Assembly: GCF_000383975.1 (NCBI RefSeq)
Contig: NZ_KB913017.1
Location: 1,593,105 to 1,657,104, forward strand
Reading direction: 5' to 3'
Length of the DNA stretch: 64,000 nucleotides
Origin: Natronorubrum tibetense GA33
Lineage (GTDB): Archaea; Halobacteriota; Halobacteria; Halobacteriales; Natrialbaceae
A program made the translations under genes and the position numbers. Shown here piece after piece: positions 1 to 64,000 of this stretch. Within the stretch, counting starts at the first letter, position 1. The number at the start of each line of letters is the position of its first letter. The notes beneath the pieces were generated by a model. That model was not told the origin of the DNA. It made no database searches and was given only the letters and a program-made list of their open reading frames with translations.

Positions 1-49
1 CTCCTGAAACTCACCCCCTCCCAGGGAATTCGACAGAGCCCTCAGTCCG

Positions 50-658
50 TCAACCCTGATACTCGGCCAGCACGAACGGCACCGAACTCCCCAGCGGATC
101 GTCGACGACCCGCTCCCAGACGATCGCAAAGCCCGCCGTCTCGAGCCCGCTCCGAGTCCGACGCCGACCGGCGGTGCTGAAGAACATCGACTGGCCGCTT
201 CCGAGCCAATCGTGCTGGATCGTCTCGTAGGGACTCGAGCCGACCGTCGCGAGGAGTCGCCCGCCCGGTCGGAGGACGCGGGCGAACTCGTCGTAGACGG
301 CCGGATGTTCGGTTCGGGGGACGTGGAAGACGGCGTGATACGCCGTGATCGCATCGACGGAGTTCGCGGCCAGCGGGAGCCTCGTCATCTCACCCTGGAG
401 CAGGTGGGCTTCGGGGACGTTTTCGGCTGCCAACTCGAGTTGGCGACTCGAGAGATCGACCCCGATCGACTCGACGCCCGCGAGGTTCGCAAGCGTTCGC
501 ATCCCGTCGCCACAGCCGATGTCGAGGACGGTCGCGGCTTCGGGGAGCGTCTCGAGTAGCTCATCGATCAGGGCGGCGTCCTCGCCGTCGGCGCGGCGGG
601 TTCTGGCGTAATCGTCGGCGACGGCGTCCCATGCCCGTCGGAGTTCCTGTCGATCCAT
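50..658 (-). CDS. class I SAM-dependent methyltransferase
   Basis: A 202-residue Rossmann-fold methyltransferase. SAM-binding motif I reads VLDIGCGDG (residues 44-52), followed by an acidic motif II region (GVDLS) and the motif IV/post-I stretch LPLAANSVDAITAYHAVFH, which resembles Methyltransf_11 (UbiE/small-molecule) enzymes. The FARVLRPGGRLL segment is the usual strand-loop after motif IV. The substrate cannot be read from the sequence; a small molecule is more likely than nucleic acid because no NPPY or THUMP elements are present. The ATG at 656-658 is the only sensible start and the length is normal for the family. It is transcribed divergently from the next gene. The first 49 bases of the window hold nothing recognisable. 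Confidence 0.85.
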   Translation of the reverse strand: MDRQELRRAWDAVADDYARTRRADGEDAALIDELLETLPEAATVLDIGCGDGMRTLANLAGVESIGVDLSSRQLELAAENVPEAHLLQGEMTRLPLAANSVDAITAYHAVFHVPRTEHPAVYDEFARVLRPGGRLLATVGSSPYETIQHDWLGSGQSMFFSTAGRRRTRSGLETAGFAIVWERVVDDPLGSSVPFVLAEYQG

Positions 659-755
659 AGGTGGGAGACGGGGGGAGACGGTATGCCGTTGGTGCCAAAC
701 GGGTGTGGCCTGTGGTGGCGAGACGCTCTTCTCGCTCGGCGTCGTAGCGGTCTCG

Positions 756-1532
756 ATGACATCCCATGAACGCTCGCGGCTCGCGGCCGCCGTTGGGGCA
801 CTCCGTGACCGGGGCTACCGCTGTCCAGATCCGCTCGAGACCGATGGGCCGGTCGTGGCGACTGGTGGCGACCACCCCGCAGACGGTCCCGACGCGCCGC
901 TGTCGGTCGAGCGTCTCCGAGACGTCACGCCGTTGACCGTCGCCAGCAGCGTGGCGGATGCTGCCCACGCCGGTCGGGCACCGGTGCTCGTTGTCGACGA
1001 GTGGGGACTCGAGGCCGCACGCGCGATCCTCGGCGACCCGTTCTTGCTCCGTGGCCGTGTCGATGGCTGCCGTCAGTTCTACTCGATCCCGGATCGGATC
1101 GCGCTGACCGACGGGCAGTACGCCTGCGTCCGAACCGACGCGGAGCCACAGTGGCGAGAGCAGTCGGCGACGACGGCCACGGTCGATGGCGACCGCGACA
1201 GGACGGGGACCGACGAGCCACGGCTGTTGCTCGAGGCCGACGGTTCGGTTCTGGCCGTCCTCGAGTCGGCCGACGAACTGACCTGTCCCGGCCCCGAACC
1301 GGACGCGTTCCCCTACGGATACGGCCGCGATGCTGACAAGCGTATCCACGTCTTCGACCGGGATCGGGAAGTCGGTCGCTACGCCGGTGTTGCTGCAATG
1401 CGGAAAAACGCCTATCGTCCGGTAGCGATGCCGTTGCTTCCCGAACACCACGTCAGAACGGGTGGCCGTCTGGCTCGAGGCGTACTTCTCGCGGTCGCGA
1501 CGGCCGACGGCCTCGAGTTCCATCGGCCCTGA
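756..1532 (+). CDS. uncharacterised haloarchaeal protein
   Basis: About 258 residues, soluble, no membrane segment. I do not recognise a characterised domain. An N-terminal part predicts an alpha/beta fold with a segment APVLVVDEWGLEAARAIL, and a middle part carries LLLEADGSVLAVLESADEL, reminiscent of a small beta-rich module. The C-terminus is basic (RTGGRLARGVLLAV). I chose the internal ATG at 756 because the residues upstream in the longer frame (from 705, non-ATG start) look non-conserved and overlap the promoter side of the divergent methyltransferase gene. High third-position GC and acidic composition support that it is a genuine gene. Function unknown. Confidence 0.65.
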   Translation: MTSHERSRLAAAVGALRDRGYRCPDPLETDGPVVATGGDHPADGPDAPLSVERLRDVTPLTVASSVADAAHAGRAPVLVVDEWGLEAARAILGDPFLLRGRVDGCRQFYSIPDRIALTDGQYACVRTDAEPQWREQSATTATVDGDRDRTGTDEPRLLLEADGSVLAVLESADELTCPGPEPDAFPYGYGRDADKRIHVFDRDREVGRYAGVAAMRKNAYRPVAMPLLPEHHVRTGGRLARGVLLAVATADGLEFHRP

Positions 1533-1625
1533 AACGAACTGCTGGCTCGAGTTCTCGGCGGGAACGAAAGCGTCGTGAGTGCGCTGGCGCTGACTGCAGG
1601 AGTCCGTCTGCAACGGGGGGCGTTC

Positions 1626-1946
1626 CTACGGTGCCCCCATCAGGACGAACCGGCTCTCGGTGTCGCCGTTGTGGATCTGGTGGGTCGCGTCCGGCGGAAT
1701 GCGGATCGCGTCGCCTTCGGCCATGTCGATCGACTCGTCGTCGACGGTGACCGTCGCTTCGCCTTCCATCAGCAGGTACACTTCTTCGTGGCCTTCCTCC
1801 TCGTGGTCGTGTTCTTTGCCCTCCCAGCCGGGCGCACACTCCACGACGGTCACGCCCATGTGCTCGCAGTTCAGTTCGTCACGCAGGAAGTGCATCCCGT
1901 TCTGATCGTCGACGTCGTGATAGTTGGTTTTCGTGTAGTCAGCCAT
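1626..1946 (-). CDS. cupin domain protein
   Basis: A 106-residue single-domain cupin. The first cupin motif shows the metal ligands as HDHEEEGHEEVY, with two or three histidines and a glutamate, and the second motif contains IRIPPDATHQIHN with the expected later histidine. Such small beta-barrels bind a divalent metal and act as dioxygenases, isomerases or sensors; no specific reaction can be assigned. The ATG at 1944-1946 begins MADYTKTNYHDV, which fits family N-termini; a longer frame reaches back to 1994 but its extra 16 residues look like leader sequence. A second, unrelated small cupin lies at 41959-42339. Confidence 0.85.
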   Translation of the reverse strand: MADYTKTNYHDVDDQNGMHFLRDELNCEHMGVTVVECAPGWEGKEHDHEEEGHEEVYLLMEGEATVTVDDESIDMAEGDAIRIPPDATHQIHNGDTESRFVLMGAP

Positions 1947-2089
1947 CACGATTTCCCGACCACCCCATACATGATAATTGTTGGCGCTACTCATGATTAG
2001 GTTGATGGATGACGGTTCGTCGTTGCCGAGCTGACCCTCTCGATAACAGACCTATCGCATCGATGGCCATCCACTCAGCTCTGACCGAC

Positions 2090-2396
2090 GAGATTGCAGT
2101 CGACTTCGGCGAGAAGGGCACGCTCGCAGGCACGGCGCTGGATGTCTTCGCCGAGGAACCGCTCTCGGCGGACTCGCCGTTGCTCGAGCACGGGAACATC
2201 ATCGTCACGGTCCATCTCGGCGCATCGACTGAGGCCGCCCAGGAAATGTCGAAACCTCGACGGCCGTAGCTGTTTAGCGCCCGCGAAACCAGCGGCGGCG
2301 AGGCGTTGACGGTGTACGACGTTGACAGTCAGGTCCCCGACGACGCGAAGGCAGAACTCGAGTCCGAGGAGCGGATCGCCGGTATCACGCTTTCGG
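2090..2396 (+). pseudogene. remnant of D-3-phosphoglycerate dehydrogenase (serA)
   Basis: Two blocks in the same reading frame match widely separated parts of archaeal SerA. Around 2111-2250 the translation reads [16 protein letters not shown] and then [16 protein letters not shown], the end of the NAD-binding/catalytic domain with its conserved His. After an in-frame TAG (2267-2269), the frame resumes with SARETSGGEALTVYDVD and ELESEERIAGITLS, the end of the C-terminal ACT domain. Roughly 200 codons between these blocks and the entire N-terminal half are missing. This is a deleted, non-functional copy; an intact serA presumably lies elsewhere (inference). Identification rests on remembered family motifs. 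Confidence 0.8.
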
Positions 2397-2419
2397 CGTC
2401 TGGTCGATCGGTAGTAGGC

Positions 2420-2536
2420 CTACGGTTTCGCGGGAGGCGTCTGCAGACAGCTCCGGCAGTAGGTGTAGCAGTGGTCGTTCGTCGTTCCGCAGGCGCGGCA
2501 CCTGACCGGCTGATCGATCTGCGTGGAAGAACTCAT
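2420..2536 (-). CDS. 38-residue zinc-finger microprotein
   Basis: A short reading frame from ATG (2534-2536) to TAG (2420-2422). The product has CxxC at residues 13-16 (CRAC), another Cys at 23, and a second CxxC at 27-30 (CRSC), followed by a Pro-rich tail. Two CxxC pairs spaced by ten residues would make one zinc knuckle. Small CxxC proteins of under 70 residues are common in haloarchaea and several are regulatory, which is general knowledge and not evidence about this one. It sits just 3' of the serA remnant on the opposite strand. The regular Cys spacing argues against chance, but no homologue could be checked. Confidence 0.6.
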   Translation of the reverse strand: MSSSTQIDQPVRCRACGTTNDHCYTYCRSCLQTPPAKP

Positions 2537-2800
2537 CGTCCACGCTCCGGTTTCGAGCCCAATACCGGATGCGCTGACGTTTGCAAGCCCGAACGGGGGG
2601 TGACGGTCTCGAGGGTCCCTCGGTGCTGATCGCTCCCGTCCGACGTCGGACAGTTCGCGCTCGGATCTAGCTCGTCGCGCTGGCGTTCGTGGCGATCCTG
2701 TTGGCGTTACCAGCCGTGGAAGACGAGCGGAGCGATCGGTGGACGGACTGACGCCCTTTATACGGGTCTCTTCGCACTGGTAACCGTCCTCGAGTACGAA

Positions 2801-3223
2801 TTAGTACCCGATCGGACCGTTGAGCCGCCGCCGGAGGAAATCGCCGGCGATGCCACCGAGATATCCCAGCACCATCATTAGCGGAATGTACGCGATGAGA
2901 TCCATCAGTGCCAGTGTCATCCCGACGAATACCGTGTCGCCCGCGGTTATGGGATCGGAAGAGCGCAGAATCCGGTACAGAACCACGAACAGGTAGAGTG
3001 GTACGATCGCGATCACCACACCAGTCAACCCGTTGTTGGCGTGCGAGTCGTAGAACCCGCCCGTCGCGGCCGCGATACAGCCAGCGACGAATGCGACCGG
3101 CAGGATCCACGAGGGCCGTCCGATACCGAACATCGCAACGGCGCTGAAGACGATCGTTGCCGCTCCGGCCCACAGCGCTGGCCCCCAATTGAACTCAAAA
3201 TTGGCATTCACCCGGTCTTTCAT
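2801..3223 (-). CDS. four-helix membrane protein (DUF5518-like)
   Basis: About 140 residues with four hydrophobic stretches: WGPALWAGAATIVFSAVAMF, WILPVAFVAGCIAAATGGFY, VVIAIVPLYLFVVLYRIL and the glycine-rich VGMTLALMDLIAYIPLMMVL, then a short GGIAGDFLRRRL tail. The pattern of small helices with glycine patches resembles haloarchaeal DUF5518 proteins; function unknown. I placed the start at the ATG at 3221-3223 (MKDRVNANF) because an AT-rich TATA-like element lies 20-30 bases upstream, giving an almost leaderless transcript, whereas the longer frame would put the start inside that region. Confidence 0.65.
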   Translation of the reverse strand: MKDRVNANFEFNWGPALWAGAATIVFSAVAMFGIGRPSWILPVAFVAGCIAAATGGFYDSHANNGLTGVVIAIVPLYLFVVLYRILRSSDPITAGDTVFVGMTLALMDLIAYIPLMMVLGYLGGIAGDFLRRRLNGPIGY

Positions 3224-3243
3224 GCGCTCACATCGCCTTCCTA

Positions 3244-3254
3244 TCAAAAATATC
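3244..3254 (-). promoter_or_regulatory. TATA-like element for the DUF5518-like gene
   Basis: On the minus strand this reads GATATTTTTGA, an AT-rich block in GC-rich DNA, about 21-31 bases before the ATG at 3223. Haloarchaeal TATA boxes lie around 27 bases upstream of the transcription start, so the mRNA would be leaderless or nearly so. Confidence 0.45.
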
Positions 3255-3383
3255 TTATTACCGACCTAACTGTTCGTACGTACTGAATGCAGCGCTGACG
3301 GTCGCACCCAACTGGAGCGACGAACCAAGCGGATGTGACACCGCAGCAAAAGACATATCGCCCTTCCAATCAACCCGCTAGTT

Positions 3384-3755
3384 ATGGACGACGACGTTGC
3401 GGTCGACTTCGGCGAGGACGGACTCGTCCCCGCCGTCGCACAGGACGCGACAACGGGCGAGGTGCTGATGCTCGCCTACGTCTCCCCGGAGGCACTCGAG
3501 CGCACGCGTGAGACAGGCCGGGCCCACTACTACTCCCGGAGCCGGGACGAACTCTGGGAGAAGGGGGCGACCAGCGGCCACACGCAGGCCGTCGAGGAGG
3601 TCCGCGTCGACTGCGACGCCGACACGCTGCTCTATCTCGTCGACCAGGAGGGCGGCGCCTGTCACACCGGCCACCGGTCGTGTTTCTATCGTACGATCGA
3701 GGGGACAAACGTCGGCGAACGAGTGTTCGATCCCGACGCCGTCTACGACGAGTAA
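3384..3755 (+). CDS. hisI: phosphoribosyl-AMP cyclohydrolase
   Basis: Third enzyme of histidine biosynthesis; it opens the adenine ring of PR-AMP to give ProFAR. At 123 residues this is the stand-alone archaeal HisI without a HisE (PR-ATP pyrophosphatase) domain. Diagnostic motifs are [13 protein letters not shown], the [10 protein letters not shown]-type [22 protein letters not shown] segment, the metal-binding DCDAD and the zinc-binding [11 protein letters not shown]. It starts at ATG 3384 and ends six bases before the next gene, so the two are probably co-transcribed. No other his gene is adjacent. Confidence 0.97.
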
Positions 3756-3761
3756 TCGCAC

Positions 3762-4931
3762 ATGAGCGAACGCGTCCACCACTCCGGCGCGGATGCGAGT
3801 CCCGACGAACAAACGCCGCTCGAGGCGCTCGAGGCGGCCCGCGAACGCTTCGAGCGGGCGGACGCACGGATCGCAGACCACGGCGGCGAGGCCGTCACCG
3901 ACGCTGCCGAGGCGTATCGGGACGCGACGGACCTCCTCGAGAACTACGTCGACCGAGCGACGGGTACCGGCCGGGAGAACTTCCAGGCCTACGTCCAGCT
4001 CGAAGGGAAGTTCGACTCGCTGGTCACGAGCCTCCCCGACGATCTGAAGGGACGTGAGGCGTTCGATGAGGCCCTCGACGCGATCGACAAGCGCCGACTC
4101 AGCGAGTCGGACTTCGAGCGTGCACACGACGCCTTAGAGCCGGCGGCCCAGTACGCCGAACTGCTCGAGGAGCGCGAGGCCGCCCGCGAGGCGATCGACG
4201 ATGCGCGGACGGCGGCCGGAAAACGCTACCGAGAACTCGACGACGAGATCGCGGACCGCGAGCGACTGCTCGAACTCGCGAACGCGGACCTCGAGGCACC
4301 CGTCGAGGAGCTTCGCGAGCCGATCGAAGCGTACAACGAGGCGATCGAGGCGGCGTTCCAGGAGTTCCGACTCGAGGCATCGGCACGCGAGGTGTTCGCC
4401 CTGCTCGATCGCAGCCGCTGGTACCCCTTCGTCGACTACCAGCAGCCGCCGGACGATCTGGCGGCCTACATTCGAGACGATCCGGCCGGCGAGTACACGA
4501 TCCCCGAACTGCTCGAGTACGCGAACTACTCGCACTCGAAACTCGACCACTACGTCGCGAGCGCGGACGAACTCAAGCGGCGGGTGGCGACCCAGCAGAC
4601 GTTCCTCGACGGGATCGACGCCGAGCCGCTGACGATCGAGTGGCCGCCGGACGAGGCGGGGGTTCTCCGCCGGCGGACGCGCGAAATGCGGCCGTTTGTC
4701 GCTCGTGTCGCGGACGAGGACTGCGTCGTGGCTCTGCGATCGATCCGTCGGCTCACGACTGATCCCGCGTTCGACTACGACCGCCTCCAGACGGCGGCCC
4801 AGGCGGTCGTCCAGCTCACCCCCGCCGAACGCGAGCGGCTGGCCGACGGCCGGGTCGCCGACGAACTCGAGGCCCTGCGCACCGAACGGGAGCGACTCGA
4901 GGAGACGCTCGAGATCGACGATCCCGTCTAG
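3762..4931 (+). CDS. coiled-coil protein of unknown function, downstream of hisI
   Basis: 389 residues, highly acidic, dominated by predicted alpha-helix. Residues 20-200 contain long Glu/Arg/Ala-rich heptad-like stretches (LEALEAARERFERADARI, LLEEREAAREAIDDARTAA, ELDDEIADRERLLELANADL). A more globular middle (about 210-260) carries aromatic residues (DRSRWYPFVDYQQPPDDL). The C-terminus returns to helix. No membrane segment or catalytic motif is visible. It begins six bases after hisI with an ATG at 3762, so translational coupling is likely. Haloarchaeal genomes carry a conserved hypothetical of this type, but I cannot assign a role; a structural or DNA-associated function is possible. Confidence 0.8.
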   Translation: MSERVHHSGADASPDEQTPLEALEAARERFERADARIADHGGEAVTDAAEAYRDATDLLENYVDRATGTGRENFQAYVQLEGKFDSLVTSLPDDLKGREAFDEALDAIDKRRLSESDFERAHDALEPAAQYAELLEEREAAREAIDDARTAAGKRYRELDDEIADRERLLELANADLEAPVEELREPIEAYNEAIEAAFQEFRLEASAREVFALLDRSRWYPFVDYQQPPDDLAAYIRDDPAGEYTIPELLEYANYSHSKLDHYVASADELKRRVATQQTFLDGIDAEPLTIEWPPDEAGVLRRRTREMRPFVARVADEDCVVALRSIRRLTTDPAFDYDRLQTAAQAVVQLTPAERERLADGRVADELEALRTERERLEETLEIDDPV

Positions 4932-5032
4932 GGACTCACTCGAGACGGCCATCGTGAAGCCGCTTGGGACGTTCTGGGTCGTGATAGTGATGGCGAGCGA
5001 GGGTTTTTCTTTCCCTGCTGTCTGTACAACAC

Positions 5033-8000
5033 ATGACCGAACGTCGGGATCAGCGACTCCAGGAGAGCGACCAGCAGTTTCGCTCGCTCGTCGATGCCGT
5101 CGAGGAGTACGCGATTTTCATGCTCGATCTCGATGGCCGCGTTGTCACCTGGAACGAGGGGGCCAGACAGACCAACGGCTACGAGCGCGAGGAGATCCTG
5201 GGCGAACACTTCTCGCGATTCTACACGGAATCGGATCGTGACGCTGGGGTTCCGACGGCGAATCTCGAGGCCACCGCGGAGTCGGAGTCGACCGAGGACG
5301 AAGGGTGGCGCGTCAGAAAGGACGGGACGAAGTTCTGGGCGCACGTTCGGATCACCACCGTCAGAGACGACGACGGGGAGATCCAGGGCTACGCCAAAGT
5401 CACTCGCGATATGACCGACCGTCGCGAACGCGAACGGCAACTCCAGCGCGAACGCGACCTCACGGATCGAATCCTCGAGACCAGTCCCGTCGGCATTCAG
5501 GTACTCGATACCGACGGCGAGGCCATCCGGATGAACGAACGTCTCAGAGATCTTCTCGACGTTTCGCGGGAGGAAGCTACCACGTACGAGCCGTCTGACA
5601 GTACTGTCTACGACGAAGCCGGCACTCGACTCTCGGTCGACGACTACCCGTTCGCACACACGCTGGCGACGGGTGAGCCGGTCTCCGACCGCGTGCTTCG
5701 AATCGAACGGCCCGACGGCGACGACCGCTGGCTCTCGACGAACACGTCGCCGTTACGATCCGAGGACGGCGAGATCGATTGCGTCGTCGCCTCCGCCGAG
5801 GACGTCACCCACCTCAAAGAGCGCGAACGCCGACTCGAGCGCCGAACGAACGAACTGTCGGCCGAGTTGAGCGAGGTGTACGGTCGGATCACGGACGGAC
5901 TCATCGCGTTCGACGAGGACTGGGAGTTCACGCACGTCAACGAGCGAGCGGAAGAGATCCTCGGGGTTGAGCGGACGAATCTCCTCGGCGAGACGCTCTG
6001 GGACGTCTTCCCGGATCTGGTCGGGTCGCCGTTCGAAACCTGTTACCGCGAGGCGATGGAGAGCCAGGAGTCGACCGCCATCATGGAGTACTATCCGGCG
6101 CTCGGCGTCTGGTTCAAAGACTACGTCTACCCCTCCGAAACGGGGCTGTCGGTCTACTTCCGGGACGTCACCGAGCAGAAGGCGCGCGAGCGAGAGCGCG
6201 ACCGCTACGAGACGCTCGTCGAGACGATCGACGACGGGGTGTACGCGCTCGACGCGGACCGGACGTTCACGCTGGTCAACGACGGCTTTCTGGCGATGAC
6301 GGGTTTCTCTCGAGAGGACCTGCTCGGTACGCACGCGTCCGTCGTCTTCGGCAATGAGTTCGACGCGATCGAAGCGGAACGGTCGAACGCGGCCGAGTCC
6401 GAAGCGAACCCCACGTTCGAGGAGTCGCTCCGAACGGCGACGGGCGAGGAACTCACGGTCGAGAGTCGATTCACCGTCCTCGAGGGTGAAGACGTCCGCG
6501 TCGGCGTCACTCGCGACATCACCGAGCGCAAGGAGCGCGAGCGGATCCTCGAGGAGTCCGAGCAGCGCTACCGGACGCTGGTCGACTCCTTTCCCAACGG
6601 TCTCGTGACCCTGTTCGACCACGACCTCCGGTACACGCTGGCGGCGGGCCAGGGCTTCGATCGCATCCCCGTCGAACCTGACGATCTCGAGGGCGAATGC
6701 GCGCTTGACGTCTGGCCCGAGGACACCGCGGACGCGCTCGAGCCGATCTATCGGGCCGCCCTCGAAGGCGAGGAGGCCGCGGCCGAAATGGCGTACGCGG
6801 ACCGCGAGTGGCGCGTGCGCGCGATTCCGATCACGGACGAACGGGGCGACGTCTTCGCCGGGATGACGATGTCCCAGGATATCTCGGAGCAAAAAGGCTA
6901 CGAGCGGTATCTCGAGGACGCGAAAGCCCAGCTCGAGGCGGCGACCGAAGCCGGTGCGGTCGGCACCTGGGAGTGGCAGATTCAGGCGAACCGGTTCGTC
7001 ACCGGCGCGTCGTTCGCCCGCACGTTCGGCATCGATCCCGAGGCTGCTCGTGAGGGGGTCCCCCTCGAGCGGATCACCGCCTCGATCCACGAGGCGGATC
7101 GCGACCGCGTCGAAGCGGCGATCACCGACGCCGTCGCCTCCTGCGGGGAGTACGAGGAGGAGTATCGTGTCCGGAACGCCGACGGGGAACTTCGGTGGGT
7201 CGTCGCTCGCGGCTACGTCGAGACCGACGAGGCGGGAACTCCGGTCACGTTCCCCGGCGCGATCACGGATATTACGGACCGAAAGCGGGCCGAGATCGCC
7301 CTCGAAAAGAACCAGAAACAGCTGCAGACGCTGTTCGAACTCCTGCCCGTCGGCGTCGTGGTCGCGAACGCCGACGGCCAACTCGTCGAGGCGAACGACG
7401 CAGCCGAGGAAATCTGGGGCGGTAACGTCTTCGATGCGGACTCGGTCAACGAGTACGAGCGGTACTCCGCACGGTGGGCTGACACTGGTGAGCCGGTCGA
7501 ACCCGAGGAGTGGACGATGTCGCGCGTCCTCGAGGGAGAGGTCGTCACGGATCCGGACATCTTCGCGATCGACGCCGCCGACGGCGAGGAACGGATCGTC
7601 ATGATCCACGGGATGCCGGTCCGCGACGGGAGCGGCGAGGTCAGTCGCGGCGTCGTCACCCAGACGGAGATCACCGAACGCCGGGAGTATCAGCGGAAAC
7701 TCGAGGAGACGATTTCGAAACTCGAGACGTCGAACGAGCGCCTCGAGCACTTCGCGTACGCCGCTTCCCACGACTTACAGGAGCCGCTGCGGATGGTCTC
7801 GAGCTATCTCCAGCTTATCGACCGCCGGTACGCGGACGACCTCGACGCGGACGCAGCGGAGTTCCTCGAGTTTGCGATCGACGGCGCTGACCGTATGCGT
7901 GACATGATCGACGGCTTACTCGCCTACTCGCGCGTCGATACGCAGGGCGACCCGCTCGAGCCGACCGACCTCGAGACCGTCGTCGCGGACGCGCTCGAGG

Positions 8001-8413
8001 ATCTCCAGTTCCGAATCAGCGAGGAGCGCGCCGAGATCACGGTCGAGTCGCTGCCACGGGTTCGCGGCGACGAGAATCAGTTACGGCAGGTGTTCCAGAA
8101 CCTCCTCTCGAACGCGCTCGAGTACAACGACGAGGAGCCGCGAGTCCGCATCGAGAGCGAGCGCGACGGCGGGATGTGGATCGTCTCGGTCACCGACAAT
8201 GGGATCGGTATCGATCCCGCGGAGACCCACCGCATCTTCGAGGTGTTCCAGCGCCTGCACAGCCGCGACGAGCATTCGGGAACGGGGATCGGGCTGGCGC
8301 TCTGCCAGCGGATCCTCGAACGCCACGGCGGGGAGATTCGGGTCGATTCGACGCCCGGCGAGGGATCGACGTTTTCCGTGTCGCTGCCCGCGGTGGATCG
8401 CCGGCTCGAGTGA
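5033..8413 (+). CDS. cytoplasmic sensor histidine kinase with seven PAS domains
   Basis: 1126 residues with no transmembrane segment. I count seven PAS/PAC modules starting near residues 10, 142, 282, 393, 513, 631 and 761, each introduced by a hydrophobic sensing strand and usually followed by the PAC-type ending DITERKERER. A dimerisation/phosphoacceptor domain follows with ASHDLQEPLRM; the phosphorylated residue is His913. The HATPase_c domain has the N box (QVFQNLLSNALEYN), G1 (DNGIGID) and G2 (GTGIGLALC) boxes. No receiver domain is fused. It would autophosphorylate in response to redox, light or small-molecule signals and pass phosphate to an unlinked regulator; no response regulator is nearby. 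Arg/Glu-rich linkers between PAS units look like signalling helices. Confidence 0.95.
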   Translation: MTERRDQRLQESDQQFRSLVDAVEEYAIFMLDLDGRVVTWNEGARQTNGYEREEILGEHFSRFYTESDRDAGVPTANLEATAESESTEDEGWRVRKDGTKFWAHVRITTVRDDDGEIQGYAKVTRDMTDRRERERQLQRERDLTDRILETSPVGIQVLDTDGEAIRMNERLRDLLDVSREEATTYEPSDSTVYDEAGTRLSVDDYPFAHTLATGEPVSDRVLRIERPDGDDRWLSTNTSPLRSEDGEIDCVVASAEDVTHLKERERRLERRTNELSAELSEVYGRITDGLIAFDEDWEFTHVNERAEEILGVERTNLLGETLWDVFPDLVGSPFETCYREAMESQESTAIMEYYPALGVWFKDYVYPSETGLSVYFRDVTEQKARERERDRYETLVETIDDGVYALDADRTFTLVNDGFLAMTGFSREDLLGTHASVVFGNEFDAIEAERSNAAESEANPTFEESLRTATGEELTVESRFTVLEGEDVRVGVTRDITERKERERILEESEQRYRTLVDSFPNGLVTLFDHDLRYTLAAGQGFDRIPVEPDDLEGECALDVWPEDTADALEPIYRAALEGEEAAAEMAYADREWRVRAIPITDERGDVFAGMTMSQDISEQKGYERYLEDAKAQLEAATEAGAVGTWEWQIQANRFVTGASFARTFGIDPEAAREGVPLERITASIHEADRDRVEAAITDAVASCGEYEEEYRVRNADGELRWVVARGYVETDEAGTPVTFPGAITDITDRKRAEIALEKNQKQLQTLFELLPVGVVVANADGQLVEANDAAEEIWGGNVFDADSVNEYERYSARWADTGEPVEPEEWTMSRVLEGEVVTDPDIFAIDAADGEERIVMIHGMPVRDGSGEVSRGVVTQTEITERREYQRKLEETISKLETSNERLEHFAYAASHDLQEPLRMVSSYLQLIDRRYADDLDADAAEFLEFAIDGADRMRDMIDGLLAYSRVDTQGDPLEPTDLETVVADALEDLQFRISEERAEITVESLPRVRGDENQLRQVFQNLLSNALEYNDEEPRVRIESERDGGMWIVSVTDNGIGIDPAETHRIFEVFQRLHSRDEHSGTGIGLALCQRILERHGGEIRVDSTPGEGSTFSVSLPAVDRRLE

Positions 8414-8653
8414 CTGAAACAGCCTCTTGTCCGCCCCGGGCGTCCTCCTTCTCTCCGGTGTAGCCGGGTCGATACTGTATACGCTCGTCATCGACGGGAA
8501 TCGGTCGGAACTGGTCCCGCTGGAGGCCGTTATCGACTCGGTTTTGATCGGGTGTCGGACGCCCCAGCTTCGGTACTGTGTCGAGCCACTGAGAGACGAA
8601 CCGAGCGACGACCGTCCCCGACAACTGAAGGCCCGGTCCGTCGTAGCGGTGGT

Positions 8654-9076
8654 ATGACCAGACACCTGCTCGTTCCGATGGACGACTCCGAACCGGCTCG
8701 AGCGGCGCTCGAGCACACGGTTTCCGTTTTTCCGGACGACGAGGTGACGGTACTCCACGTGGTCGACGATCTCGAGACGGGCTACGGAGGTGGTCGACCG
8801 CCGGTGACGACCGGGGGCGAGAAGCGCGCGGACGACGACGAACCTGACTTCTTCGAGGACGCCCGCTCGATCGCGGCCGCACACGACAGAACGGTCGAGG
8901 CGACCGTTATTACGGGAACGTCGGCCGACGCGATCCTCGAGTACGCTCGCGAGCACGACGTCGATCAGATCGTAATGGGCAGCGAGGGGCGATCGGGGGT
9001 TTCGCGCATGTTGCTTGGCAGCATCGCGGAGGCCGTGACGCGACGGTCGTCGGTTCCAGTGACGATCGTCCCGTAG
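8654..9076 (+). CDS. universal stress protein (UspA family)
   Basis: A 140-residue single-domain Usp. The N-terminal strand HLLVPMDDSEPA and the C-terminal nucleotide motif GSEGRSGVSRMLLGS (the G-x2-G-x9-G-S/T pattern) indicate the ATP-binding subclass. An insertion near residues 40-65 is rich in Gly and acidic residues. The ATG at 8654 starts directly at the first beta strand; the longer frame upstream is not family-like. It lies 240 bases downstream of the histidine kinase on the same strand but with enough space for its own promoter. Another Usp gene is at 29145-29570. Confidence 0.92.
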   Translation: MTRHLLVPMDDSEPARAALEHTVSVFPDDEVTVLHVVDDLETGYGGGRPPVTTGGEKRADDDEPDFFEDARSIAAAHDRTVEATVITGTSADAILEYAREHDVDQIVMGSEGRSGVSRMLLGSIAEAVTRRSSVPVTIVP

Positions 9077-9272
9077 TTGGCGGTCCGGATAGCACGGCGG
9101 TCCAGCTGCGGAGCGAACTCGGCTCGAGAAGAAGTTTCGGTCGTAGTGGATCGAGTCGGGCCGCTCGGACCGTAAACCGGGGCCGATCAGGCTGCAGTTC
9201 CCGACCGCTCGCTGGCCGATACCTTCCTCGAGTCCGGCTGGCGTCCGGAACGCGCGGTTCGATCGGTCGCGA

Positions 9273-10637
9273 TCAGGCGTCGGCTTTCGCGTCGGCGAGC
9301 GTCTCGTACATCTCCTCTGCCAGTTCGTTCGCGCGGTCGCTGTCGCGGGCTTCGGCGTAGATCCGGACGAGTGGTTCGGTGCCCGAGGGCCGTGCGAGCA
9401 CCCACGCGTCGCCGTGATCCAGTCGGTAGCCGTCACGCGTATTGAGTTCGGCGTCGGAGGCCTGGGCGTGGTTCGCCGCGGCGTCGATCATCGCGTCGCG
9501 CTCGGCCGTCGACTCGTACTCGATGTTGTAGCGGACGTTCGCGTAGTCGTCGTAGGGCGCGACGATTTCGCTGACGGGTCGCTCGGCGACGAGTTCGAGG
9601 AACCGGGCTGCGGTGAACGCACCGTCGCGCGAGAGCCGGAAGGCGGGGAAGAAGATCCCGCCGTTGCCCTCGCCCGCGATCGGGACACGATTGCCTTTCT
9701 CCTCGAGTTCCTCGATCCGCGTGATGATGTTGGTCGACCCGATGGGGGTGAGTTCGAGGTCGGCACCGACATCGTTGACGACGTCGACCAGTCGCTGGGA
9801 GACGTTGACGGCGGAGACGGTCGTCTCTCCGGCCTCGAGTTCGGCCGCCGCGAGCGCGGCGAGTGTGGCGTCGCCCGAAACGTACTCGCCGTTCTCGTCG
9901 AAGAAGATGGCGCGGTCGGCGTCGCCGTCGTGGGCGATGCCAACGTCGGCGTCGGTGGCTCGGACGAGTTGGCCGAGGTCCTCTAAGTTGTCGGGAACCG
10001 GTTCGGGGTCGCGGCCGGGGAAGTGGCCGTCCGGCTGACCGTTGACGGTGACGACGCGGCAGCCGAGTTCGCGGAAGAACTCGGGGCTCGTGAGGGTGCC
10101 GGAGCCGTGGCCGGGATCGAGCGCGACCGTCAACTCGGCGTCGGCGATGGTCTCCCGGTCGGAGGCCGCGAGCAGTTCGTCGACGTACTCTCGAGTGATC
10201 CCTTCGATCTCGCGAACGCGGCCGGTTTCGTCCCAGGGCGCGACGGTGGCCGACTCGGCGAGCAACACCTGTTCGATCTCCTCTAAGTCCGAGACGACGA
10301 GTTCGATCCCGTCGCGGCCGACGAGTTTGACGCCGTTGTACTGCGGCGGGTTGTGCGAGGCCGTGATCACGATGACGGGGACCCCCTCCCGTTCGGCGTA
10401 AAACTGTGCGCCCGGCGTCGGCAGAACCCCGAGTCGGTCGACGTCCGTTCCCGTGCTTGCGAGCCCGCTCGCGGCCGCGTCGGCCAACATGCGACCGGTG
10501 TAGCGCGTATCGCGCGCGATAGCAACCCGTTCGGCTCCCCAGGCCGTCCCCGCCGCTTTCGCGACGCGGAGGACGAACGCGGGCGTCAGCTCCTCGTTGG
10601 CGACGCCGCGTGTCCCGCTCGATCCGAATACTTGCAT
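9273..10637 (-). CDS. phosphohexomutase (phosphoglucosamine/phosphomannomutase family)
   Basis: 454 residues of the alpha-D-phosphohexomutase superfamily, which interconverts sugar 1- and 6-phosphates through a phosphoserine. The active-site serine is Ser94 in ITASHNPPQYNG, the magnesium loop is DGDADR, the sugar-binding loop includes GEGNGG and the phosphate loop is RPSGTEPLVRIY. Opening residues MQVFGSSGTRG are typical of archaeal GlmM-type enzymes, which feed UDP-GlcNAc and N-glycan synthesis. I rejected the longer frame to 11036 because it runs through the divergent gene and carries no conserved sequence. Substrate preference (glucosamine versus mannose or glucose) cannot be decided here. 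Confidence 0.93.
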   Translation of the reverse strand: MQVFGSSGTRGVANEELTPAFVLRVAKAAGTAWGAERVAIARDTRYTGRMLADAAASGLASTGTDVDRLGVLPTPGAQFYAEREGVPVIVITASHNPPQYNGVKLVGRDGIELVVSDLEEIEQVLLAESATVAPWDETGRVREIEGITREYVDELLAASDRETIADAELTVALDPGHGSGTLTSPEFFRELGCRVVTVNGQPDGHFPGRDPEPVPDNLEDLGQLVRATDADVGIAHDGDADRAIFFDENGEYVSGDATLAALAAAELEAGETTVSAVNVSQRLVDVVNDVGADLELTPIGSTNIITRIEELEEKGNRVPIAGEGNGGIFFPAFRLSRDGAFTAARFLELVAERPVSEIVAPYDDYANVRYNIEYESTAERDAMIDAAANHAQASDAELNTRDGYRLDHGDAWVLARPSGTEPLVRIYAEARDSDRANELAEEMYETLADAKADA

Positions 10638-10718
10638 GGGTCCTAGTCGGAGCGGACTCCCCAAAGGGATTCCGAAGCAGACAGAACGCTTTCGGCGCGC
10701 GCCCACGACTGTCCACCT

Positions 10719-11627
10719 ATGGATGCTATCGAGGAGAAACGTGTCTACGGCGACCGCGAGGGGGCGCTCGAGGTCTACGTGGCGAGTGCCATCGGCGTCG
10801 TGCGCGTCCGCGTCGCCGGCGACACCGTCGGCGAGTTCGGGCTCTGTGACCGTACTCCCGCTCGCGACATCGCCGCGACCGGCGAGACTGTTGCTATCGC
10901 GACCGACGAGGACGTACAGGTGCTCGGGCTCGAGCGCGGGGATCGGGAGGCGCGCGCAGCGGAAGCCGATGCGAACGAGTCCGACGAGACGTTCGTCGGT
11001 ACCGGGTTCGGTCCCGCCGTCGCCGTCGGTAGCCACGGCTCGGATCTGATTGCCGCCAGTCCCGACGGCGATATCGCTCGGCTACCGGCCAAAGCGGATA
11101 CCGATTCGGAAATCCGCGAGTGGGAGTCCCTCGAGCACAACGGCGTCGCGACGGTTCGCGCGATCGACGGGAACCTCGTCGGCACCGACAGCGGTATCTA
11201 CCGCGTCCACGAGGGCGAACTCGATCACGCCGGGCTCTCGGATGTTCGGGACGTCTCCGCGGCCGGCGTCCCGCTCGCCGCGACCGCCGACGGGCTCTAC
11301 AAGCTCGGGAACGGCTGGATGGAGGCGCTCGAGGGCACATTCGAGACCGTCGCGGCGGATCCGCGAACCGAGCCGGGTCGGCTCACGCGCGCTCACGCCG
11401 TTTCGGGAGACACCATCTACGCCTACGACGCCGACGCGGAGACCTGGACGGAGTACGACCGCTCTAGGAGATCGATCGTCGACATCGGCTACGGGGAGAC
11501 GGTCTACGCCGTCACGGAACGGGGTACGTTTCTCTCGGCGACGCCCGACGATAGTAGCGGCCCGTGGCGGTCACAGACGATCGGTGTCGGAGACGTGACG
11601 GGACTCGCCGTTCCCCGAGACGAGTAA
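10719..11627 (+). CDS. beta-propeller-like protein (HVO_0234-type)
   Basis: 302 residues built of repeated short beta-strand units, for example GTDSGIYRVHEGELDHAGL, ATADGLYKLGNGWMEALEG and GYGETVYAVTERGTFL, each with the G-x-Y/L pattern of propeller blades. About six blades can be counted. There is no signal peptide, so it is cytoplasmic. I recall a haloarchaeal family named HVO_0234 family beta-propeller protein that looks like this, but the assignment is from memory. It is divergent from the phosphohexomutase with only 81 bases between start codons, so the two promoters must overlap or abut. Function unknown. Confidence 0.75.
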   Translation: MDAIEEKRVYGDREGALEVYVASAIGVVRVRVAGDTVGEFGLCDRTPARDIAATGETVAIATDEDVQVLGLERGDREARAAEADANESDETFVGTGFGPAVAVGSHGSDLIAASPDGDIARLPAKADTDSEIREWESLEHNGVATVRAIDGNLVGTDSGIYRVHEGELDHAGLSDVRDVSAAGVPLAATADGLYKLGNGWMEALEGTFETVAADPRTEPGRLTRAHAVSGDTIYAYDADAETWTEYDRSRRSIVDIGYGETVYAVTERGTFLSATPDDSSGPWRSQTIGVGDVTGLAVPRDE

Positions 11628-11731
11628 CGACCCGGCGCTGGCTTCGGGATGGTCTCGATCCTGATTCTCGTACCCGACGAACGAATCGTCTGACGGAGAT
11701 TTAACTATCTCCGATACTTTCCTCCGGCAAC

Positions 11732-12265
11732 ATGAGTGGGATACCACGCCGTCGACTGCTGGCCGCGACCGGTGTCGGTCTCGCCGGCGCTATGGCCGGC
11801 TGCTCGAGCAGCACCGACGACGAGAATGGGGACGACAATACTGAAGACGAGGAAACGCCCGAGGAGGAAGAGACTGACAGCTCGACCGACTCCTCGGAGT
11901 CGGTTTCCGGGGCGATCATCGTCGACAACCTCTCGGATAGCGACCAGCAGATCGACCTGCTGGTCCAACTCGACGACGGAATCGCCGTCTGGGAGACCGA
12001 GACGATCGAGGCCGGTCGAACCGCCTCGATCGAACGCGACTGGGCGGCCGACGCCGGCCAATTCCGCGTCACGGCCCGACTCAACGAGGGCGAACCGGTG
12101 GACATCACGCCGTCGAACTGGAACGCCGCCGACTGCCTCAGCATCTTCGTCCGGATCACGGGCGACGACAGCATGACGTACTCGAGTAACGCCACCGATG
12201 GCAACTGTGGCGGGGCCGAGGACCGTGACGACGGCGGCGAAGATGGCGAGGACGTCGAAACGTAG
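11732..12265 (+). CDS. secreted Tat-type lipoprotein, unknown function
   Basis: 177 residues. The N-terminus GIPRRRLLAATGVGLAGAMAGCSSS shows a twin-arginine motif, a short hydrophobic core and a lipobox (AMAGC), with the lipidated Cys at about residue 24. A tail-like linker of about 35 Asp/Glu/Thr/Ser residues follows, then a compact beta-rich domain (about 60-150) beginning SGAIIVDNLSDSDQQIDLLVQL, which looks like an immunoglobulin-like fold. Cys residues late in the domain (ADCLSIF and GNCGG) could form a disulfide outside the cell. The C-terminus is again acidic. Many haloarchaeal surface lipoproteins have this design; ligand unknown. Confidence 0.82.
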   Translation: MSGIPRRRLLAATGVGLAGAMAGCSSSTDDENGDDNTEDEETPEEEETDSSTDSSESVSGAIIVDNLSDSDQQIDLLVQLDDGIAVWETETIEAGRTASIERDWAADAGQFRVTARLNEGEPVDITPSNWNAADCLSIFVRITGDDSMTYSSNATDGNCGGAEDRDDGGEDGEDVET

Positions 12266-12450
12266 CCGCTCGACCACCGTCCGTCAGGCGGTTCGATCGG
12301 ACTGATTGCACGCGCCAGTCCGTTCGGTCGACCGGACTCCGTCGCGATCGACTTCCCGCTTCCAGCCATCGACGACCTGTCGCGGTTTCGAACGCCGTCG
12401 ACGACGGCGAGAACGAAAACGGGTTTAGCCCCCGTCCTGTCCACTCGAGT

Positions 12451-13305
12451 ATGACTCAGATCGTCGGCGGCTCCGCATCACAGGTGCTCGCCGCTGCCCT
12501 CGCACGCGAACTCGAGGAACCGCTTGCTCCCGTCGAGTACGACCGCTTTCCGGACGGCGAACTGCTCGCCGCCGTCCCGGAGTTCGACGACGACCGCGCG
12601 ATCGTCGTCGCCTCGACCGTCTCGAGTGACGCCCACCTCGAACTGCTGCAACTGCAGGATGCCGTCCGCGAGGCCGGCGCCGAGGAGGTCGTCACCGTCC
12701 TGCCGTACATGGGCTACGGCCGGCAAGATGCGGCCTTCGAGGCTGGACACCCAATCTCCGCTCGGGCAGTCGCTCGCGCCGTCTCGACCGGCGCCGATCG
12801 CGTGCTCACGGTCAACCCGCATGAAAAAGCGGTCTGTGAGTTCTTCGAGCCCACGGCGACGTCGGTCGACGCGGCGGGCCAACTGGCCGATCCGCTGCCG
12901 GCGGACCTCGAGGACCCGGTCTTTCTCTCCCCCGACGCGGGCGCGATCGATCTCGCCGAGACGGTCCGCAACGCCTACGGCGACGGCGAGACGGACTACT
13001 TCGAGAAGACTCGCCACTCCGGAACGGAAGTCGAGATCACGCCCAGCGACGTCGACGTGGCCGGTCGCGACGTCGTCGTCACGGACGACATCATCGCGAC
13101 GGGATCGACCATGAGCGAGGCCGTCGGCGTCCTCCGGGACCGTGGCGTCGCCCGCGTGTTCGTCACCTGCGTCCACCCCCTGCTCGCGCGTAACGCGGTG
13201 ACGAAGCTCTCTCGAGCCGGTGTCGAGGCGATCTACGGCACCGATACGATCGAGCGCGGGGCGAGTGCAGTCTCGGTCGCGCCGGCGCTCGCGGCGGAGC
13301 TGTAA
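12451..13305 (+). CDS. prs: ribose-phosphate pyrophosphokinase
   Basis: Makes PRPP from ribose 5-phosphate and ATP, the shared precursor of histidine, purine, pyrimidine and NAD synthesis. 284 residues is the normal length of the archaeal (class III-like) enzyme, which lacks the bacterial allosteric extension. Visible motifs: YDRFPDGE near the N-terminus, YMGYGRQD, NPHEKAVCEFF, the flexible catalytic loop DYFEKTRHSGTEVEI and the PRPP loop VVVTDDIIATGSTMSEA. It is a single gene starting at ATG 12451. PRPP consumers in this window include hisG and upp. Confidence 0.96.
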   Translation: MTQIVGGSASQVLAAALARELEEPLAPVEYDRFPDGELLAAVPEFDDDRAIVVASTVSSDAHLELLQLQDAVREAGAEEVVTVLPYMGYGRQDAAFEAGHPISARAVARAVSTGADRVLTVNPHEKAVCEFFEPTATSVDAAGQLADPLPADLEDPVFLSPDAGAIDLAETVRNAYGDGETDYFEKTRHSGTEVEITPSDVDVAGRDVVVTDDIIATGSTMSEAVGVLRDRGVARVFVTCVHPLLARNAVTKLSRAGVEAIYGTDTIERGASAVSVAPALAAEL

Positions 13306-13413
13306 CAATTCGCGCTCGGCTCGGTCGTCGGTCACAAATCGATCCTTCGGCGGCTACCTGTTCGCATTGCTGAATAAGGGTTAACTCGCATCGTCGCACA
13401 CGTTCGCGTAGCG

Positions 13414-13617
13414 ATGGCTGGGGAAGACGACACCCAACGGGCGGCGGCGGTGTGCGATAACTGCGGAACTGCCCATGCGGTTCGTCTCGGACCCGACGGG
13501 GAGATTCGCCCCATCGGAACCGGACAGGGGTCCGGCTGTACGTGCGGGGACGGCACACTTCGCATCATGAGCGACGATACGGCCGTCCTGGAGGACGTAG
13601 AGATGGAAGAGTCGTAG
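13414..13617 (+). CDS. small CxxC zinc-ribbon protein
   Basis: 67 residues with CDNC at residues 14-17 and CTC near 42-44, a spacing that would form a single zinc ribbon with the loop GTAHAVRLGPDGEIRPIG between the two knuckles. The C-terminus is acidic (VLEDVEMEES). The ATG at 13414 is 30 bases downstream of an AT-rich TTAAC/AATAAGG block (13370-13386) that could be its promoter. Function unknown; haloarchaea encode many such microproteins. Confidence 0.75.
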   Translation: MAGEDDTQRAAAVCDNCGTAHAVRLGPDGEIRPIGTGQGSGCTCGDGTLRIMSDDTAVLEDVEMEES

Positions 13618-13802
13618 TCGGACGTGGAGACGGACGGACTGCAGTCGATGCGGTGTGCAGGGAGCCGACGCCGTCTCCTCACCTGCGACCCGTACTATAA
13701 CTGTTAAGTAGATACCATCCCGTGACTTAGCTAGTCGGAATTCGTACAGGTCGCGGGCAATCCACCCTCGACCGCGAGCCACCGAGTCACCACCCACCTC
13801 AG

Positions 13803-14342
13803 ATGCACGGAATCGTTCACAAGACGCTCAAGGAGTACGTCGTTGACCGAACCGACGAGAAGACCTGGGAAACGATCCTCGACCGCGCCGACCTCGAGCC
13901 GGCGCTATATCTCCCGGTCTCGACGTACGACGATCAGGAGATCGACGCCATCCTCTCGACGCTGTCGTCGATGGCGACCCAGAACAGACGCCAGATCGAA
14001 CGCGACTTCGGGCGGACGCTCGCGCCCGAACTCCTGTCGACGTTCAACGCTCACGTGCGCGACGAGGAACTGTTCGTCCTCCTCGAGCGCCTCGAGACGA
14101 TCGTCGGCGATGTCGACGCGGCGACCGACGACACCGCGCTCCCGTCGGTCTCGGGTACCCGCGACGGGGACGAAAGCGTGCGTGTAACGTATCGAACCCA
14201 TCGGGAGCCGGCCTACTGCGGGCTGGCTCACGGGATTCTCGAGGGGATCACCCGGGCTTTCGGTGCGGACGCCACCGTCACGGAACAGCGCTGTATCGAC
14301 GACGGCGAGGAGGCGTGCGTGTTTCTGGTAGAACGAGCGTAA
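13803..14342 (+). CDS. H-NOX/haem-NO-binding domain protein with V4R-like C-terminus
   Basis: 179 residues forming one whole H-NOX-type domain: MHGIVHKTLKEYV start, helical N-terminal half, then the propionate-contact motif in the form YRTHR (Tyr130, Thr132, Arg134; canonical YxSxR). Aligned by eye with soluble guanylate cyclase and Thermoanaerobacter H-NOX, the proximal haem ligand His falls on Leu94 (LLERLETIV against LHDHLATIY). The C-terminal segment AHGILEGITRAFGADATVTE followed by Cys164 and Cys172 looks like the V4R domain, the related fold that often binds metal through such cysteines. So haem binding is doubtful. No kinase or cyclase partner is adjacent; the nearest same-strand gene is the CxxC protein upstream. 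Confidence 0.85.
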   Translation: MHGIVHKTLKEYVVDRTDEKTWETILDRADLEPALYLPVSTYDDQEIDAILSTLSSMATQNRRQIERDFGRTLAPELLSTFNAHVRDEELFVLLERLETIVGDVDAATDDTALPSVSGTRDGDESVRVTYRTHREPAYCGLAHGILEGITRAFGADATVTEQRCIDDGEEACVFLVERA

Positions 14343-14382
14343 ACGGTTCTGCTGCCGATGACCGCCTCGACGGCGAGCGGTG

Positions 14383-16491
14383 TCACTGCCGCCGTCTGAG
14401 CATCCCGATCGTGACCACGAGAGCCAGCGTGGCGATCACGGCGACGCCGCTGAAGCCGGGGATCGAATCGACGGCCGAGACGGCCCTCGAGAGACCGCCG
14501 CCGACGGTGACCGTCGTCGACTGCTCGCCGGCCGTCACCTCGTAGCGTCCGTCGTCGTCGAAGGTCAACTCGACCGTCGTGGTCCCCGTCTCGCCGGGGG
14601 CGATTGCGACCGGATCGCCGGTTACGACCCCGTTTGCGCTCTGGAACGGCAGCGTCCCCGCGGCCGGACGGTCGCCGTCCGCGGTGACCGTTGCGGTCGC
14701 CGTCACCGTTTCACCGGGATCGACGCCGTCAGGGTCGACCCGCAGGTCGGTGACGGTCAGACTCGGACTCGAGCGAACGAACACCGTCAGCCGATCGTCG
14801 CCGACGCGGAGGTTGTAGAGCCCGGGTTCCGCTGGCTCCCACGAGAGACGCGTCGTCGCTCGCTCGCCGGGCTCGAGGTGACGCTGCTCGAGCGCGACGA
14901 TATCGCCGTTCACCTCGAGGGTCGCGTCGGCGGTGCCGACCCGGTCGTCGACGTTCGCCATCGCGACCGGGACGGTGACGGATTCGCCGGCCGGCACGGC
15001 CATCACGTCACCGCCGTCGATGCCGGCGTCACCGTTTCTACTACCGGCTTCGACACCGTCTATCTCGCTCGAGTCCCAGCGCTCCCAGGACTGGGCCGCG
15101 ACCTCGATCGGCTCCGAGCCGAGTCCGTACTCGACGATCGCCGCGGACTGGTCGAACGCGTCCCCGTGTTCCCAGCGGCTCCACATCTCGGGCGTCGCGT
15201 CGGTCTGCGTGTACCGCTCGGCGACGCTTCGGACCTCGCTCCCGCCGGCGTCCTCGAGCGCCGTCAGGAAGTCCGCCTCGCTCACCGCGCCGTTCTGGGC
15301 GTTCAACTGCCGGAAGACGTCCTCGAGCGTCCGGTCGCCGTCGGTCGCCAGTCGCAGCTGTCGATCGATCTCGCCGTAGACGAGCGGCCCCTTCACGTAG
15401 TCGGTATCGCGATCCGCCCAGGTCGAGGGGTTGTTGAGTGCGCCATCCGCGTACGGCGAGCGCTCACCCCGTTCCAGGTGGTTACCGAACTCGCCGAAGC
15501 TGATCGTCCCCGTCTCGTAGCCGAGCAAGGCGGGATAGTACTCCGCTTGCGCTTCGACGAGCCACCGTACGTCGGTCGTCGTCTCGCCGCTGGCGAACCC
15601 TTGGCGAACGTGGACGTACTCGTGAAGCCAGACGTTTGCCGCGGCCTCGAGTTCGGCGTCGGCGGCGACCCACGCGTCCGCGTCGCCGTACTGGACGCCC
15701 CGCGGTCCCCAGTCGACATCGGTCGGGACCGCGACGACGAACACCTCGTCGCTGCTTGAGCCGACGTCGAGTCGCTCGCTACCCGCTGCGATCGACTCGA
15801 GGATGTCGTCGGGCGTCTCCATCAGATCGGCCGCCTCGGGGACGACCAGCCTGATCGTCTCGCCGTCGACGGTTCGCTCGTACTCCTCGACCGGGCCGAA
15901 GAAGGCGATGTCGTCGCCGGCCGCGCCCTCGCCGTCGACGGTGACCGTCTCCTCGATACCCAGTGTGACGGATTGCGGTGTTCTGAGAGAGAGCCCGACC
16001 GATGGGACCTGAACGACGCCCCACTCGCCGGTGTCGACGAACGTGTACCCGTCTCGGTCCTCGTGGTCGTGGCGGACGTCACCCGTTCGGTCGCTCGGCA
16101 TCTCGTATCGGAGCGACGGCTCCGCGGTCGCCTCGTCCCAGCGGTACGTTCCGTCTCCGGTCTCCTCGAAGCCCTCGAGGGCCACGACGGCTGCGTCGTC
16201 GTGGAGATCGACCTCGAGTCCGCGCATCGGCTCCGGCGGCTCGAAAGTCGTCTCGACCTCGAACTCGCCCGGTCGATCCGGGAGGTGGCGCAGTTCGGTT
16301 CGCTGGTGGAGCACGTCGTCATCGTCGGCCATCGCGCTCGGCGACCCATCGCTCGCTGCGGTTGCAATCGCTGGCTCGGATGCTCCCGAGGTATCGGGCC
16401 CGGACGAGAATCCGCCCGCCCCGGCGATACCGGCCGGGAGGCTAGCGAGCAGGAGGAGCACGATGACACAGACGGCGAACCGAGATTTCAC
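14383..16491 (-). CDS. secreted PGF-CTERM zinc metallopeptidase-like surface protein
   Basis: 702 residues. A Sec signal peptide (FAVCVIVLLLLASLPAGIAG) is followed by a low-complexity region, an N-terminal beta domain, then a gluzincin-like core with LHEYVHVRQGF (HExxH) and a downstream helix rich in acidic residues (TDVRWLVEAQAEYYPALL) that could supply the third zinc ligand. Two or three Ig-like/CARDB-type beta domains follow (about 500-660). The C-terminus is PGFSGVAV, a hydrophobic helix and RRRQ, the PGF-CTERM signal processed by archaeosortase A to a lipid anchor. It begins with GTG (16489-16491) preceded by a GAGGGG ribosome site. Cell-surface protease with unknown substrate. Confidence 0.85.
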   Translation of the reverse strand: MKSRFAVCVIVLLLLASLPAGIAGAGGFSSGPDTSGASEPAIATAASDGSPSAMADDDDVLHQRTELRHLPDRPGEFEVETTFEPPEPMRGLEVDLHDDAAVVALEGFEETGDGTYRWDEATAEPSLRYEMPSDRTGDVRHDHEDRDGYTFVDTGEWGVVQVPSVGLSLRTPQSVTLGIEETVTVDGEGAAGDDIAFFGPVEEYERTVDGETIRLVVPEAADLMETPDDILESIAAGSERLDVGSSSDEVFVVAVPTDVDWGPRGVQYGDADAWVAADAELEAAANVWLHEYVHVRQGFASGETTTDVRWLVEAQAEYYPALLGYETGTISFGEFGNHLERGERSPYADGALNNPSTWADRDTDYVKGPLVYGEIDRQLRLATDGDRTLEDVFRQLNAQNGAVSEADFLTALEDAGGSEVRSVAERYTQTDATPEMWSRWEHGDAFDQSAAIVEYGLGSEPIEVAAQSWERWDSSEIDGVEAGSRNGDAGIDGGDVMAVPAGESVTVPVAMANVDDRVGTADATLEVNGDIVALEQRHLEPGERATTRLSWEPAEPGLYNLRVGDDRLTVFVRSSPSLTVTDLRVDPDGVDPGETVTATATVTADGDRPAAGTLPFQSANGVVTGDPVAIAPGETGTTTVELTFDDDGRYEVTAGEQSTTVTVGGGLSRAVSAVDSIPGFSGVAVIATLALVVTIGMLRRRQ

Positions 16492-16611
16492 TACCCCTCT
16501 CTGTCGAGTCTGCGATTAAGACTTTTGTGGCACGAATACTGTCGCTGTAGCGAGAATTACTGCAGAACGAGGACTCGAGGCGCATTCCTCGAATCGCTCA
16601 CTCGCTCTCAG

Positions 16612-17110
16612 TCCGACGCTTCGGCGGCCGCCAACGGTTCGGATCCCACCTTTTTCTCGTCGGGTTCGCTATCGCTCACCACTCTCTGTTCACGGGCGCG
16701 GAGTGCCCGTTCACATGGTCTGCGGGACCGAAGGTCCCGCTCGACTCCAAAAATCTGTCTGGCGAGAGCGAAGCTCTCGCTGACCATTGCCTCACTCCGT
16801 TCGGCAAGAGACCAAAAACGCCTCACTCCGTTCGGCGGTGCTAGTCCGACGCCTCAGCGGCCGCCAGCGGCTCGATCGCGATCTCGGCATCCACCTTTTT
16901 CTCGTCGGGTTCGCTATCGCTCACCACTCCTCGAAAAATCTGGTCCAAAAACGCCTCACTCCGTTCGGCGGTGCTAGTCCGACGCCTCAGCGGCCGCCAA
17001 CGGTTCGATCGCGATCTCGGCATCCACCTTTTTCTCGTCGGGTTCGCTATCGCTCACCACTCCTCGAAAAACCTGGACCAAAAACGCCTCACTCCGTTCG
17101 GCGGTGTTAG
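16612..17110 (-). repeat. tandem degenerate copies of the 3' end of ileS
   Basis: The last roughly 40 bases of ileS (coding EIAIEPLAAAEASD and stop) recur three times beyond its stop codon. The shared word TCCGACG occurs at 17111 (native), 16978, 16845 and 16612. The first two intervals are exactly 133 bases. The third is 233 bases because about 100 bases carrying three hairpins are inserted. Each unit consists of the tail copy plus a spacer of about 91-93 bases containing CTTTTTCTCGTCGGGTTCG and GCCTCACTCCGTTCGGCG. As 133 is not divisible by three the copies cannot extend the protein in one frame, and each ends in its own stop. Confidence 0.9.
16692..16780. repeat. cluster of three short perfect hairpins
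   Basis: Inverted repeats inside the last ileS-tail interval: ACGGGC/GCCCGT (16692-16697 with 16705-16710), GCGGGACC-GAA-GGTCCCGC (16722-16740) and GCGAGAGC-GAA-GCTCTCGC (16762-16780). The last two have eight-base perfect stems closed by a GAA triloop. Similar hairpins occur at 32566-32578 and 57523-57543. They may act as RNA structures or be selfish small repeats; no function is assigned. Confidence 0.75.
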
Positions 17111-20100
17111 TCCGACGCCTCAGCCGCCGCCAACGGTTCGATCGCGATTTCCATCGTCACACCTTCGACCTCCCACTCCTTTCGGTTGCCGTTGTCGACC
17201 TCGAGAGCACCGATCTCGTCGGCGCGAACCTCCTCGCGGATGAGGTCCGTGCGCTCGTCGACCAGCGAGGCGACGCGATCGTCGTCGATCTCTAGGTCCA
17301 GCGCGATCCGCTCCTCGACGTCGAGTTCGAGGTCCTTTCGCATCTCCTGGACGCGGCGGATGACTTCACGGGCGTAGCCCTCGCTCTCGATATCGTCGGT
17401 CAGCGAGGCGTCGACGTAGGCGACGCCGCGGTCGTCGCCGTCAAGGGAGAAGGCGGTGCCGGCGACGCCGTCGGGCGTCTGGGTGACGAACGAAACCATT
17501 TCCTCGGTGATCTCCTCGTCGTCTTCGAGCACGTCCGCGACAGCTGATTCGATCGCCTCGAGTCCCGGTTCGTCGATCCGGGCCTCGTTGAGCGCGTTCA
17601 TGACCTGTCCGGCGCGGTCGCCGAAGGCCGGCCCGAGTTCGCTCATGTCGGCCTCGGCGCTGTAGTTCAGTTCGCCCCAGCGGCCGTCGGGCGAGACGAG
17701 TTCAATCTCGCGGGCGTTGAGTCGATCCTCGAGCAGTTCGGTGTGGCGCTCGACGGCCTCGACGACGCGCCCGTCGTCGGCGGCGACGACCACTCGCGGG
17801 ACGGGCCAGCGAAGTTTACGCCCGGCCTGTTGGCGCGCGTTCGCGCCAGCCTCCTCAATTGCGCGCAGGATGGCGACGTCCTCCTCGAGCTGTTCGTCGG
17901 CCCAGTACTCTTCGACGGCGGGCCAGTCTTCCATGTGGACGGTTTCGTGGCCGGCGTCGCCGGTGAGGGTACCGTAGATCTCCTCGCTGACGAACGGCGC
18001 GTAGGGTGCGAGGAGCGCGACGCTCTCGCGGAGGATGCGGTAGATCGTCGCATATGCCGCGTCCTTGGAACCGCTGTCCGTCTCGTCCCACATCCGCTCG
18101 CGAACGGCCTGGATGTAGAACCGCGAGACATCCTCGACGACGAACTCGATGAGCGCCTCGAGCGCGCGGTCCTGGCGGAACTCTTCGAGATGCTCGGTCA
18201 TCTCGGCTTTCGTGGACTGCAGGCGGGCGAGGATCCACTCGTCGATGAGTTCGAGGTCTTCATCCACCTCGTCCAGGGTCGTCTCCTCCGGATCGAATCC
18301 ATCGAGGCGCATGTACGGCAGCGGGAACCGGAACACGTTCCAGAGCGTCCGGAGGTGATTCTCCATCGTCCCCATCTCGTCCCACGAGAAGCGCATGTCG
18401 TCGCCCTGCGGGTTGGCCGACAGCAGGAACATGCGCATCGCGTCGGAGCCGTGGCGCTCGATGGCCTCGTCGGGTTCGACGACGTTGCCGACCGACTTGG
18501 ACATCTTGCGGCCGTCCTCGTCTAACGCGTGGCCGTGCATCAGGACCTTATCGTAGGGCACCTCGCCCATCGCGGCGGTGCCCATCCCCAACTGGGACCA
18601 GAACCAGCCCCGCGTCTGGTCGTGGGCCTCGAGGATGAAGTCCGCGGGCCAGAGTTCGTCGAAGCGACTGTCGTCGGAGGGGAAGTCGAGGGTCCCCCAC
18701 GACGCCACGGAAGAGTCGAGCCAGACGTCGAAGACGTCGGGCACGCGCGTGTAGGTGGTCCCGTCCTCGGTGATGGTGAGGTCGTCGACGGTGTCCTTGT
18801 GGAGGTCGACGTCCTCGGGATCGACATCCTGATCGACGCGCTCGGCGAGTTCCTCGCGGTCGCTGATGACGATCATGTCCTCATCGTCGTCGCGATTCTC
18901 GGGGGTCCAGACGGGCAGCGGGATGCCCCAGTAGCGCTGCCGGGAGACGTTCCAGTCCGGAGCCTCCTCGACGAAGTCGCGGAAGCGGTTGTCGCGAGCC
19001 CAGCCGGGGTACCACTCGCTATCCTCGATGTTGTCGAGGAGTTCGTCCTTGACGTCCGTGATCGTGATGAACCACTGGTCGGTGACGATCTGGAGGATGC
19101 CCGTATCACAGCGCCAACAGTGGCCGTAGCTGTGGTGGACGGTTTCCGATCCGAGCAGGGCACCGTTGTCCTCGAGATCGGCCGTGATCTCCTCGTCGGC
19201 CTCCTTGACGAACTGCCCCTCGTACTTGCCCGCCTCCTCGGTGTAGACGCCGTCGCCGCCGACGGGACAGAAGATAGGGAAGCCGAGCTCCGTTCCGCGC
19301 TCGAAGTCGACCTCACCGTGGCCGGGTGCGGAGTGGACGAGACCGGTACCGTCGCCGTGGGTGTCGACGTAGTCCGCAGCGTACACCTCGAAAACGCCGT
19401 CGGCGTCGATGTGGTCCGGAACCTCCTCGGCGAGCGGGTGTTCGTACGACCAGCCGATCAGGTCCTCGCCGGTGAGCTCTTCGACGACCTCGTACTCCTC
19501 GTAGCGCCCTTTCTTGAGGACCTCCTCGTGTTTGGCGTCGGCGAGGTACAGCAGTTCCTCCTCGCCGTCTTTCTCGGCTCGGACGCCGACGTAGTCGCCC
19601 TCCTCGTCGACGGCGGTGAACGTGTTCGCGGGAATCGTCCACGGTGTGGTCGTCCAGACGACGATCGAGCCCTCGCGATCCTCGAGATCGAATTTGACGT
19701 AGACCGAGGGATCCTCGACGTCCTCGTACTCGACCTCGTTGTTCGCGATGGCGGTCTCACAGCGCGGACACTGCGAGATCGATCGGTGCCCCTTCTCGAC
19801 GAGTCCGCGATCTGCGGCCTTCGCAAAGCCCCACCAGGCGGCCTCCATGTATTCGGGACTCACGGTTCGGTAGGGGTTGTCCCAGTCCATCCAGACGCCA
19901 AATGACTTGAAGTCGTCCTGGAGCCCCTCGAGTTGCTCGTCGGCGTAGTCCTTACACTCCTGAATGAAGTTTTCCTCGCCGAACTCCTCGATGTCCTTTT
20001 TATTCTCGAAGCCGAGTCGCTCCTCGACTTTCGTCTCGATGGGGAGCCCGTGCATGTCGTAGCCCGGGCGGTCGGTCACGTCGTACCCCTGCATCCGCAT

Positions 20101-20319
20101 GAACCGGATGTAGACGTCTTTGAGGGACTTGTTCCAGGTAGTCCCCATGTGCGCCGAGCCCGACGTGTACGGCGGGCCGTCGACGAAGAAGAACGATTCG
20201 CCGTCCTCGCGGTGCTCGACCGTCTGCTGGTAGGCGTCGACGTCGTCCCAGTAGTCGAACACCCGTTGCTCTACAGCGTGGGGATCGTACTGGTCGTCGA
20301 CCTCGCCGAACCTGCTCAT
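17107..20319 (-). CDS. ileS: isoleucyl-tRNA synthetase
   Basis: 1070 residues, full length for the archaeal/eukaryotic-type class Ia enzyme that charges tRNA-Ile. The HIGH signature appears as SAHMGTTWN (His57) and the KMSKS loop as GRKMSKSVGN. The CP1 editing domain lies at about 190-400. The catalytic W-x-S-R region (DWNVSRQRYWGIPLPVW) and tRNA-binding anticodon domain follow, ending with a long acidic C-terminal extension. ATG at 20317-20319. The final 14 codons are the sequence duplicated in the repeat array immediately downstream, so the present C-terminus may itself be shaped by that duplication. Confidence 0.97.
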   Translation of the reverse strand: MSRFGEVDDQYDPHAVEQRVFDYWDDVDAYQQTVEHREDGESFFFVDGPPYTSGSAHMGTTWNKSLKDVYIRFMRMQGYDVTDRPGYDMHGLPIETKVEERLGFENKKDIEEFGEENFIQECKDYADEQLEGLQDDFKSFGVWMDWDNPYRTVSPEYMEAAWWGFAKAADRGLVEKGHRSISQCPRCETAIANNEVEYEDVEDPSVYVKFDLEDREGSIVVWTTTPWTIPANTFTAVDEEGDYVGVRAEKDGEEELLYLADAKHEEVLKKGRYEEYEVVEELTGEDLIGWSYEHPLAEEVPDHIDADGVFEVYAADYVDTHGDGTGLVHSAPGHGEVDFERGTELGFPIFCPVGGDGVYTEEAGKYEGQFVKEADEEITADLEDNGALLGSETVHHSYGHCWRCDTGILQIVTDQWFITITDVKDELLDNIEDSEWYPGWARDNRFRDFVEEAPDWNVSRQRYWGIPLPVWTPENRDDDEDMIVISDREELAERVDQDVDPEDVDLHKDTVDDLTITEDGTTYTRVPDVFDVWLDSSVASWGTLDFPSDDSRFDELWPADFILEAHDQTRGWFWSQLGMGTAAMGEVPYDKVLMHGHALDEDGRKMSKSVGNVVEPDEAIERHGSDAMRMFLLSANPQGDDMRFSWDEMGTMENHLRTLWNVFRFPLPYMRLDGFDPEETTLDEVDEDLELIDEWILARLQSTKAEMTEHLEEFRQDRALEALIEFVVEDVSRFYIQAVRERMWDETDSGSKDAAYATIYRILRESVALLAPYAPFVSEEIYGTLTGDAGHETVHMEDWPAVEEYWADEQLEEDVAILRAIEEAGANARQQAGRKLRWPVPRVVVAADDGRVVEAVERHTELLEDRLNAREIELVSPDGRWGELNYSAEADMSELGPAFGDRAGQVMNALNEARIDEPGLEAIESAVADVLEDDEEITEEMVSFVTQTPDGVAGTAFSLDGDDRGVAYVDASLTDDIESEGYAREVIRRVQEMRKDLELDVEERIALDLEIDDDRVASLVDERTDLIREEVRADEIGALEVDNGNRKEWEVEGVTMEIAIEPLAAAEASD

Positions 20320-20413
20320 GTGGGTCCAATCTCACTCCGAGAGTAAAGGGGAATCGGTATTGCGGACGCTCGCGTCGGCCTGCGGTAGGACGTGACGACG
20401 ACCGCGAGACGTA

Positions 20414-20743
20414 TTATTGGCCGGCGACGAGCAGTCGCGTGAGCAGTTTCTTGTAAGCGATGCCGTAGAGGCCCGCATACAGCATGACGAAGCCGATCGC
20501 GGCCAGCCAGAGCGCGACCATCGTCTCGCCCGAGCCGAGATGTTGGATGCTCGCGTATTCGACGGCGAGACCGCCAGCGGTCAACACGCCGGCGAGGACG
20601 GTGTAGACGACCAGCGGGAGCAGTTCTGCGAGTAGTTCCGGGGTTGCCGATCCCATTGCCAGTTGAGAGCCACTCTGCGAAGGTAAATCTGTCCCCTCGC
20701 TTGGGACTCGAGTCGACTGATAGGGAGTATCGTAGAAGTCCAT
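20414..20743 (-). CDS. small two-helix membrane protein
   Basis: About 109 residues from the ATG at 20741-20743 (MDFYDTPYQS). A hydrophilic N-terminus is followed by two membrane helices, LLPLVVYTVLAGVLTAGGLA and MVALWLAAIGFVMLYAGLYG, and a short basic tail (KKLLTRLL). Unknown function; length and topology fit small haloarchaeal inner-membrane proteins. It is read in the same direction as ileS and starts within an inverted repeat (see 20720-20819). Confidence 0.65.
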   Translation of the reverse strand: MDFYDTPYQSTRVPSEGTDLPSQSGSQLAMGSATPELLAELLPLVVYTVLAGVLTAGGLAVEYASIQHLGSGETMVALWLAAIGFVMLYAGLYGIAYKKLLTRLLVAGQ

Positions 20744-20819
20744 AGTTTCCCGGCGAAGAACCGAGACACGATGCAAAAGAACGGTTCCGAAATCTCCGGT
20801 TGGCTACGATACTCCCTAT
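20720..20819. repeat. 16-bp perfect inverted repeat flanking a start codon
   Basis: ATAGGGAGTATCGTAG at 20720-20735 is mirrored exactly by CTACGATACTCCCTAT at 20804-20819, with 68 bases between the arms. The left arm lies in codons 3-8 of the small membrane protein gene, and the right arm is upstream of its start. It could be a bipartite operator or the ends of a tiny mobile remnant; the span of 100 bases carries no gene of its own. Confidence 0.7.
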
Positions 20820-21062
20820 GACGATCCCGATCTCTCGAGACGGAACGATTGCCAGGGCAAACGGACCGACGCCGGTCCCCTCTCATACCGTCTGCTGTAA
20901 GTCGTTCCCGGTGGGACCGCGATCTGTCCTGCGGTCTCACTGGCAAATCGTTACAGCAAACCGTATCACTCGACCGACTCGAACCACGGTCGGATCGAAG
21001 CTCCTCCCTAATTCGAACCGGGTTCACGTTTGCGTCTGTCGCTCACGGGTGTTCACGACGGA
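20744..21062. other. gene-free interval with structured sequence
   Basis: About 320 bases between the small membrane protein gene and the OB-fold gene. Open frames exist on both strands but have no recognisable similarity and unusual residue content (many Arg, Ser, Cys). What it does hold is the right arm of the 16-bp inverted repeat and the long hairpin at 20887-20964. GC content looks lower than in flanking genes. Confidence 0.5.
20887..20964. repeat. long imperfect hairpin, possible structured RNA
   Basis: Two 34-base arms (20887-20920 and 20931-20964) around a ten-base loop pair at 25 of 34 positions, with two more positions able to wobble. The best paired blocks are TGCTGTAA with TTACAGCA and GGGACCGC with GCGGTCTC. 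It sits in the gene-free interval and could be an RNA element or a degenerate small transposable repeat. Confidence 0.6.
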
Positions 21063-21422
21063 TCAGACCGGTTCGAACCGGTACCCCTTCCACTCTTGAC
21101 TCTCGGGTTCGCGGATACCGGCCCCGGGTTCGCGGAGTTCGTCGACGGGGACGGGTTCGACGTCGTCGCCGGTTTCGATCTCGTCGGTCGTGGCCTGTCC
21201 GATCGCCCGGACAGACTCGCCTTCCACATCGAACTCGACGATCGCGAGCGTGTTTGGGTCGCGGACGCCGGGCGGGGCCGCCGTACTCGTCGTCCACGTG
21301 ATCACTTCCGCCGTGTACTCGCTCAGATCGACCGTTTCAACCGGTTGTGCGCCACCGCGACTGCGGGGATGTCCGGGATAGCTGATCGACCCGTCCTCGT
21401 AGCGCGTCGCCTCCATCGTCAT
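21063..21422 (-). CDS. OB-fold nucleotide/acyl-CoA partner protein (DUF35), zinc ribbon missing
   Basis: 119 residues with the DUF35 OB-fold core: LSEYTAEVITWTTSTAAPPGVRD, IVEFDVEGESVRAIGQ and GDDVEPVPVDELRE. DUF35 proteins usually have an N-terminal zinc ribbon with four Cys and accompany thiolases or HMG-CoA synthase; here there is no Cys at all. The start ATG at 21420-21422 overlaps the thiolase TGA as ATGA, so translation is coupled and the two products probably form a complex, as known for archaeal thiolase/DUF35 pairs. Confidence 0.85.
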   Translation of the reverse strand: MTMEATRYEDGSISYPGHPRSRGGAQPVETVDLSEYTAEVITWTTSTAAPPGVRDPNTLAIVEFDVEGESVRAIGQATTDEIETGDDVEPVPVDELREPGAGIREPESQEWKGYRFEPV

Positions 21423-22600
21423 TGTGCTGCCTCCATGATGGTCGTAATGACGCAGTTGCCGAAGCCGCCGACGTTACAGGTGAGTCCGACGTCCGCGTCG
21501 ACCTGTCGCGGGCCGGCCTCGCCGACCAGTTGTTCATAGATCTCGACGCCCTGTGCGACGCCGCTCGCACCCAGTGGGTGCCCCTTCGATTTGAGTCCCC
21601 CAGAGGTGTTGATCGGCAGTTCGCCGGTGTCGCGCTCGGTGTAGCCCTCCTCGACTAACTCCCACGCCTCGCCCTGCTCGGCGAAGCCCAGTCCCTCCAT
21701 CTGGAGGAACTCGAGGATGGTGAACATATCGTGAAGCTCCGCGACGTCGATGTCGTCGGGGCCGTAGCCGCTCATTTCGTAGGCGCCCTTTCCGCTCTCG
21801 ACGACACCCCCCATCACGGTCGGATCCTCACGCTCGTGGACGACGTGGGTGTCCGTCGCCCCATCGATACCTGCGATGACGGCGTACTCGTCTGCGTACT
21901 CGCGGGCGATTGATTCGGGACAGAACAGCAACGCGGCCGACCCATCCGAAATCGGACAGAAGTCGTACAGCCGCAGCGGATCGGCCACGATTGGCGACTC
22001 CAGAACCGTCTCGAGATCGACCGCTTTCCGGAACTGAGCGTTCGGATTGTCGACGCCGTTCTCGTGGTTCTTGACGGCCACCTTCCCGAGACTCTCGCGG
22101 GGGGCATCGAAGCGCTCGAGGTAGTGTCGGGCCGTCAGTCCGGCGAAAGAGGGCAGCGTGACGCCCGTCTTGTACTCGACTGGGTGGGTAACCGAGGCGA
22201 TGATGTCGGTCGTCTCGGGAGTCGACCGGTGGCTCATCTTCTCGCCGCCGACGAGCAACGTCATGTCGCTGGCGCCGCTCGCGACCGACTGCCAGGCAGC
22301 GTATATTCCCGCGCCGCCGCTGGAACTCGTCTGATCGACGCGCTGGGTGTACGCCGGCATCATGCCCAGGTCGTGTACCAGCGCGTTCATCACGCCCGTC
22401 ATTCCTTCGAACTCACCGCTGGCCATGTTCGAGACGTACAGGTGATCGACATCGGCCGCGTCGACGCCCGCGTCCTCGAGACACTCGATCCCCGCCTCGG
22501 CGAGGAGATCCATCACCCACTCGCCCTCGCGTCGCCCGAACTGGGTCATCGAGGCCCCGACGAGTGCGACCCGCTCCGACTCTCGTTGATTGGGAGACAT
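21419..22600 (-). CDS. thiolase-family protein with Ser at the nucleophile position
   Basis: 393 residues of the thiolase fold (SCP2/acetyl-CoA acetyltransferase-like). The C-terminal catalytic elements are intact: GHPLGASG with the active His and TCNVGGFGN with the second Cys. The N-terminal nucleophile motif, normally CASGxxA, reads SSSGGAG (Ser92 where Cys is expected). Start ATG at 22598-22600 (MSPNQRESERVALVGAS). It is translated before, and coupled to, the OB-fold gene. Without the Cys a Claisen condensation is unlikely; it may act as a scaffold, a decarboxylating or hydrolytic variant, or use Ser. Fatty-acid or isoprenoid metabolism would be the default context. Confidence 0.9.
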   Translation of the reverse strand: MSPNQRESERVALVGASMTQFGRREGEWVMDLLAEAGIECLEDAGVDAADVDHLYVSNMASGEFEGMTGVMNALVHDLGMMPAYTQRVDQTSSSGGAGIYAAWQSVASGASDMTLLVGGEKMSHRSTPETTDIIASVTHPVEYKTGVTLPSFAGLTARHYLERFDAPRESLGKVAVKNHENGVDNPNAQFRKAVDLETVLESPIVADPLRLYDFCPISDGSAALLFCPESIAREYADEYAVIAGIDGATDTHVVHEREDPTVMGGVVESGKGAYEMSGYGPDDIDVAELHDMFTILEFLQMEGLGFAEQGEAWELVEEGYTERDTGELPINTSGGLKSKGHPLGASGVAQGVEIYEQLVGEAGPRQVDADVGLTCNVGGFGNCVITTIMEAAQ

Positions 22601-22704
22601 CAGTACGACTGCCCACGAACACCGCAATAAACCTCCCAACCGGTCGGATCTCGTGACCCACCGAACCGGTCGGAATAAATCCCCTCCGGACCCTCGACTC
22701 GAGT

Positions 22705-23364
22705 GTGCCTGCCGCCGACCGAGACCCTCCGTTTCCGACCACGCGAAATGTCGTCGAACCCGACTGTGAGCGCTGTCCGGCCCTCGTCGAGCACCGTGAG
22801 TGCATCTCGTGGGGCACTGGTCCGCTCGACGCGACCGTGCTGGTCGTCGGCGAAGCCCCCGGTGCGGGAAACCCCGACGCCGACCGCTGGCAGGGCGGCA
22901 ACTGGACCGGGATGGCCTACACCTCGAGACACTCAGGCCGTCGTATCCGGCGCATGCTCGAGCAGGTCGGCTACGGCGAGGAAGCCTACTTCACAAACGC
23001 CGTGAAGTGTTTTCCGCAGAATCCGGCGGATCCAACGAGCAACCGCGAACCGACGCCCGACGAGCGCGCGAACTGCCGCGGCCACCTCGTCACCGAAGTC
23101 GAAACGGTCGATCCCGACGTAGTGCTCGCCACCGGGAAACACGCGACGAAGTCGGTTCTCGCCGTCGAAGGTCGTACTATCGACGGCTTCGTCGATAGCG
23201 TCCTGACACCCGTTCGGTGTGATCGACTCGAGACGCAACTCGTCCCGATCCTTCACCCGTCGTATCAAGATGTCTGGATCGGTCGACTGGGCTACGAACC
23301 CGAGGAGTACCTCGAGGCGATCCGGGAGACGCTCGCGGAGTGCTGTGAGCGGACCAGCGCGTAA
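22705..23364 (+). CDS. uracil-DNA glycosylase superfamily protein (Fe-S type)
   Basis: 219 residues. Motif 1 is VVGEAPGAGNP (residues 48-57), the motif-2 equivalent is HPSYQ near the C-terminus, and four cysteines (Cys21, Cys24, Cys102, Cys124) have the spacing of the 4Fe-4S cluster of family 4/5 enzymes. It would excise uracil from deaminated DNA in base excision repair. The loop after motif 1 (DRWQGGNWTGMAY) differs from the usual EDxxGxPFVG of family 4, so the subfamily is open. Translation starts at GTG 22705; no in-frame ATG precedes the first Cys pair. It is divergent from the thiolase operon with a gap of about 100 bases. Confidence 0.88.
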   Translation: MPAADRDPPFPTTRNVVEPDCERCPALVEHRECISWGTGPLDATVLVVGEAPGAGNPDADRWQGGNWTGMAYTSRHSGRRIRRMLEQVGYGEEAYFTNAVKCFPQNPADPTSNREPTPDERANCRGHLVTEVETVDPDVVLATGKHATKSVLAVEGRTIDGFVDSVLTPVRCDRLETQLVPILHPSYQDVWIGRLGYEPEEYLEAIRETLAECCERTSA

Positions 23365-23431
23365 CGCGCGTACCGTTCGGCCGCGGTGGCGCATGCTGAT
23401 CGTCTCGAGCCGACCGGCCTCTTTTGCAGGC

Positions 23432-23602
23432 TCACAAAATGCCCGAGACGACGGTATAGACCCCTGAAAACAGCAGAAACCAGAAGACCGATCTCACGAG
23501 GAGTTTGCTGTGGCTCTCTTTGATCGGCGCCGTCTCGTGGAGTCGCCCCTCGGCGCACAACAGTGCGCGCACGAGTCCACCCTCGGGTCCTGAACCACTC
23601 AT
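23432..23602 (-). CDS. 56-residue single-helix membrane microprotein
   Basis: Reading frame from ATG (23600-23602) to TGA (23432-23434). A soluble N-terminus (MSGSGPEGGLVRALLCAEGR, then LHETAPIKESHSK) leads to one membrane helix, LLVRSVFWFLLFSGVYTVVSG, ending the protein. The hydrophilic half with an embedded Cys and the clean helix suggest a real gene. It converges on the glycosylase gene with 67 bases between. I recall similar short haloarchaeal membrane proteins but cannot name a family. Confidence 0.55.
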   Translation of the reverse strand: MSGSGPEGGLVRALLCAEGRLHETAPIKESHSKLLVRSVFWFLLFSGVYTVVSGIL

Positions 23603-24017
23603 CGCTCGGTGGGGCTACTCATCGAACCGTGTTAACCGTCTCGGCTCCGCGCCGGTCGCCGGGTCGCGACCTGGCTCGAGTGACCGTGCCGATGCTCGAC
23701 GCTGTTCGTCGGTCGAAACCGACCACCGACAGAAAATCGACGGTGGTGGTCGTGGTGGTTGGTCAGGATACGTGACGTTGTGGTTTCGATACAGGTGCGA
23801 TACGACACCGCGCCCAGGTGGGCAGTCGACTCGAGGCCGGCGTCGCTATTGAAGGGTCGTGACCGTCTCTCCCACTTATCCTGACTTTATCCCAGTTTAA
23901 TCGGTATCTCGGACGTGATGATCGCCGATTCGATACTGTCTCGAACTCACATAGCTTCGCCGTCTCGTCCCGTTCGAGCGGGTAAGCTTCTTACAGTGGG
24001 CCGACACACACTCGCGT
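23603..24017. other. intergenic interval without a recognisable gene
   Basis: About 415 bases. Frames here give Arg/Ser-rich translations with no motif. A GGTGGTCGTGGTGGTTGG run at about 23743-23762 is the only simple-sequence feature. The final 40 bases upstream of the HIT gene include TAAGCTTCTTA (about 23983-23993), an AT-rich palindromic block that probably contains its TATA box. Confidence 0.4.
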
Positions 24018-24437
24018 ATGAGTACGATCTTCAGCCAGATCGTGGAGGGAGAGATCCCGGCACGAGTCGTGTACGAAGACGAGACCACGATGGCCTTCCT
24101 GGACGCCAACCCGCTCGCCCCGGGCCACACGCTGGTCATCCCGAAAGACGAGTACGAACGGCTGAACGATGTCCCCGACGACGTCGCCACGGATCTCTAC
24201 GCGACGATCCACCGGTTGATCCCCGCCGTCGAGGAGGGCGTCGACGCCGACGCGTCCACCGTCGCGTTCAACAACGGCGAGGAGGCCGGCCAGGAGGTGC
24301 CCCACGTCCACTGCCACATCGTTCCTCGCTTCGAGGGCGACGGCGGCGGTCCAATCCACGCCATTGCCGGCGACCGGCCGGAGCTTGGAGACGACGAACT
24401 CGACGACATCGCGGCCGATATCGAGTCTCGATCCTGA
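24018..24437 (+). CDS. HIT-family nucleotide hydrolase/transferase
   Basis: 139 residues. The histidine triad is HVHCHIVPRF with His96, His98 and His100; the middle His is the nucleophile that forms a nucleotidyl intermediate. The start STIFSQIVEGEIPARVVYED is typical of the HINT/Fhit-like branch present in archaea. Probable substrates are AMP-lysine, AMP-N or dinucleoside polyphosphates. The sequence DANPLAPGHTLVIPK is the conserved nucleotide-binding strand-turn. It is followed 94 bases later by a small membrane protein gene on the same strand. Confidence 0.95.
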   Translation: MSTIFSQIVEGEIPARVVYEDETTMAFLDANPLAPGHTLVIPKDEYERLNDVPDDVATDLYATIHRLIPAVEEGVDADASTVAFNNGEEAGQEVPHVHCHIVPRFEGDGGGPIHAIAGDRPELGDDELDDIAADIESRS

Positions 24438-24531
24438 GGACTCTCGGCCCCGTAGCCCGAGGTTTCGGGGTCGAGCGACGACAGCGACGACACGCCGTGA
24501 CATTTTTCTCGCTCGCGCGTGAGCCTCGGGT

Positions 24532-24762
24532 ATGCTCGCCGGTCTCGCCGCCCAGTTCCGGGCCCACCCCGTCGCGACGGTCCTCGAACTCGGCAGCGTC
24601 GTCGTCTGTATCTTGTTGTTCGTCGGGACGCTCGTGCTGCTCTCGAGCGGCCCGCCGACCGGCCGCGGCAATCCGTGGCTCGTCCTCGTCGGCGTGGGTG
24701 CAGTGTTCGTCGTGTTCTGGACGGCAGTCGTACCGCTATACGAGCGCTTCGTTTACGCCTGA
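24532..24762 (+). CDS. small two-helix membrane protein
   Basis: 76 residues with two hydrophobic helices, VLELGSVVVCILLFVGTLVL and LVLVGVGAVFVVFWTAVVPL, joined by the short loop SSGPPTGRGNPW. The N-terminus is a short amphipathic stretch and the C-terminus YERFVYA. ATG at 24532. The gene end is about 30 bases from the stop of the convergent prepilin peptidase. Function unknown. Confidence 0.65.
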   Translation: MLAGLAAQFRAHPVATVLELGSVVVCILLFVGTLVLLSSGPPTGRGNPWLVLVGVGAVFVVFWTAVVPLYERFVYA

Positions 24763-24793
24763 GATCTCAGTTTAGAATCGTCGGTGGCCGCGG

Positions 24794-25834
24794 TCAGACG
24801 AGCGTCCCGACGAGCAGATCGCCGTAGACCAGCGCGATCGCCAGTCCGAGAAACACCGGCACGAGAAACGGCGTGCCCGGCGAGATCCAGACCGTTTCCT
24901 TCGAAGCGAGCACCTCGAGTCCCTCCCGTAACTCCTCGGACGAGGTGCCGTAGGCCGTGCCGTCGATGTCTGCGAGGAAGGCTTCTGTGCCCCACGGGTC
25001 GTCGTACTCGGGAGCGGCGTCGTCTTCGGTTTTCGCTTCCGTATCGGTCTCGAGGCTGTCGCCGCCGTCGGAGTCGTCCTCGAGTGCCGTCCCGCCGTCG
25101 CTCCGAACCGTTGCCGTCACCGCGCCGTCGGTCGGTGGGTTCGGCTCCTCGGGGAGCGTCGCCGGATCGCGCAGGCGGTCGGGGTCCTCGCGGACGTCGG
25201 CCAGCGTGAGCCCCCGCCAACGGAGGTACATCCGCAGGGCGTCCAGATCGAGGCCGCCCCGGGAACGGCCCTCGGGGGTCTCGAGGAGGCGGCCGTGCAG
25301 TTCGGGGATCCGGTCCCACGAGACGGGCCAGCCGATGACCATCACGCTGTTTACCCGGCCGGCGGCGGCGTTGCGAACTCCGAGGACGACCGGGATGGCG
25401 ACGCCGATAATGACGGCGTTCGTCAGGATCGTAAACGAGAACGTTCCGATCGGCGTAGTCGTCAGGGGAAACGTCGACGAGCCCACGGCGTACTGCGGGA
25501 AGGTCGGGAACAGCAGCGCCAACACGAGCAACGCCTTCGCGTCGGCGCCGCCGAAGCCACCGAACCACCAGAACAGGTAGGCGATAGGAACGACGAAGCC
25601 GATACTCACCGCCGCCGGGAGCAGGAACTCGTGGGTCCAGGCGTAGCCGCCTGCGTTCCAGGCGAGCCAGCCGTCCCAGACCAGTAGAACGGCGCCCAAG
25701 AGGGAAAGGGGAATCCAGACGGTACTCGAGACGCGTCTGGTCTTGATGTCGCGAATCGCGACCCAGGCGAAGACGGGGACGGCGACGAGCCGCAGGAGGT
25801 CCGGGGTCGTTGCGACGGCGCCAGCGAGTGTCAC
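24794..25834 (-). CDS. archaeal prepilin peptidase (A24, PibD/FlaK-like)
   Basis: Aspartic membrane peptidase that trims class III signal peptides of archaellins and pilins. From the GTG at 25832-25834 the product has about 346 residues. Catalytic Asp29 sits in VAIRDIKTRRV and Asp98 in GGFGGADAKAL, the archaeal form of the GxGD motif. Five or six helices are followed by a long soluble acidic insertion of about 150 residues (NPPTDGAVTATV, DGGDSLETDTEAKTEDD) before a final helix (LVPVFLGLAIALVYGDLLV). The insertion makes it longer than the usual 230-250 residues. I chose GTG because ATG-started extensions upstream are not hydrophobic or conserved. Confidence 0.85.
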   Translation of the reverse strand: MTLAGAVATTPDLLRLVAVPVFAWVAIRDIKTRRVSSTVWIPLSLLGAVLLVWDGWLAWNAGGYAWTHEFLLPAAVSIGFVVPIAYLFWWFGGFGGADAKALLVLALLFPTFPQYAVGSSTFPLTTTPIGTFSFTILTNAVIIGVAIPVVLGVRNAAAGRVNSVMVIGWPVSWDRIPELHGRLLETPEGRSRGGLDLDALRMYLRWRGLTLADVREDPDRLRDPATLPEEPNPPTDGAVTATVRSDGGTALEDDSDGGDSLETDTEAKTEDDAAPEYDDPWGTEAFLADIDGTAYGTSSEELREGLEVLASKETVWISPGTPFLVPVFLGLAIALVYGDLLVGTLV

Positions 25835-26083
25835 AGACTTCCGTGCGAAGCGGGGGAGTGTTATCCTTTCGGCTCGACCCGGTGGGATTGTGGCATCGGT
25901 GCTCGACCTCGAGTGAGCGGACGTCCCCCGATCGAGCCCACGAGTTGTCCCCAAAACGCGCTCTCTGGATCGACGGCGCTGCCGCTCCGTGACCGGAGCA
26001 AGCGCTCTCCGTCACTCTCGCGACGACCGTGATGAAAATGCGGCCCCAAAGTGGGGTGCATTCGTCGAACTGTGCGCTGTTGT

Positions 26084-26473
26084 TTAAATGACGCGGTTCT
26101 GCAGGTAGTCGAGGTGCTTTGCGTTGTAGACGATCTGCACCTCGTCGGTCTCTGCGGAGCCGATGCAGGTCAGACGGACGTTCTTGTCCTCGACTTCCTC
26201 GTCGCTGAGGATCTGCTGCATGTCCATCTCGATCTCGCCCTCGTAGACGATGGCCGCACAGTTCGCACAGGCGCCTGCACGGCAGGAGAAGGGCCAGTCG
26301 TAGCCCTGGGCCTCGGCGGCCTCGAGAATGTATTCACCTTCGGCGACCTCGAGGGACCCGTAGTCCTCCTCGTCGAGACCGGCGTCGGCAGCTTCGTCGA
26401 AGAGGTCGTCGTCGTCCATCTCCCATCCCTGGTCGTCCAGCACTTCGTAATTGAGGTATTCTACCGTGGGCAT
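26084..26473 (-). CDS. 2Fe-2S ferredoxin, halophilic plant-type
   Basis: 129 residues, matching the length of the well-studied Halobacterium/Haloarcula ferredoxin. Cluster ligands are Cys64, Cys69, Cys72 (CRAGACANC) and Cys103 (LTCIG). The acidic N-terminal insertion of about 30 residues ([20 protein letters not shown]) is the haloarchaeal hyperacidic domain. It accepts electrons from 2-oxoacid:ferredoxin oxidoreductases. The ATG at 26471-26473 ([12 protein letters not shown]) agrees with known N-termini. A monocistronic gene; AT-rich blocks between 26500 and 26530 are likely promoter. Confidence 0.97.
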
Positions 26474-26782
26474 CGTATCACGGTTCACGTCCCGCACTGG
26501 TATAGCTTGCTGTTCATTCCTAAATTGTCTTTCAATCGGAATTGACCAGTTCGAAGCAAAGAACATCGTCATCCGTCGAACAACGGGTCGGCAAATCGGG
26601 GGGAAAACGAAACATCACAACCATAGTGACCGACAACGAGTGTCGCATCCGTGACCGTTTCGAGAATCTGATCGTGAGTACGCGTTCGACCGAATGCGTG
26701 GACGTGCGTTCGATGTCTCGGTTCGTGGCCTCGAGCGTTCGACGGCCGATTGACGGAACTCGAATCGGTATCCGAAGACGCT
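26474..26782. other. intergenic interval, ferredoxin upstream region
   Basis: About 309 bases between the ferredoxin start and the stop of the PiT transporter gene. The part near 26510-26530 is AT-rich on the minus strand (GACAATTTAGGAATG) and is the probable ferredoxin promoter, implying a leader of roughly 20-30 bases. I see no convincing gene in the remainder. Confidence 0.45.
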
Positions 26783-27982
26783 TCAGAAGCCGAAGATCGG
26801 GACGAACCGGAACGTGAGGAATGCGCCGACGGTCGAGATGAGCGGGACAACGTTTTGCATGAGAATGACTCGAGCCGTCGTGGAGGGGTTGAACAGATCT
26901 GACGCCTTCGGGATATCGCTGGGTTCCTCTTCGCCGATTTTTGGCGGCCGTTCGCCCTCCTCTTCGGCGGTCAGTGCGCCGACGGAGACGTGGGTTTCCT
27001 CCTCGCCACGGGCAGCGTCCGAGAGTTTGGTCGTTCGGGTGGCTCGCCCCCAGCCGAGGCCGACGATGCTCATCGTCGCGATGACGACGAAACTGGCGGG
27101 GATCCCGATCCACGAGAGCCCGATAACGATCCCCGAACTGATGACGGCGACGACGATGGCGGCCGTCAGCGGCAGGTTCGTAATGTCGTTGCCGAGCGTG
27201 TCGAGGGTTCGACGAGCGATGGTGAAACAGCCGATCGTGACGGCAACCGAGCCGATCAGGATCAGCGGGATCATATCGACGTCGCCGGTGCCGTAGATCG
27301 GGGCGATGGCGTTCGCGATGTTGCTCGTCCCCGAGGAGAATGCCATCAGACAACCGATGGCGACGACGACCAGCGCGCCGGAGATCTCCCGCCGATCGGC
27401 GTTCTCACCGAACTGAAGTCGCGGGACAAGTCCCGAGCGGTTTACCGATACCATCGGTTGGTCGCTGTCGCTCTCCTCGATGGCGACCCACGCGTTGATC
27501 TGTGGATAGAAGTATCGACCGACGACCCCGGCGACCCAAAAGCCGATAATCGGGGCGACGATCCACCAGATAACGATTTCGCCGAGAACTGCGAAATCGA
27601 GTTCGCCGGTTGCAAGGCCCAATGCGGCGATCGCCCCGACGGCGGTCATCGACGTCGAGGCGGGAACGCCGGCGTAGTTCCCGACGAACAGCGCGCCACC
27701 GATAAAGAAGAGGACGGCGACGTTCGATCGCATGGTGAAGATTCCGGTATCGTGGACGAGTTCGTTCCCCAGCGTGTCGACGACTTGTGGACCGATCGTG
27801 ATTGCGCCGATGAAGAAGAAAATCGACATCAACGCGGCGGCCATCAGTTTTGTGATGACGTTCGCACCGACGGCTGGGCCGAACGCGGGACCGGTCGTCG
27901 CCCCACCGATGTTGTACCCGACGAACACTGCGACCAAGATTCCCACGATGAGCAGTACTTCCGTCACAAGTGGTACTCTCAT
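26783..27982 (-). CDS. PiT-family inorganic phosphate transporter, first copy
   Basis: About 399 residues, ten or so membrane helices. PiT signatures occur twice: GPAFGPAVGANVITK near the N-terminus and SSGTSNIANAIAPIYG in the second half, the inverted-repeat halves of the family. A soluble loop in the middle (VAIEESDSDQPMVSVNRSG) and a cytoplasmic stretch late in the protein (ALTAEEEGERPPKIGEEEPSD) precede the final helix. PiT proteins symport metal-phosphate with H+ or Na+. ATG at 27980-27982. It is closely related in plan to the transporter at 29614-30780, so the two are probably local duplicates. Confidence 0.88.
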   Translation of the reverse strand: MRVPLVTEVLLIVGILVAVFVGYNIGGATTGPAFGPAVGANVITKLMAAALMSIFFFIGAITIGPQVVDTLGNELVHDTGIFTMRSNVAVLFFIGGALFVGNYAGVPASTSMTAVGAIAALGLATGELDFAVLGEIVIWWIVAPIIGFWVAGVVGRYFYPQINAWVAIEESDSDQPMVSVNRSGLVPRLQFGENADRREISGALVVVAIGCLMAFSSGTSNIANAIAPIYGTGDVDMIPLILIGSVAVTIGCFTIARRTLDTLGNDITNLPLTAAIVVAVISSGIVIGLSWIGIPASFVVIATMSIVGLGWGRATRTTKLSDAARGEEETHVSVGALTAEEEGERPPKIGEEEPSDIPKASDLFNPSTTARVILMQNVVPLISTVGAFLTFRFVPIFGF

Positions 27983-28254
27983 GGGCAAGTCCTAAAAGCG
28001 CGTGTATTTCGGTCCACGCGGGATACGCCGACAATCGGATGACGCCACTCCGCGATCACGGTCCGTTCGCGAAGTGGGTCACCGTTTCGGCGGCATTCGT
28101 TTAGCGCCAAATGCCAAAGGACTTCGCCCGCCGGTCTCATACAATAAGATAACATGTCGATACGTATGTCCTCGAGTCGATGGAAGCGCCGTCTCTGGAA
28201 CACCTGTGTGTCGCAGAATACGCTAACCGACGTAGAGACCGCTATTAACCACCG

Positions 28255-29052
28255 ATGAGACCGGCTCGTGTTGACGCGATTACCGACTTCGCGTACGGAG
28301 CGTTGATCTTTATCTCGATCGGCTTGATTATGGTGCTCGATAGCCAGACTGGACTGGCGTTCGGGCTGGGAGTCTTTGCCTCGTACGTCGTCCACGTGGT
28401 CTGGAAGATGGCTCGGTTCGATCCCGACTGGATGACCAGAGCCGTCGAGGAGTCCGTCGAGAAGACGGTGGGCGAAACGGTCGACGAAACGGTCGAGAAA
28501 ACTGTCGGTGAGACGGTCGAAAAAACCGTTGACGAGACGGTTGGCGAGACGGTTGAGAAGACCGTCGGCGAGACCCTCGAGAAAACGGTCGACGAGACGG
28601 TTGGCGAGACGGTCGAGAAAACAGTCGAAGAGACGGTGGGTGAAACCGTCGAGGAGACAGTGAGCGAGACGGTCGATGAGACGGTTGGTGAGACGGTCGA
28701 GAAAACAGTCGAAGAGACAGTGGGTGAAACCGTCGAGGAGACGGTGAGCGAGACGGTCGACGAGACGGTTGGCGAGACGGTCGAGAAAACGGTCGAAGAG
28801 ACGGTGGGTGAAACGGTCGAGGAGACGGTGGGTGAAACAGTCGAGGAGACGGTGAGCGAAACCGTCGATGAGACGGTCGAAGAAACGGTGAGCGAAACCG
28901 TCGAAGAGACCATTAGCGAGCAACTCGCGGAGATGCAAGAACAGGTTGAATCCGTCGAAAAGCGCGTCGACCGCCGGCCTCGAGAGGACGAGGTCGAGGA
29001 ACTGGTCGAAAAATCGACCGCCGAGAAGGGGACGGACGAGGCTGAGGACTGA
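28255..29052 (+). CDS. membrane-anchored ETV-repeat protein
   Basis: 265 residues. Two N-terminal membrane helices (about 10-28 and 32-50, ALIFISIGLIMVL and LAFGLGVFASYVVHVVW) are followed by about 160 residues made almost only of the four-residue unit E/K/D-T-V-x. A higher-order unit of 28 residues (DETVGETVEKTV plus EETVGETVEETVSETV) repeats about three times. The C-terminus turns into an ordinary coiled coil (EQLAEMQEQVESVEKRVDRR). The four-residue spacing does not fit a standard heptad; 28 is the common multiple of four and seven. It lies between two phosphate transporter genes and is divergent from the first. Function unknown; a long stiff cytoplasmic or surface stalk is plausible. Confidence 0.85.
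   Translation: MRPARVDAITDFAYGALIFISIGLIMVLDSQTGLAFGLGVFASYVVHVVWKMARFDPDWMTRAVEESVEKTVGETVDETVEKTVGETVEKTVDETVGETVEKTVGETLEKTVDETVGETVEKTVEETVGETVEETVSETVDETVGETVEKTVEETVGETVEETVSETVDETVGETVEKTVEETVGETVEETVGETVEETVSETVDETVEETVSETVEETISEQLAEMQEQVESVEKRVDRRPREDEVEELVEKSTAEKGTDEAED
28438..28917 (+). repeat. in-frame 12-bp and 84-bp coding repeats
   Basis: The repeat core of the ETV protein gene. Units such as GAGACGGTCGAG, GAAACGGTCGAC and GAGACGGTTGGC differ mainly at third codon positions, so the amino-acid pattern is conserved while DNA has drifted. An 84-base superunit is visible from about 28580 to 28850. Repeat number is likely to vary between strains. Confidence 0.85.
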
Positions 29053-29144
29053 GACGGCTTGCTGTGCCGATCTCTCGGTACAATCGCAGGACGGTCACGA
29101 TTGTATCGGCACTGACGTACAGCGGTCCGTATGAGCCGACCTGA

Positions 29145-29570
29145 TTACCGAACGACCGTCACCGGAACCGGCGACCGACGGACGACCTTTTCGGCGACGT
29201 TTCCGACGAAGAGCCGTTCTGCCACCGTTCCCCCGTGGCTGCCGATGATGACCGTCTCGTAATCGTCGGCTCGATTGATGATCGCCCGGACGGGATGGCC
29301 CAACTGGACGTCCGTCTCGAGCGTCGCGTCCCCGTCGGCCGCGTCGACGATTTCGCGTGCGCGCTCGAACACGGGTTCCGCGTGTTCCGCTGCGTCGACC
29401 TCGAGATCGTCGGCGAGCGAGAGGGCCGTGGCCTCCCCCCACATCGGCGACGGACCGCCGACGACGTGTAACACGGTTATTTCCGCGTCGGGATGGGCGC
29501 GGAGGGCGTACTGGAGTGCGTGTTCGCTCATCTCGGAGCCGTCCATTGGGACGAGGACGCGGGAAATCAT
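29145..29570 (-). CDS. universal stress protein (UspA family), PiT-linked
   Basis: 141 residues, one Usp domain: first strand SRVLVPMDGSEMSEHAL, and a C-terminal nucleotide motif GSHGGTVAERLFVGNVAEKV in which the last G-S/T is replaced by G-N, a departure from the canonical ATP-binding signature. It is 43 bases downstream of the second PiT gene on the same strand, so both are probably on one transcript. A Usp partner of a phosphate transporter suggests energy- or stress-dependent control of uptake (inference). Confidence 0.92.
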   Translation of the reverse strand: MISRVLVPMDGSEMSEHALQYALRAHPDAEITVLHVVGGPSPMWGEATALSLADDLEVDAAEHAEPVFERAREIVDAADGDATLETDVQLGHPVRAIINRADDYETVIIGSHGGTVAERLFVGNVAEKVVRRSPVPVTVVR

Positions 29571-29613
29571 ACACGAACTACGACAGCGAGGTGAATAAAC
29601 GCAGTGGACTGGC

Positions 29614-30780
29614 TCAGTTGACGAACGGAACGAGCGTGAAGAAGCCGTAGGCCAGCAGGGTCGACATCGACGGGCCGATGATCCACATCGAGACGTACTT
29701 CATGACTGCTCGCGGATTGAACAGGTCGCCCGCGTCCAGCGCCGCTTCGGACTCCGCCTCGCCGATCTGAGTCACGGGCGCGTCCGGCTCCGCGGTCAGG
29801 GCCCCCATTGCAACCTCCGTGTCGGTGTCGCCGCGGATGACCTCTCGAGCCGTGACGGGACGGGTCGCACGGCCCCACCCGAGGCCGACGATGGTCATCA
29901 CGGACCCCATCACGAGGCTGATGGGAATGCCGATCCACGAGAGGGCGGTCGTGATCGTCGAGGCGGTAAGCATGACGATGAGCGCCGCGAGTAACGGGAT
30001 GTCACTGAGTTCACTGCCGACCGATTCCATCGTCCGGCGAGCGATGGTGAAGCCGCCGAGCCCGATCGCCACTGTCGCGATAATAATGGCGGTGTTGGGC
30101 TCGAGCGCGCCGCTGCTTACCAGCGGCGCGACGGCGTTGGGCACGTTGCTGGCACCGGCGCTGAAGGCCATGTAACAGCCGATGATGAGCACGACGACCG
30201 TCCCGCTGAGTTCCTGGTAGGTCGTGTTCGGTCCGAGTGCCGGTTTCGGAACCGACCCGCTGCGATCGAGGGCGAGCAACGATCCTTCGGACGATTTGAT
30301 CTCGAACCGGCGGTTGAGTTCCGGATAGAGGTAGCGGCCGATCGTGGCACCGATCCAGAACCCGATAATCGGCGTGACGACCCACCACGAGATAATCCAG
30401 CCGATCGTCTCGAAGTTGGTCGTCCCGGTCGCCAGTCCGAGGCCGACGATCGCCCCGACGGTCGTCATCGACGTCGGGACGGGGACGCCGAAGATATTCG
30501 CGATGAGAATTCCCAGACCGATGAAAAAGAGCACGGCGACACCGGCCGCGAGCGAGATTTCGATCGTGATGATGTCGCCTGAGAGCGTGTCCATCACGTT
30601 CCGGCCAACGGTCATCCCACCGAGGAAGACAAAGCCGGTCATCAAGGCGGCCGCCGTGGCCTTTTTTATAATTCCCGCGCCGACGGCTGGTCCCCACGCG
30701 ATACCGGTCGACGAACCACCGATATTGAAGCCGACGAAGATCGAGGCAGCGATTCCAGCCACCAAGACGAGTTCGACCAT
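29614..30780 (-). CDS. PiT-family inorganic phosphate transporter, second copy
   Basis: About 388 residues from the ATG at 30778-30780. Same architecture as the copy at 26783-27982: FVGFNIGGSSTGIAWGPAVGAGI, GAIVGLGLATG, FSAGASNVPNAVAPL and a cytoplasmic loop (GALTAEPDAPVTQIGEAESEAALDAGDL) before the last helix. The GASNVPNA motif corresponds to the GANDVANA-type signature. The UspA gene follows in the same transcript. The two copies share domain order and loop position, pointing to duplication with the ETV-repeat gene now between them. Confidence 0.88.
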   Translation of the reverse strand: MVELVLVAGIAASIFVGFNIGGSSTGIAWGPAVGAGIIKKATAAALMTGFVFLGGMTVGRNVMDTLSGDIITIEISLAAGVAVLFFIGLGILIANIFGVPVPTSMTTVGAIVGLGLATGTTNFETIGWIISWWVVTPIIGFWIGATIGRYLYPELNRRFEIKSSEGSLLALDRSGSVPKPALGPNTTYQELSGTVVVLIIGCYMAFSAGASNVPNAVAPLVSSGALEPNTAIIIATVAIGLGGFTIARRTMESVGSELSDIPLLAALIVMLTASTITTALSWIGIPISLVMGSVMTIVGLGWGRATRPVTAREVIRGDTDTEVAMGALTAEPDAPVTQIGEAESEAALDAGDLFNPRAVMKYVSMWIIGPSMSTLLAYGFFTLVPFVN

Positions 30781-30996
30781 CGACAGCAACTACCAGTATT
30801 TACGCCAAATAGGTGGCGACACCAGCAGGCTGGGTCGAAAACGCCACTTTCCGCTTGGGTCGGCCGGATGCCGGACAGGCGTGATATGTGCTCGTGCAGT
30901 TGTTATGGACCAGTTTCGCTCGAGTCGCCCGGCTGTGGCATCGACCTGAGCGGCCGAGTCGGTGGCTTTAGGCACACGCCACGCTTGCCACCAGCC

Positions 30997-31731
30997 ATGA
31001 GCGCCTTTCCCAGGTTCGAAGTGATCCCGGCGGTCGATCTCCAGGACGGCGAAGTCGTCCAACTCGTCCAGGGCGAGCGCGGCACCGAGAAGACCTACGG
31101 CGACCCCGTCGAGGCCGCCGAGCGCTGGATCGACGCCGGTGCGGAGTCGTTACACCTCGTCGATCTCGACGGCGCGTTCGAGGGCGAGCGCAAGAACGGC
31201 GATGCGATCGACGCGGTGCTCGAGACCGTCGACGTTCCCACCCAACTGGGCGGCGGGATTCGAACCGCCGAGGACGCGGTGGAACTCCTCGAGCGCGGCG
31301 TCGACCGCGTCATCCTGGGCACCGCAGCCGTCGAGAATCCCGAAATCGTCGCCGAGATCAGCGACGAACAGCCCGACAGCGTGGTCGTTAGCCTCGACGC
31401 GAAAGACGGCGAGGTCGTCGTCGAGGGCTGGACCGAGGGGGCCGGAATTTCGCCGGTCGAGGCCGCCGAGCGATACGAGGAACTGGGGGCTGCCGCGATT
31501 CTGTTCACCAACGTGGACGTGGAGGGTCGACTCGAGGGCGTCGCGACCGAACCGGTTCGAGAACTGGTTGAGGCGACCGATATCCCGGTCGTCGCCAGTG
31601 GTGGGGTCGCGACGCTCGAGGACGTGCGGGACCTCGAGGCGGCTGGGGCCGCGGCTGTCGTGGTCGGGAGCGCGCTGTACGAGGGGAACTTCTCGCTCGA
31701 GGAGGCGCAGAACGCGGTCGGCGGAAGTTGA
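30997..31731 (+). CDS. hisA: ProFAR isomerase (HisA)
   Basis: 1-(5-phosphoribosyl)-5-[(5-phosphoribosylamino)methylideneamino]imidazole-4-carboxamide isomerase, histidine pathway step four. 244 residues, a beta/alpha barrel with two half-barrel repeats: VIPAVDLQDGEVVQLVQGE (catalytic Asp), LGGGIRTAEDAVELL and VVASGGVATLEDVRDL (phosphate sites), and the second catalytic Asp in FTNVDVEGRLEG. The ATG at 30997 (MSAFPRFEVIPAVDL) is right; upstream in-frame codons are non-conserved. Monocistronic; separated from hisB by about 3 kb. Confidence 0.97.
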   Translation: MSAFPRFEVIPAVDLQDGEVVQLVQGERGTEKTYGDPVEAAERWIDAGAESLHLVDLDGAFEGERKNGDAIDAVLETVDVPTQLGGGIRTAEDAVELLERGVDRVILGTAAVENPEIVAEISDEQPDSVVVSLDAKDGEVVVEGWTEGAGISPVEAAERYEELGAAAILFTNVDVEGRLEGVATEPVRELVEATDIPVVASGGVATLEDVRDLEAAGAAAVVVGSALYEGNFSLEEAQNAVGGS

Positions 31732-31923
31732 GCCACGTTGGTCTCGCTCTACGAACGCGGTAGGACTCGGTTTCGAGGGGTGTACCGATGGCTCGAGCTT
31801 GCTGGTCGTTCTGCCGACGGCGGTTTTTCACGTCAGATCGGTCGATTCGCTCGTCACGTTCGTACTCCTCTCACTCTCAACCGATCAAAATACAATTATC
31901 TTCGGAGCGAGACGCGTCGAACG

Positions 31924-32361
31924 ATGACCCGTGTGCGGGAGCTCACACCGGACGATGCCCGAAGGCTGACCGCTCTCTACGAGGACTACGAGTGGTGGGC
32001 CGATAGCGAAGTCGACGACGTACGGCGCGCACTCGGCGAGACGGAAGTCGCCATCGGTATCGAAGAAGATGGCAATCTCGTCGCCGCTGCGCGGGTTCTG
32101 ACGGACTACACGTACTACGCGAACGTCTTCGATGTGATCGTCGCCGCCGACCGTCGCGGCGAAGGATTTGGTGAAACACTCATGCAGGCGGTGGTCGACC
32201 ACCCAGATCTACAGGACGTAGCCGGCCTCTCGTTGCTTTGTCGTCGCGGCTTGATCCCTTACTACGAGACGGTCGGCTTCGAACTGTTCGACCCCGAGGT
32301 AGAGATACCTGAAGGCGGGACGGAAGAACTGGTCCGAATGACGTACGAGCAGGACGAATAA
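31924..32361 (+). CDS. GNAT-family N-acetyltransferase
   Basis: 145 residues. The acetyl-CoA-binding motif A is VIVAADRRGEGFGETLMQAV (R-x-x-G-x-G/A), preceded by strand NLVAAARVLTDYTYYANVFDV and followed by LSLLCRRGLIPYYETVGFEL, which is the usual C-terminal strand with the Tyr general acid region. Similar to small Eis-independent GNATs with broad substrates. ATG at 31924 matches the family start (VRELTPDDARRL). The acceptor substrate is unknown. Confidence 0.9.
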   Translation: MTRVRELTPDDARRLTALYEDYEWWADSEVDDVRRALGETEVAIGIEEDGNLVAAARVLTDYTYYANVFDVIVAADRRGEGFGETLMQAVVDHPDLQDVAGLSLLCRRGLIPYYETVGFELFDPEVEIPEGGTEELVRMTYEQDE

Positions 32362-32611
32362 CCCCTGAGTAGTCGCAGTGGCCGGGAGCGGGCTCCGAGC
32401 AACGCGAGGAGTCCGGGACTCGGGGGAGGGCAGGCCGTTACACGATTAAACCGCGAGCGACCGACGGGAGCGAGCGGGCCGACGACTGATGTGAAGGCCG
32501 TATAGCGGCCGGAACGGAAGGAGGAGTGCTTTTGGTCCAGGTTTTGCCGAGGGACACCTCGCTGTGTGACGAAGTCACCAGCGGGGCAGACCGCAGGGCA
32601 AAAGCTGGTTC
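32362..32611. other. intergenic spacer with hairpins and a dispersed sequence word
   Basis: About 250 bases between the GNAT gene and trkH (convergent). It contains the hairpin GGCCG-TATAG-CGGCC (32496-32510), the 16-base word TTTTGGTCCAGGTTTT (32530-32545), which recurs downstream of ileS, and GTGAC-GAA-GTCAC (32566-32578), another hairpin closed by a GAA loop. No gene is visible. The combination suggests a dispersed repeat family. Confidence 0.6.
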
Positions 32612-34141
32612 TTACGACTTCCAGAACGCCGGGGTCAGCAAGACGAGCACCGGGATGATCTCGATGCGGCCGATCCACATCATGACGATCATGACGGTTC
32701 GGGTGGTGGTGGGAAAGCCGGCGTAGTTGTCCATTGGACCGAACTGTCCGAACGCGGGACCGATGTTGAGGAAGATCGAGGCCGACGCGCCGATGGCCTC
32801 GAACTCGGTGACGGCCGTGCTGGCGCGGGCGGCGTCGACGACGACGAAGACCGTCAGCAGGAAGAAGATAACGATGGCCAGGAGGACGTAGGCGTAGATG
32901 TCCCGGATCGTCTCCTCGTCGACGACGGTGTTCCCGAGGCGGAGCGGCCGCACCGCCTCCGGATGGATCGAGGTGAAGAGGTTGCGCCGGAACGCCTTGA
33001 GCGTCACCAGCCAGCGCAGGGATTTGATCGAACAGGTCGTCGAGCCGGCCATCCCGCCGATGAACATCGAGAAGAACAGCAGGTACGTCGCTCCGGAGGG
33101 CCACAGCCCGAAATCGGTCGAGGCGTAGCCCGTCGTCGTCACCAGCGAGACCACGTTGAACAGCCCGTGTCTGATCGTCTGCTCGAGCGTGCCGTCGGTC
33201 GCGGGATCGATCCAGAGGATTATGGCGATGAGCGCGCTCAGACTCACCAGCACGCCGACGTAGAACCGGAATTCCTCGGACTCGAGAGGCTGTCGAAGGT
33301 CGCCCTGCGTGACGTAGTAGAGAAGGACGAAGTTGGTCGCCCCGAGGATCATGAAGGGCATGACGGCCCATTGAACGATTGGCTCGAACGCGCCGACGCT
33401 CTCGCCCTCTGGTGAGAATCCGGCCGTCGCGACGCTGGTCAGCGCGTGGGAGACGGCGTTGAAGAGGTCCATGTTGGGTGCCGCGCCGAGCAAGTGGAGC
33501 GCGTAGAAGGTCCCCGCGGCGAGGGCCGTCAGGCCGACGTACAGCCCCCAGATGAGCCGTGCGGTTTCGTCGAGGTGCGGGCGGAGTTTCCGGACGTTTC
33601 TCGTCTGCGTCTCGGTTTCCATCAGCTGTGCCCCACCGACCATCAGGTTCGAGAGCAGGCCGATGGCGACGATCAGGATCCCGAGCCCGCCGAGCCACTG
33701 GATCAGCTGTCGCCAGAGCAAGATTGCGCGGGACTGGTTCTCGAAATCCCAGCCGCTCATCACCGTCGCGCCGGTCGTGGTGAGTCCGCTCGTACTCTCG
33801 AAGACGGCGTTGACGAGCCCACCCACCGACGTCGAGAACGCGGACGCCGAGGGAGCGCCGAGACCGACGAGTGCGAACGGGATGGAGCCGACAGCGGCGA
33901 CGCCGAACCAGGTCAGCGCGACCATCAGGAACGCCTCGCGCTGTCCCAGATCCCGCTCGTCGCTCAACCCCTCGAGTGCGACGCCGACAACAATCGTCGC
34001 GACGATTGCAGCGACGAACGCCAGCGGGTCGTCGCCGTCGAACACCGCCAGTACGAGCGGCACGGCGAGCGGGACGGCGAGCCATTTCAGTACCGTCCCG
34101 GTGAGACTACAACTCGAGCGCCAGTCGACACGAATCCCCAT
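32612..34141 (-). CDS. TrkH-family potassium uptake channel subunit
   Basis: 509 residues with the four membrane-pore-membrane repeats of the Trk/Ktr superfamily. Filter regions: GLTTTGATV, ATAGFSPEG, VTTTGYASTDF and NIGPAFGQFG, each holding the selectivity glycine. Potassium import is central to salt-in osmoadaptation in haloarchaea. The gating ring protein TrkA (RCK domain) is not adjacent, so it must be encoded elsewhere. ATG at 34139-34141. It is convergent with the GNAT gene and followed upstream by a small membrane protein gene in the same direction. Confidence 0.93.
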   Translation of the reverse strand: MGIRVDWRSSCSLTGTVLKWLAVPLAVPLVLAVFDGDDPLAFVAAIVATIVVGVALEGLSDERDLGQREAFLMVALTWFGVAAVGSIPFALVGLGAPSASAFSTSVGGLVNAVFESTSGLTTTGATVMSGWDFENQSRAILLWRQLIQWLGGLGILIVAIGLLSNLMVGGAQLMETETQTRNVRKLRPHLDETARLIWGLYVGLTALAAGTFYALHLLGAAPNMDLFNAVSHALTSVATAGFSPEGESVGAFEPIVQWAVMPFMILGATNFVLLYYVTQGDLRQPLESEEFRFYVGVLVSLSALIAIILWIDPATDGTLEQTIRHGLFNVVSLVTTTGYASTDFGLWPSGATYLLFFSMFIGGMAGSTTCSIKSLRWLVTLKAFRRNLFTSIHPEAVRPLRLGNTVVDEETIRDIYAYVLLAIVIFFLLTVFVVVDAARASTAVTEFEAIGASASIFLNIGPAFGQFGPMDNYAGFPTTTRTVMIVMMWIGRIEIIPVLVLLTPAFWKS

Positions 34142-34293
34142 CGAGTATTCGTCTCTGCGAACGGGAGGGCATTAATCAGTTCGGAAATCGGCGGTGGCTC
34201 GGCGGGGTTCGTGCCAGAAGGCGGTGAACCGGGAGGAGAAGCGGTGCTCGAAGGTGTGCTCGTGTGTGAAGGGTCAGTGTCGAGCCCACGGGA

Positions 34294-34563
34294 TCACTGC
34301 TTGTAGCCGTGGCCGACGTAGAGTGCGAACACGTTGACCGCGAGCAGTGTCAGGAACGTGAGGGTGATCTGTGGGTTTCCGAGTCCCTGCGCGACGAGGG
34401 GCAGGTGGATGAAGGGGAGGGCGATCGCGACCCAGAACGACAGGAACTGGGCCGGTCCTTTGATCGATCGGAGGGACGTTCGGTCGGGCTGGTCGTGTGA
34501 TCGGTCCGGATCAGGGCTGGAGGGACCGAGCGATTCGTTCGAGAGCGGGGAGTGGTTAGACAT
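34294..34563 (-). CDS. small membrane protein next to trkH
   Basis: 89 residues. A polar N-terminus of about 35 residues (SPDPDRSHDQPDRTSLRSIK) leads to two hydrophobic helices (FLSFWVAIALPFIHLPLVAQ and ITLTFLTLLAVNVFALYVGH). It starts at ATG 34561-34563 and ends 152 bases before the trkH start on the same strand. A regulatory role in potassium transport is only guesswork from position. Confidence 0.65.
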   Translation of the reverse strand: MSNHSPLSNESLGPSSPDPDRSHDQPDRTSLRSIKGPAQFLSFWVAIALPFIHLPLVAQGLGNPQITLTFLTLLAVNVFALYVGHGYKQ

Positions 34564-34854
34564 CGGTTCGAGTCACCGTCCTATACGAACGACATTCAGC
34601 CAACACATCATATAATGGGTCGAACCTTGGCGTCGTTTCGGTCCGTTTCAGGGCCGTTAGTGTGTTCGAAATGACGTTTTGAAGCGCCACGAGAGGTGGT
34701 TAGACGTTTTATAGCCAATTCTGAGGCGCTGATTATATTCTGGCTGTTTGAACTGGTCACAATTCCCGAATTGGGGGCTGCACTCGAATGAGTTCGTTCA
34801 TACTGACTGATCCCGAGCGCAATTTCCTTGTACCGGCGGCGACATCGCAACGGT

Positions 34855-35442
34855 ATGAGCGAGCGAACGGCGACCATCACGCGCGAGACCGCCGAGACGT
34901 CGATCGAATGTACGCTGTCGATCGACGGTAGCGGCGACGCCGATGTAGACACCGGAGTCGGCTTTTTCGACCACATGCTGACGTCGTTCGCCAAACACGG
35001 GCTGTTCGACCTCGAGATCGACTGCGACGGCGACCTCGAGATCGACGACCACCACACGGTCGAGGACGTGGCGATCGTCCTCGGTGAGGCGTTCGACGAG
35101 GCACTGGGCGATCGATCGGGCATCGTTCGCTACGCGGATCGGAAGGTCCCGCTGGACGAGGCCGTCGCCGGCGCGGTCGTCGACGTGAGCGGCCGCCCGC
35201 GGTTTTACTTCGACGGGACGTTCTCGCAGGCCCAAATCGGCGACTTCACGAGCGACATGGCTCGCCACTTCGGGGAGTCGCTGGCGATGAACGCGGGCCT
35301 CACCGTCCACTGCGAGGTCACCGGCGAGAACGCCCACCACGAGGTCGAGGCGCTGTTCAAAGCCCTGACACGGGCGCTCGACGACGCAACGCGGGTCGAC
35401 GAGCGCCGGACGGGGACGCCGAGTACGAAGGGAACGCTTTAG
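34855..35442 (+). CDS. hisB: imidazoleglycerol-phosphate dehydratase
   Basis: Sixth histidine-pathway enzyme, a manganese-dependent dehydratase. 195 residues with the two-repeat fold: [20 protein letters not shown] and [21 protein letters not shown] in the first half, and [23 protein letters not shown] with [16 protein letters not shown] in the second. The His/Glu metal ligands in DDHHTVED and AHHEVEA are intact. Unlike enteric HisB there is no phosphatase domain. ATG at 34855. Its TAG stop overlaps the TAA stop of the convergent gene by four bases. Confidence 0.97.
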
Positions 35443-36200
35443 GGTCGCTCGAGGGTGTCGCGGTTCTCGACGAACTCGCCTTCCTCGAGTGCGTGGTCGA
35501 CGACCGCCTCGACCTCGTGTGACTCGAGGTCGTAGGCGCCGGCGGCCAGGTTCTCGACGGCAGCCCGCGGCATGGGGAACTCGCGGTTTTGCAGCAGTCG
35601 GATGACCTTCCCGTAGGCCTTCGGCGGTCGGTTCGCGGACTGCTGGCTCGGTGATCCGTCGGCCGTGGCGTCGCCCGACTCCGACGAGGTGTCGGCTCGT
35701 TCGAAGGTGATCCCGCCCTCGAGCGTCGGATCGGTCTTCGAGTCGCCGTCTGCATCGGTTTCGTCCGTCTCATCTGTCTCGCCCGCCCCGTCCGTCCTGC
35801 CCGTTTCGTCGGTCTCATCCGTCTCATCCGTTTCGCCCGTTTCCGGTCCCGAGATGGTTGCGTTCGGACTCGAGGTCCGCCCTCGCTTCTGCGTCGACTC
35901 GTTCGCCGAGGCGACGACGGTTCCGCTGTCGCCGGTCTCGATATCGGACGGTGACGCCATCGTGTCAGTGGACTCGGCATCGGTCGGCGGTTCCGCGTCT
36001 CCGCCGGCGGTCGCGGTGCGGGTTTCGACGCCAGCACGGGCGAGCAACGGCTCGAGGAGGTCCTCGAGCTGATCTCGACAGTCGGAACAGAGCACGATAC
36101 GCCGCTGTTCGGTCTCGGTCGGCTCGAGTTCGGGCGGGAGGGCCTCGAAGGTCCCGACGGCCTCGCCGTCACAGAAGTCACAGCTCCGGAGTGCGCGCAT
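35439..36200 (-). CDS. zinc-ribbon protein with acidic linker and winged-helix-like tail
   Basis: About 253 residues. N-terminal zinc ribbon CDFC (residues 7-10) and CSDC (about 38-41), a low-complexity Asp/Glu/Thr linker with the repeat ETDETDETD over more than 100 residues, then a C-terminal helical domain ([45 protein letters not shown]) resembling a winged helix. Zinc ribbon plus wing suggests a nucleic-acid or transcription accessory role. ATG at 36198-36200. The stop overlaps that of hisB, so any transcript through one gene is antisense to the end of the other. Confidence 0.75.
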
Positions 36201-36395
36201 GGGGGTAGCTACTGGCTGGACCTTCAAAAATCGCCCGTCAGACGCCGTGCGCTCGTGTCCGCCGTCTCGTCTCGACGCTCGAGCGGTCCGTTTCCACCCG
36301 TTCCGGCGGTACTCCGCGGGGTTTGCCGGTGATGGAGCCGCCCCAGCAGTCGATCACCGGACATTATACCCCAGCACGCATAGATACGCGAACGA

Positions 36396-36899
36396 ATGTT
36401 CGACGAGATCATGGAAAAGTTCGAGGGATCGCCGAGCCAGCAGGCGGTTATTCGGCTCCTACTCGAGCGCGGGTTCTCCGTCAACGACGACGGTCGCGTC
36501 GTGTCGGGCGGCATCGAGATTCCGAACACGGGTATCGCCCGCGAGATCGGCGTCGATCGCCGCGTCGTCGACTCGACGACCGACGTCATCCTCGACGATC
36601 CCGAACTGCGTCGCATCTTTCAAAACATTTCGCAGGTGCCGAGCCTGATGGATCTCGCACCGGTGCTCGATCTCACGGTGTTGACCATCACGCCCGACGA
36701 CGCCGACCAGAAGGGGATCGTCGCGGGGGTCACGGGCACGCTTGCCGAACACGGCATCTCGATCCGCCAGACGATCAGCGAGGATCCGGAGTTCACTGAC
36801 GAGCCCCAACTCTACTTGATCACCGACCAGGAGCTCTCCGGCGAGGTCTTCACCGCGATCCGCGAACTCGAGTTCGTCCGGAAGATGGAGATCCAGTAG
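36396..36899 (+). CDS. predicted amino-acid-sensing regulator with ACT domain (COG2150-like)
   Basis: 167 residues. The N-terminal half looks like a helix-turn-helix (SQQAVIRLLLERGFSVNDDG, EIPNTGIAREIGVDRRVVDSTTDVIL). The C-terminal half is an ACT domain: LTVLTITPDDADQKGIVAGVTGTLAEHGISIRQTIS and YLITDQELSGEVFTAIREL. ACT domains bind amino acids, so this fits a regulator of amino-acid metabolism in the archaeal COG2150 group. ATG at 36396. Target genes unknown. Confidence 0.88.
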   Translation: MFDEIMEKFEGSPSQQAVIRLLLERGFSVNDDGRVVSGGIEIPNTGIAREIGVDRRVVDSTTDVILDDPELRRIFQNISQVPSLMDLAPVLDLTVLTITPDDADQKGIVAGVTGTLAEHGISIRQTISEDPEFTDEPQLYLITDQELSGEVFTAIRELEFVRKMEIQ

Positions 36900-36920
36900 T
36901 CGAAATTCGACCCCGCTCGC

Positions 36921-37325
36921 TCACTCGCTCTCGGTGTCGACGTCGTCGGCGAATTGGTCGAGAACCGACTCGAGCGCGCTCGTGAGCTCCTCGAATCGAT
37001 CCATCGACATGGAGTCGGTCGTCACCCAAACGCCGTGGGGACCGCGAATCACCCGCGAGAGGTAGCCGTTTTCGAACATCCGGATCGTCGCCCCGTACTC
37101 GCCGAGTTGCGTGTTCCGGTACGCCGACTGCGAGCGAAAGCCGAGTCGCTCGTGATCCGCAAAGCCGACCAGATCGGCGGTCTGATCGAGATCCGAGCGG
37201 AGATAGAGCTGTTCGACGTCCGCCTCGGTGAAGTAGGTGATACTCCGCAGTTCGTCGCCGACCGTCGTTCGACAGACGCTCTTTAGCTCGTCGGCGAACG
37301 TGGGGTCGATGGTCGCATCGCTCAT
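36921..37325 (-). CDS. uncharacterised haloarchaeal protein, stress/sensor-like
   Basis: 134 residues from the ATG at 37323-37325. Soluble alpha/beta protein with SITYFTEADVEQLYLRSDL, AYRNTQLGEYGATIRMFENGYL and VRGPHGVWVTTDSMSMDRFEEL-like elements. The pattern resembles a family of short haloarchaeal proteins (perhaps DUF7522) that are distantly roadblock/GAF-like; name and function are uncertain. Convergent with the ACT regulator, with 21 bases between stop codons. Confidence 0.7.
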   Translation of the reverse strand: MSDATIDPTFADELKSVCRTTVGDELRSITYFTEADVEQLYLRSDLDQTADLVGFADHERLGFRSQSAYRNTQLGEYGATIRMFENGYLSRVIRGPHGVWVTTDSMSMDRFEELTSALESVLDQFADDVDTESE

Positions 37326-37541
37326 GAGTGTGTGTACCACAGTGTGCATTAAGAACGTGGGGTTTCAGGCAGGTGACTCGAGTCGGACGCCGTGGAATTC
37401 GCCAGAACGGGGGACCCCAACCGAGTCGGACTGGGACCGACGTGCTCTTTTCGCGCGCCGGTGAAGTAGCACTATGCTCGAGCGGCAGCGACGGACGCGT
37501 CGACGGTGTGATCGTCAGTTGCGAGCGGGCGGTGATCGGCC

Positions 37542-38234
37542 GTGAGCCGCACGTACCTGACGGTTGCCGAGCCTGCGACCGCCGAGTTTGTCGTCCAGGG
37601 ATCGGAGTTCATCGGTCACGTTCGCCCGGTCGACTCCGTCGACGCCGCCGAGGCATTCGTCGACGCCGTCGACGAGGAGTACGCCGACGCCACCCACAAC
37701 GTGCCCGCCTATCGAGTGCGAGTCGGCGGTACTGGCGCGGGTGCGGGAACGGATGCGGGTGCAGGAACAGATGCGAATGCAAGAACGGGAACGGACGACG
37801 CGGACGCGACCGCCGACAGCGGCTTTCTCCGCGAGTACTCGAGCGACGACGGCGAACCCTCCGGCTCCGCGGGGAAGCCGGCGCTGAACGTCCTCGCCCA
37901 GCAGAAGATCGAGAACTGCGCGGTCGTCGTCACGCGCTACTACGGCGGCACCAACCTCGGCGTCGGCGGTCTCGTCCGGGCCTACTCTCGAGCGGTCAAA
38001 GAGGCCGTCGAGGAAGCCGGGATCGTCGAGGAACGTCCCCACGAGACGGTCTCGATCGGCGTCGAGTACGACGACTCGGGGACGGTTCGGGGAATTCTCG
38101 AGAGCGAGGGTTACGAGTTCGAGGCCGACTACCAGGCGTCGGTCTCCTTCGAGGTCCAGGTGCCGCTCGCGGAAGTCGACGCGTTTCGGGATCGGTTGCG
38201 GAGCGCAACGAGCGGGCGAGTGGATCTCGAGTGA
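37542..38234 (+). CDS. YigZ/IMPACT family protein
   Basis: 230 residues from a GTG start (37542). N-terminal IMPACT/UPF0029 domain with SEFIGHVRPVDSVDAAEAF, DDGEPSGSAGKPALNVL and VVVTRYYGGTNLGVGGLVRAYSRAV, followed by a C-terminal DUF1949 domain ending QVPLAEVDAFRDRL. The family is linked to translation-stress signalling in bacteria and eukaryotes, but its biochemical role is poorly understood. A 30-residue low-complexity insertion made of Gly/Ala/Thr/Asp repeats (GAGTDAGAGTDANART) lies between HNVPAYRVRVGG and the active region and is likely a loop. Confidence 0.92.
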   Translation: MSRTYLTVAEPATAEFVVQGSEFIGHVRPVDSVDAAEAFVDAVDEEYADATHNVPAYRVRVGGTGAGAGTDAGAGTDANARTGTDDADATADSGFLREYSSDDGEPSGSAGKPALNVLAQQKIENCAVVVTRYYGGTNLGVGGLVRAYSRAVKEAVEEAGIVEERPHETVSIGVEYDDSGTVRGILESEGYEFEADYQASVSFEVQVPLAEVDAFRDRLRSATSGRVDLE

Positions 38235-38319
38235 GTGCCGTCGGTGGTGTGCGTCACGCTCTGTGACGTCAGTCTGCATACGTACCTTTTTTCGTCGGGT
38301 TCGCTCACGTGGCTCGCTA

Positions 38320-39180
38320 CTAGTATCGTGAGCCAACCTCCGACAACCGCCGATCGACAGCCTTGAGGACGGCTTCCGAATCCTCGAGTTCGTCGCGGTC
38401 GAAGCGCACGTCGCGCAGGCCGTAATCGAGGACGAGTTCGTCGCCGCGTAGGCGGGTATGGTTGATATCGTGCCACGCGACGAACGACTTCGTGTAGGGT
38501 CGTCGTTTGACCAACCCGGTCTCGTAGACCTGGATCTCACAGCGATCCCGTCCGGGACCGAACGCCCACCGTCCTTCCGCGAGACAGGTCCCGATCCAGA
38601 CGATCCCGAGTGAGAGCCACAGCAGCGCCTGCTCCCAGTTTCCGCCGGCGGCGTTGCCCGCGCCGAGCGCGACGTAGAAGACGAAGAGCGCGGCGTCGAG
38701 CCGGAGGGAGCCGGGCGGGTCCCACCGCCAGGTTTCCTCGGGGTCGCCGGGCGTCACGCTATCGACGTATCGATTCCCGGCCAATTGTGAGAGGACGTAG
38801 CCCGCCGCGAAGACGAGAATCGCCGAGACGAGCGCGACGTCTCCGGCGATACCCTCGAGTGTGACGAGCCAGAGGAGACCGAAGACGAGCGCCGGAGCGA
38901 CGACGGCCAGTCGACGACCGAGTGTTTGGCCGAGTCGGGCCGGGAGGTGGCGGTCTGCTCTCGCGAGCGCGGCTCCGCCGACAAATCCGCCGGCGAAGCC
39001 GAACGGGTAGGTGGCGACGGGGCCGAGCGACGAGATCCCGACCGCCGGGGCGAGTACTGACGCGATTCCGGCGAGGAGCACGCCGCCGTAGACGCCGCTC
39101 GCGAGTCGAAATCGCCGGTCCGCTGGCTCGGGCTGTCGGTCGTCCGTTTCGACCGGATCGACTGCGTCTCGAGGGGACAC
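38320..39180 (-). CDS. integral membrane protein with PH-like C-terminal domain
   Basis: 286 residues, GTG start (39178-39180). Five or six helices, including GVYGGVLLAGIASVLAPAVG, ALVFGLLWLVTLEGIAGDVA and LFVFYVALGAG, then a soluble C-terminal domain of about 90 residues (CEIQVYETGLVKRRPYTKSFVAWHDINH) that resembles bacterial PH domains of the YdbS/YcxB kind. Unknown function. Divergent from the S9 peptidase gene across about 180 bases. Confidence 0.7.
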   Translation of the reverse strand: MSPRDAVDPVETDDRQPEPADRRFRLASGVYGGVLLAGIASVLAPAVGISSLGPVATYPFGFAGGFVGGAALARADRHLPARLGQTLGRRLAVVAPALVFGLLWLVTLEGIAGDVALVSAILVFAAGYVLSQLAGNRYVDSVTPGDPEETWRWDPPGSLRLDAALFVFYVALGAGNAAGGNWEQALLWLSLGIVWIGTCLAEGRWAFGPGRDRCEIQVYETGLVKRRPYTKSFVAWHDINHTRLRGDELVLDYGLRDVRFDRDELEDSEAVLKAVDRRLSEVGSRY

Positions 39181-39362
39181 GAGTGGCGTGTAAGGCGTTC
39201 GGGGTAAAGAATCAACTGAAACGAACGTTTCGGTCGATCGTCCGCTCGAGGTCGGTCGGCCACCCGAGACAGATTGTGCGAGGACGACCCGACAACCGAT
39301 GCGGATTCGACGACATCGATCGTATCGATGCGAACAAGGGCCACGACCGGAGAGTATTGGAT

Positions 39363-41474
39363 ATGCAACCGATTCAGGCCGCCGATTACCACGACCTCGT
39401 GCAGGTGAGCGATCCGCAGTTCGAACCCGGCGACGAGCGCGTCGCCTTCGTCCGTCGAACGCCCGAGGACGACGAGTCGTACACCGCGTCGATCTACGTC
39501 GTCCCGGTCGGCGGCGACGAACCGAGACAGTTCACCGCCAGCGACGGCGTCGACAGCCAGCCTCGCTTCAGTCCGGACGGCGACTGGCTCGCGTTCGCCA
39601 GTACCCGTGGCGAGACCGACCGCCAACAGCTGTGGCTCGTCCCGACCGACGGCGGCGAAGCACGGCGAGTGACCTCGGTCGTCGGCGGCATCGGCGACCT
39701 CGAGTGGAGCCCTGACGGTTCTCGACTACTCTTTACCCAGCAGGTCACCGCCGACGACCGCGAGGCGGACCGCGACCTCGCGGTCGATGCCGACTACGAA
39801 TCCGAGGAACCGGATCCGCGCGTGATCGATCGGATGATCTACCGCGCCGGAACCGAGTATCTCGACGGCCGCCGAAGTCACATCTACACGCTCGAGGTCG
39901 CGGCCGCGCTCGAGTCCTCCGAGACGGACGACCTCGACGGCGACGCGATCACGCGGCTCACCGGGACGGACGACCAGCCCGTCGACCGGGACTACGTCGC
40001 ACCGACGTGGGGCGACGGCGAGACGGTCTACTACGCCGCCAAGACCGGCGAAGTGCCGGACGACTCGCTCACCTACGAGCTGTACGAACGCGATCTCTCG
40101 TCGGGAGTCGTCCACTCGTTCACGCAGACGACGGGGTGGGTCTCGTCGCTCGAGGCGACCGAAGACGGCCGGATCGCCTTCGAGTACACCCCCGAGGAGA
40201 ACGCCTCGATGCGCCAGACCGAGATTCGAGTGCACGACCGCGAAACCGGCGAGGAGCGAACGCCGACGGAGCCGCTGGATCGGACCGTCGGCCACAACTG
40301 TGGCTTCGAGTGGTCGCCCGACGGCGAGACGCTGTACCTCTCGACGCCCGACGAGGGCTCGCGGGTGCTGTGGTCGGTCCCGGGTGACGCGAGCGAGGAA
40401 CCCGCGAAGGTGTACGGCGACGGCGCTGACATCGGCGGCTTCTCCGTCGGCGAGAACGCCGTCGCCTACGTCGTAAGCGAGTGGGACCACCCCGGCGATA
40501 TCTTCGTCACTACGCGCGGAGGCAACGAGGTCCACCGGTTGACGCGGGTCAACGCCGACTATCTCGCGGACAAGCCCGTTCGTCAGCCCGAGGAGGTGTG
40601 GTTCGAGGTCGGCGAGGAGTCGAGTGAGAGCGAGGAGCGTCGGCGGATTCAGGGCTGGCTCCTCACGCCACCCGAATTCGACGCCGATGCGACCGACGAA
40701 CAGTACCCGCTCGTCGTCGAGATTCACGGCGGGCCACACGCCCAGTGGACGACTGCGGGGACGATGTGGCACGAGTTCCAGACGCTCGCGGCGCGGGGCT
40801 ACGTCGTCTTCTGGTGCAACCCGCGGGGATCGACGGGCTACGGCGAGGAGCACGCGACGGCCATCGAGCGCGACTGGGGCGACGTGACCCTAACCGACGT
40901 ACTCGCCGGGGTCGACGCGGTCTGCGAGCGCGAGTACGTCGACGAAGACGAGCGGTTCGTCACGGGTGGCAGCTTCGGCGGCTTCATGACCGCCTGGGCG
41001 GTCACCCAGACCGACCGCTTCGAGGCTGCGGTCTCCCAGCGGGGCGTCTACGATCTCACGAGCTTCTACGGCTCGACGGACGCGTTCAAACTGATCGAGG
41101 GCGACTTCGGGACGACGCCCTGGGAGGAACCCGAATTCCTCTGGGAGCAGTCGCCCGCCGCCCACGTCGACGGCGTCGACACGCCGACGCTCGTGATACA
41201 CTCCGATTGCGATTACCGCACGCCCGCGAACACGGCCGAACTGTTCTACCTCGGTCTGCAGAAACACGGCGTCGACACGCGTCTGGTTCGCTACCCACGG
41301 GAGGGCCACGAACTCTCCCGCTCCGGCGAACCGGCTCACGTCGTCGACCGGATCGAGCGTATCGCCCGCTGGTTCGACGGCTACGCTGATTCCCACGAGG
41401 CCGCGCCGGCGCTCGAGCGCGAGCGAACCGACGGGCTCTCGAGCGGGGACGAAGAGTCGGAGTCCGAGGAGTAA
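39363..41474 (+). CDS. S9-family serine peptidase (acylaminoacyl peptidase-like)
   Basis: 703 residues. An N-terminal beta propeller (repeats such as QPRFSPDGDWLAFAS and DLEWSPDGSRLLFTQ) caps a C-terminal alpha/beta hydrolase. Catalytic triad by position: Ser537 in GGSFGGFMT, Asp617 in SDCDYRTPA and His649 in REGHEL; the oxyanion strand is VVEIHGGPHAQW. It would cleave short peptides, possibly releasing N-acylated residues, in the cytoplasm (no signal peptide). ATG at 39363 (MQPIQAADYHDL) preferred over the long upstream frame. It ends in an acidic tail (DEESESEE). Confidence 0.94.
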   Translation: MQPIQAADYHDLVQVSDPQFEPGDERVAFVRRTPEDDESYTASIYVVPVGGDEPRQFTASDGVDSQPRFSPDGDWLAFASTRGETDRQQLWLVPTDGGEARRVTSVVGGIGDLEWSPDGSRLLFTQQVTADDREADRDLAVDADYESEEPDPRVIDRMIYRAGTEYLDGRRSHIYTLEVAAALESSETDDLDGDAITRLTGTDDQPVDRDYVAPTWGDGETVYYAAKTGEVPDDSLTYELYERDLSSGVVHSFTQTTGWVSSLEATEDGRIAFEYTPEENASMRQTEIRVHDRETGEERTPTEPLDRTVGHNCGFEWSPDGETLYLSTPDEGSRVLWSVPGDASEEPAKVYGDGADIGGFSVGENAVAYVVSEWDHPGDIFVTTRGGNEVHRLTRVNADYLADKPVRQPEEVWFEVGEESSESEERRRIQGWLLTPPEFDADATDEQYPLVVEIHGGPHAQWTTAGTMWHEFQTLAARGYVVFWCNPRGSTGYGEEHATAIERDWGDVTLTDVLAGVDAVCEREYVDEDERFVTGGSFGGFMTAWAVTQTDRFEAAVSQRGVYDLTSFYGSTDAFKLIEGDFGTTPWEEPEFLWEQSPAAHVDGVDTPTLVIHSDCDYRTPANTAELFYLGLQKHGVDTRLVRYPREGHELSRSGEPAHVVDRIERIARWFDGYADSHEAAPALERERTDGLSSGDEESESEE

Positions 41475-41664
41475 CAGAACCGCGAATCGCGCGGAAGTTC
41501 CGGATGACCGTTTCCCCTCGACCGATAGCCGCCGTATCCCGTCAAAACGGCTTCTGCGGTCGGTTCGACCGGAAACGAAGGGGTTCGTGACCACCGGATG
41601 GCTGAGAGGGAATCCGCCCGACTGCACGGAAACCCCTACGGAGGTCGCACTCGTGTTTCCGGGC

Positions 41665-41868
41665 ATGGATCGAAACGTCGGCGGGTTCGATCGCGTCTGG
41701 CGCGTCGTGGTCGGCCTCGCGTTACTCGTGTTCGGCTACCGAAACCGAAATCGGACGCTCGGCACGCTCGCGTTCGTCGCCGGGAGCGATATCTTTGCGA
41801 CGGCGGTCATCCAGCGCTGCCCGATGAACGCACTGTTCGGGATCGATACTTGCGGGACGGATCAGTAG
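41665..41868 (+). CDS. DUF2892-type small membrane protein
   Basis: 67 residues. MDRNVGGFDRVWRVVVGLALLVFGYRNRN is the recognisable DUF2892 (YgaP transmembrane) opening, followed by a second helix TLGTLAFVAGSDIFATAVI and the motif QRCPMNALFGIDTC, which is also conserved in the family. In bacteria the domain is often fused to rhodanese. ATG at 41665; the frame could be extended upstream to a GTG at 41587 but conserved sequence begins at Met. No rhodanese neighbour is present. Confidence 0.85.
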   Translation: MDRNVGGFDRVWRVVVGLALLVFGYRNRNRTLGTLAFVAGSDIFATAVIQRCPMNALFGIDTCGTDQ

Positions 41869-41958
41869 CCGCGTCCGGTGACGAGCGGAGTGTCGCTCGA
41901 GGCCGTCTCGAGTTGCGATGAATCGATAATCGAACAGCCTCGAGTTGCGAGATTTCGC

Positions 41959-42339
41959 TCACTCGGCGTCCGGTTCGTACTTCACCGCGTCGCCGCTGAC
42001 GGGCGGGGCACCGATCGCGAAGACCTCGACCGCCGTCTCGGCATTCTCGGGGTTGTACGCCCGCTGTGGCGCTTCGGGGCGGACCGCGAACACCGACCCC
42101 GCCGGCACCTCGTACTCGCCGTCGGGCGTCTCGACGTGAAGCGTCCCCGACTGGACGATAAACGCCTCCTCCTGTTGCTCGTGATAGTGGTAGACCAGGG
42201 GCAACTGCTCGCCCGGTTCCGCTCGAAATCGGTTGATGGCGACGTTCTCGAGGCCGGCTGGCTCGCTCATCAGGCGGAGATCACAGTCTCGGTCTTCGAT
42301 CGGCTCGAGTTCGTCCGGATCGACGACGCTGTAGTCCAT
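41959..42339 (-). CDS. cupin domain protein
   Basis: 126 residues, single cupin barrel. First motif PLVYHYHEQQEEAFIVQSG with two His and a Glu, GTLHVETPDGEYEVPAG in the intermotif, then the second motif VRPEAPQRAYN in which the usual His is absent. Metal binding may therefore be partial. Function not assignable. ATG at 42337-42339; 53 bases downstream of upp on the same strand, so co-transcription is possible. Confidence 0.85.
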   Translation of the reverse strand: MDYSVVDPDELEPIEDRDCDLRLMSEPAGLENVAINRFRAEPGEQLPLVYHYHEQQEEAFIVQSGTLHVETPDGEYEVPAGSVFAVRPEAPQRAYNPENAETAVEVFAIGAPPVSGDAVKYEPDAE

Positions 42340-42392
42340 GTCACAGACTCACGGTCAACTCGCAAAAAGGCGACGGCAGCGCGAGTGATTGG

Positions 42393-43070
42393 TTAGGTCG
42401 TTCGGAACGCGCGGTCGCCGGCGTCGCCAAGCCCGGGGACGATGAAGCCGTCGTCGTCGAGGTAGTCGTCGATCGACACCGTCAGCAGGTCCGCCTGCGG
42501 ACACTCCTCGTCGACGCGGAGCAATCCGTCGGGGGCGGAGACCGCCGAGAGGACGATCAGGTTCTCCGGCTCCGGCGAGTTCTCGATGACGTGCTCGAGG
42601 ACGGTACACATCGTACTCCCCGTCGCGAGCATCGGGTCCGCGACGATCACGGTGTCTTCCTCGGTGATCTCGGGCAGTTTCACGTAGTCTACGGAGATGG
42701 GGAACGAGCCGTCCTCGTCGCGGCCGGCCTCTTCGTCGCGGCTTGCGCTGATAACCCCCTGTCGCGCGCGGGGGAACGCCTTTAGCAGCCCCTCCACGAA
42801 CGGCGTCGCCGCGCGCAGGACGTTGATGATCACGACATCGTCGAGCCCGCGGACGCGCTCGCCCATCGTGGGCTCGAGCGGGGTTTCGATCTCGACGTAC
42901 TCGGTCTCCATCCGGCCGTCGATGATCTCGTAGCCACAGATACGCCCGAGTTTCACCAGTCCCTTTCGGAAGCTGACCTGCTCGGTCTCGACATCGCGAA
43001 GCCGCGAGAGCGTGTCTTTCGCCAGTGCGTGAGTGATGAGATACGCGTTGTCCCGGTCTTCGATCGGCAT
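42393..43070 (-). CDS. upp: uracil phosphoribosyltransferase
   Basis: Salvages uracil with PRPP to give UMP. 225 residues from the ATG at 43068-43070 ([21 protein letters not shown]). The PRPP-binding loop is [20 protein letters not shown] and the uracil-recognition end is [22 protein letters not shown]; the hood motif [12 protein letters not shown] is also present. Typical length for archaeal Upp. The longer frame upstream is rich in Arg/Ser and not family-like. PRPP would come from prs at 12451. Confidence 0.96.
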
Positions 43071-43394
43071 ATCTCTACAGGCTGTCGCCGGGTAGTTCAT
43101 CGTATCGGTCCGCCGCGGACGGCGGGAGGACGCGCCACGGTGATCGTTCTCACAGACCGACCGATTCACGCGGTGATCTATCGCCTCTTCGACAGATAGA
43201 TGGCCGGCAGCGTGACCATCATTAGTCCGGGCGAGGAATGCGCGAACAGGACCGACGCGGCAGGGAACGAGCGGTCAGTCGACGGGCGGTTCGGAGCTGA
43301 CGGATCAACAGTACTGACGCTCGCGCTCGCCGGCACCATTTGCTCGCAGCAAGGAAGTTTATAGCGGTCCATCTCCTACCAACCGGCCAGCCGA
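43071..43394 (+). promoter_or_regulatory. intergenic interval with promoter for the DUF5828-like gene
   Basis: About 324 bases between divergent upp and the next gene. TTTATA at 43358-43363 lies 32 bases before the ATG at 43395, a good TATA box for that gene. A 64-codon frame on the minus strand (43178-43372) is Ser/Pro-rich and not convincing. The rest shows nothing recognisable; the upp promoter must lie in the first 100 bases. Confidence 0.55.
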
Positions 43395-44117
43395 ATGGAA
43401 GAGAGTATCTCGGGATTCAAAGTCCGCGGCGACTGGGGCGACATCGTCGAACACGGCGAGCGCATTACGCGCGCGCTCCGAGACGCCGGCGTCCACGACC
43501 CTGATGCAGATTACCACGCGAACTTCGCGCGCGCGTTCGGGGAGTGGGACGAGTGGCGACCCAAGGCCCACGAGACCCTCGATACCGATGTCAGCGAGAA
43601 GACATCAGAGCAGGCCAGTATCGAGGAAGGAAAGGGCGAAAAGGCCGGCAAGAACCCCGACGAGGACATCAAGACGGCCGGCGAGAAGCTCTCGGAGTCG
43701 TACGAACGACTCGAGGAGGACGACGCGGAAGCTGCAGTCGGCAACTGGAAGGAGTCGATCGACTACGTCGCGCGGGCGGCCGACTCCGCCAGCCGCAAGG
43801 CCTTCCGCCGGGTCGAGGACACGGTCTACCAGAACGTGATGACGCAGCTTGCGCCGTACTACTTCGACAACGAACTCGTCAGCGCCAACATCCAGCAGTC
43901 GACGCGCAACGGCGGCAACGGCGAGCAGTTCGTCTTCGAGGTTAACGTCAACGACGACGCCCTCAAAGACGACGTCTCTGATCGCCTCGCCGAGTTCGAC
44001 GAGGAGATCGACCGCTGGCACGTGGAAGTCGAGAAGGACACCGACGCCGCGGAAGCGATCGAGGGCGCCGAACCGCCGCCGGAACCGGAGGACAACTCGC
44101 GGTCGACGACGAACTGA
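43395..44117 (+). CDS. acidic haloarchaeal protein (DUF5828-like)
   Basis: 240 residues, soluble, no signal. Starts MEESISGFKVRGDWGDIVEHGERITRAL, which I associate with a haloarchaeal family named DUF5828. A helical middle (YERLEEDDAEAAVGNWKESIDYVARAADSASRKAF) and a beta-alpha C-terminal part (QFVFEVNVNDDALKDDVSDRL, DRWHVEVEKDTDAAEAI) are visible. The tail is Pro/Glu-rich. Unknown function. TATA box at 43358. Convergent with the aminotransferase gene. Confidence 0.75.
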   Translation: MEESISGFKVRGDWGDIVEHGERITRALRDAGVHDPDADYHANFARAFGEWDEWRPKAHETLDTDVSEKTSEQASIEEGKGEKAGKNPDEDIKTAGEKLSESYERLEEDDAEAAVGNWKESIDYVARAADSASRKAFRRVEDTVYQNVMTQLAPYYFDNELVSANIQQSTRNGGNGEQFVFEVNVNDDALKDDVSDRLAEFDEEIDRWHVEVEKDTDAAEAIEGAEPPPEPEDNSRSTTN

Positions 44118-44144
44118 GCCGCGCGGCGCATCGGGGCGCGGAGC

Positions 44145-45308
44145 CTACCACCAGCGGTTTTCGAGCAGTCTGTCGATTGCCTCCTCGAGCGTCGCCTGAT
44201 TCCGAGAAAAGGTAAACCGAATCCAGTCGGCCTCCGCGTCGGGGTCGGTGTAGAAACTGCTGCCGGGGACGGCGGCCACGCCGGCCTCGCGGATCAACCG
44301 GTAACAGAACTCGATGTCGGACTCGTCGGTCGGGTACCGCGTCATGATGTAGTACGCACCGTCCGGCTTGATCGGCTCCAACCCGGCCTCCAGCAAGCCG
44401 TCGTAGAGGAGGTTTCGCCGCCGTTCGTAGGAGTCCGATAGCTCCCGATAGTACGAGTCCGGGAGCGACAGCGCCTCGACGCCGGCCCGCTGGAACGGCG
44501 TGGGCGCACAGATGCTCGTGTAGTCGTGGACCTTTCGCAGCTCTTTCGAGAGGTATTCGGGCGCGAGACAGAAGCCGACCCGCCAGCCCGTGACGCTGAA
44601 CGTTTTCGACATCCCCGTACAGACGACGGTGCGCTCGGCGAGGTCGCCGACCTCGACGGGGCTGCAGTAGTCGTCGTCGTAGACGATGTGTTCGTAAATC
44701 TCGTCGGTCAGTACGATGAGGTCGTGTTCGAGGACGATCTCCTCGATCGCCTCGAGTTCCGCGCGGCTGAACACCTTTCCCGTCGGATTCATCGGCGTGT
44801 TGAGCACGAGGATCCGCGCGCGTTCGGCGGCGTCGGCGAGCCGATCCACGTCGATCTCGAGGTCGTCGGTGATGTCGATCGGAATCGCGGTTGCCCCGGC
44901 GAACTGACTCGCGGGGATGTAGCTCTCGTAGACGGGTTCGAAGTAGATCACCTCGTCGCCGGGGCCGGCGAGCGAGAGCATCGTCGACATGATCGCCTCG
45001 CTGGTCCCGCTGGTGATCGTCACCTCCGTCTCGGGGTCGTAGGTGATGCCTTTCCAGTCGGCGTAGCGCTCGGAGACGGCCTCCCTGAGTTCCGGCAACC
45101 CCCAGGTGATCGTGTACTGGCTGTCGGTGTCGATGGCCTCCCGAGCGGCCCGCTTGATCTCCGGCGGCGTTTCGTCCTCGTCGGGGATGCCCTGCGAGAG
45201 GTTGATCGCGCCCTCGCTGATCGCCGCTCGAGTCATCTCGCGGATGACCGATTCGGCGACGTCGCTCGTCCGTTCGGTTCCGACCGTCGGCCTCGGTGTC
45301 TTCGTCAT
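44145..45308 (-). CDS. class I/II PLP-dependent aminotransferase
   Basis: 387 residues, fold type I. The PLP lysine is in GMSKTFSVTGWRVGF; other landmarks are NLSQGIPDEDETPPEIKRAA, TITSGTSEAIMST, LNTPMNPTGKVFSRAEL and VLTDEIYEHIVYDD. The pattern resembles archaeal aspartate/aromatic or kynurenine-type aminotransferases. It begins 19 bases after agmatinase in the same direction and so is the last gene of a three-gene operon (small protein, speB, aminotransferase). In that setting it may transaminate putrescine-derived or other amino compounds (inference). Confidence 0.93.
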   Translation of the reverse strand: MTKTPRPTVGTERTSDVAESVIREMTRAAISEGAINLSQGIPDEDETPPEIKRAAREAIDTDSQYTITWGLPELREAVSERYADWKGITYDPETEVTITSGTSEAIMSTMLSLAGPGDEVIYFEPVYESYIPASQFAGATAIPIDITDDLEIDVDRLADAAERARILVLNTPMNPTGKVFSRAELEAIEEIVLEHDLIVLTDEIYEHIVYDDDYCSPVEVGDLAERTVVCTGMSKTFSVTGWRVGFCLAPEYLSKELRKVHDYTSICAPTPFQRAGVEALSLPDSYYRELSDSYERRRNLLYDGLLEAGLEPIKPDGAYYIMTRYPTDESDIEFCYRLIREAGVAAVPGSSFYTDPDAEADWIRFTFSRNQATLEEAIDRLLENRWW

Positions 45309-45327
45309 CGGTTTGTGGGAGTGTCGA

Positions 45328-46332
45328 TCATTCTGCGAACTGTCGCTCGAGCAGCGTCACGAGGAGATACGCCGCGATCCGTTCGGTCCCTTCGGTCGCG
45401 TCGTAGCGCGGGGCGACCTCCATCAGGTCCATCGCGCCGACCGCGTCGCTCGCGCCGAGCACTTCCATCGTTTTCAGTGCCTGTCCGGCGGTGAGACCCC
45501 CCGGGACCGGGGTGCCGGTTCCCGGCGCGACGCTCGGATCGATGGCGTCGATGTCGAACGAGACGTAGACGGCATCGGTATCTTCGGCCGCCGCTTCGAC
45601 CGCGTCCTCGACGACCGAGACGATGCCTTCCGTCTCGATATCCCGCATCGTGTAGAGGTTCAGTCCAGTTTCGTCGGCGAACTCGAAGAATTCGGGCGAT
45701 TCGTAGCCGCGGATGCCGACCTGGCTCACGTCGCTGTACTCCGTGTGAGGCGAGTCGGCGATCAGCGCCGTACTCGAGCCGTGGAAGTCCGTTCCGAAGA
45801 CCGGACTCTCGGAGACGGTGTCGGTGTGGGCGTCGATCTGGACGAATCCCACGCGGTCGTGGCCGGCCCCCTCGGCGAAGCCGCGAACGGCGGGAAACGT
45901 ACAGTAGTGGTCACCGCCGAGGACGACCGGAAAGGTCTGATCGGCGACGGTCGCGACGTGGGCCGTGATGCTCTCTGCCGTCGTCTCGCTGTCCATCGGG
46001 AAGACCGGCACGTCGCCACAGTCCGCGACGGTGAGGTCGTCGAAGTTAACTTGCTCGCCGGTCTGCATGTTCGTCAGTCCGCCCTTGTAATCGGAGAGGT
46101 ACGCCCACCAGCCGCTGGCCGAACGGATCGCCTCGGGACCGTATCTGGCTCCGGGTCGGTTCGAGACCGCGCCGTCGTAGGGGATCCCGAGCGCGGCCGC
46201 GTCGACGTCGTCGACGTTCTCGACCTCGCGAGGTTCACCCTTGAGGAACGTCTTGTGGCCGGCGTAGGCGAGTTCGACCGACGAGCCCTGTACGGACTCC
46301 CGGAAGGCTGCGGCGCGTGATTCATCAGACAT
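45328..46332 (-). CDS. speB: agmatinase/ureohydrolase
   Basis: 334 residues, arginase superfamily. Binuclear manganese ligands are in VLGGDHYCTFP, QIDAHTDT and SFDIDAIDPSVAPGTG; the C-terminal EVAPRYD motif is also conserved. It hydrolyses agmatine to putrescine and urea (or a related guanidino compound). ATG at 46330-46332; the upstream small gene overlaps this start by eight bases (ATG..TGA), so the two are translationally coupled. In haloarchaea speB is often near eIF5A, since agmatine-derived polyamines feed hypusination; here it sits with nitrogen-type genes instead. Confidence 0.94.
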   Translation of the reverse strand: MSDESRAAAFRESVQGSSVELAYAGHKTFLKGEPREVENVDDVDAAALGIPYDGAVSNRPGARYGPEAIRSASGWWAYLSDYKGGLTNMQTGEQVNFDDLTVADCGDVPVFPMDSETTAESITAHVATVADQTFPVVLGGDHYCTFPAVRGFAEGAGHDRVGFVQIDAHTDTVSESPVFGTDFHGSSTALIADSPHTEYSDVSQVGIRGYESPEFFEFADETGLNLYTMRDIETEGIVSVVEDAVEAAAEDTDAVYVSFDIDAIDPSVAPGTGTPVPGGLTAGQALKTMEVLGASDAVGAMDLMEVAPRYDATEGTERIAAYLLVTLLERQFAE

Positions 46333-46570
46333 CGGCTCCACCTGTGGTCTCGACTTCGAGTGCGTCGCCGATGGCCCCGTTGCCGTGATCGACGTTCGCG
46401 ACGGCGGTGCCGGAGAAGGGATCGAGAGACCCGTTGCCGTCGAAGTCCTCCAGTGTGAAATTGTCAGCCCGCTCGATCGGTGCGTCCAGACGCTTCCGGA
46501 TCGGCATCAGGTAGTCGTTGCAGCGCTCCGCTACGGTCCGGTCGTTCGTTGCTGATCTTCCGAATGTCAT
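46325..46570 (-). CDS. 81-residue protein overlapping agmatinase start
   Basis: Frame from ATG 46568-46570 to TGA 46325-46327, overlapping the speB start codon by eight bases, the classic layout for translational coupling. Sequence features: a basic N-terminal part (PIRKRLDAPIERADNF), then an acidic glycine-rich part (TLEDFDGNGSLDPFSGTAV, NVDHGNGAIGDAL). DGNGSLD resembles one EF-hand-like calcium loop. No family recognised. Position suggests it is first in the speB operon. Confidence 0.55.
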   Translation of the reverse strand: MTFGRSATNDRTVAERCNDYLMPIRKRLDAPIERADNFTLEDFDGNGSLDPFSGTAVANVDHGNGAIGDALEVETTGGADV

Positions 46571-46663
46571 TCTTTTACACACTGGCAACAGTATGCCACC
46601 CTATTCTTTTTTCAGCGGGGTTAAAAGGTTACCTCGCTTCGCTCGAGTCGGTCGACCCACGAA

Positions 46664-46703
46664 ACCAAACCTTGGTGATGATCCCCCACTACTGAGATAG
46701 TAG
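46664..46703. promoter_or_regulatory. inverted repeats between divergent NrpR-like and speB operons
   Basis: Two perfect short palindromes: ACCAA-ACC-TTGGT (46664-46676) and CTACT-GAGAT-AGTAG (46689-46703), the second ending at the base before the NrpR-like ATG. They could be autoregulatory operators. The spacing does not match the GGAA-N6-TTCC site found upstream of the second NrpR operon. An AT-rich block (TTCTTTTTTCAGCGGGGTTAAAA, 46604-46627) nearby probably contains both promoters. Confidence 0.45.
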
Positions 46704-47747
46704 ATGGCGCCGGAACTCGAGCGACGCACGTACGATCTCCTTCGCCTCGTGGATCGGCACGGACCGATCGGCAGCATCCAACTCTTCGAACTGATGCAGC
46801 TCCACGGATACGATATCAAGGACCGAACGATCAGACTTCGGCTCTCCGAACTCGACGACCTCGGACTGACCGAAAAAGTGCCGGGCCAGGGCCGCCAGCT
46901 AACGTCGAAGGGACGAACCGAACTCGAGAAGGGAGACGTCAACACGCGTCTCGAACAGCTCCGGGCCCGGATCGCCACGCTCACCAGCCGCGTGAGCTAC
47001 GATCCGATCGACGACAGCGGTGCGCTCGTCGCTTCAACGGCCTACCTCCCGGCATCCAACGTCGACGCGGCGCTCGACCTAATCGAACGTCTCGAGGACC
47101 TCCCGCTGGGGCCGATTCCGGTTTCGTTGGCGGAGAGCGGCGAGGACGACCCCGGCGACGTTCGGCTGGCGACCGCCTCGAGCATCACGCTGGACGGCGT
47201 CTTGCTCGCACACGGCGTCGACGCCAACATCTCGAACGCGGATCTCCTCGAGTACGAACCCAGCGAGACGACGTCGACGAACGACGTGGTCCCCCAACAG
47301 GGCGGTCACATTCGACGGCATATCGACGTAATCAACGGCGAGGGATCCTCGATCGACGTCGTCTCACTGCTCATCGAAGCCGGGCGCACCGACGTGACGA
47401 CGGTCCTCGAGACGGGCGAGGCGGGGCTGCTCGTCGGCGACAGCCGCGAGTTCCCGATCAACCGCTTCGAGGAGGCCAGGGATCTCGCGGTCGCGACGCG
47501 GCGGTCCCTCGGGGGCGTCCTCGAGTTCCGTCGGCCGCGCGAACAGAGCCACCTCCCGAGCGGGACCTCGACGTGGGCTTTCGGCTCGATCACGTACATC
47601 GGTCCCGGCGAACTCCTGTTGACCGTCCTCAGCGAGTACGGATTGACCGAAGAGTGGGAGACGCTGTCCGGAACGATCGAACGAAGCAAACTCGAATCGG
47701 TACAGTCGATCCGATCGGCGCGGCCGGAGCCGCTGCTCGACGACTGA
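46704..47747 (+). CDS. NrpR-family regulator, first copy (winged helix plus NRD/DUF128)
   Basis: 347 residues. N-terminal winged helix (about 8-75): LRLVDRHGPIGSIQLFELM, KDRTIRLRLSELDDLGLTEK and PGQGRQLTSKGRTELE. The rest is one NRD (DUF128) effector domain with SRVSYDPIDDSGALVAS, SITLDGVLLAHGVD, GEGSSIDVVSLLIEAGRTDVT and LPSGTSTWAFGSITYIGPGELLL. In methanogens NrpR represses nif and glnA and senses 2-oxoglutarate. The methanococcal protein has two NRDs; this one has a single one. Divergent from the speB operon and convergent with the amidohydrolase gene. Paralogue at 52874-53887. Confidence 0.93.
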   Translation: MAPELERRTYDLLRLVDRHGPIGSIQLFELMQLHGYDIKDRTIRLRLSELDDLGLTEKVPGQGRQLTSKGRTELEKGDVNTRLEQLRARIATLTSRVSYDPIDDSGALVASTAYLPASNVDAALDLIERLEDLPLGPIPVSLAESGEDDPGDVRLATASSITLDGVLLAHGVDANISNADLLEYEPSETTSTNDVVPQQGGHIRRHIDVINGEGSSIDVVSLLIEAGRTDVTTVLETGEAGLLVGDSREFPINRFEEARDLAVATRRSLGGVLEFRRPREQSHLPSGTSTWAFGSITYIGPGELLLTVLSEYGLTEEWETLSGTIERSKLESVQSIRSARPEPLLDD

Positions 47748-47802
47748 GACGGTCGCTATCCTCGTTGGAAACGACACTAACAGTAGATATCGGGGCCGCG
47801 GG

Positions 47803-48633
47803 CTACTCGAGGTCGTAGACGTCCGGCCGACGATCCGCGAGGGCGTCGTCGCGGGGGGTCAGGGCCTTCGTCCGCGCACGCTCGAGGTCGCAGTCGGCCG
47901 TGAGGACGTGTTCGCCCGTTGTCGGTGCCGGTCCGGCGAGCGGGAGCCCGTCCGGATCGACGATCACGCTCTGTCCCTCGAAGGCGGTGCCGCGCTCGGT
48001 TCCGGCGCGGTCAGCACAGGCGAGGAACACTCGGTTTTCGTTCGCGCGTGCGACCGCCTGGTGGACGCCCATCGTCCACCCCGCGGGCCGTTCGCCCTCG
48101 CTCGGGCCGGGAACCCAGTTCGTCGGGACGGCGACGAGGTCGACGCCCGCGCGGGCCTGGGTCACCGTCGTTTCGCTGAACCAGAGATCGTTGCAGATCT
48201 GGACGCCGAGTCGACCGAACGGCGTCTCGAACGTCGGCAGCGCGTCGCCCGGTTCGAACCACCGTTTCTCCTCGTTCCAGAGGTGGACCTTTCGGTAGCC
48301 GCCCTCGACGCCGTCGGGAGAGACGACGAGGGAGCTGTTGTAGTAGGAGTTGCCGTCGACTTCGGCGAAGCCGCCGACGACCCACGCGTCGGTTTCGGCG
48401 GCGACTGCGGCCCACGCTTCGGCGGTCGGCCCGTCGCGCGGCTCCGCCAGCGGCTCGAGTTCGGTTCGACTTTCGAACACGTACCCCGTCGTGGCCAGTT
48501 CGGGGAGGACGACGAGGTCGGCGTCGGCGTGCTCGCGGACGAGTTCGACCGTCCTCGAGCGGTTTCGGTCGACGGCGCCGAACGTCGGAACCGTCTGGGC
48601 GGCGACGACCGTGGCCTCGTCGGCTCCGTTCAC
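47803..48633 (-). CDS. nitrilase-superfamily amidohydrolase
   Basis: 276 residues. Catalytic Glu in LPELATTGYVF, Lys in GYRKVHLWNEEKRWF and Cys in LGVQICNDLWFSE (the residue after Cys is Asn, not the frequent Tyr or Trp). The fold is complete. N-carbamoylputrescine amidase, omega-amidase and aliphatic amidase belong to this superfamily; an amide-hydrolysing role fits its place as last gene of the Pot-like transport operon. It starts with GTG (48631-48633) in a GTGA overlap with the permease stop, so coupling is certain in layout. Exact substrate unknown. Confidence 0.9.
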   Translation of the reverse strand: MNGADEATVVAAQTVPTFGAVDRNRSRTVELVREHADADLVVLPELATTGYVFESRTELEPLAEPRDGPTAEAWAAVAAETDAWVVGGFAEVDGNSYYNSSLVVSPDGVEGGYRKVHLWNEEKRWFEPGDALPTFETPFGRLGVQICNDLWFSETTVTQARAGVDLVAVPTNWVPGPSEGERPAGWTMGVHQAVARANENRVFLACADRAGTERGTAFEGQSVIVDPDGLPLAGPAPTTGEHVLTADCDLERARTKALTPRDDALADRRPDVYDLE

Positions 48634-50525
48634 TCCCAGATCCCTCCGGAGAGATGGTCGATCGCGACCATGACGACGACGGTGAGCGCGATGAAGACCA
48701 CGCTCGCGGCCGCGATGGTCGGCGAGTAGCCGTACCGAAGCGAGTTGAAGATCCGGATCGGGATCGTATCGACGAGGAACAGCGACAGCAGCCAGGCGAT
48801 GATGTACTCGTTCAGCGAGAGAATGAACGCGAACAGCGCGCCCGAGATCACGTTCGCCCGCAAGAGCGGGTACGTGATCGTCCGAATTGTCTTAATCGGG
48901 GACGCACCGAGGTTCATCGCGGCCTCCTCGTAGGTTCGATCGAGTTCGTCGAGCCCCTGGGAGATGAGAATGAACGGGAACGGGGCGTAGAAGATTCCGT
49001 GGGCAACGATGATGCCCGCTCGAGTCCCCGCGAAGCCGAGCTCGAGGAAGAAGACGAGAAACGCCACGCCGACGATGACCGGCGGAACCAGAATCGGGAG
49101 CACGCCGAAGGTTCCCAGGATCGCGCTCCACCGATAGCCGTACCGGTCGAGGGCGAACGCCAGCGTCCCGCCGATCGTCGTGCTCAGGAGTGCGGCGGCT
49201 CCGGCGATGCCGAGGCTGTTGATCAGCGCGATGAGCCACGACGGGTCCGTGAAGAACTCGACGTACCACTGCATCGAGAACCCGCCCGGCGGGAACGTGA
49301 GGAACTGTTCGGGCGTGACCGAGACGGCGATGATGATCCCCAGCGGGGCCGCGATGAACGTCATCGCGGCGATCACGTAGAGCCGACTCGCCGTCCAGAT
49401 CACCCGTTCGCGGGTCTGGGCGTCGACCGTCGTGACGACACTGTCGAGCCCGCGTCCGGCACTCCCGAGCAGCCGAGTGAGCCCGACGGCCGAGGCCACC
49501 GAGGCGAGCGTAGACCGGACTCGCGTCGTCCCTGCGGACGACTCGTATGCGGTCGAATCGGGCGCTCCACCGTCGGGTTCGGCCACCTCGTCGCCGCCGA
49601 GACTGGCGGCCGTCACGTTGGTGAACCGGACCATCGCCCAGAGGAACGCGAGGACGACCACGATCAGCCCGATGCTCATCGCGGCGGCGAACGGGTAGTT
49701 CTGCTCGCCCATGATCTGGGCCTCGATCAACACCGGCAGCGTTCGCTCGGCGGAACTGCCGAGCAGCCGCGGCATGACGTACGCCCCGAGCGCGAGGATG
49801 AACACCAGCGCCATCCCGCTGGTGATGCCGTTTTTTGACAGCGGTAGCGTCACCCGTCGAAACGTCGTCACCGGACCCGCCCCGAGGTTCTTCGAGGCCT
49901 CGAGGAGTTCGCCGTCGATGTTTCGGATACTGCTGTAGAGCGTGAGGATCATGAACGGCAAGAAGACGTACACCATGCCGACGACGAGCCCCCAGTAGCC
50001 CGGATAGAACGACTGGGGTTCGGCGAGCAGGCCGGTTCTGACGCCGATCGAGCTCAGAACCCCGCCGGAAGCCAGGATGACCTGCCAGGCGTAGGCGCGG
50101 ATGACGTAGGTGACCCACAGCGAGGAGATGATCGTGATCAGCAGCAGGCTCCGGAGCCACGGCCGGTTCATCCGCGCGAGGTAGTACGCGATCGGGTAGC
50201 CGAGTAGCAACGAGGCGAACGCCGTGACGAGCGAGATTTCGATCGTCAGCCAGAGCTGTCTGAGATAGAGGTTCGTCTCGACCGGCGGCCAGCCGAGCGT
50301 GGCGCTCACGTCGAGGAATCGCGCGTAGTTTTCGAGAGTAACGCCCGGCCGGTAGGAGCCGCCGGGGATGTTCACGTAGAAGCTAAAGACGACGAGCATC
50401 GCGAGCGGCACCAGAAAGACGGCGACGAGCCAGAACAGCGGGTAGCCCAGCGCGTACCACTTGGTGTTCGACTTCAGTCCCGCACGTGCCGGCTCGTCGG
50501 CGTCAGTCGATGATTCCGCCCCCAT
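48630..50525 (-). CDS. fused ABC importer permease (PotB-PotC in one chain)
   Basis: 631 residues containing two complete permease units. Unit one (about 25-320) ends with the EAA loop EASKNLGAGPVTTFRRVTLPL; unit two (about 385-625) has EAAMNLGASPIKTIRTITYPL. Each has six helices and they are joined by a polar linker (about 320-370). Both resemble PotB/PotC-type spermidine/putrescine permeases rather than iron or molybdate ones, although Fbp-type importers can also be fused. ATG at 50523-50525 directly abuts the ATPase stop. The substrate presumably an amine (inference from neighbours). Confidence 0.92.
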   Translation of the reverse strand: MGAESSTDADEPARAGLKSNTKWYALGYPLFWLVAVFLVPLAMLVVFSFYVNIPGGSYRPGVTLENYARFLDVSATLGWPPVETNLYLRQLWLTIEISLVTAFASLLLGYPIAYYLARMNRPWLRSLLLITIISSLWVTYVIRAYAWQVILASGGVLSSIGVRTGLLAEPQSFYPGYWGLVVGMVYVFLPFMILTLYSSIRNIDGELLEASKNLGAGPVTTFRRVTLPLSKNGITSGMALVFILALGAYVMPRLLGSSAERTLPVLIEAQIMGEQNYPFAAAMSIGLIVVVLAFLWAMVRFTNVTAASLGGDEVAEPDGGAPDSTAYESSAGTTRVRSTLASVASAVGLTRLLGSAGRGLDSVVTTVDAQTRERVIWTASRLYVIAAMTFIAAPLGIIIAVSVTPEQFLTFPPGGFSMQWYVEFFTDPSWLIALINSLGIAGAAALLSTTIGGTLAFALDRYGYRWSAILGTFGVLPILVPPVIVGVAFLVFFLELGFAGTRAGIIVAHGIFYAPFPFILISQGLDELDRTYEEAAMNLGASPIKTIRTITYPLLRANVISGALFAFILSLNEYIIAWLLSLFLVDTIPIRIFNSLRYGYSPTIAAASVVFIALTVVVMVAIDHLSGGIWE

Positions 50526-51602
50526 CTACGCCTCCACGATTCGACAGTCGTCGGGGCCGATACGGACCGAGACGCGGTCGCCGGGCGACCGTTCGTCCGT
50601 CCCGCTTCGTCTGGCGACGACGAGTTCCCGGCCGTCGTCCGTCTCGAGTTGGTACTCCACGCTGCTTCCGAGGTGTCGTTTGAACTGGACCGTGGCGTCG
50701 AACGTGTTCTCGGCGGTTGCGCCGTCGGCACCCGCCGAGTCGATCGCGAGCCGTTCCGGTCGGGCCACGACCGAAACCGTCTCGCCGACCTCGACGCTGT
50801 TGCCGAGGGCGCGGATCGTGGCGTCCGAACAGTCGACGGTCGCGTAGCCGTCCTCGACGCTCGTCACGGAGCCGTCGAAGAGGTTCGCCGTTCCGAGGAA
50901 GTCGGCGACGAACCGCGTCTTCGGATCGTTGTAGACCTCCTCCGGCGGCCCGACCTGTTCGAAACGGCCGTCGTTCATCACCGCCAGTCGGTCGGACATC
51001 GTCAACGCCTCCTCCTGATTGTGCGTCACGAAGACCGTAGTGATGCCGACCTCCTGTTGAATCCGGCGCAACTCGACTTGCATCTGTTCTCGGAGCTTCT
51101 TGTCGAGGCTCGCGAGCGGTTCGTCGAGCAACAGCGCGTCCGGCCGCGGTGCGAGCGCGCGGGCGAGCGCGATCCGCTGTTGTTGGCCGCCCGAGAGCTG
51201 ATCCGGCGTTCGGTCGCCGACGCCGGGGAGTTCGACCAGCTCGAGCATCTCCGCGACTCTCGCGTCGATTTCCTCGTCCGTGTAGTCGCCGCTGACGTCC
51301 ATCCCGTAGGCGACGTTCTCGTGGATGGTCAGGTGCGGAAACAGCGCGAAGTCCTGAAACACCATCCCCGTGTTGCGCTCGTACGGCGGCGCGTCGGTGA
51401 CATCGGTTCCGTCGATCGAAATCGTCCCGTCAGTCGGCCGCTCGAAGCCGGCGATGGTCCGCAGCGTCGTCGTCTTCCCGCAACCGGAGGGGCCGACCAG
51501 CGTGACGAACTCGCCGCTCTCGATGTCGATATCTACCCCCTTGACCGCGAGCACACCACCCGGGTACCGCTTCGTCACGCCCGACAGTGAGATTCCGCTC
51601 AT
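50526..51602 (-). CDS. ABC importer ATPase, PotA-like
   Basis: 358 residues. Walker A VGPSGCGKTTTL, Q-loop (FQDFALFPHLTI), signature LSGGQQQRIALARALAPRP, Walker B ALLLDEPLASLDKKL and the switch His in FVTHNQEEALT. A C-terminal TOBE domain (about 280-350) marks it as MalK/PotA type. It energises the fused permease that follows without a gap. ATG at 51600-51602, only five bases after the binding-protein stop. Confidence 0.94.
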   Translation of the reverse strand: MSGISLSGVTKRYPGGVLAVKGVDIDIESGEFVTLVGPSGCGKTTTLRTIAGFERPTDGTISIDGTDVTDAPPYERNTGMVFQDFALFPHLTIHENVAYGMDVSGDYTDEEIDARVAEMLELVELPGVGDRTPDQLSGGQQQRIALARALAPRPDALLLDEPLASLDKKLREQMQVELRRIQQEVGITTVFVTHNQEEALTMSDRLAVMNDGRFEQVGPPEEVYNDPKTRFVADFLGTANLFDGSVTSVEDGYATVDCSDATIRALGNSVEVGETVSVVARPERLAIDSAGADGATAENTFDATVQFKRHLGSSVEYQLETDDGRELVVARRSGTDERSPGDRVSVRIGPDDCRIVEA

Positions 51603-51607
51603 CGGAA

Positions 51608-52711
51608 TTAGCCGATGATGAACTCTTCCCACTGTTCGTTGACCCACTCCTCCTCCTCGAGGTAGAGATCGTAGTAGGGGCTGATCGCCTCTTCGGGACC
51701 GGGTCCGGCGACCTCCTCGTAGGTCTCGTCGTCGAGTTCGGAGTGTTCCCGGTCGATAACGGGCGCGGTAAAGAGGCCCTCCGCGAGCCGGTCCTGTACC
51801 TCCGGGCGGCTCGCGTAGTCAATGAACTGCTGGGCCTCCTCGACCATCTCCGAGGGCTCGAGGACGACCCACGAGCCGGAGTCGATCACGGAGCCCTCCT
51901 CGACGAAGTTCGACTGGACGGGTGCGCCGTCTTCCTGCATGACTTTGGTGATGTCGCTGTAGAGCATGCCCGCTGGCACCTCCGCATCCTGGAGGCGCTG
52001 CTGGAACTCGGCCTCGTTCTCGTACCAGAAGTTCGCCTGGTCGGTGATGCCCTCGAGTTCTTCGAAGACCTCTTCGACGCCGTCTCGATCCTCGAGGATC
52101 TCCTGGCCGCCGAACTGAACCTCCGCGGTGATGTCGAGCAGGAAGGAGTTGGAGGCCAGTCCGAGCAGCCCCAACTGATCCTCGTACTCGTCGTCCCAGA
52201 GCGCTTCCCAGCTGTCTATCGGCTCCTCGAACACGTCGGTATTCTGCACGAGGTTGATATACCACGAGAGCGCGCCGATGCTGGCGATACCCCCTTCGCG
52301 CTCCTCGACGAGGTCGTCGCTGATGTACTGGAGGTTCTCGAACGCGTCTTCGTCGTCCCAGATGTGCCAGAGGTCGGAGTTCAGTCCGCGGAGGACGCCG
52401 ACCGTCGACATGATCGCGATGTCGACTGGCGCTTCGCCCGCGCCCACGGCGCTGTCGTACTGCGAGAGCGCCTCCTCGGCCGTCGGCTGCTCCTGAGATT
52501 CGGCTTCGAAGTCGACTTCCTCGTTGAACGGCTCGAACAGGACATCGTCCATGACTTCCTGGAACACGCCGCCGTACACCGCGACGGTCAGCGTGTCGTC
52601 ATCGTCGAGAAACCCCGTGCACCCCGCGAGCCCACCGATCGCAGCGGCGCTTCCGGTTGCCGCCGTCGTTCGGAGGAACGTCCGTCGTCCGTAGCTGTCT
52701 GATGCCGGCAT
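51608..52711 (-). CDS. ABC substrate-binding lipoprotein, PotD/spermidine-putrescine-like
   Basis: 367 residues. Signal MPASDSYGRRTFLRTTAATG includes a twin-arginine motif and the lipobox GLAGC; the mature protein starts DDDDTLTVAVYGGVFQEV, a typical family opening (extracellular solute-binding family 1, PotD group). Aromatic residues near the cleft (WHIWDDEDAFENLQY, YINLVQNTDVF) could contact an amine. The protein is exported and anchored by lipid; Tat export is normal in haloarchaea. ATG at 52709-52711. A promoter with palindromes lies upstream (52751-52787), after the NrpR gene of the same strand. Confidence 0.9.
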   Translation of the reverse strand: MPASDSYGRRTFLRTTAATGSAAAIGGLAGCTGFLDDDDTLTVAVYGGVFQEVMDDVLFEPFNEEVDFEAESQEQPTAEEALSQYDSAVGAGEAPVDIAIMSTVGVLRGLNSDLWHIWDDEDAFENLQYISDDLVEEREGGIASIGALSWYINLVQNTDVFEEPIDSWEALWDDEYEDQLGLLGLASNSFLLDITAEVQFGGQEILEDRDGVEEVFEELEGITDQANFWYENEAEFQQRLQDAEVPAGMLYSDITKVMQEDGAPVQSNFVEEGSVIDSGSWVVLEPSEMVEEAQQFIDYASRPEVQDRLAEGLFTAPVIDREHSELDDETYEEVAGPGPEEAISPYYDLYLEEEEWVNEQWEEFIIG

Positions 52712-52750
52712 TATGTTGCCACCTTGCTCAGTGAGTTGCTGATAGCTACA

Positions 52751-52787
52751 CATAAAGCTTCCCACGGTAGAACGTGGCATCTACCGT
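52751..52787 (-). promoter_or_regulatory. promoter and palindrome upstream of the binding-protein gene
   Basis: Minus-strand TATA box GCTTTATG (52751-52758), about 44 bases from the ATG. Immediately upstream of it is the inverted repeat ACGGTAG-N10-CTACCGT (52764-52770 with 52781-52787), which contains GGTA and TACC half-sites separated by 12 bases. A second imperfect palindrome (CGGTATCGG / CCGATTACCG) lies at 52859-52879 over the NrpR stop codon. Operator function is inference. Confidence 0.5.
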
Positions 52788-52873
52788 TTCATCCGTCTCG
52801 TTCGGGCGCGTTGTTCGATTTCGATACGGTGCGGTGGGAGCGAACCGTAGGTTCGATTCGGTATCGGTCCCGA

Positions 52874-53887
52874 TTACCGCGAGCTCACGGGCGTCAGTTC
52901 GGACCGCCGCCGAACTCCGGCGAGGGTCTCCCACTCGAGCGCGAGGTCGGCTTCGACGACGGCCGAAATAACGAGCTCTGCGGTTCCGATACAGGTCAGC
53001 GAGGCGAACGACCAGCCCGGCTGGCCCCACGGGAACGGTCCCGATTCGCGCGGTCGCCGGAGGTCGACGACGCCGCCGAGTCCGTCGCGGGTTTCGACGG
53101 CGAGATCGCGCGCCGTCTCGTACCTCGAGAGCGGTATCTCCCGGTTGTCCGCGACCACCAGTCCGGTCTCTCCCTCGAGTACACGCTCGACCGTCGTCCG
53201 CCGGGCCTCGATCAACAGCGAGACCATGTCGAGGGTCGCCCGTTCGCCCCCGATAACGTCGGTGAACCGCCGGATCGACCCGCCGCGAACGACGCCGTCG
53301 GTATCCTCGTCCTCGGCCGACTCGACGTCGGGCCGATACTCGACGATCCCGGTCGTCTCGAGGTCCGACTCGATGCCGTTGGCCAGCAGAACGCCGTCGA
53401 TCGTCACGCTCGAGGTCGCGGCGAGTTCGAGCACCGTCCCGTCGTCTCCGTCGACGGGATCGATCGAGACCGGCGCCGGGCCGAGCGGGGAGCGATCGAT
53501 CGATCGGAGGAGTTCTTCGACCGTTGATCGCTCGGCTTCGGGGACGGTTACCCGGCCGACGACGACGTCGCCGCCGTCGGCCGCCGGATCGTAGGTAACC
53601 CGCCCGATCAGCTCCGCCAGCCGCTCGCGAACCTGTTCGACCCGGCCGCGAACGCCGCCGCGCTCGAGTTCGGCACGCCCCGCATCCGTCAGCTGACGCC
53701 CCTTGCCGCCAACCTTTTCGGTCAGGCCGTCAGCGTCGAGATCGGCGAGGGTAAACCGAACCGATCGCTCGGTGATCGAGTAGCCTCGCTCGCGGAGCAG
53801 ATCCGTAAGCCGGACGCTGCCGACCGGCTCGTGGGTTGCGAGCAGCCTGAGCGTATCGTAGGTTCGCTGATCCGTCTCGGATGTCAT
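52874..53887 (-). CDS. NrpR-family regulator, second copy (winged helix plus NRD/DUF128)
   Basis: 337 residues and the same domain order as the copy at 46704-47747. Winged helix: LRLLATHEPVGSVRLTDLL, ERSVRFTLADLDADGLTEKV, GGKGRQLTDAGRAELE. NRD: GRVTYDPAADGGDVVVG, SVTIDGVLLANGIE, GERATLDMVSLLIEARRTTVE and PWGQPGWSFASLTCIGTAELVI. The two are clear paralogues, conserved most in the wing and in the SxTxDGVLLA segment. ATG at 53885-53887, six bases after the class III aminotransferase stop, so it is in that operon and presumably autoregulated. Confidence 0.93.
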   Translation of the reverse strand: MTSETDQRTYDTLRLLATHEPVGSVRLTDLLRERGYSITERSVRFTLADLDADGLTEKVGGKGRQLTDAGRAELERGGVRGRVEQVRERLAELIGRVTYDPAADGGDVVVGRVTVPEAERSTVEELLRSIDRSPLGPAPVSIDPVDGDDGTVLELAATSSVTIDGVLLANGIESDLETTGIVEYRPDVESAEDEDTDGVVRGGSIRRFTDVIGGERATLDMVSLLIEARRTTVERVLEGETGLVVADNREIPLSRYETARDLAVETRDGLGGVVDLRRPRESGPFPWGQPGWSFASLTCIGTAELVISAVVEADLALEWETLAGVRRRSELTPVSSR

Positions 53888-53893
53888 AGTTGA

Positions 53894-55294
53894 TTACTGT
53901 CGGACGGCGGCTAAATCGCTGGCGAGATCGGCGAACGCCGTCACGTGGGTGTCGATGTCCGCGGCCGTGTGCTGGACGCTCACCGTCCACTGCTGGGACG
54001 CGTCGTGGGGGTGCGGGAGGACGTTTCTGTTGACCATCCCCAGCCAGTAGGCTTCATGGAACTCCTCGTCGATAGCCCCCCAGTCCCGGAACGTTCGGAT
54101 CCGCTTGTCGGTGAAGTAGACCATCCCTTGCGAGCCCGCGGTCACGACGTGACCCTCGAGCCCGGCGTCGTCGATCACGTCACGGTAGCCATCCGCGAGT
54201 CGCTCGGCGAGGGTGGTCACGTGGTCGTAGGCCTCGGTCGTGAGGATTTCCCCGAGCGTGACGCCGACCGCACGCAGTGCCAGTGGGTTCCCGTTGTACG
54301 TTCCGTAATGGGCCGCCCCGCTGGCCGTCTCGTCCTCGAGGTCGTCGGCGATCAGGGACATGAGTTCGCGACGGCCGCCGAACGCGCCCACCGGATAGCC
54401 GCCGCCGATCGCCTTGGCGAGCGCGACGAGATCCGGCTGGACGCCGTAGTACTCCGCACCCCCGCCCGGGGCGAGTTTGACGCCGGTTTTGACCTCGTCG
54501 AAGATCAACACGACGTCGTACTCGTCCGCGAGCTCGCGGAGCCGAAACAGGAAATCACCTTCCGGTTCTACCAGCCCGAGGTTGAGACAGGCCGGTTCGA
54601 CGAGAATTCCGGCGATCTCGGAGCCGTGCTCGCGCAGGAGCCGTTCGACGCTCTCGGCATCGTTGTACTGCGCGAGCAGCATATTCTCCGGGACGCCGTC
54701 GGGAACACCCTGCGACTCTTTGACCGGTCGCGGGTCGTCCGCCGGTCCCGCCCGGTCGACCGGCGGCATCTTGCTCACTAACCCCGGATCATGCGCGCCG
54801 TGGTAGGCTCCTTCCATCCGGACGATTTTCTCGCGGCCCGTGTACGCCCGTGCGAGACGGGTCGCGTGCATCACCGACTCCGTCCCGCTGTTCGTAAACC
54901 GGACCCGTTCGATCGCTTCCCAGCGGTCGATCAGTGGTCGGGCTGCAAACTCGAGGAGCTCACTGGGGCGGGTGTACAGCGTTCCTTGGTCGATCTGTAC
55001 TTTCGCCGCCTCCGATAGCCGCGGATGGGCGTGTCCGACGAGTTGGGTTCCGTTGTTGAGCGCGAAATCGAGGTACGATTCGCCGTCGATGTCGTAGAGT
55101 GTCGCGCCTTCGGCTCGGTCCGCGTGGATCGGGTAGGGCTCGTACGCCCGGTACGTGCTACAGACGCCGGCCGGCACGAACGACCGAAGACTGTCGGCTA
55201 GTCGTTCCGAGTTCGGCGTACGATCCCGGTAGCGTTCGCGTTCGGCCGCGAGCAGGGCGGCCACCGATTGCGGGCGTGGATTGGTCGAAGTCAT
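53894..55294 (-). CDS. class III PLP-dependent aminotransferase (GSAM-like)
   Basis: 466 residues. Landmarks of the ornithine/GSA/omega-aminotransferase group: YLDFALNNGTQLVGHAHP, RFTNSGTESVMHATRLARAYTGREKIV, EGAYHGAHD, LIFDEVKTGVKLAPGG and the PLP lysine in ALAKAIGGGYPVGAFGG. The start is the ATG at 55292-55294. Not a dedicated hemL; its place at the head of an NrpR and Pot-transport operon suggests it transaminates an imported amine or amino acid. A GGAA-N6-TTCC operator-like site lies 10 bases upstream of the start. Confidence 0.92.
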   Translation of the reverse strand: MTSTNPRPQSVAALLAAERERYRDRTPNSERLADSLRSFVPAGVCSTYRAYEPYPIHADRAEGATLYDIDGESYLDFALNNGTQLVGHAHPRLSEAAKVQIDQGTLYTRPSELLEFAARPLIDRWEAIERVRFTNSGTESVMHATRLARAYTGREKIVRMEGAYHGAHDPGLVSKMPPVDRAGPADDPRPVKESQGVPDGVPENMLLAQYNDAESVERLLREHGSEIAGILVEPACLNLGLVEPEGDFLFRLRELADEYDVVLIFDEVKTGVKLAPGGGAEYYGVQPDLVALAKAIGGGYPVGAFGGRRELMSLIADDLEDETASGAAHYGTYNGNPLALRAVGVTLGEILTTEAYDHVTTLAERLADGYRDVIDDAGLEGHVVTAGSQGMVYFTDKRIRTFRDWGAIDEEFHEAYWLGMVNRNVLPHPHDASQQWTVSVQHTAADIDTHVTAFADLASDLAAVRQ

Positions 55295-55303
55295 CTCGTA
55301 ATA

Positions 55304-55351
55304 CGGAAGTTTGTTTCCGGTTATCTCGGCTTCGACAGCGGGTCGTATATA
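55304..55351 (-). promoter_or_regulatory. promoter with NrpR-type operator GGAA-N6-TTCC
   Basis: CGGAA-GTTTGT-TTCCG at 55304-55319 is a palindrome with the exact GGAA-N6-TTCC arrangement established for NrpR operators in Methanococcus. Upstream on the minus strand is CTATATAC, a TATA box with core at 55346-55351. Transcription should begin about 26 bases downstream, near 55322, so the operator would cover positions about +3 to +18, where a repressor would block initiation. This is the only such site I found near these genes. Confidence 0.65.
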
Positions 55352-55455
55352 GCTGTTGCCCGCTCGGGTCCAGTCGCGCGAACGGTGCTGACGGGGTTGC
55401 TGGCCCAGGTCCAGGTCGGCACACACTTGTACGGTTAGCTGGTAAGCCGGGATAG

Positions 55456-56649
55456 ATGGTCGAGATCGTGACGATCGCGACGTTTCTGGTCGCTGCACTT
55501 GCCAGTCTCTTCATGGCCTGGGCGATCGGTGCCGGCTCGAGCGGGTCGACACCGTTTGCTCCGGCTGTCGGCGCGAACGCGATTTCGGTAATGCGAGCGG
55601 GCTTTCTCGTCGGTATTCTCGGATTCGCCGGTGCCGTTTTGCAGGGCGCGAACGTCTCCGAGGCGGTCGGTGCCGACCTGATCGGGGGTGTGACATTGTC
55701 ACCGATGGCGGCAACGATCGCGCTGATCATTGCGGCCGGACTGGTCGCGCTCGGCGTCTTCGCGGGGTATCCGATAGCGACCGCGTTTACGGTGACCGGC
55801 GCTGTCGTCGGTGTCGGGCTCGCGATGGGGGGTGATCCCGCGTGGGCGAAGTACACCGAAATCGCCACGCTGTGGATTCTGACGCCCTTCGTCGGCGGGG
55901 GCCTCGCCTACGCGATCGCTCGAGTACTCCGGAGCGAACCGATCGCCGAGGAGTATCTGATAATCGGTCTGTCGGCACTGGTCGGCGTCATCGTCGCGAA
56001 CATCGAGTTTGCGATCCTCGGTTCGGCGGATGCCGGCGGTGAATCGATCGCACAGGCCTCGAGTGGCTGGGTTCCGGGACCGGAGCTCGTCGGTGTCGTC
56101 GCCGCGACGACCGTGATGGCAGCGCTCTGGGCGGGTGCGATCGCGATCGATCTTCGGAACGAGATCGAACAGGGCGAGCGCCATTTCCTGCTGATTCTCG
56201 GCGGACTGGTTGCGTTCTCCGCCGGCGGCAGTCAGGTCGGGCTGGCGGTCGGGCCGCTGATTCCGCTGTCGGGTGACGTCGGCCTGCCGCTGATCGCCCT
56301 GCTCGTCGGCGGCGGGTTCGGACTCCTGCTCGGGTCGTGGACCGGCGCGCCGCGGATGATCAAGGCGATCTCGCAGGACTACTCCTCGCTCGGTCCGCGA
56401 CGGTCGATCGCCGCGCTCATCCCGTCGTTCATTATCGCCCAGGTCGCTGTCCTCTACGGCATTCCCGTCTCGTTCAACGAGATCATCGTCAGTGCGATCA
56501 TCGGGAGCGGCTACGCTGCGGCCGGCGCCGGCGGCGGCGTCAGTGCACGCAAGATGGGATTCACCGTTCTCGCGTGGATCGGTTCGCTGGCCGGTTCGAT
56601 CATCATCTCTTATGTCGGCTTCGTCGTGATCGACGCGCTGCTGTTCTGA
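55456..56649 (+). CDS. PiT-family inorganic phosphate transporter, third copy (PitA-like)
   Basis: 397 residues, about ten helices. LFMAWAIGAGSSGSTPFAPAVGANAIS is the archaeal PitA signature and LVAFSAGGSQVGLAVGPLI the matching half, where the usual SNxxNA is altered to SQVGLA. GVFAGYPIATAFTVTGAVVGVG is also typical. It differs in loop structure from the pair at 26.8-30.8 kb, so it is not a recent duplicate of them. Divergent from the aminotransferase operon across about 160 bases. Confidence 0.88.
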   Translation: MVEIVTIATFLVAALASLFMAWAIGAGSSGSTPFAPAVGANAISVMRAGFLVGILGFAGAVLQGANVSEAVGADLIGGVTLSPMAATIALIIAAGLVALGVFAGYPIATAFTVTGAVVGVGLAMGGDPAWAKYTEIATLWILTPFVGGGLAYAIARVLRSEPIAEEYLIIGLSALVGVIVANIEFAILGSADAGGESIAQASSGWVPGPELVGVVAATTVMAALWAGAIAIDLRNEIEQGERHFLLILGGLVAFSAGGSQVGLAVGPLIPLSGDVGLPLIALLVGGGFGLLLGSWTGAPRMIKAISQDYSSLGPRRSIAALIPSFIIAQVAVLYGIPVSFNEIIVSAIIGSGYAAAGAGGGVSARKMGFTVLAWIGSLAGSIIISYVGFVVIDALLF

Positions 56650-56711
56650 CCCTCGGCGTCTGGGCTGACCGACATCGAACAGGCTTTACAGGACGGGTCT
56701 CGAGTGCTGGT

Positions 56712-57440
56712 ATGGACGAGGACGCTGCGGATCCGAACGATACCGAGACGATTCAGTGGCGACGCGACGCCTCGACGTCTCGAACCGTTCGCCTGCTGTG
56801 GTCGCTCGGCGTCGGGACGTTCTTCGCGGCGATCACTATCATCGTCTTCTGGCGACTGTACGACTTCGCCGCGCAGGTCGGCGCCGGCACGATTATCATC
56901 GCGATGTTCGCCGCAATCATCGTGACGATCCTCGCGTTTGCGGTCACCAGTAACACCGAACGTCGGCTCGAGGCCCTCGCCAGTCGGCTTCCGATTACGA
57001 CGCCGTCCGGACCGGCACTCGAGCGAGCAATGGACGCCGCGCTCGGAACGATAGCGATGATGGCCGTCATGGGTTCGCTGATGGCCGTCGGTCGGTACGT
57101 CTCCCAGCGAGAGCTGCTGGAAGTCGGTGCCGGGCCGTTTACCGGCATGGCCGCGCTGTTGCTCCCGCTCGCGCTCGTCGCGCTCGTGCTCGCGTCGTTC
57201 CTGCGCTCGATCGGTACGCTCGACCGCGAGAAGCGGACGATCTACCTCTACGATCCCGATCAGGCGATCGACCTCGAGGTCATTCAGGGCGTCTCGACGC
57301 GCCGACTCGGCGACGCGACGATCCTGAAACTCGAGTACGCAGAACCCGACGGCCAGTACGTCGCGGGGCCGCGACGGATCGTCGTCCCGCCGGAGGTCGC
57401 GACCGAACTGCAGGGACTCGTCGACGGACGGACGACGTAA
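56712..57440 (+). CDS. membrane protein of unknown function
   Basis: 242 residues from the ATG at 56712. Four hydrophobic helices: LLWSLGVGTFFAAITIIVFW, AGTIIIAMFAAIIVTILAFA, LGTIAMMAVMGSLMAVGRY and FTGMAALLLPLALVALVLAS. The C-terminal 70 residues are soluble and beta-rich (RTIYLYDPDQAIDLEVIQGV, ILKLEYAEPDGQYVAGPRRI). It follows the third PiT gene by 62 bases in the same direction and could be co-transcribed. No characterised relative recognised. Confidence 0.75.
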   Translation: MDEDAADPNDTETIQWRRDASTSRTVRLLWSLGVGTFFAAITIIVFWRLYDFAAQVGAGTIIIAMFAAIIVTILAFAVTSNTERRLEALASRLPITTPSGPALERAMDAALGTIAMMAVMGSLMAVGRYVSQRELLEVGAGPFTGMAALLLPLALVALVLASFLRSIGTLDREKRTIYLYDPDQAIDLEVIQGVSTRRLGDATILKLEYAEPDGQYVAGPRRIVVPPEVATELQGLVDGRTT

Positions 57441-57522
57441 CACGGATATCGAGCGTGCGACAGCTACTGAGGATCGATTATTGGCGCGCTGGATCGCGGT
57501 GAGACAAACGAGGCGTGAACTG

Positions 57523-57543
57523 CGCGGGACCAGAGGTCCCGCG
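57523..57543. repeat. perfect hairpin with AGA triloop
   Basis: CGCGGGACC-AGA-GGTCCCGCG: nine perfect base pairs around a three-base loop. Its stem shares GCGGGACC/GGTCCCGC with the hairpin at 16722-16740 downstream of ileS, so both belong to the same dispersed family. Situated between convergent genes, it might also serve as a transcript end structure. Confidence 0.75.
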
Positions 57544-57676
57544 AACTGGTTGCACGGTGAAACCGCGCGACACGAAGCGAGCGCCTCGGAACGTGAACGG
57601 TGACCGAAGGGAACCGTGAACTGGGCGAACCGCGAGACAATTCGCGAGCGAATCGGTTGGGGAGGACGTGGAATCC

Positions 57677-57762
57677 CTATAGTAGCCACTGCAAGTCAAT
57701 GCACATCTGATCGCACGACAGCTGTGCGATCAGTGTGTAAATAGTTGCAGTTGTTACTATAG
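57677..57762. repeat. 86-bp palindromic element, MITE-like
   Basis: Ends are CTATAGTA and TACTATAG, and the centre is CTGATCGCAC-GACAGCT-GTGCGATCAG, a ten-base perfect stem with seven-base loop; the sequence between is imperfectly paired with a one-base offset. The full element could fold into one long hairpin. I believe similar palindromes are common in haloarchaeal genomes, but I could not check this. No transposase is present. Confidence 0.65.
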
Positions 57763-57817
57763 CTGCCACGGTAGCAGCGTATTCGTTTCTGTAGTTCCAC
57801 CCGAGGTTGAATGGCTA

Positions 57818-58942
57818 TTATCGTCGTTCGAGAATCAGCACGTACCGGGTCAACGACCGATGCACGCGGCGTTCGAACGCGGCCTCGAGCTCCCAGCCCG
57901 CGGCTCGGGCCTCGCCGGCCCACGATCGATCCGCGACCACGACGGCCCGCGGGGCAACCCGGCAGGCCTCCGACAGCGCACCCGACACGAGGTCCTCGAG
58001 TCGGTGCGTCTCGATCTTCGACTGTCGGCCGTAGGGGGCGTCGAACACCACGCCGTCGACGGCGTCGTCCGCCAGCGGCAGTCGGGTCGCGTCGCCGCGG
58101 GCGACGTGCCACTCGCCTCGCTCGACACCTACGGATGAGAGCTCGTCCGAATCGAGAAAGTGACCCAAATTCTCCCGCGCACCCGCGACCATCTTCGCCT
58201 GGGCGTCCGTCCCGACGACGTCGGCACCCACCAGTCCGGCTTCGACGAGCACGCCGCCGGTGCCACACATCGGGTCCAGCACCGTCGCCCCGGGCCGGGC
58301 CCCCGCGACGTTCGCGACGGCGCGGGCGAGCAGCGGGTCCATGCTCCCGGGCTGGAAGAACGGTTTGTCCGTAGGCGCGCGCGAGCCGAAATCGCGCACG
58401 CTCTCTGCCGCGAGCCAGCCGAGCGCACAGACCGAGACGGTTTTTTCGAGTGTGTCGTCCGGTTCCGACGCGAACAGGTCACCAGTCGCTTTGCCAGCCT
58501 CGAGCCCGCCACCGGACTCGAGTGCCCCCTCCGAAAACGTCGCCCGGAGCACGTGGTCGGGATCGTCGAGGTCCACTTCGAAGCCACGATCGACCAGGAT
58601 TTGGCCGAGTTCACGTTCGGCCCGCCCGGTGTCGACGCCGCTCGAGCCGTGGACGTCGGTCGCACGAACTGCAACCGTTCCCTCGCGATCGATCGATGCG
58701 GTCTCGAGCAGCGCACGGGCGCTCGCCGGGTCGGCGTCGGTCCGGCCGAGTAGCTTGCTTGCACGGTGAGTGTACGCCAACCCGCGGATTCGCTCGGGAG
58801 CGACGGCCTTTGCGACGGCGAGTCCGGGGGCGATTCGGCGGACGTCGGCGGCCCCACTACTCGCTTCGCGGGCCGCAAAGGCGTCGTCCTCGCCGCCGAG
58901 CTCGAGTAGATACACGCGTAGTCGTCGCCGCGGGGAAGCCAT
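57818..58942 (-). CDS. tRNA (guanine(10)-N2)-methyltransferase, TrmG10-type
   Basis: 374 residues. An N-terminal THUMP-like region (about 1-170: YLLELGGEDDAFAAREA, RGLAYTHRASKLLGRTD, VRATDVHGSSG) recognises tRNA. The C-terminal Rossmann methyltransferase has motif I LDPMCGTGGVLVEAGLVG and the catalytic motif DAPYGR (canonical DPPYG). It modifies G10 to m2G/m2,2G, stabilising the tRNA elbow. The Pro to Ala change in motif IV is a common archaeal variant. ATG at 58940-58942. Divergent from tbp with about 180 bases between. Confidence 0.93.
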   Translation of the reverse strand: MASPRRRLRVYLLELGGEDDAFAAREASSGAADVRRIAPGLAVAKAVAPERIRGLAYTHRASKLLGRTDADPASARALLETASIDREGTVAVRATDVHGSSGVDTGRAERELGQILVDRGFEVDLDDPDHVLRATFSEGALESGGGLEAGKATGDLFASEPDDTLEKTVSVCALGWLAAESVRDFGSRAPTDKPFFQPGSMDPLLARAVANVAGARPGATVLDPMCGTGGVLVEAGLVGADVVGTDAQAKMVAGARENLGHFLDSDELSSVGVERGEWHVARGDATRLPLADDAVDGVVFDAPYGRQSKIETHRLEDLVSGALSEACRVAPRAVVVADRSWAGEARAAGWELEAAFERRVHRSLTRYVLILERR

Positions 58943-59085
58943 GAGCCTACCGTTTTTCGTGACGGTTCAGCCGAGATTCGATCGGGCCAGGACCGTTTGT
59001 CAGACACTACTCGCCGTGAAATCGGCCGGTATTCGACCGACGCGGCCGCCCTATATACCGGATATATCAGGTGGCGGCACTAACC

Positions 59086-59093
59086 TTTATAAA
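59086..59093 (+). promoter_or_regulatory. TATA box of tbp
   Basis: TTTATAAA, a perfect archaeal TATA box, 28-35 bases before the ATG at 59121, preceded by TAACC, which could be the BRE. The transcript would have a leader of only a few bases. A second AT-rich block (TTTTTAA, 59107-59113) lies closer to the start. Since TBP binds TATA boxes, autoregulation is plausible. Confidence 0.7.
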
Positions 59094-59120
59094 CCTTAAA
59101 TACGTCTTTTTAAGCGACTT

Positions 59121-59681
59121 ATGACGGATCCCAAGGACACCATCAACATCGAAAACGTGGTGGCGTCGACCGGTATCGGACAGGAGCTCGACCTGCAGAG
59201 CGTGGCCATGGACCTCGAGGGGGCCGACTACGACCCCGAACAGTTCCCCGGTCTCGTCTACCGCACGCAGAACCCCAAGTCCGCCGCCCTGATCTTCCGC
59301 TCGGGGAAGATCGTCTGTACCGGCGCGAAATCGACCGATGACGTCCACGAGAGTCTACGTATCGTCTTCGATAAGCTCCGCGAACTGCAGATTCAGGTCA
59401 ACGAGGACCCTGAGATCGTCGTCCAGAACATCGTCACCAGCGCCGACCTGGGCCGCAACCTCAACCTGAACGCGATCGCGATCGGTCTCGGTCTCGAGAA
59501 CATCGAGTACGAACCCGAACAGTTCCCCGGCCTGGTCTACCGCCTCGACGACCCCGAAGTGGTGGCCCTGCTCTTTGGTTCCGGGAAACTCGTCATCACC
59601 GGCGGAAAGAAGCCCGTCGACGCCGAACACGCCGTCGACAAGATCGTCTCCCGACTCGAGGACCTCGGCCTGCTCGAGTAA
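59121..59681 (+). CDS. tbp: TATA-box-binding protein
   Basis: 186 residues, two imperfect direct repeats that make the saddle: IENVVASTGIGQELDLQSVA with FPGLVYRTQNPKSAALIFRSGKIVCTGAKS, and VQNIVTSADLGRNLNLNAIA with FPGLVYRLDDPEVVALLFGSGKLVITGGKK. It recruits TFB to archaeal promoters. Haloarchaea often have several tbp genes with different roles; this one has the canonical length and acidic composition, and could be the housekeeping copy (inference). ATG at 59121. Confidence 0.97.
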   Translation: MTDPKDTINIENVVASTGIGQELDLQSVAMDLEGADYDPEQFPGLVYRTQNPKSAALIFRSGKIVCTGAKSTDDVHESLRIVFDKLRELQIQVNEDPEIVVQNIVTSADLGRNLNLNAIAIGLGLENIEYEPEQFPGLVYRLDDPEVVALLFGSGKLVITGGKKPVDAEHAVDKIVSRLEDLGLLE

Positions 59682-59975
59682 CGCCGCTCGGTTTCGGTCC
59701 TCGCAGTGACCACCCACACCCAGCGGCGCTTGCGCCGATCTGGGTCATGGAAACCGACAGTATCGGTCGGTCGCGGTTCTCGGTTCGCTCTCGATGACGG
59801 TATCTCCCGCTCTATCCCCTCTTCTCTGGAACCGTTCACCAGGACCGATCAGTCTCTTCGACCGGATTATCGACTGTTTACCATCCGTGAACGGTCCGTA
59901 ATGGAGTGAATCGTGTCTCATCGAGTGGAACGACCAGCCGCGTTTATTCGATCTTCCGCTGAGTTTCAGCTATCG

Positions 59976-60404
59976 ATGACGATCCATCCAGACCGACTGG
60001 CGACCGCGCAGGATAGCCCCGCTCCCGGCAGTATCGAGCGATTTCAGGGAGCCCTCCCGCGTGCGGCAGTCCGTCGCGTGCTGGGCAACGACCGTCGACG
60101 CGAGGTGCTCCGCTGTCTCCTCGCCGAGGACGGCCCTCTCTCGGTGTCCACGCTCGTCGCACGGATCGCGGACGCCGAACACGACGCGACGGCCGTCACG
60201 TCGCTGCTCGAACTTCGCCAGCGCGTCCACGTCTCGCTCTGTCGGACCCACCTGCCGCTGCTTCAGGAACACCGGGCCCTCGCGTACGACCAGGTACAGG
60301 GACTCGTCTCTCCCGGCGCGACGCTCCCGGCGTTCGGGCCGTTGCTCGACGAGGAGGGCCTCGAGGGACCGATCGACTCTCGACTGGAGCAGCGGTCAGA
60401 GTAA
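59976..60404 (+). CDS. DUF7344-type winged-helix protein
   Basis: 142 residues from the ATG at 59976. The core VRRVLGNDRRREVLRCLLAEDGPLSVSTLVARIADAEHD followed by RQRVHVSLCRTHLPLLQEHRALAYD is characteristic of haloarchaeal DUF7344 proteins, which look like winged-helix DNA-binding domains and often accompany signalling genes. Most are transcription regulators by guess only. The frame is open further upstream to 59913 but conserved residues begin after 59976. Confidence 0.85.
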   Translation: MTIHPDRLATAQDSPAPGSIERFQGALPRAAVRRVLGNDRRREVLRCLLAEDGPLSVSTLVARIADAEHDATAVTSLLELRQRVHVSLCRTHLPLLQEHRALAYDQVQGLVSPGATLPAFGPLLDEEGLEGPIDSRLEQRSE

Positions 60405-60464
60405 TCGGCAGCAGGGGCGTTAACTTACTGTCGAGTAGCGGGTCGATTCACCGTCGAATCGCGA

Positions 60465-61328
60465 CTACTCGATCAGCCGCTCGATTTCGGTGACTAATAT
60501 ATCGCTCGCGCCGGCCTTTTTGACCTCGGTGATCGTCTCGAACACGTCCTGTTCGTCGACGACGACGTGGACGGCCACCTTTCCGTCGCCGTTCTCGTCC
60601 GCTCCCGCGATATCCATCACGGTCGGCCCGCCCATCCCGGGGATGACGTCCCGGACGTCGTCTAGTTTCGTCGTCGGGACGTTCATCATCAGGTAGCGCT
60701 TGCCCTCGGCCTGCTTGACCGAGGAGAGCGCCGTCCGAACCTCCTCGACTTTCGGCTCGGAGAGGACGTCCTCGCGGCCGAACAGCCGGACCGAACTCGA
60801 GAGCACCTCGTCGACGACGGCCAGTCGGTTCATTTTGAGCGTCGTTCCCGTGCTCGTGATGTCGACGATGGCGTCGGCCATCTCGACGTGGGGCGTCAGT
60901 TCCGTCGCGCCCGTTACCTCGACGATATCGGGCTCGACGCCGGTGTCCGCGAAGAAGTCACGGGTGATGTTGGGGAACTCAGTCGCGACCGTCTTGCCCG
61001 CCAGATCCGCGACGCTCTCGATGTCGCCGTCCTCGGGGGCCGCGAGGACGAGCCGACAGCGGCCGAACTCGAGGTCCAGCAGTTCCGAGACGTCATCGAC
61101 GCGGGCCTCGTGGACCTGATCGAGCCCCGTGATGCCGAGGTCCGCTGCACCGTCGGAGACGTACTCCGGGATGTCCGCCGCGCGGGCGAAGAGGACCGAA
61201 ACCTCGGGGTCGACAGTGTCGGCGTACAGTTTCCGATCGGCACCGTTCTCGAGATGGAGTCCCGCCCGCTCGAGAAGGTCGATCGTCGGCTCGTGCAGGC
61301 GGCCCTTGTTGGGAACGGCGATTCGCAT
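60465..61328 (-). CDS. hisG: ATP phosphoribosyltransferase, long form
   Basis: First and committed step of histidine biosynthesis. 287 residues, the long hisG type with its own regulatory domain. Catalytic domain: [52 protein letters not shown] and the PRPP loop [15 protein letters not shown]. The C-terminal ACT-like regulatory domain (about 210-285) is [24 protein letters not shown], the site of histidine feedback inhibition in the family. No separate HisZ is needed. ATG at 61326-61328. Confidence 0.97.
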
Positions 61329-61527
61329 TGTCGTTGCTTTGGCGGCCGTGCGGCAATTGTCTTTCCATCCCGACGAGCGGCCCTCGAGGGCGGGATCGCC
61401 ATTCGGCCTGTCTCCGGAGTACGCACGTTGCAGTGCCGGCCGTCGGTGTTTCTCCCGTCCCCGTCACGTGTAAGTCGGTGTCGCCGACCACAATACTGAG
61501 GGTCGGCGACGTGGTAGCGTTCGGTCT

Positions 61528-63495
<1,968 letters not shown>

Positions 63496-63535
63496 GCGGC
63501 GGTACCCCCGTGCCCACCACCGGTGGCTCGCCGGC

Positions 63536-64000
63536 TCAAACGGAGAGGTCCGCCCGCCGGAGCAGCTGCGCGTTGACCGCCACGATCACCGTACTCGCGG
63601 ACATGAGCACCGCGCCGACCGCGGGCGAGAGCAGGATGCCGATCGGTGCGAGGATTCCAGCGGCGAGCGGGAGCGCGAATACGTTGTAGCCGGCCGCCCA
63701 GGCGATGTTCTCCTGCATTTTCCGGTAGCTCTTCGCGCTCAGCCGGACGAGGCTGGCAACGTCGCGCGGGTCGTTCTCGACGAGCACCACGTCGGCGGAC
63801 TCGACGGCGACGTCGGTGCCCGAGCCGATGGCGATTCCCACGTCCGAGCGCGTCAGCGCGGGCGCGTCGTTGACCCCGTCGCCGACCATCGCGACGAGGT
63901 GGCCACGGTCCTGTAACTCGAGGATCTTCTCGTCTTTGTCCTCGGGCAGCACCTCGGCGAAGACGGTGTCGATACCGAGTTCGTCGGCCACGCTGTGGGC
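63536..64000 (-). CDS. heavy-metal P-type ATPase, 3' end only
   Basis: Cut by the right edge of the window; 154 residues of the C-terminus are present. [38 protein letters not shown] is the hinge motif of P1B-type ATPases, followed by two membrane helices ([41 protein letters not shown]). The [11 protein letters not shown] and [17 protein letters not shown] segments point to copper (CopA/CopB-like) or a similar soft metal. The frame continues past base 64000 without a start. Convergent with the acyl-CoA ligase. Confidence 0.93.

Follow-up and report, generated by a model that had tools for sequence, protein, structure and literature searches.

The 64-kb stretch of DNA analysed here, which we call the window, carries a gene cluster with two genes for NrpR-type regulators (Table 1). 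A minus-strand operon consists, in order, of AT3, NrpR1, a PotD-like gene, a PotA-like gene, a fused PotB-PotC gene and a carbon-nitrogen hydrolase. Adjoining it are NrpR2, a plus-strand gene, and a divergent operon encoding a ureohydrolase together with a class-I aminotransferase.

Table 1. Genes and putative regulatory sites of the cluster, with positions in the window.
Feature	Position	Strand	Basis
TATA box (TATATA) of AT3-NrpR1 operon	55346-55351	-	sequence
O1, extended form ACCGGAA-N6-TTCCG	55304-55321	-	sequence
O1 palindrome CGGAA-N6-TTCCG, CGGAAGTTTGTTTCCG	55304-55319	-	exact match
AT3, class-III aminotransferase, first gene of operon	53894-55294	-	PF00202 E 6e-54
O1-like site GGAA-N6-TTCC within AT3, GGAAGGTGATTTCC	54550-54563	-	13/18 orthologues
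NrpR1, HTH_12 + one NRD, second gene of operon	52874-53887	-	Pfam PF01995, PF08461
O2 at PotD-like promoter, GGCA-N6-TGCC, GGCAACATAATGCC	52707-52720	-	21/21 clusters
PotD-like solute-binding protein; corrected start MPASDSYGRRTFLRT	51608-52711	-	PF13416; start conserved across clusters
PotA-like ABC ATPase	50526-51647	-	PF00005/PF08402; NCBIfam potA-like
PotB + PotC permeases fused, one 631-residue protein	48630-50525	-	PF00528; NCBIfam N half PotB-like, C half PotC-like
Carbon-nitrogen hydrolase (nitrilase / N-carbamoylputrescine amidase-like)	47803-48633	-	PF00795, NCBIfam
NrpR2, HTH_12 + NRD	46704-47747	+	domain search
O2 between NrpR2 and divergent ureohydrolase operon, GGCAACAGTATGCC (plus-strand reading)	46584-46597	-	18/19 clusters
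81-codon ORF, leader ORF of ureohydrolase operon	46325-46570	-	PF00202 E 0.0016
Ureohydrolase (agmatinase/guanidino hydrolase superfamily)	45328-46341	-	PDB matches
Class-I aminotransferase	44145-45308	-	PF00155

The best NCBIfam match of AT3 is GntE/HemL-like and falls under the cut-offs. With its start corrected to ATG 52711 the PotD-like protein yields a twin-arginine signal, and the true start of the PotA-like gene is probably near 51602. The fusion of PotB with PotC is also present in related clusters. The 81-codon ORF is 39-56% identical to full-length class-III aminotransferase genes in relatives and is, judging from this similarity, the N-terminal remnant of a second such aminotransferase; its counterpart is full length in three related clusters (L054, L055 and L058) and in the loci with a single NrpR. 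The promoter and the operator O2 seem to have been retained despite the truncation. The ureohydrolase, whose start is probably ATG 46332, finds its best PDB match in 7esr ('Probable agmatinase 2'), followed by agmatinases and guanidinobutyrase. Synechocystis Sll1077, formerly annotated as an agmatinase, is reported to be a guanidine-degrading enzyme (PMC8390497). On its gene content, we read the cluster as a system that takes up and degrades a polyamine or a guanidino compound, and a gene of the histone-deacetylase/acetylpolyamine-amidohydrolase type, found divergent beside AT3 in L053, L054 and L055, fits this reading.

Both HTH_12 and NRD (PF01995) score above the Pfam cut-offs in NrpR1. A search of the genome for PF01995 finds NrpR1 and NrpR2, which are 47% identical, and no other gene; each of the two has an HTH. 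The AlphaFold model of NrpR1 (pLDDT 84) has a recognition helix at residues 40-52 and a wing turn at 60-62, and its NRD part matches the solved NrpR structure 3NEK (E 2.9e-13, TM 0.79 by target length, 18% identity). Since PF01995 occurs in 35 of the 293 genomes sampled from the order, NrpR is patchy in haloarchaea, not absent. In a quick tree, as distinct from a careful maximum-likelihood search, the NrpR1 proteins group on a single branch (SH-aLRT 90), separate from NrpR2 and from the single-copy forms; the NrpR2 proteins form a branch (SH-aLRT 99) among the single-copy haloarchaeal NrpRs, and the NrpRI-type proteins of the phylum's methanogens are distant.

A first-pass annotation of this DNA had placed the palindrome CGGAA-N6-TTCCG between a TATA box and a start codon, ahead of an operon with its own NrpR gene. 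Both observations are borne out: the palindrome, which we call O1, has a single exact copy in the window and sits between the TATATA element (read from 55351 to 55346) and the AT3 ATG at 55294, and NrpR1 is the regulator gene in question. Transcription of AT3-NrpR1 is predicted to start near 55323, about 25 nt past the TATA box, with O1 spanning roughly +4 to +20, and the position of O1 between TATA box and ATG is compatible with repression. The core of O1 is also, as had been claimed, identical to the consensus operator of Methanococcus maripaludis NrpR, GGAAN6TTCC (PMC2723118). The epithet 'methanogen-type' is too general, because methanogens differ at the third base: for Methanosarcina mazei an NrpRI operator of the form GGTA-N6-TACC is reported (PMC3177094).

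As a string, O1 might be no more than a chance palindrome in a G+C-rich genome. The window has three copies of the bare 14-mer GGAA-N6-TTCC where 0.82 would be expected, and 4 of 100 shuffles reach that count of three. The genome-wide search proposed in the first-pass annotation does return the 16-mer CGGAA-N6-TTCCG, but at a frequency near chance (13 copies in 4.93 Mb, where base composition predicts about 5.5), and the copies elsewhere mostly look coding, falling within long ORFs; the sequence alone is therefore weak evidence. Moreover, the strict string ACCGGAA-N6-TTCCG is found in 76 of 125 family genomes, most of which lack NrpR1, and its spacers are mostly G+C-rich; GTGGCA-N6-TGCCA is found in 64 of the 125. 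Mere presence is thus uninformative and only position counts, and we dropped both strings as regulon finders. It is position together with cross-species conservation that makes O1 strong evidence.

The comparison set consists of 18 clusters with AT3 and NrpR1, that is, 15 from the genome's own family (the window's included) and three from two other haloarchaeal families. GGAA-N6-TTCC stands directly ahead of the start codon in all 18, which share ancestry and so do not amount to 18 independent events; O1 begins 15-27 nt before that codon, and an A/T-rich element lies at equal distance from it in every case. In the alignment CGGAA and TTCCG are 100% identical, the outer ACC and G are nearly invariant, and divergence is seen in the spacer and in most flanking columns. 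The extended consensus is ACCGGAA-N6-TTCCGG, and the window's own O1 is the copy with an altered outer base (TTCCGT). The test set in advance, conservation of the palindrome upstream of orthologous operons, has thus held, and the retention of one promoter position in 18 of 18 diverged clusters leads us to reject a chance origin, whose probability we consider virtually nil.

Two kinds of locus serve as controls. The 13 AT3 paralogues outside NrpR1 clusters (41-57% identical) have no O1, the lone match in their loci being an asymmetric string at a locus edge. Nor is there an O1 at the PotD promoter of three clusters without AT3 and NrpR1 (L076-L078), which retain O2; because all three have lost AT3 as well, the loss of O1 is not assignable to NrpR1 alone. 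A scan of genome contigs for relatives gave only one distant archaeal relative.

Additional O1-type palindromes are seen in some clusters: in L054 (3319), L055 (12734), L064 (12604) and L214 (3456) they lie 106-171 bp upstream of the proximal O1, and in L058 (13106) the distance is about 500 bp. In L054 the divergent deacetylase-family gene begins close to this additional palindrome. The O1-like site within AT3 lies about 0.75 kb from O1, and the glutamate encoded there uses GAA in 14 of 16 cases, against about one third overall; this site could be an auxiliary operator or a coincidence of protein sequence.

Palindromes of 4-6-4 architecture can be read by transcription factors other than NrpR, and NrpR1 is the proposed binder of O1. 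An unrelated factor that recognises GGAA-N6-TTCC nevertheless seems very unlikely, since O1 coincides with an NrpR1 gene in the same operon in 18 of 18 clusters, matches the published NrpR consensus, and is missing from AT3 paralogues outside NrpR1 clusters. The palindrome might also work at the RNA or translation level, given that it falls within the predicted 5' leader at the short distance from the start codon given above. Symmetric, invariant half-sites whose 6-nt spacer is free to vary are, however, what one would expect of a dimer operator; the O1 core coincides with the consensus site of an established DNA-binding repressor, and the O2 site at the ureohydrolase promoter shows equal symmetry. 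We consider such an RNA-level role extremely unlikely.

The first-pass picture of a GGAA-N6-TTCC operator is supported, but it is incomplete, having overlooked that there are two NrpR paralogues and a second operator, GGCA-N6-TGCC, which we call O2. This motif is present at the PotD-like promoter in every cluster compared, including those without NrpR1, and at the ureohydrolase promoter in all but one, the exception being a GGAA/TGCC hybrid in L058. The PotD site overlaps the true start codon, and it is the weaker evidence when taken alone because its right half overlaps the ATG-CC start and its GGTGG could belong to the ribosome-binding site. The ureohydrolase site lies between a T-rich, TATA-like minus-strand element and the first ATG, and has neither the start-codon overlap nor the ribosome-binding-site ambiguity. 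The strict form GTGGCA-N6-TGCC occurs three times in the 4.93-Mb genome, and two of these are the O2 sites of this cluster. The third, the sole copy outside the cluster, is at L245 1501-1516 (C1:2054531-2054546 of the same genome). O2 travels with the second paralogue, NrpR2. Upstream of NrpR2 itself, at 46660-46677 (plus strand), a conserved CCAAA-n-CTTGGTG-like element replaces the canonical TATA box in most NrpR2 clusters.

The two operators divide by promoter: the third base of the half-site is A/T in 18 of 18 AT3 (NrpR1) promoters, versus C/G in 39 of the 40 others (21/21 PotD, 18/19 ureohydrolase). It might be argued that one NrpR, or an NrpR1/NrpR2 heterodimer, binds both sites, and that A versus C at the third base tunes affinity and not the choice of paralogue. 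The identical 4-6-4 architecture of O1 and O2, the mixed half-sites of single-copy NrpR loci (GGAA/TGCC, GGCA/TTCC, GGTA/TGCC) and the hybrid O2 of L058 speak for this. Yet the A versus C split between promoter classes is near-complete, and clusters without NrpR1 are also without O1 while keeping O2, so that we judge a shared repressor unlikely.

Considering the observed sequences, their conservation, the co-occurrence of sites with regulator genes, the domain family and the fold, we think it likely that two diverged NrpR repressors with separate operators, NrpR1 on O1 and NrpR2 on O2, act over one uptake and catabolism cluster, and that each probably controls its own part of this polyamine/guanidino-type nutrient cluster. 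NrpR1 would bind ACCGGAA-N6-TTCCGG, presumably as a dimer, around the AT3-NrpR1 transcription start, just downstream of the TATA box, blocking initiation and so repressing its own operon; we infer such autoregulation as the simplest reading of O1. NrpR2 would repress two promoters, that of PotD and the divergent one of the ureohydrolase operon, by binding the sister site O2 in each. Both paralogues would keep the common framework GGNA-N6-TNCC, and what separates them would mainly be the third base in the half-sites. Methanogen NrpR is released by 2-oxoglutarate (PMC11957540). Repression here would probably be relieved by 2-oxoglutarate under nitrogen limitation or by a substrate of the cluster, a catabolic inducer being equally plausible.

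The one-base difference may have a counterpart in the proteins. At the HTH columns that are invariant in the methanogen set, NrpR1 agrees, whereas NrpR2 and the single-copy forms have D or G in place of E40 and mostly P in place of G60. In the model, the recognition helix begins with E40 and G60 lies in the wing turn, and we propose the two as candidate specificity residues. We gave up a simple code in which E40 means GGAA: Methanosarcina-type NrpRI also has E at this position, and yet a GGTA operator is reported. Nor are E40 and G60 the whole code, as the methanogen NrpRI set shares the E while an operator GGTA-N6-TACC is reported for M. mazei NrpRI. With evenly balanced confidence, we suggest that a duplication of haloarchaeal NrpR gave two local repressors without cross-talk, their operators one base per half apart (GGAA versus GGCA), and that the NrpR family as a whole has its specificity position at the third base (A, C or T) of GGNA-N6-TNCC, a base partly read by E40 versus D/G and by wing G60 versus P.

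The surroundings of the genome's two glnA-like (glutamine synthetase-like) genes contain neither O1 nor O2 in symmetric form. At these two genes a global nitrogen regulon is therefore not supported; the regulator looks local and catabolic, and the NrpR regulon appears to be local here, with a wider one possibly present in other haloarchaea. According to a haloarchaeal transcriptome paper, little is understood of how these archaea control nitrogen metabolism at the level of transcription, and a master NrpR is not conserved among them (PMC6801745). Our literature search, with most subscription journals outside its coverage, found no report of a haloarchaeal NrpR operator. O1 and NrpR1 offer a concrete, testable regulator-operator pair for this metabolism, and show an NrpR-type protein located at a cluster for catabolism and not over a global regulon. 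Together with NrpR2 and O2, they form a natural pair for working out a one-base specificity change in an archaeal winged-helix repressor.

By domains, fold and operator, the system belongs to the NrpR family. It shares with M. maripaludis NrpR, whose targets are nif, glnA and glnK-amtB, the HTH and NRD family, an identical operator core and the placement of operators in promoters of nitrogen-related genes. In contrast to that system, NrpR1 is a one-NRD protein encoded within its own target operon, O1 is extended to ACCGGAA/TTCCGG, and the targets are an aminotransferase and a transport/catabolism cluster. The likeness to NrpRI/NrpRII of M. mazei consists of an HTH-NRD protein of about the length of the phylum's NrpRI and the common framework GGNA-N6-TNCC; the third base is T in the reported M. 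mazei NrpRI operator and A or C in the haloarchaeal ones. Instead of an NRD-only protein as in the Methanosarcina pair, of which none is found in this genome, there are two HTH-NRD paralogues. The single-copy haloarchaeal NrpR loci beside a ureohydrolase (L066-L075, L215, L217-L230) share family and neighbourhood, and their adjacent promoters have GGNA-N6-TNCC sites that mostly carry C or are mixed, but they have one NrpR and no AT3-NrpR1 operon with a GGAA/TTCC operator. These loci have several such sites, often asymmetric, some of them near genes 2-4 kb away. The present system differs from the cited NrpR members, then, in its duplicate pair of HTH-NRD proteins, its extended O1, its GGCA operator, its place in a transport/catabolism cluster and its glnA genes without an operator.
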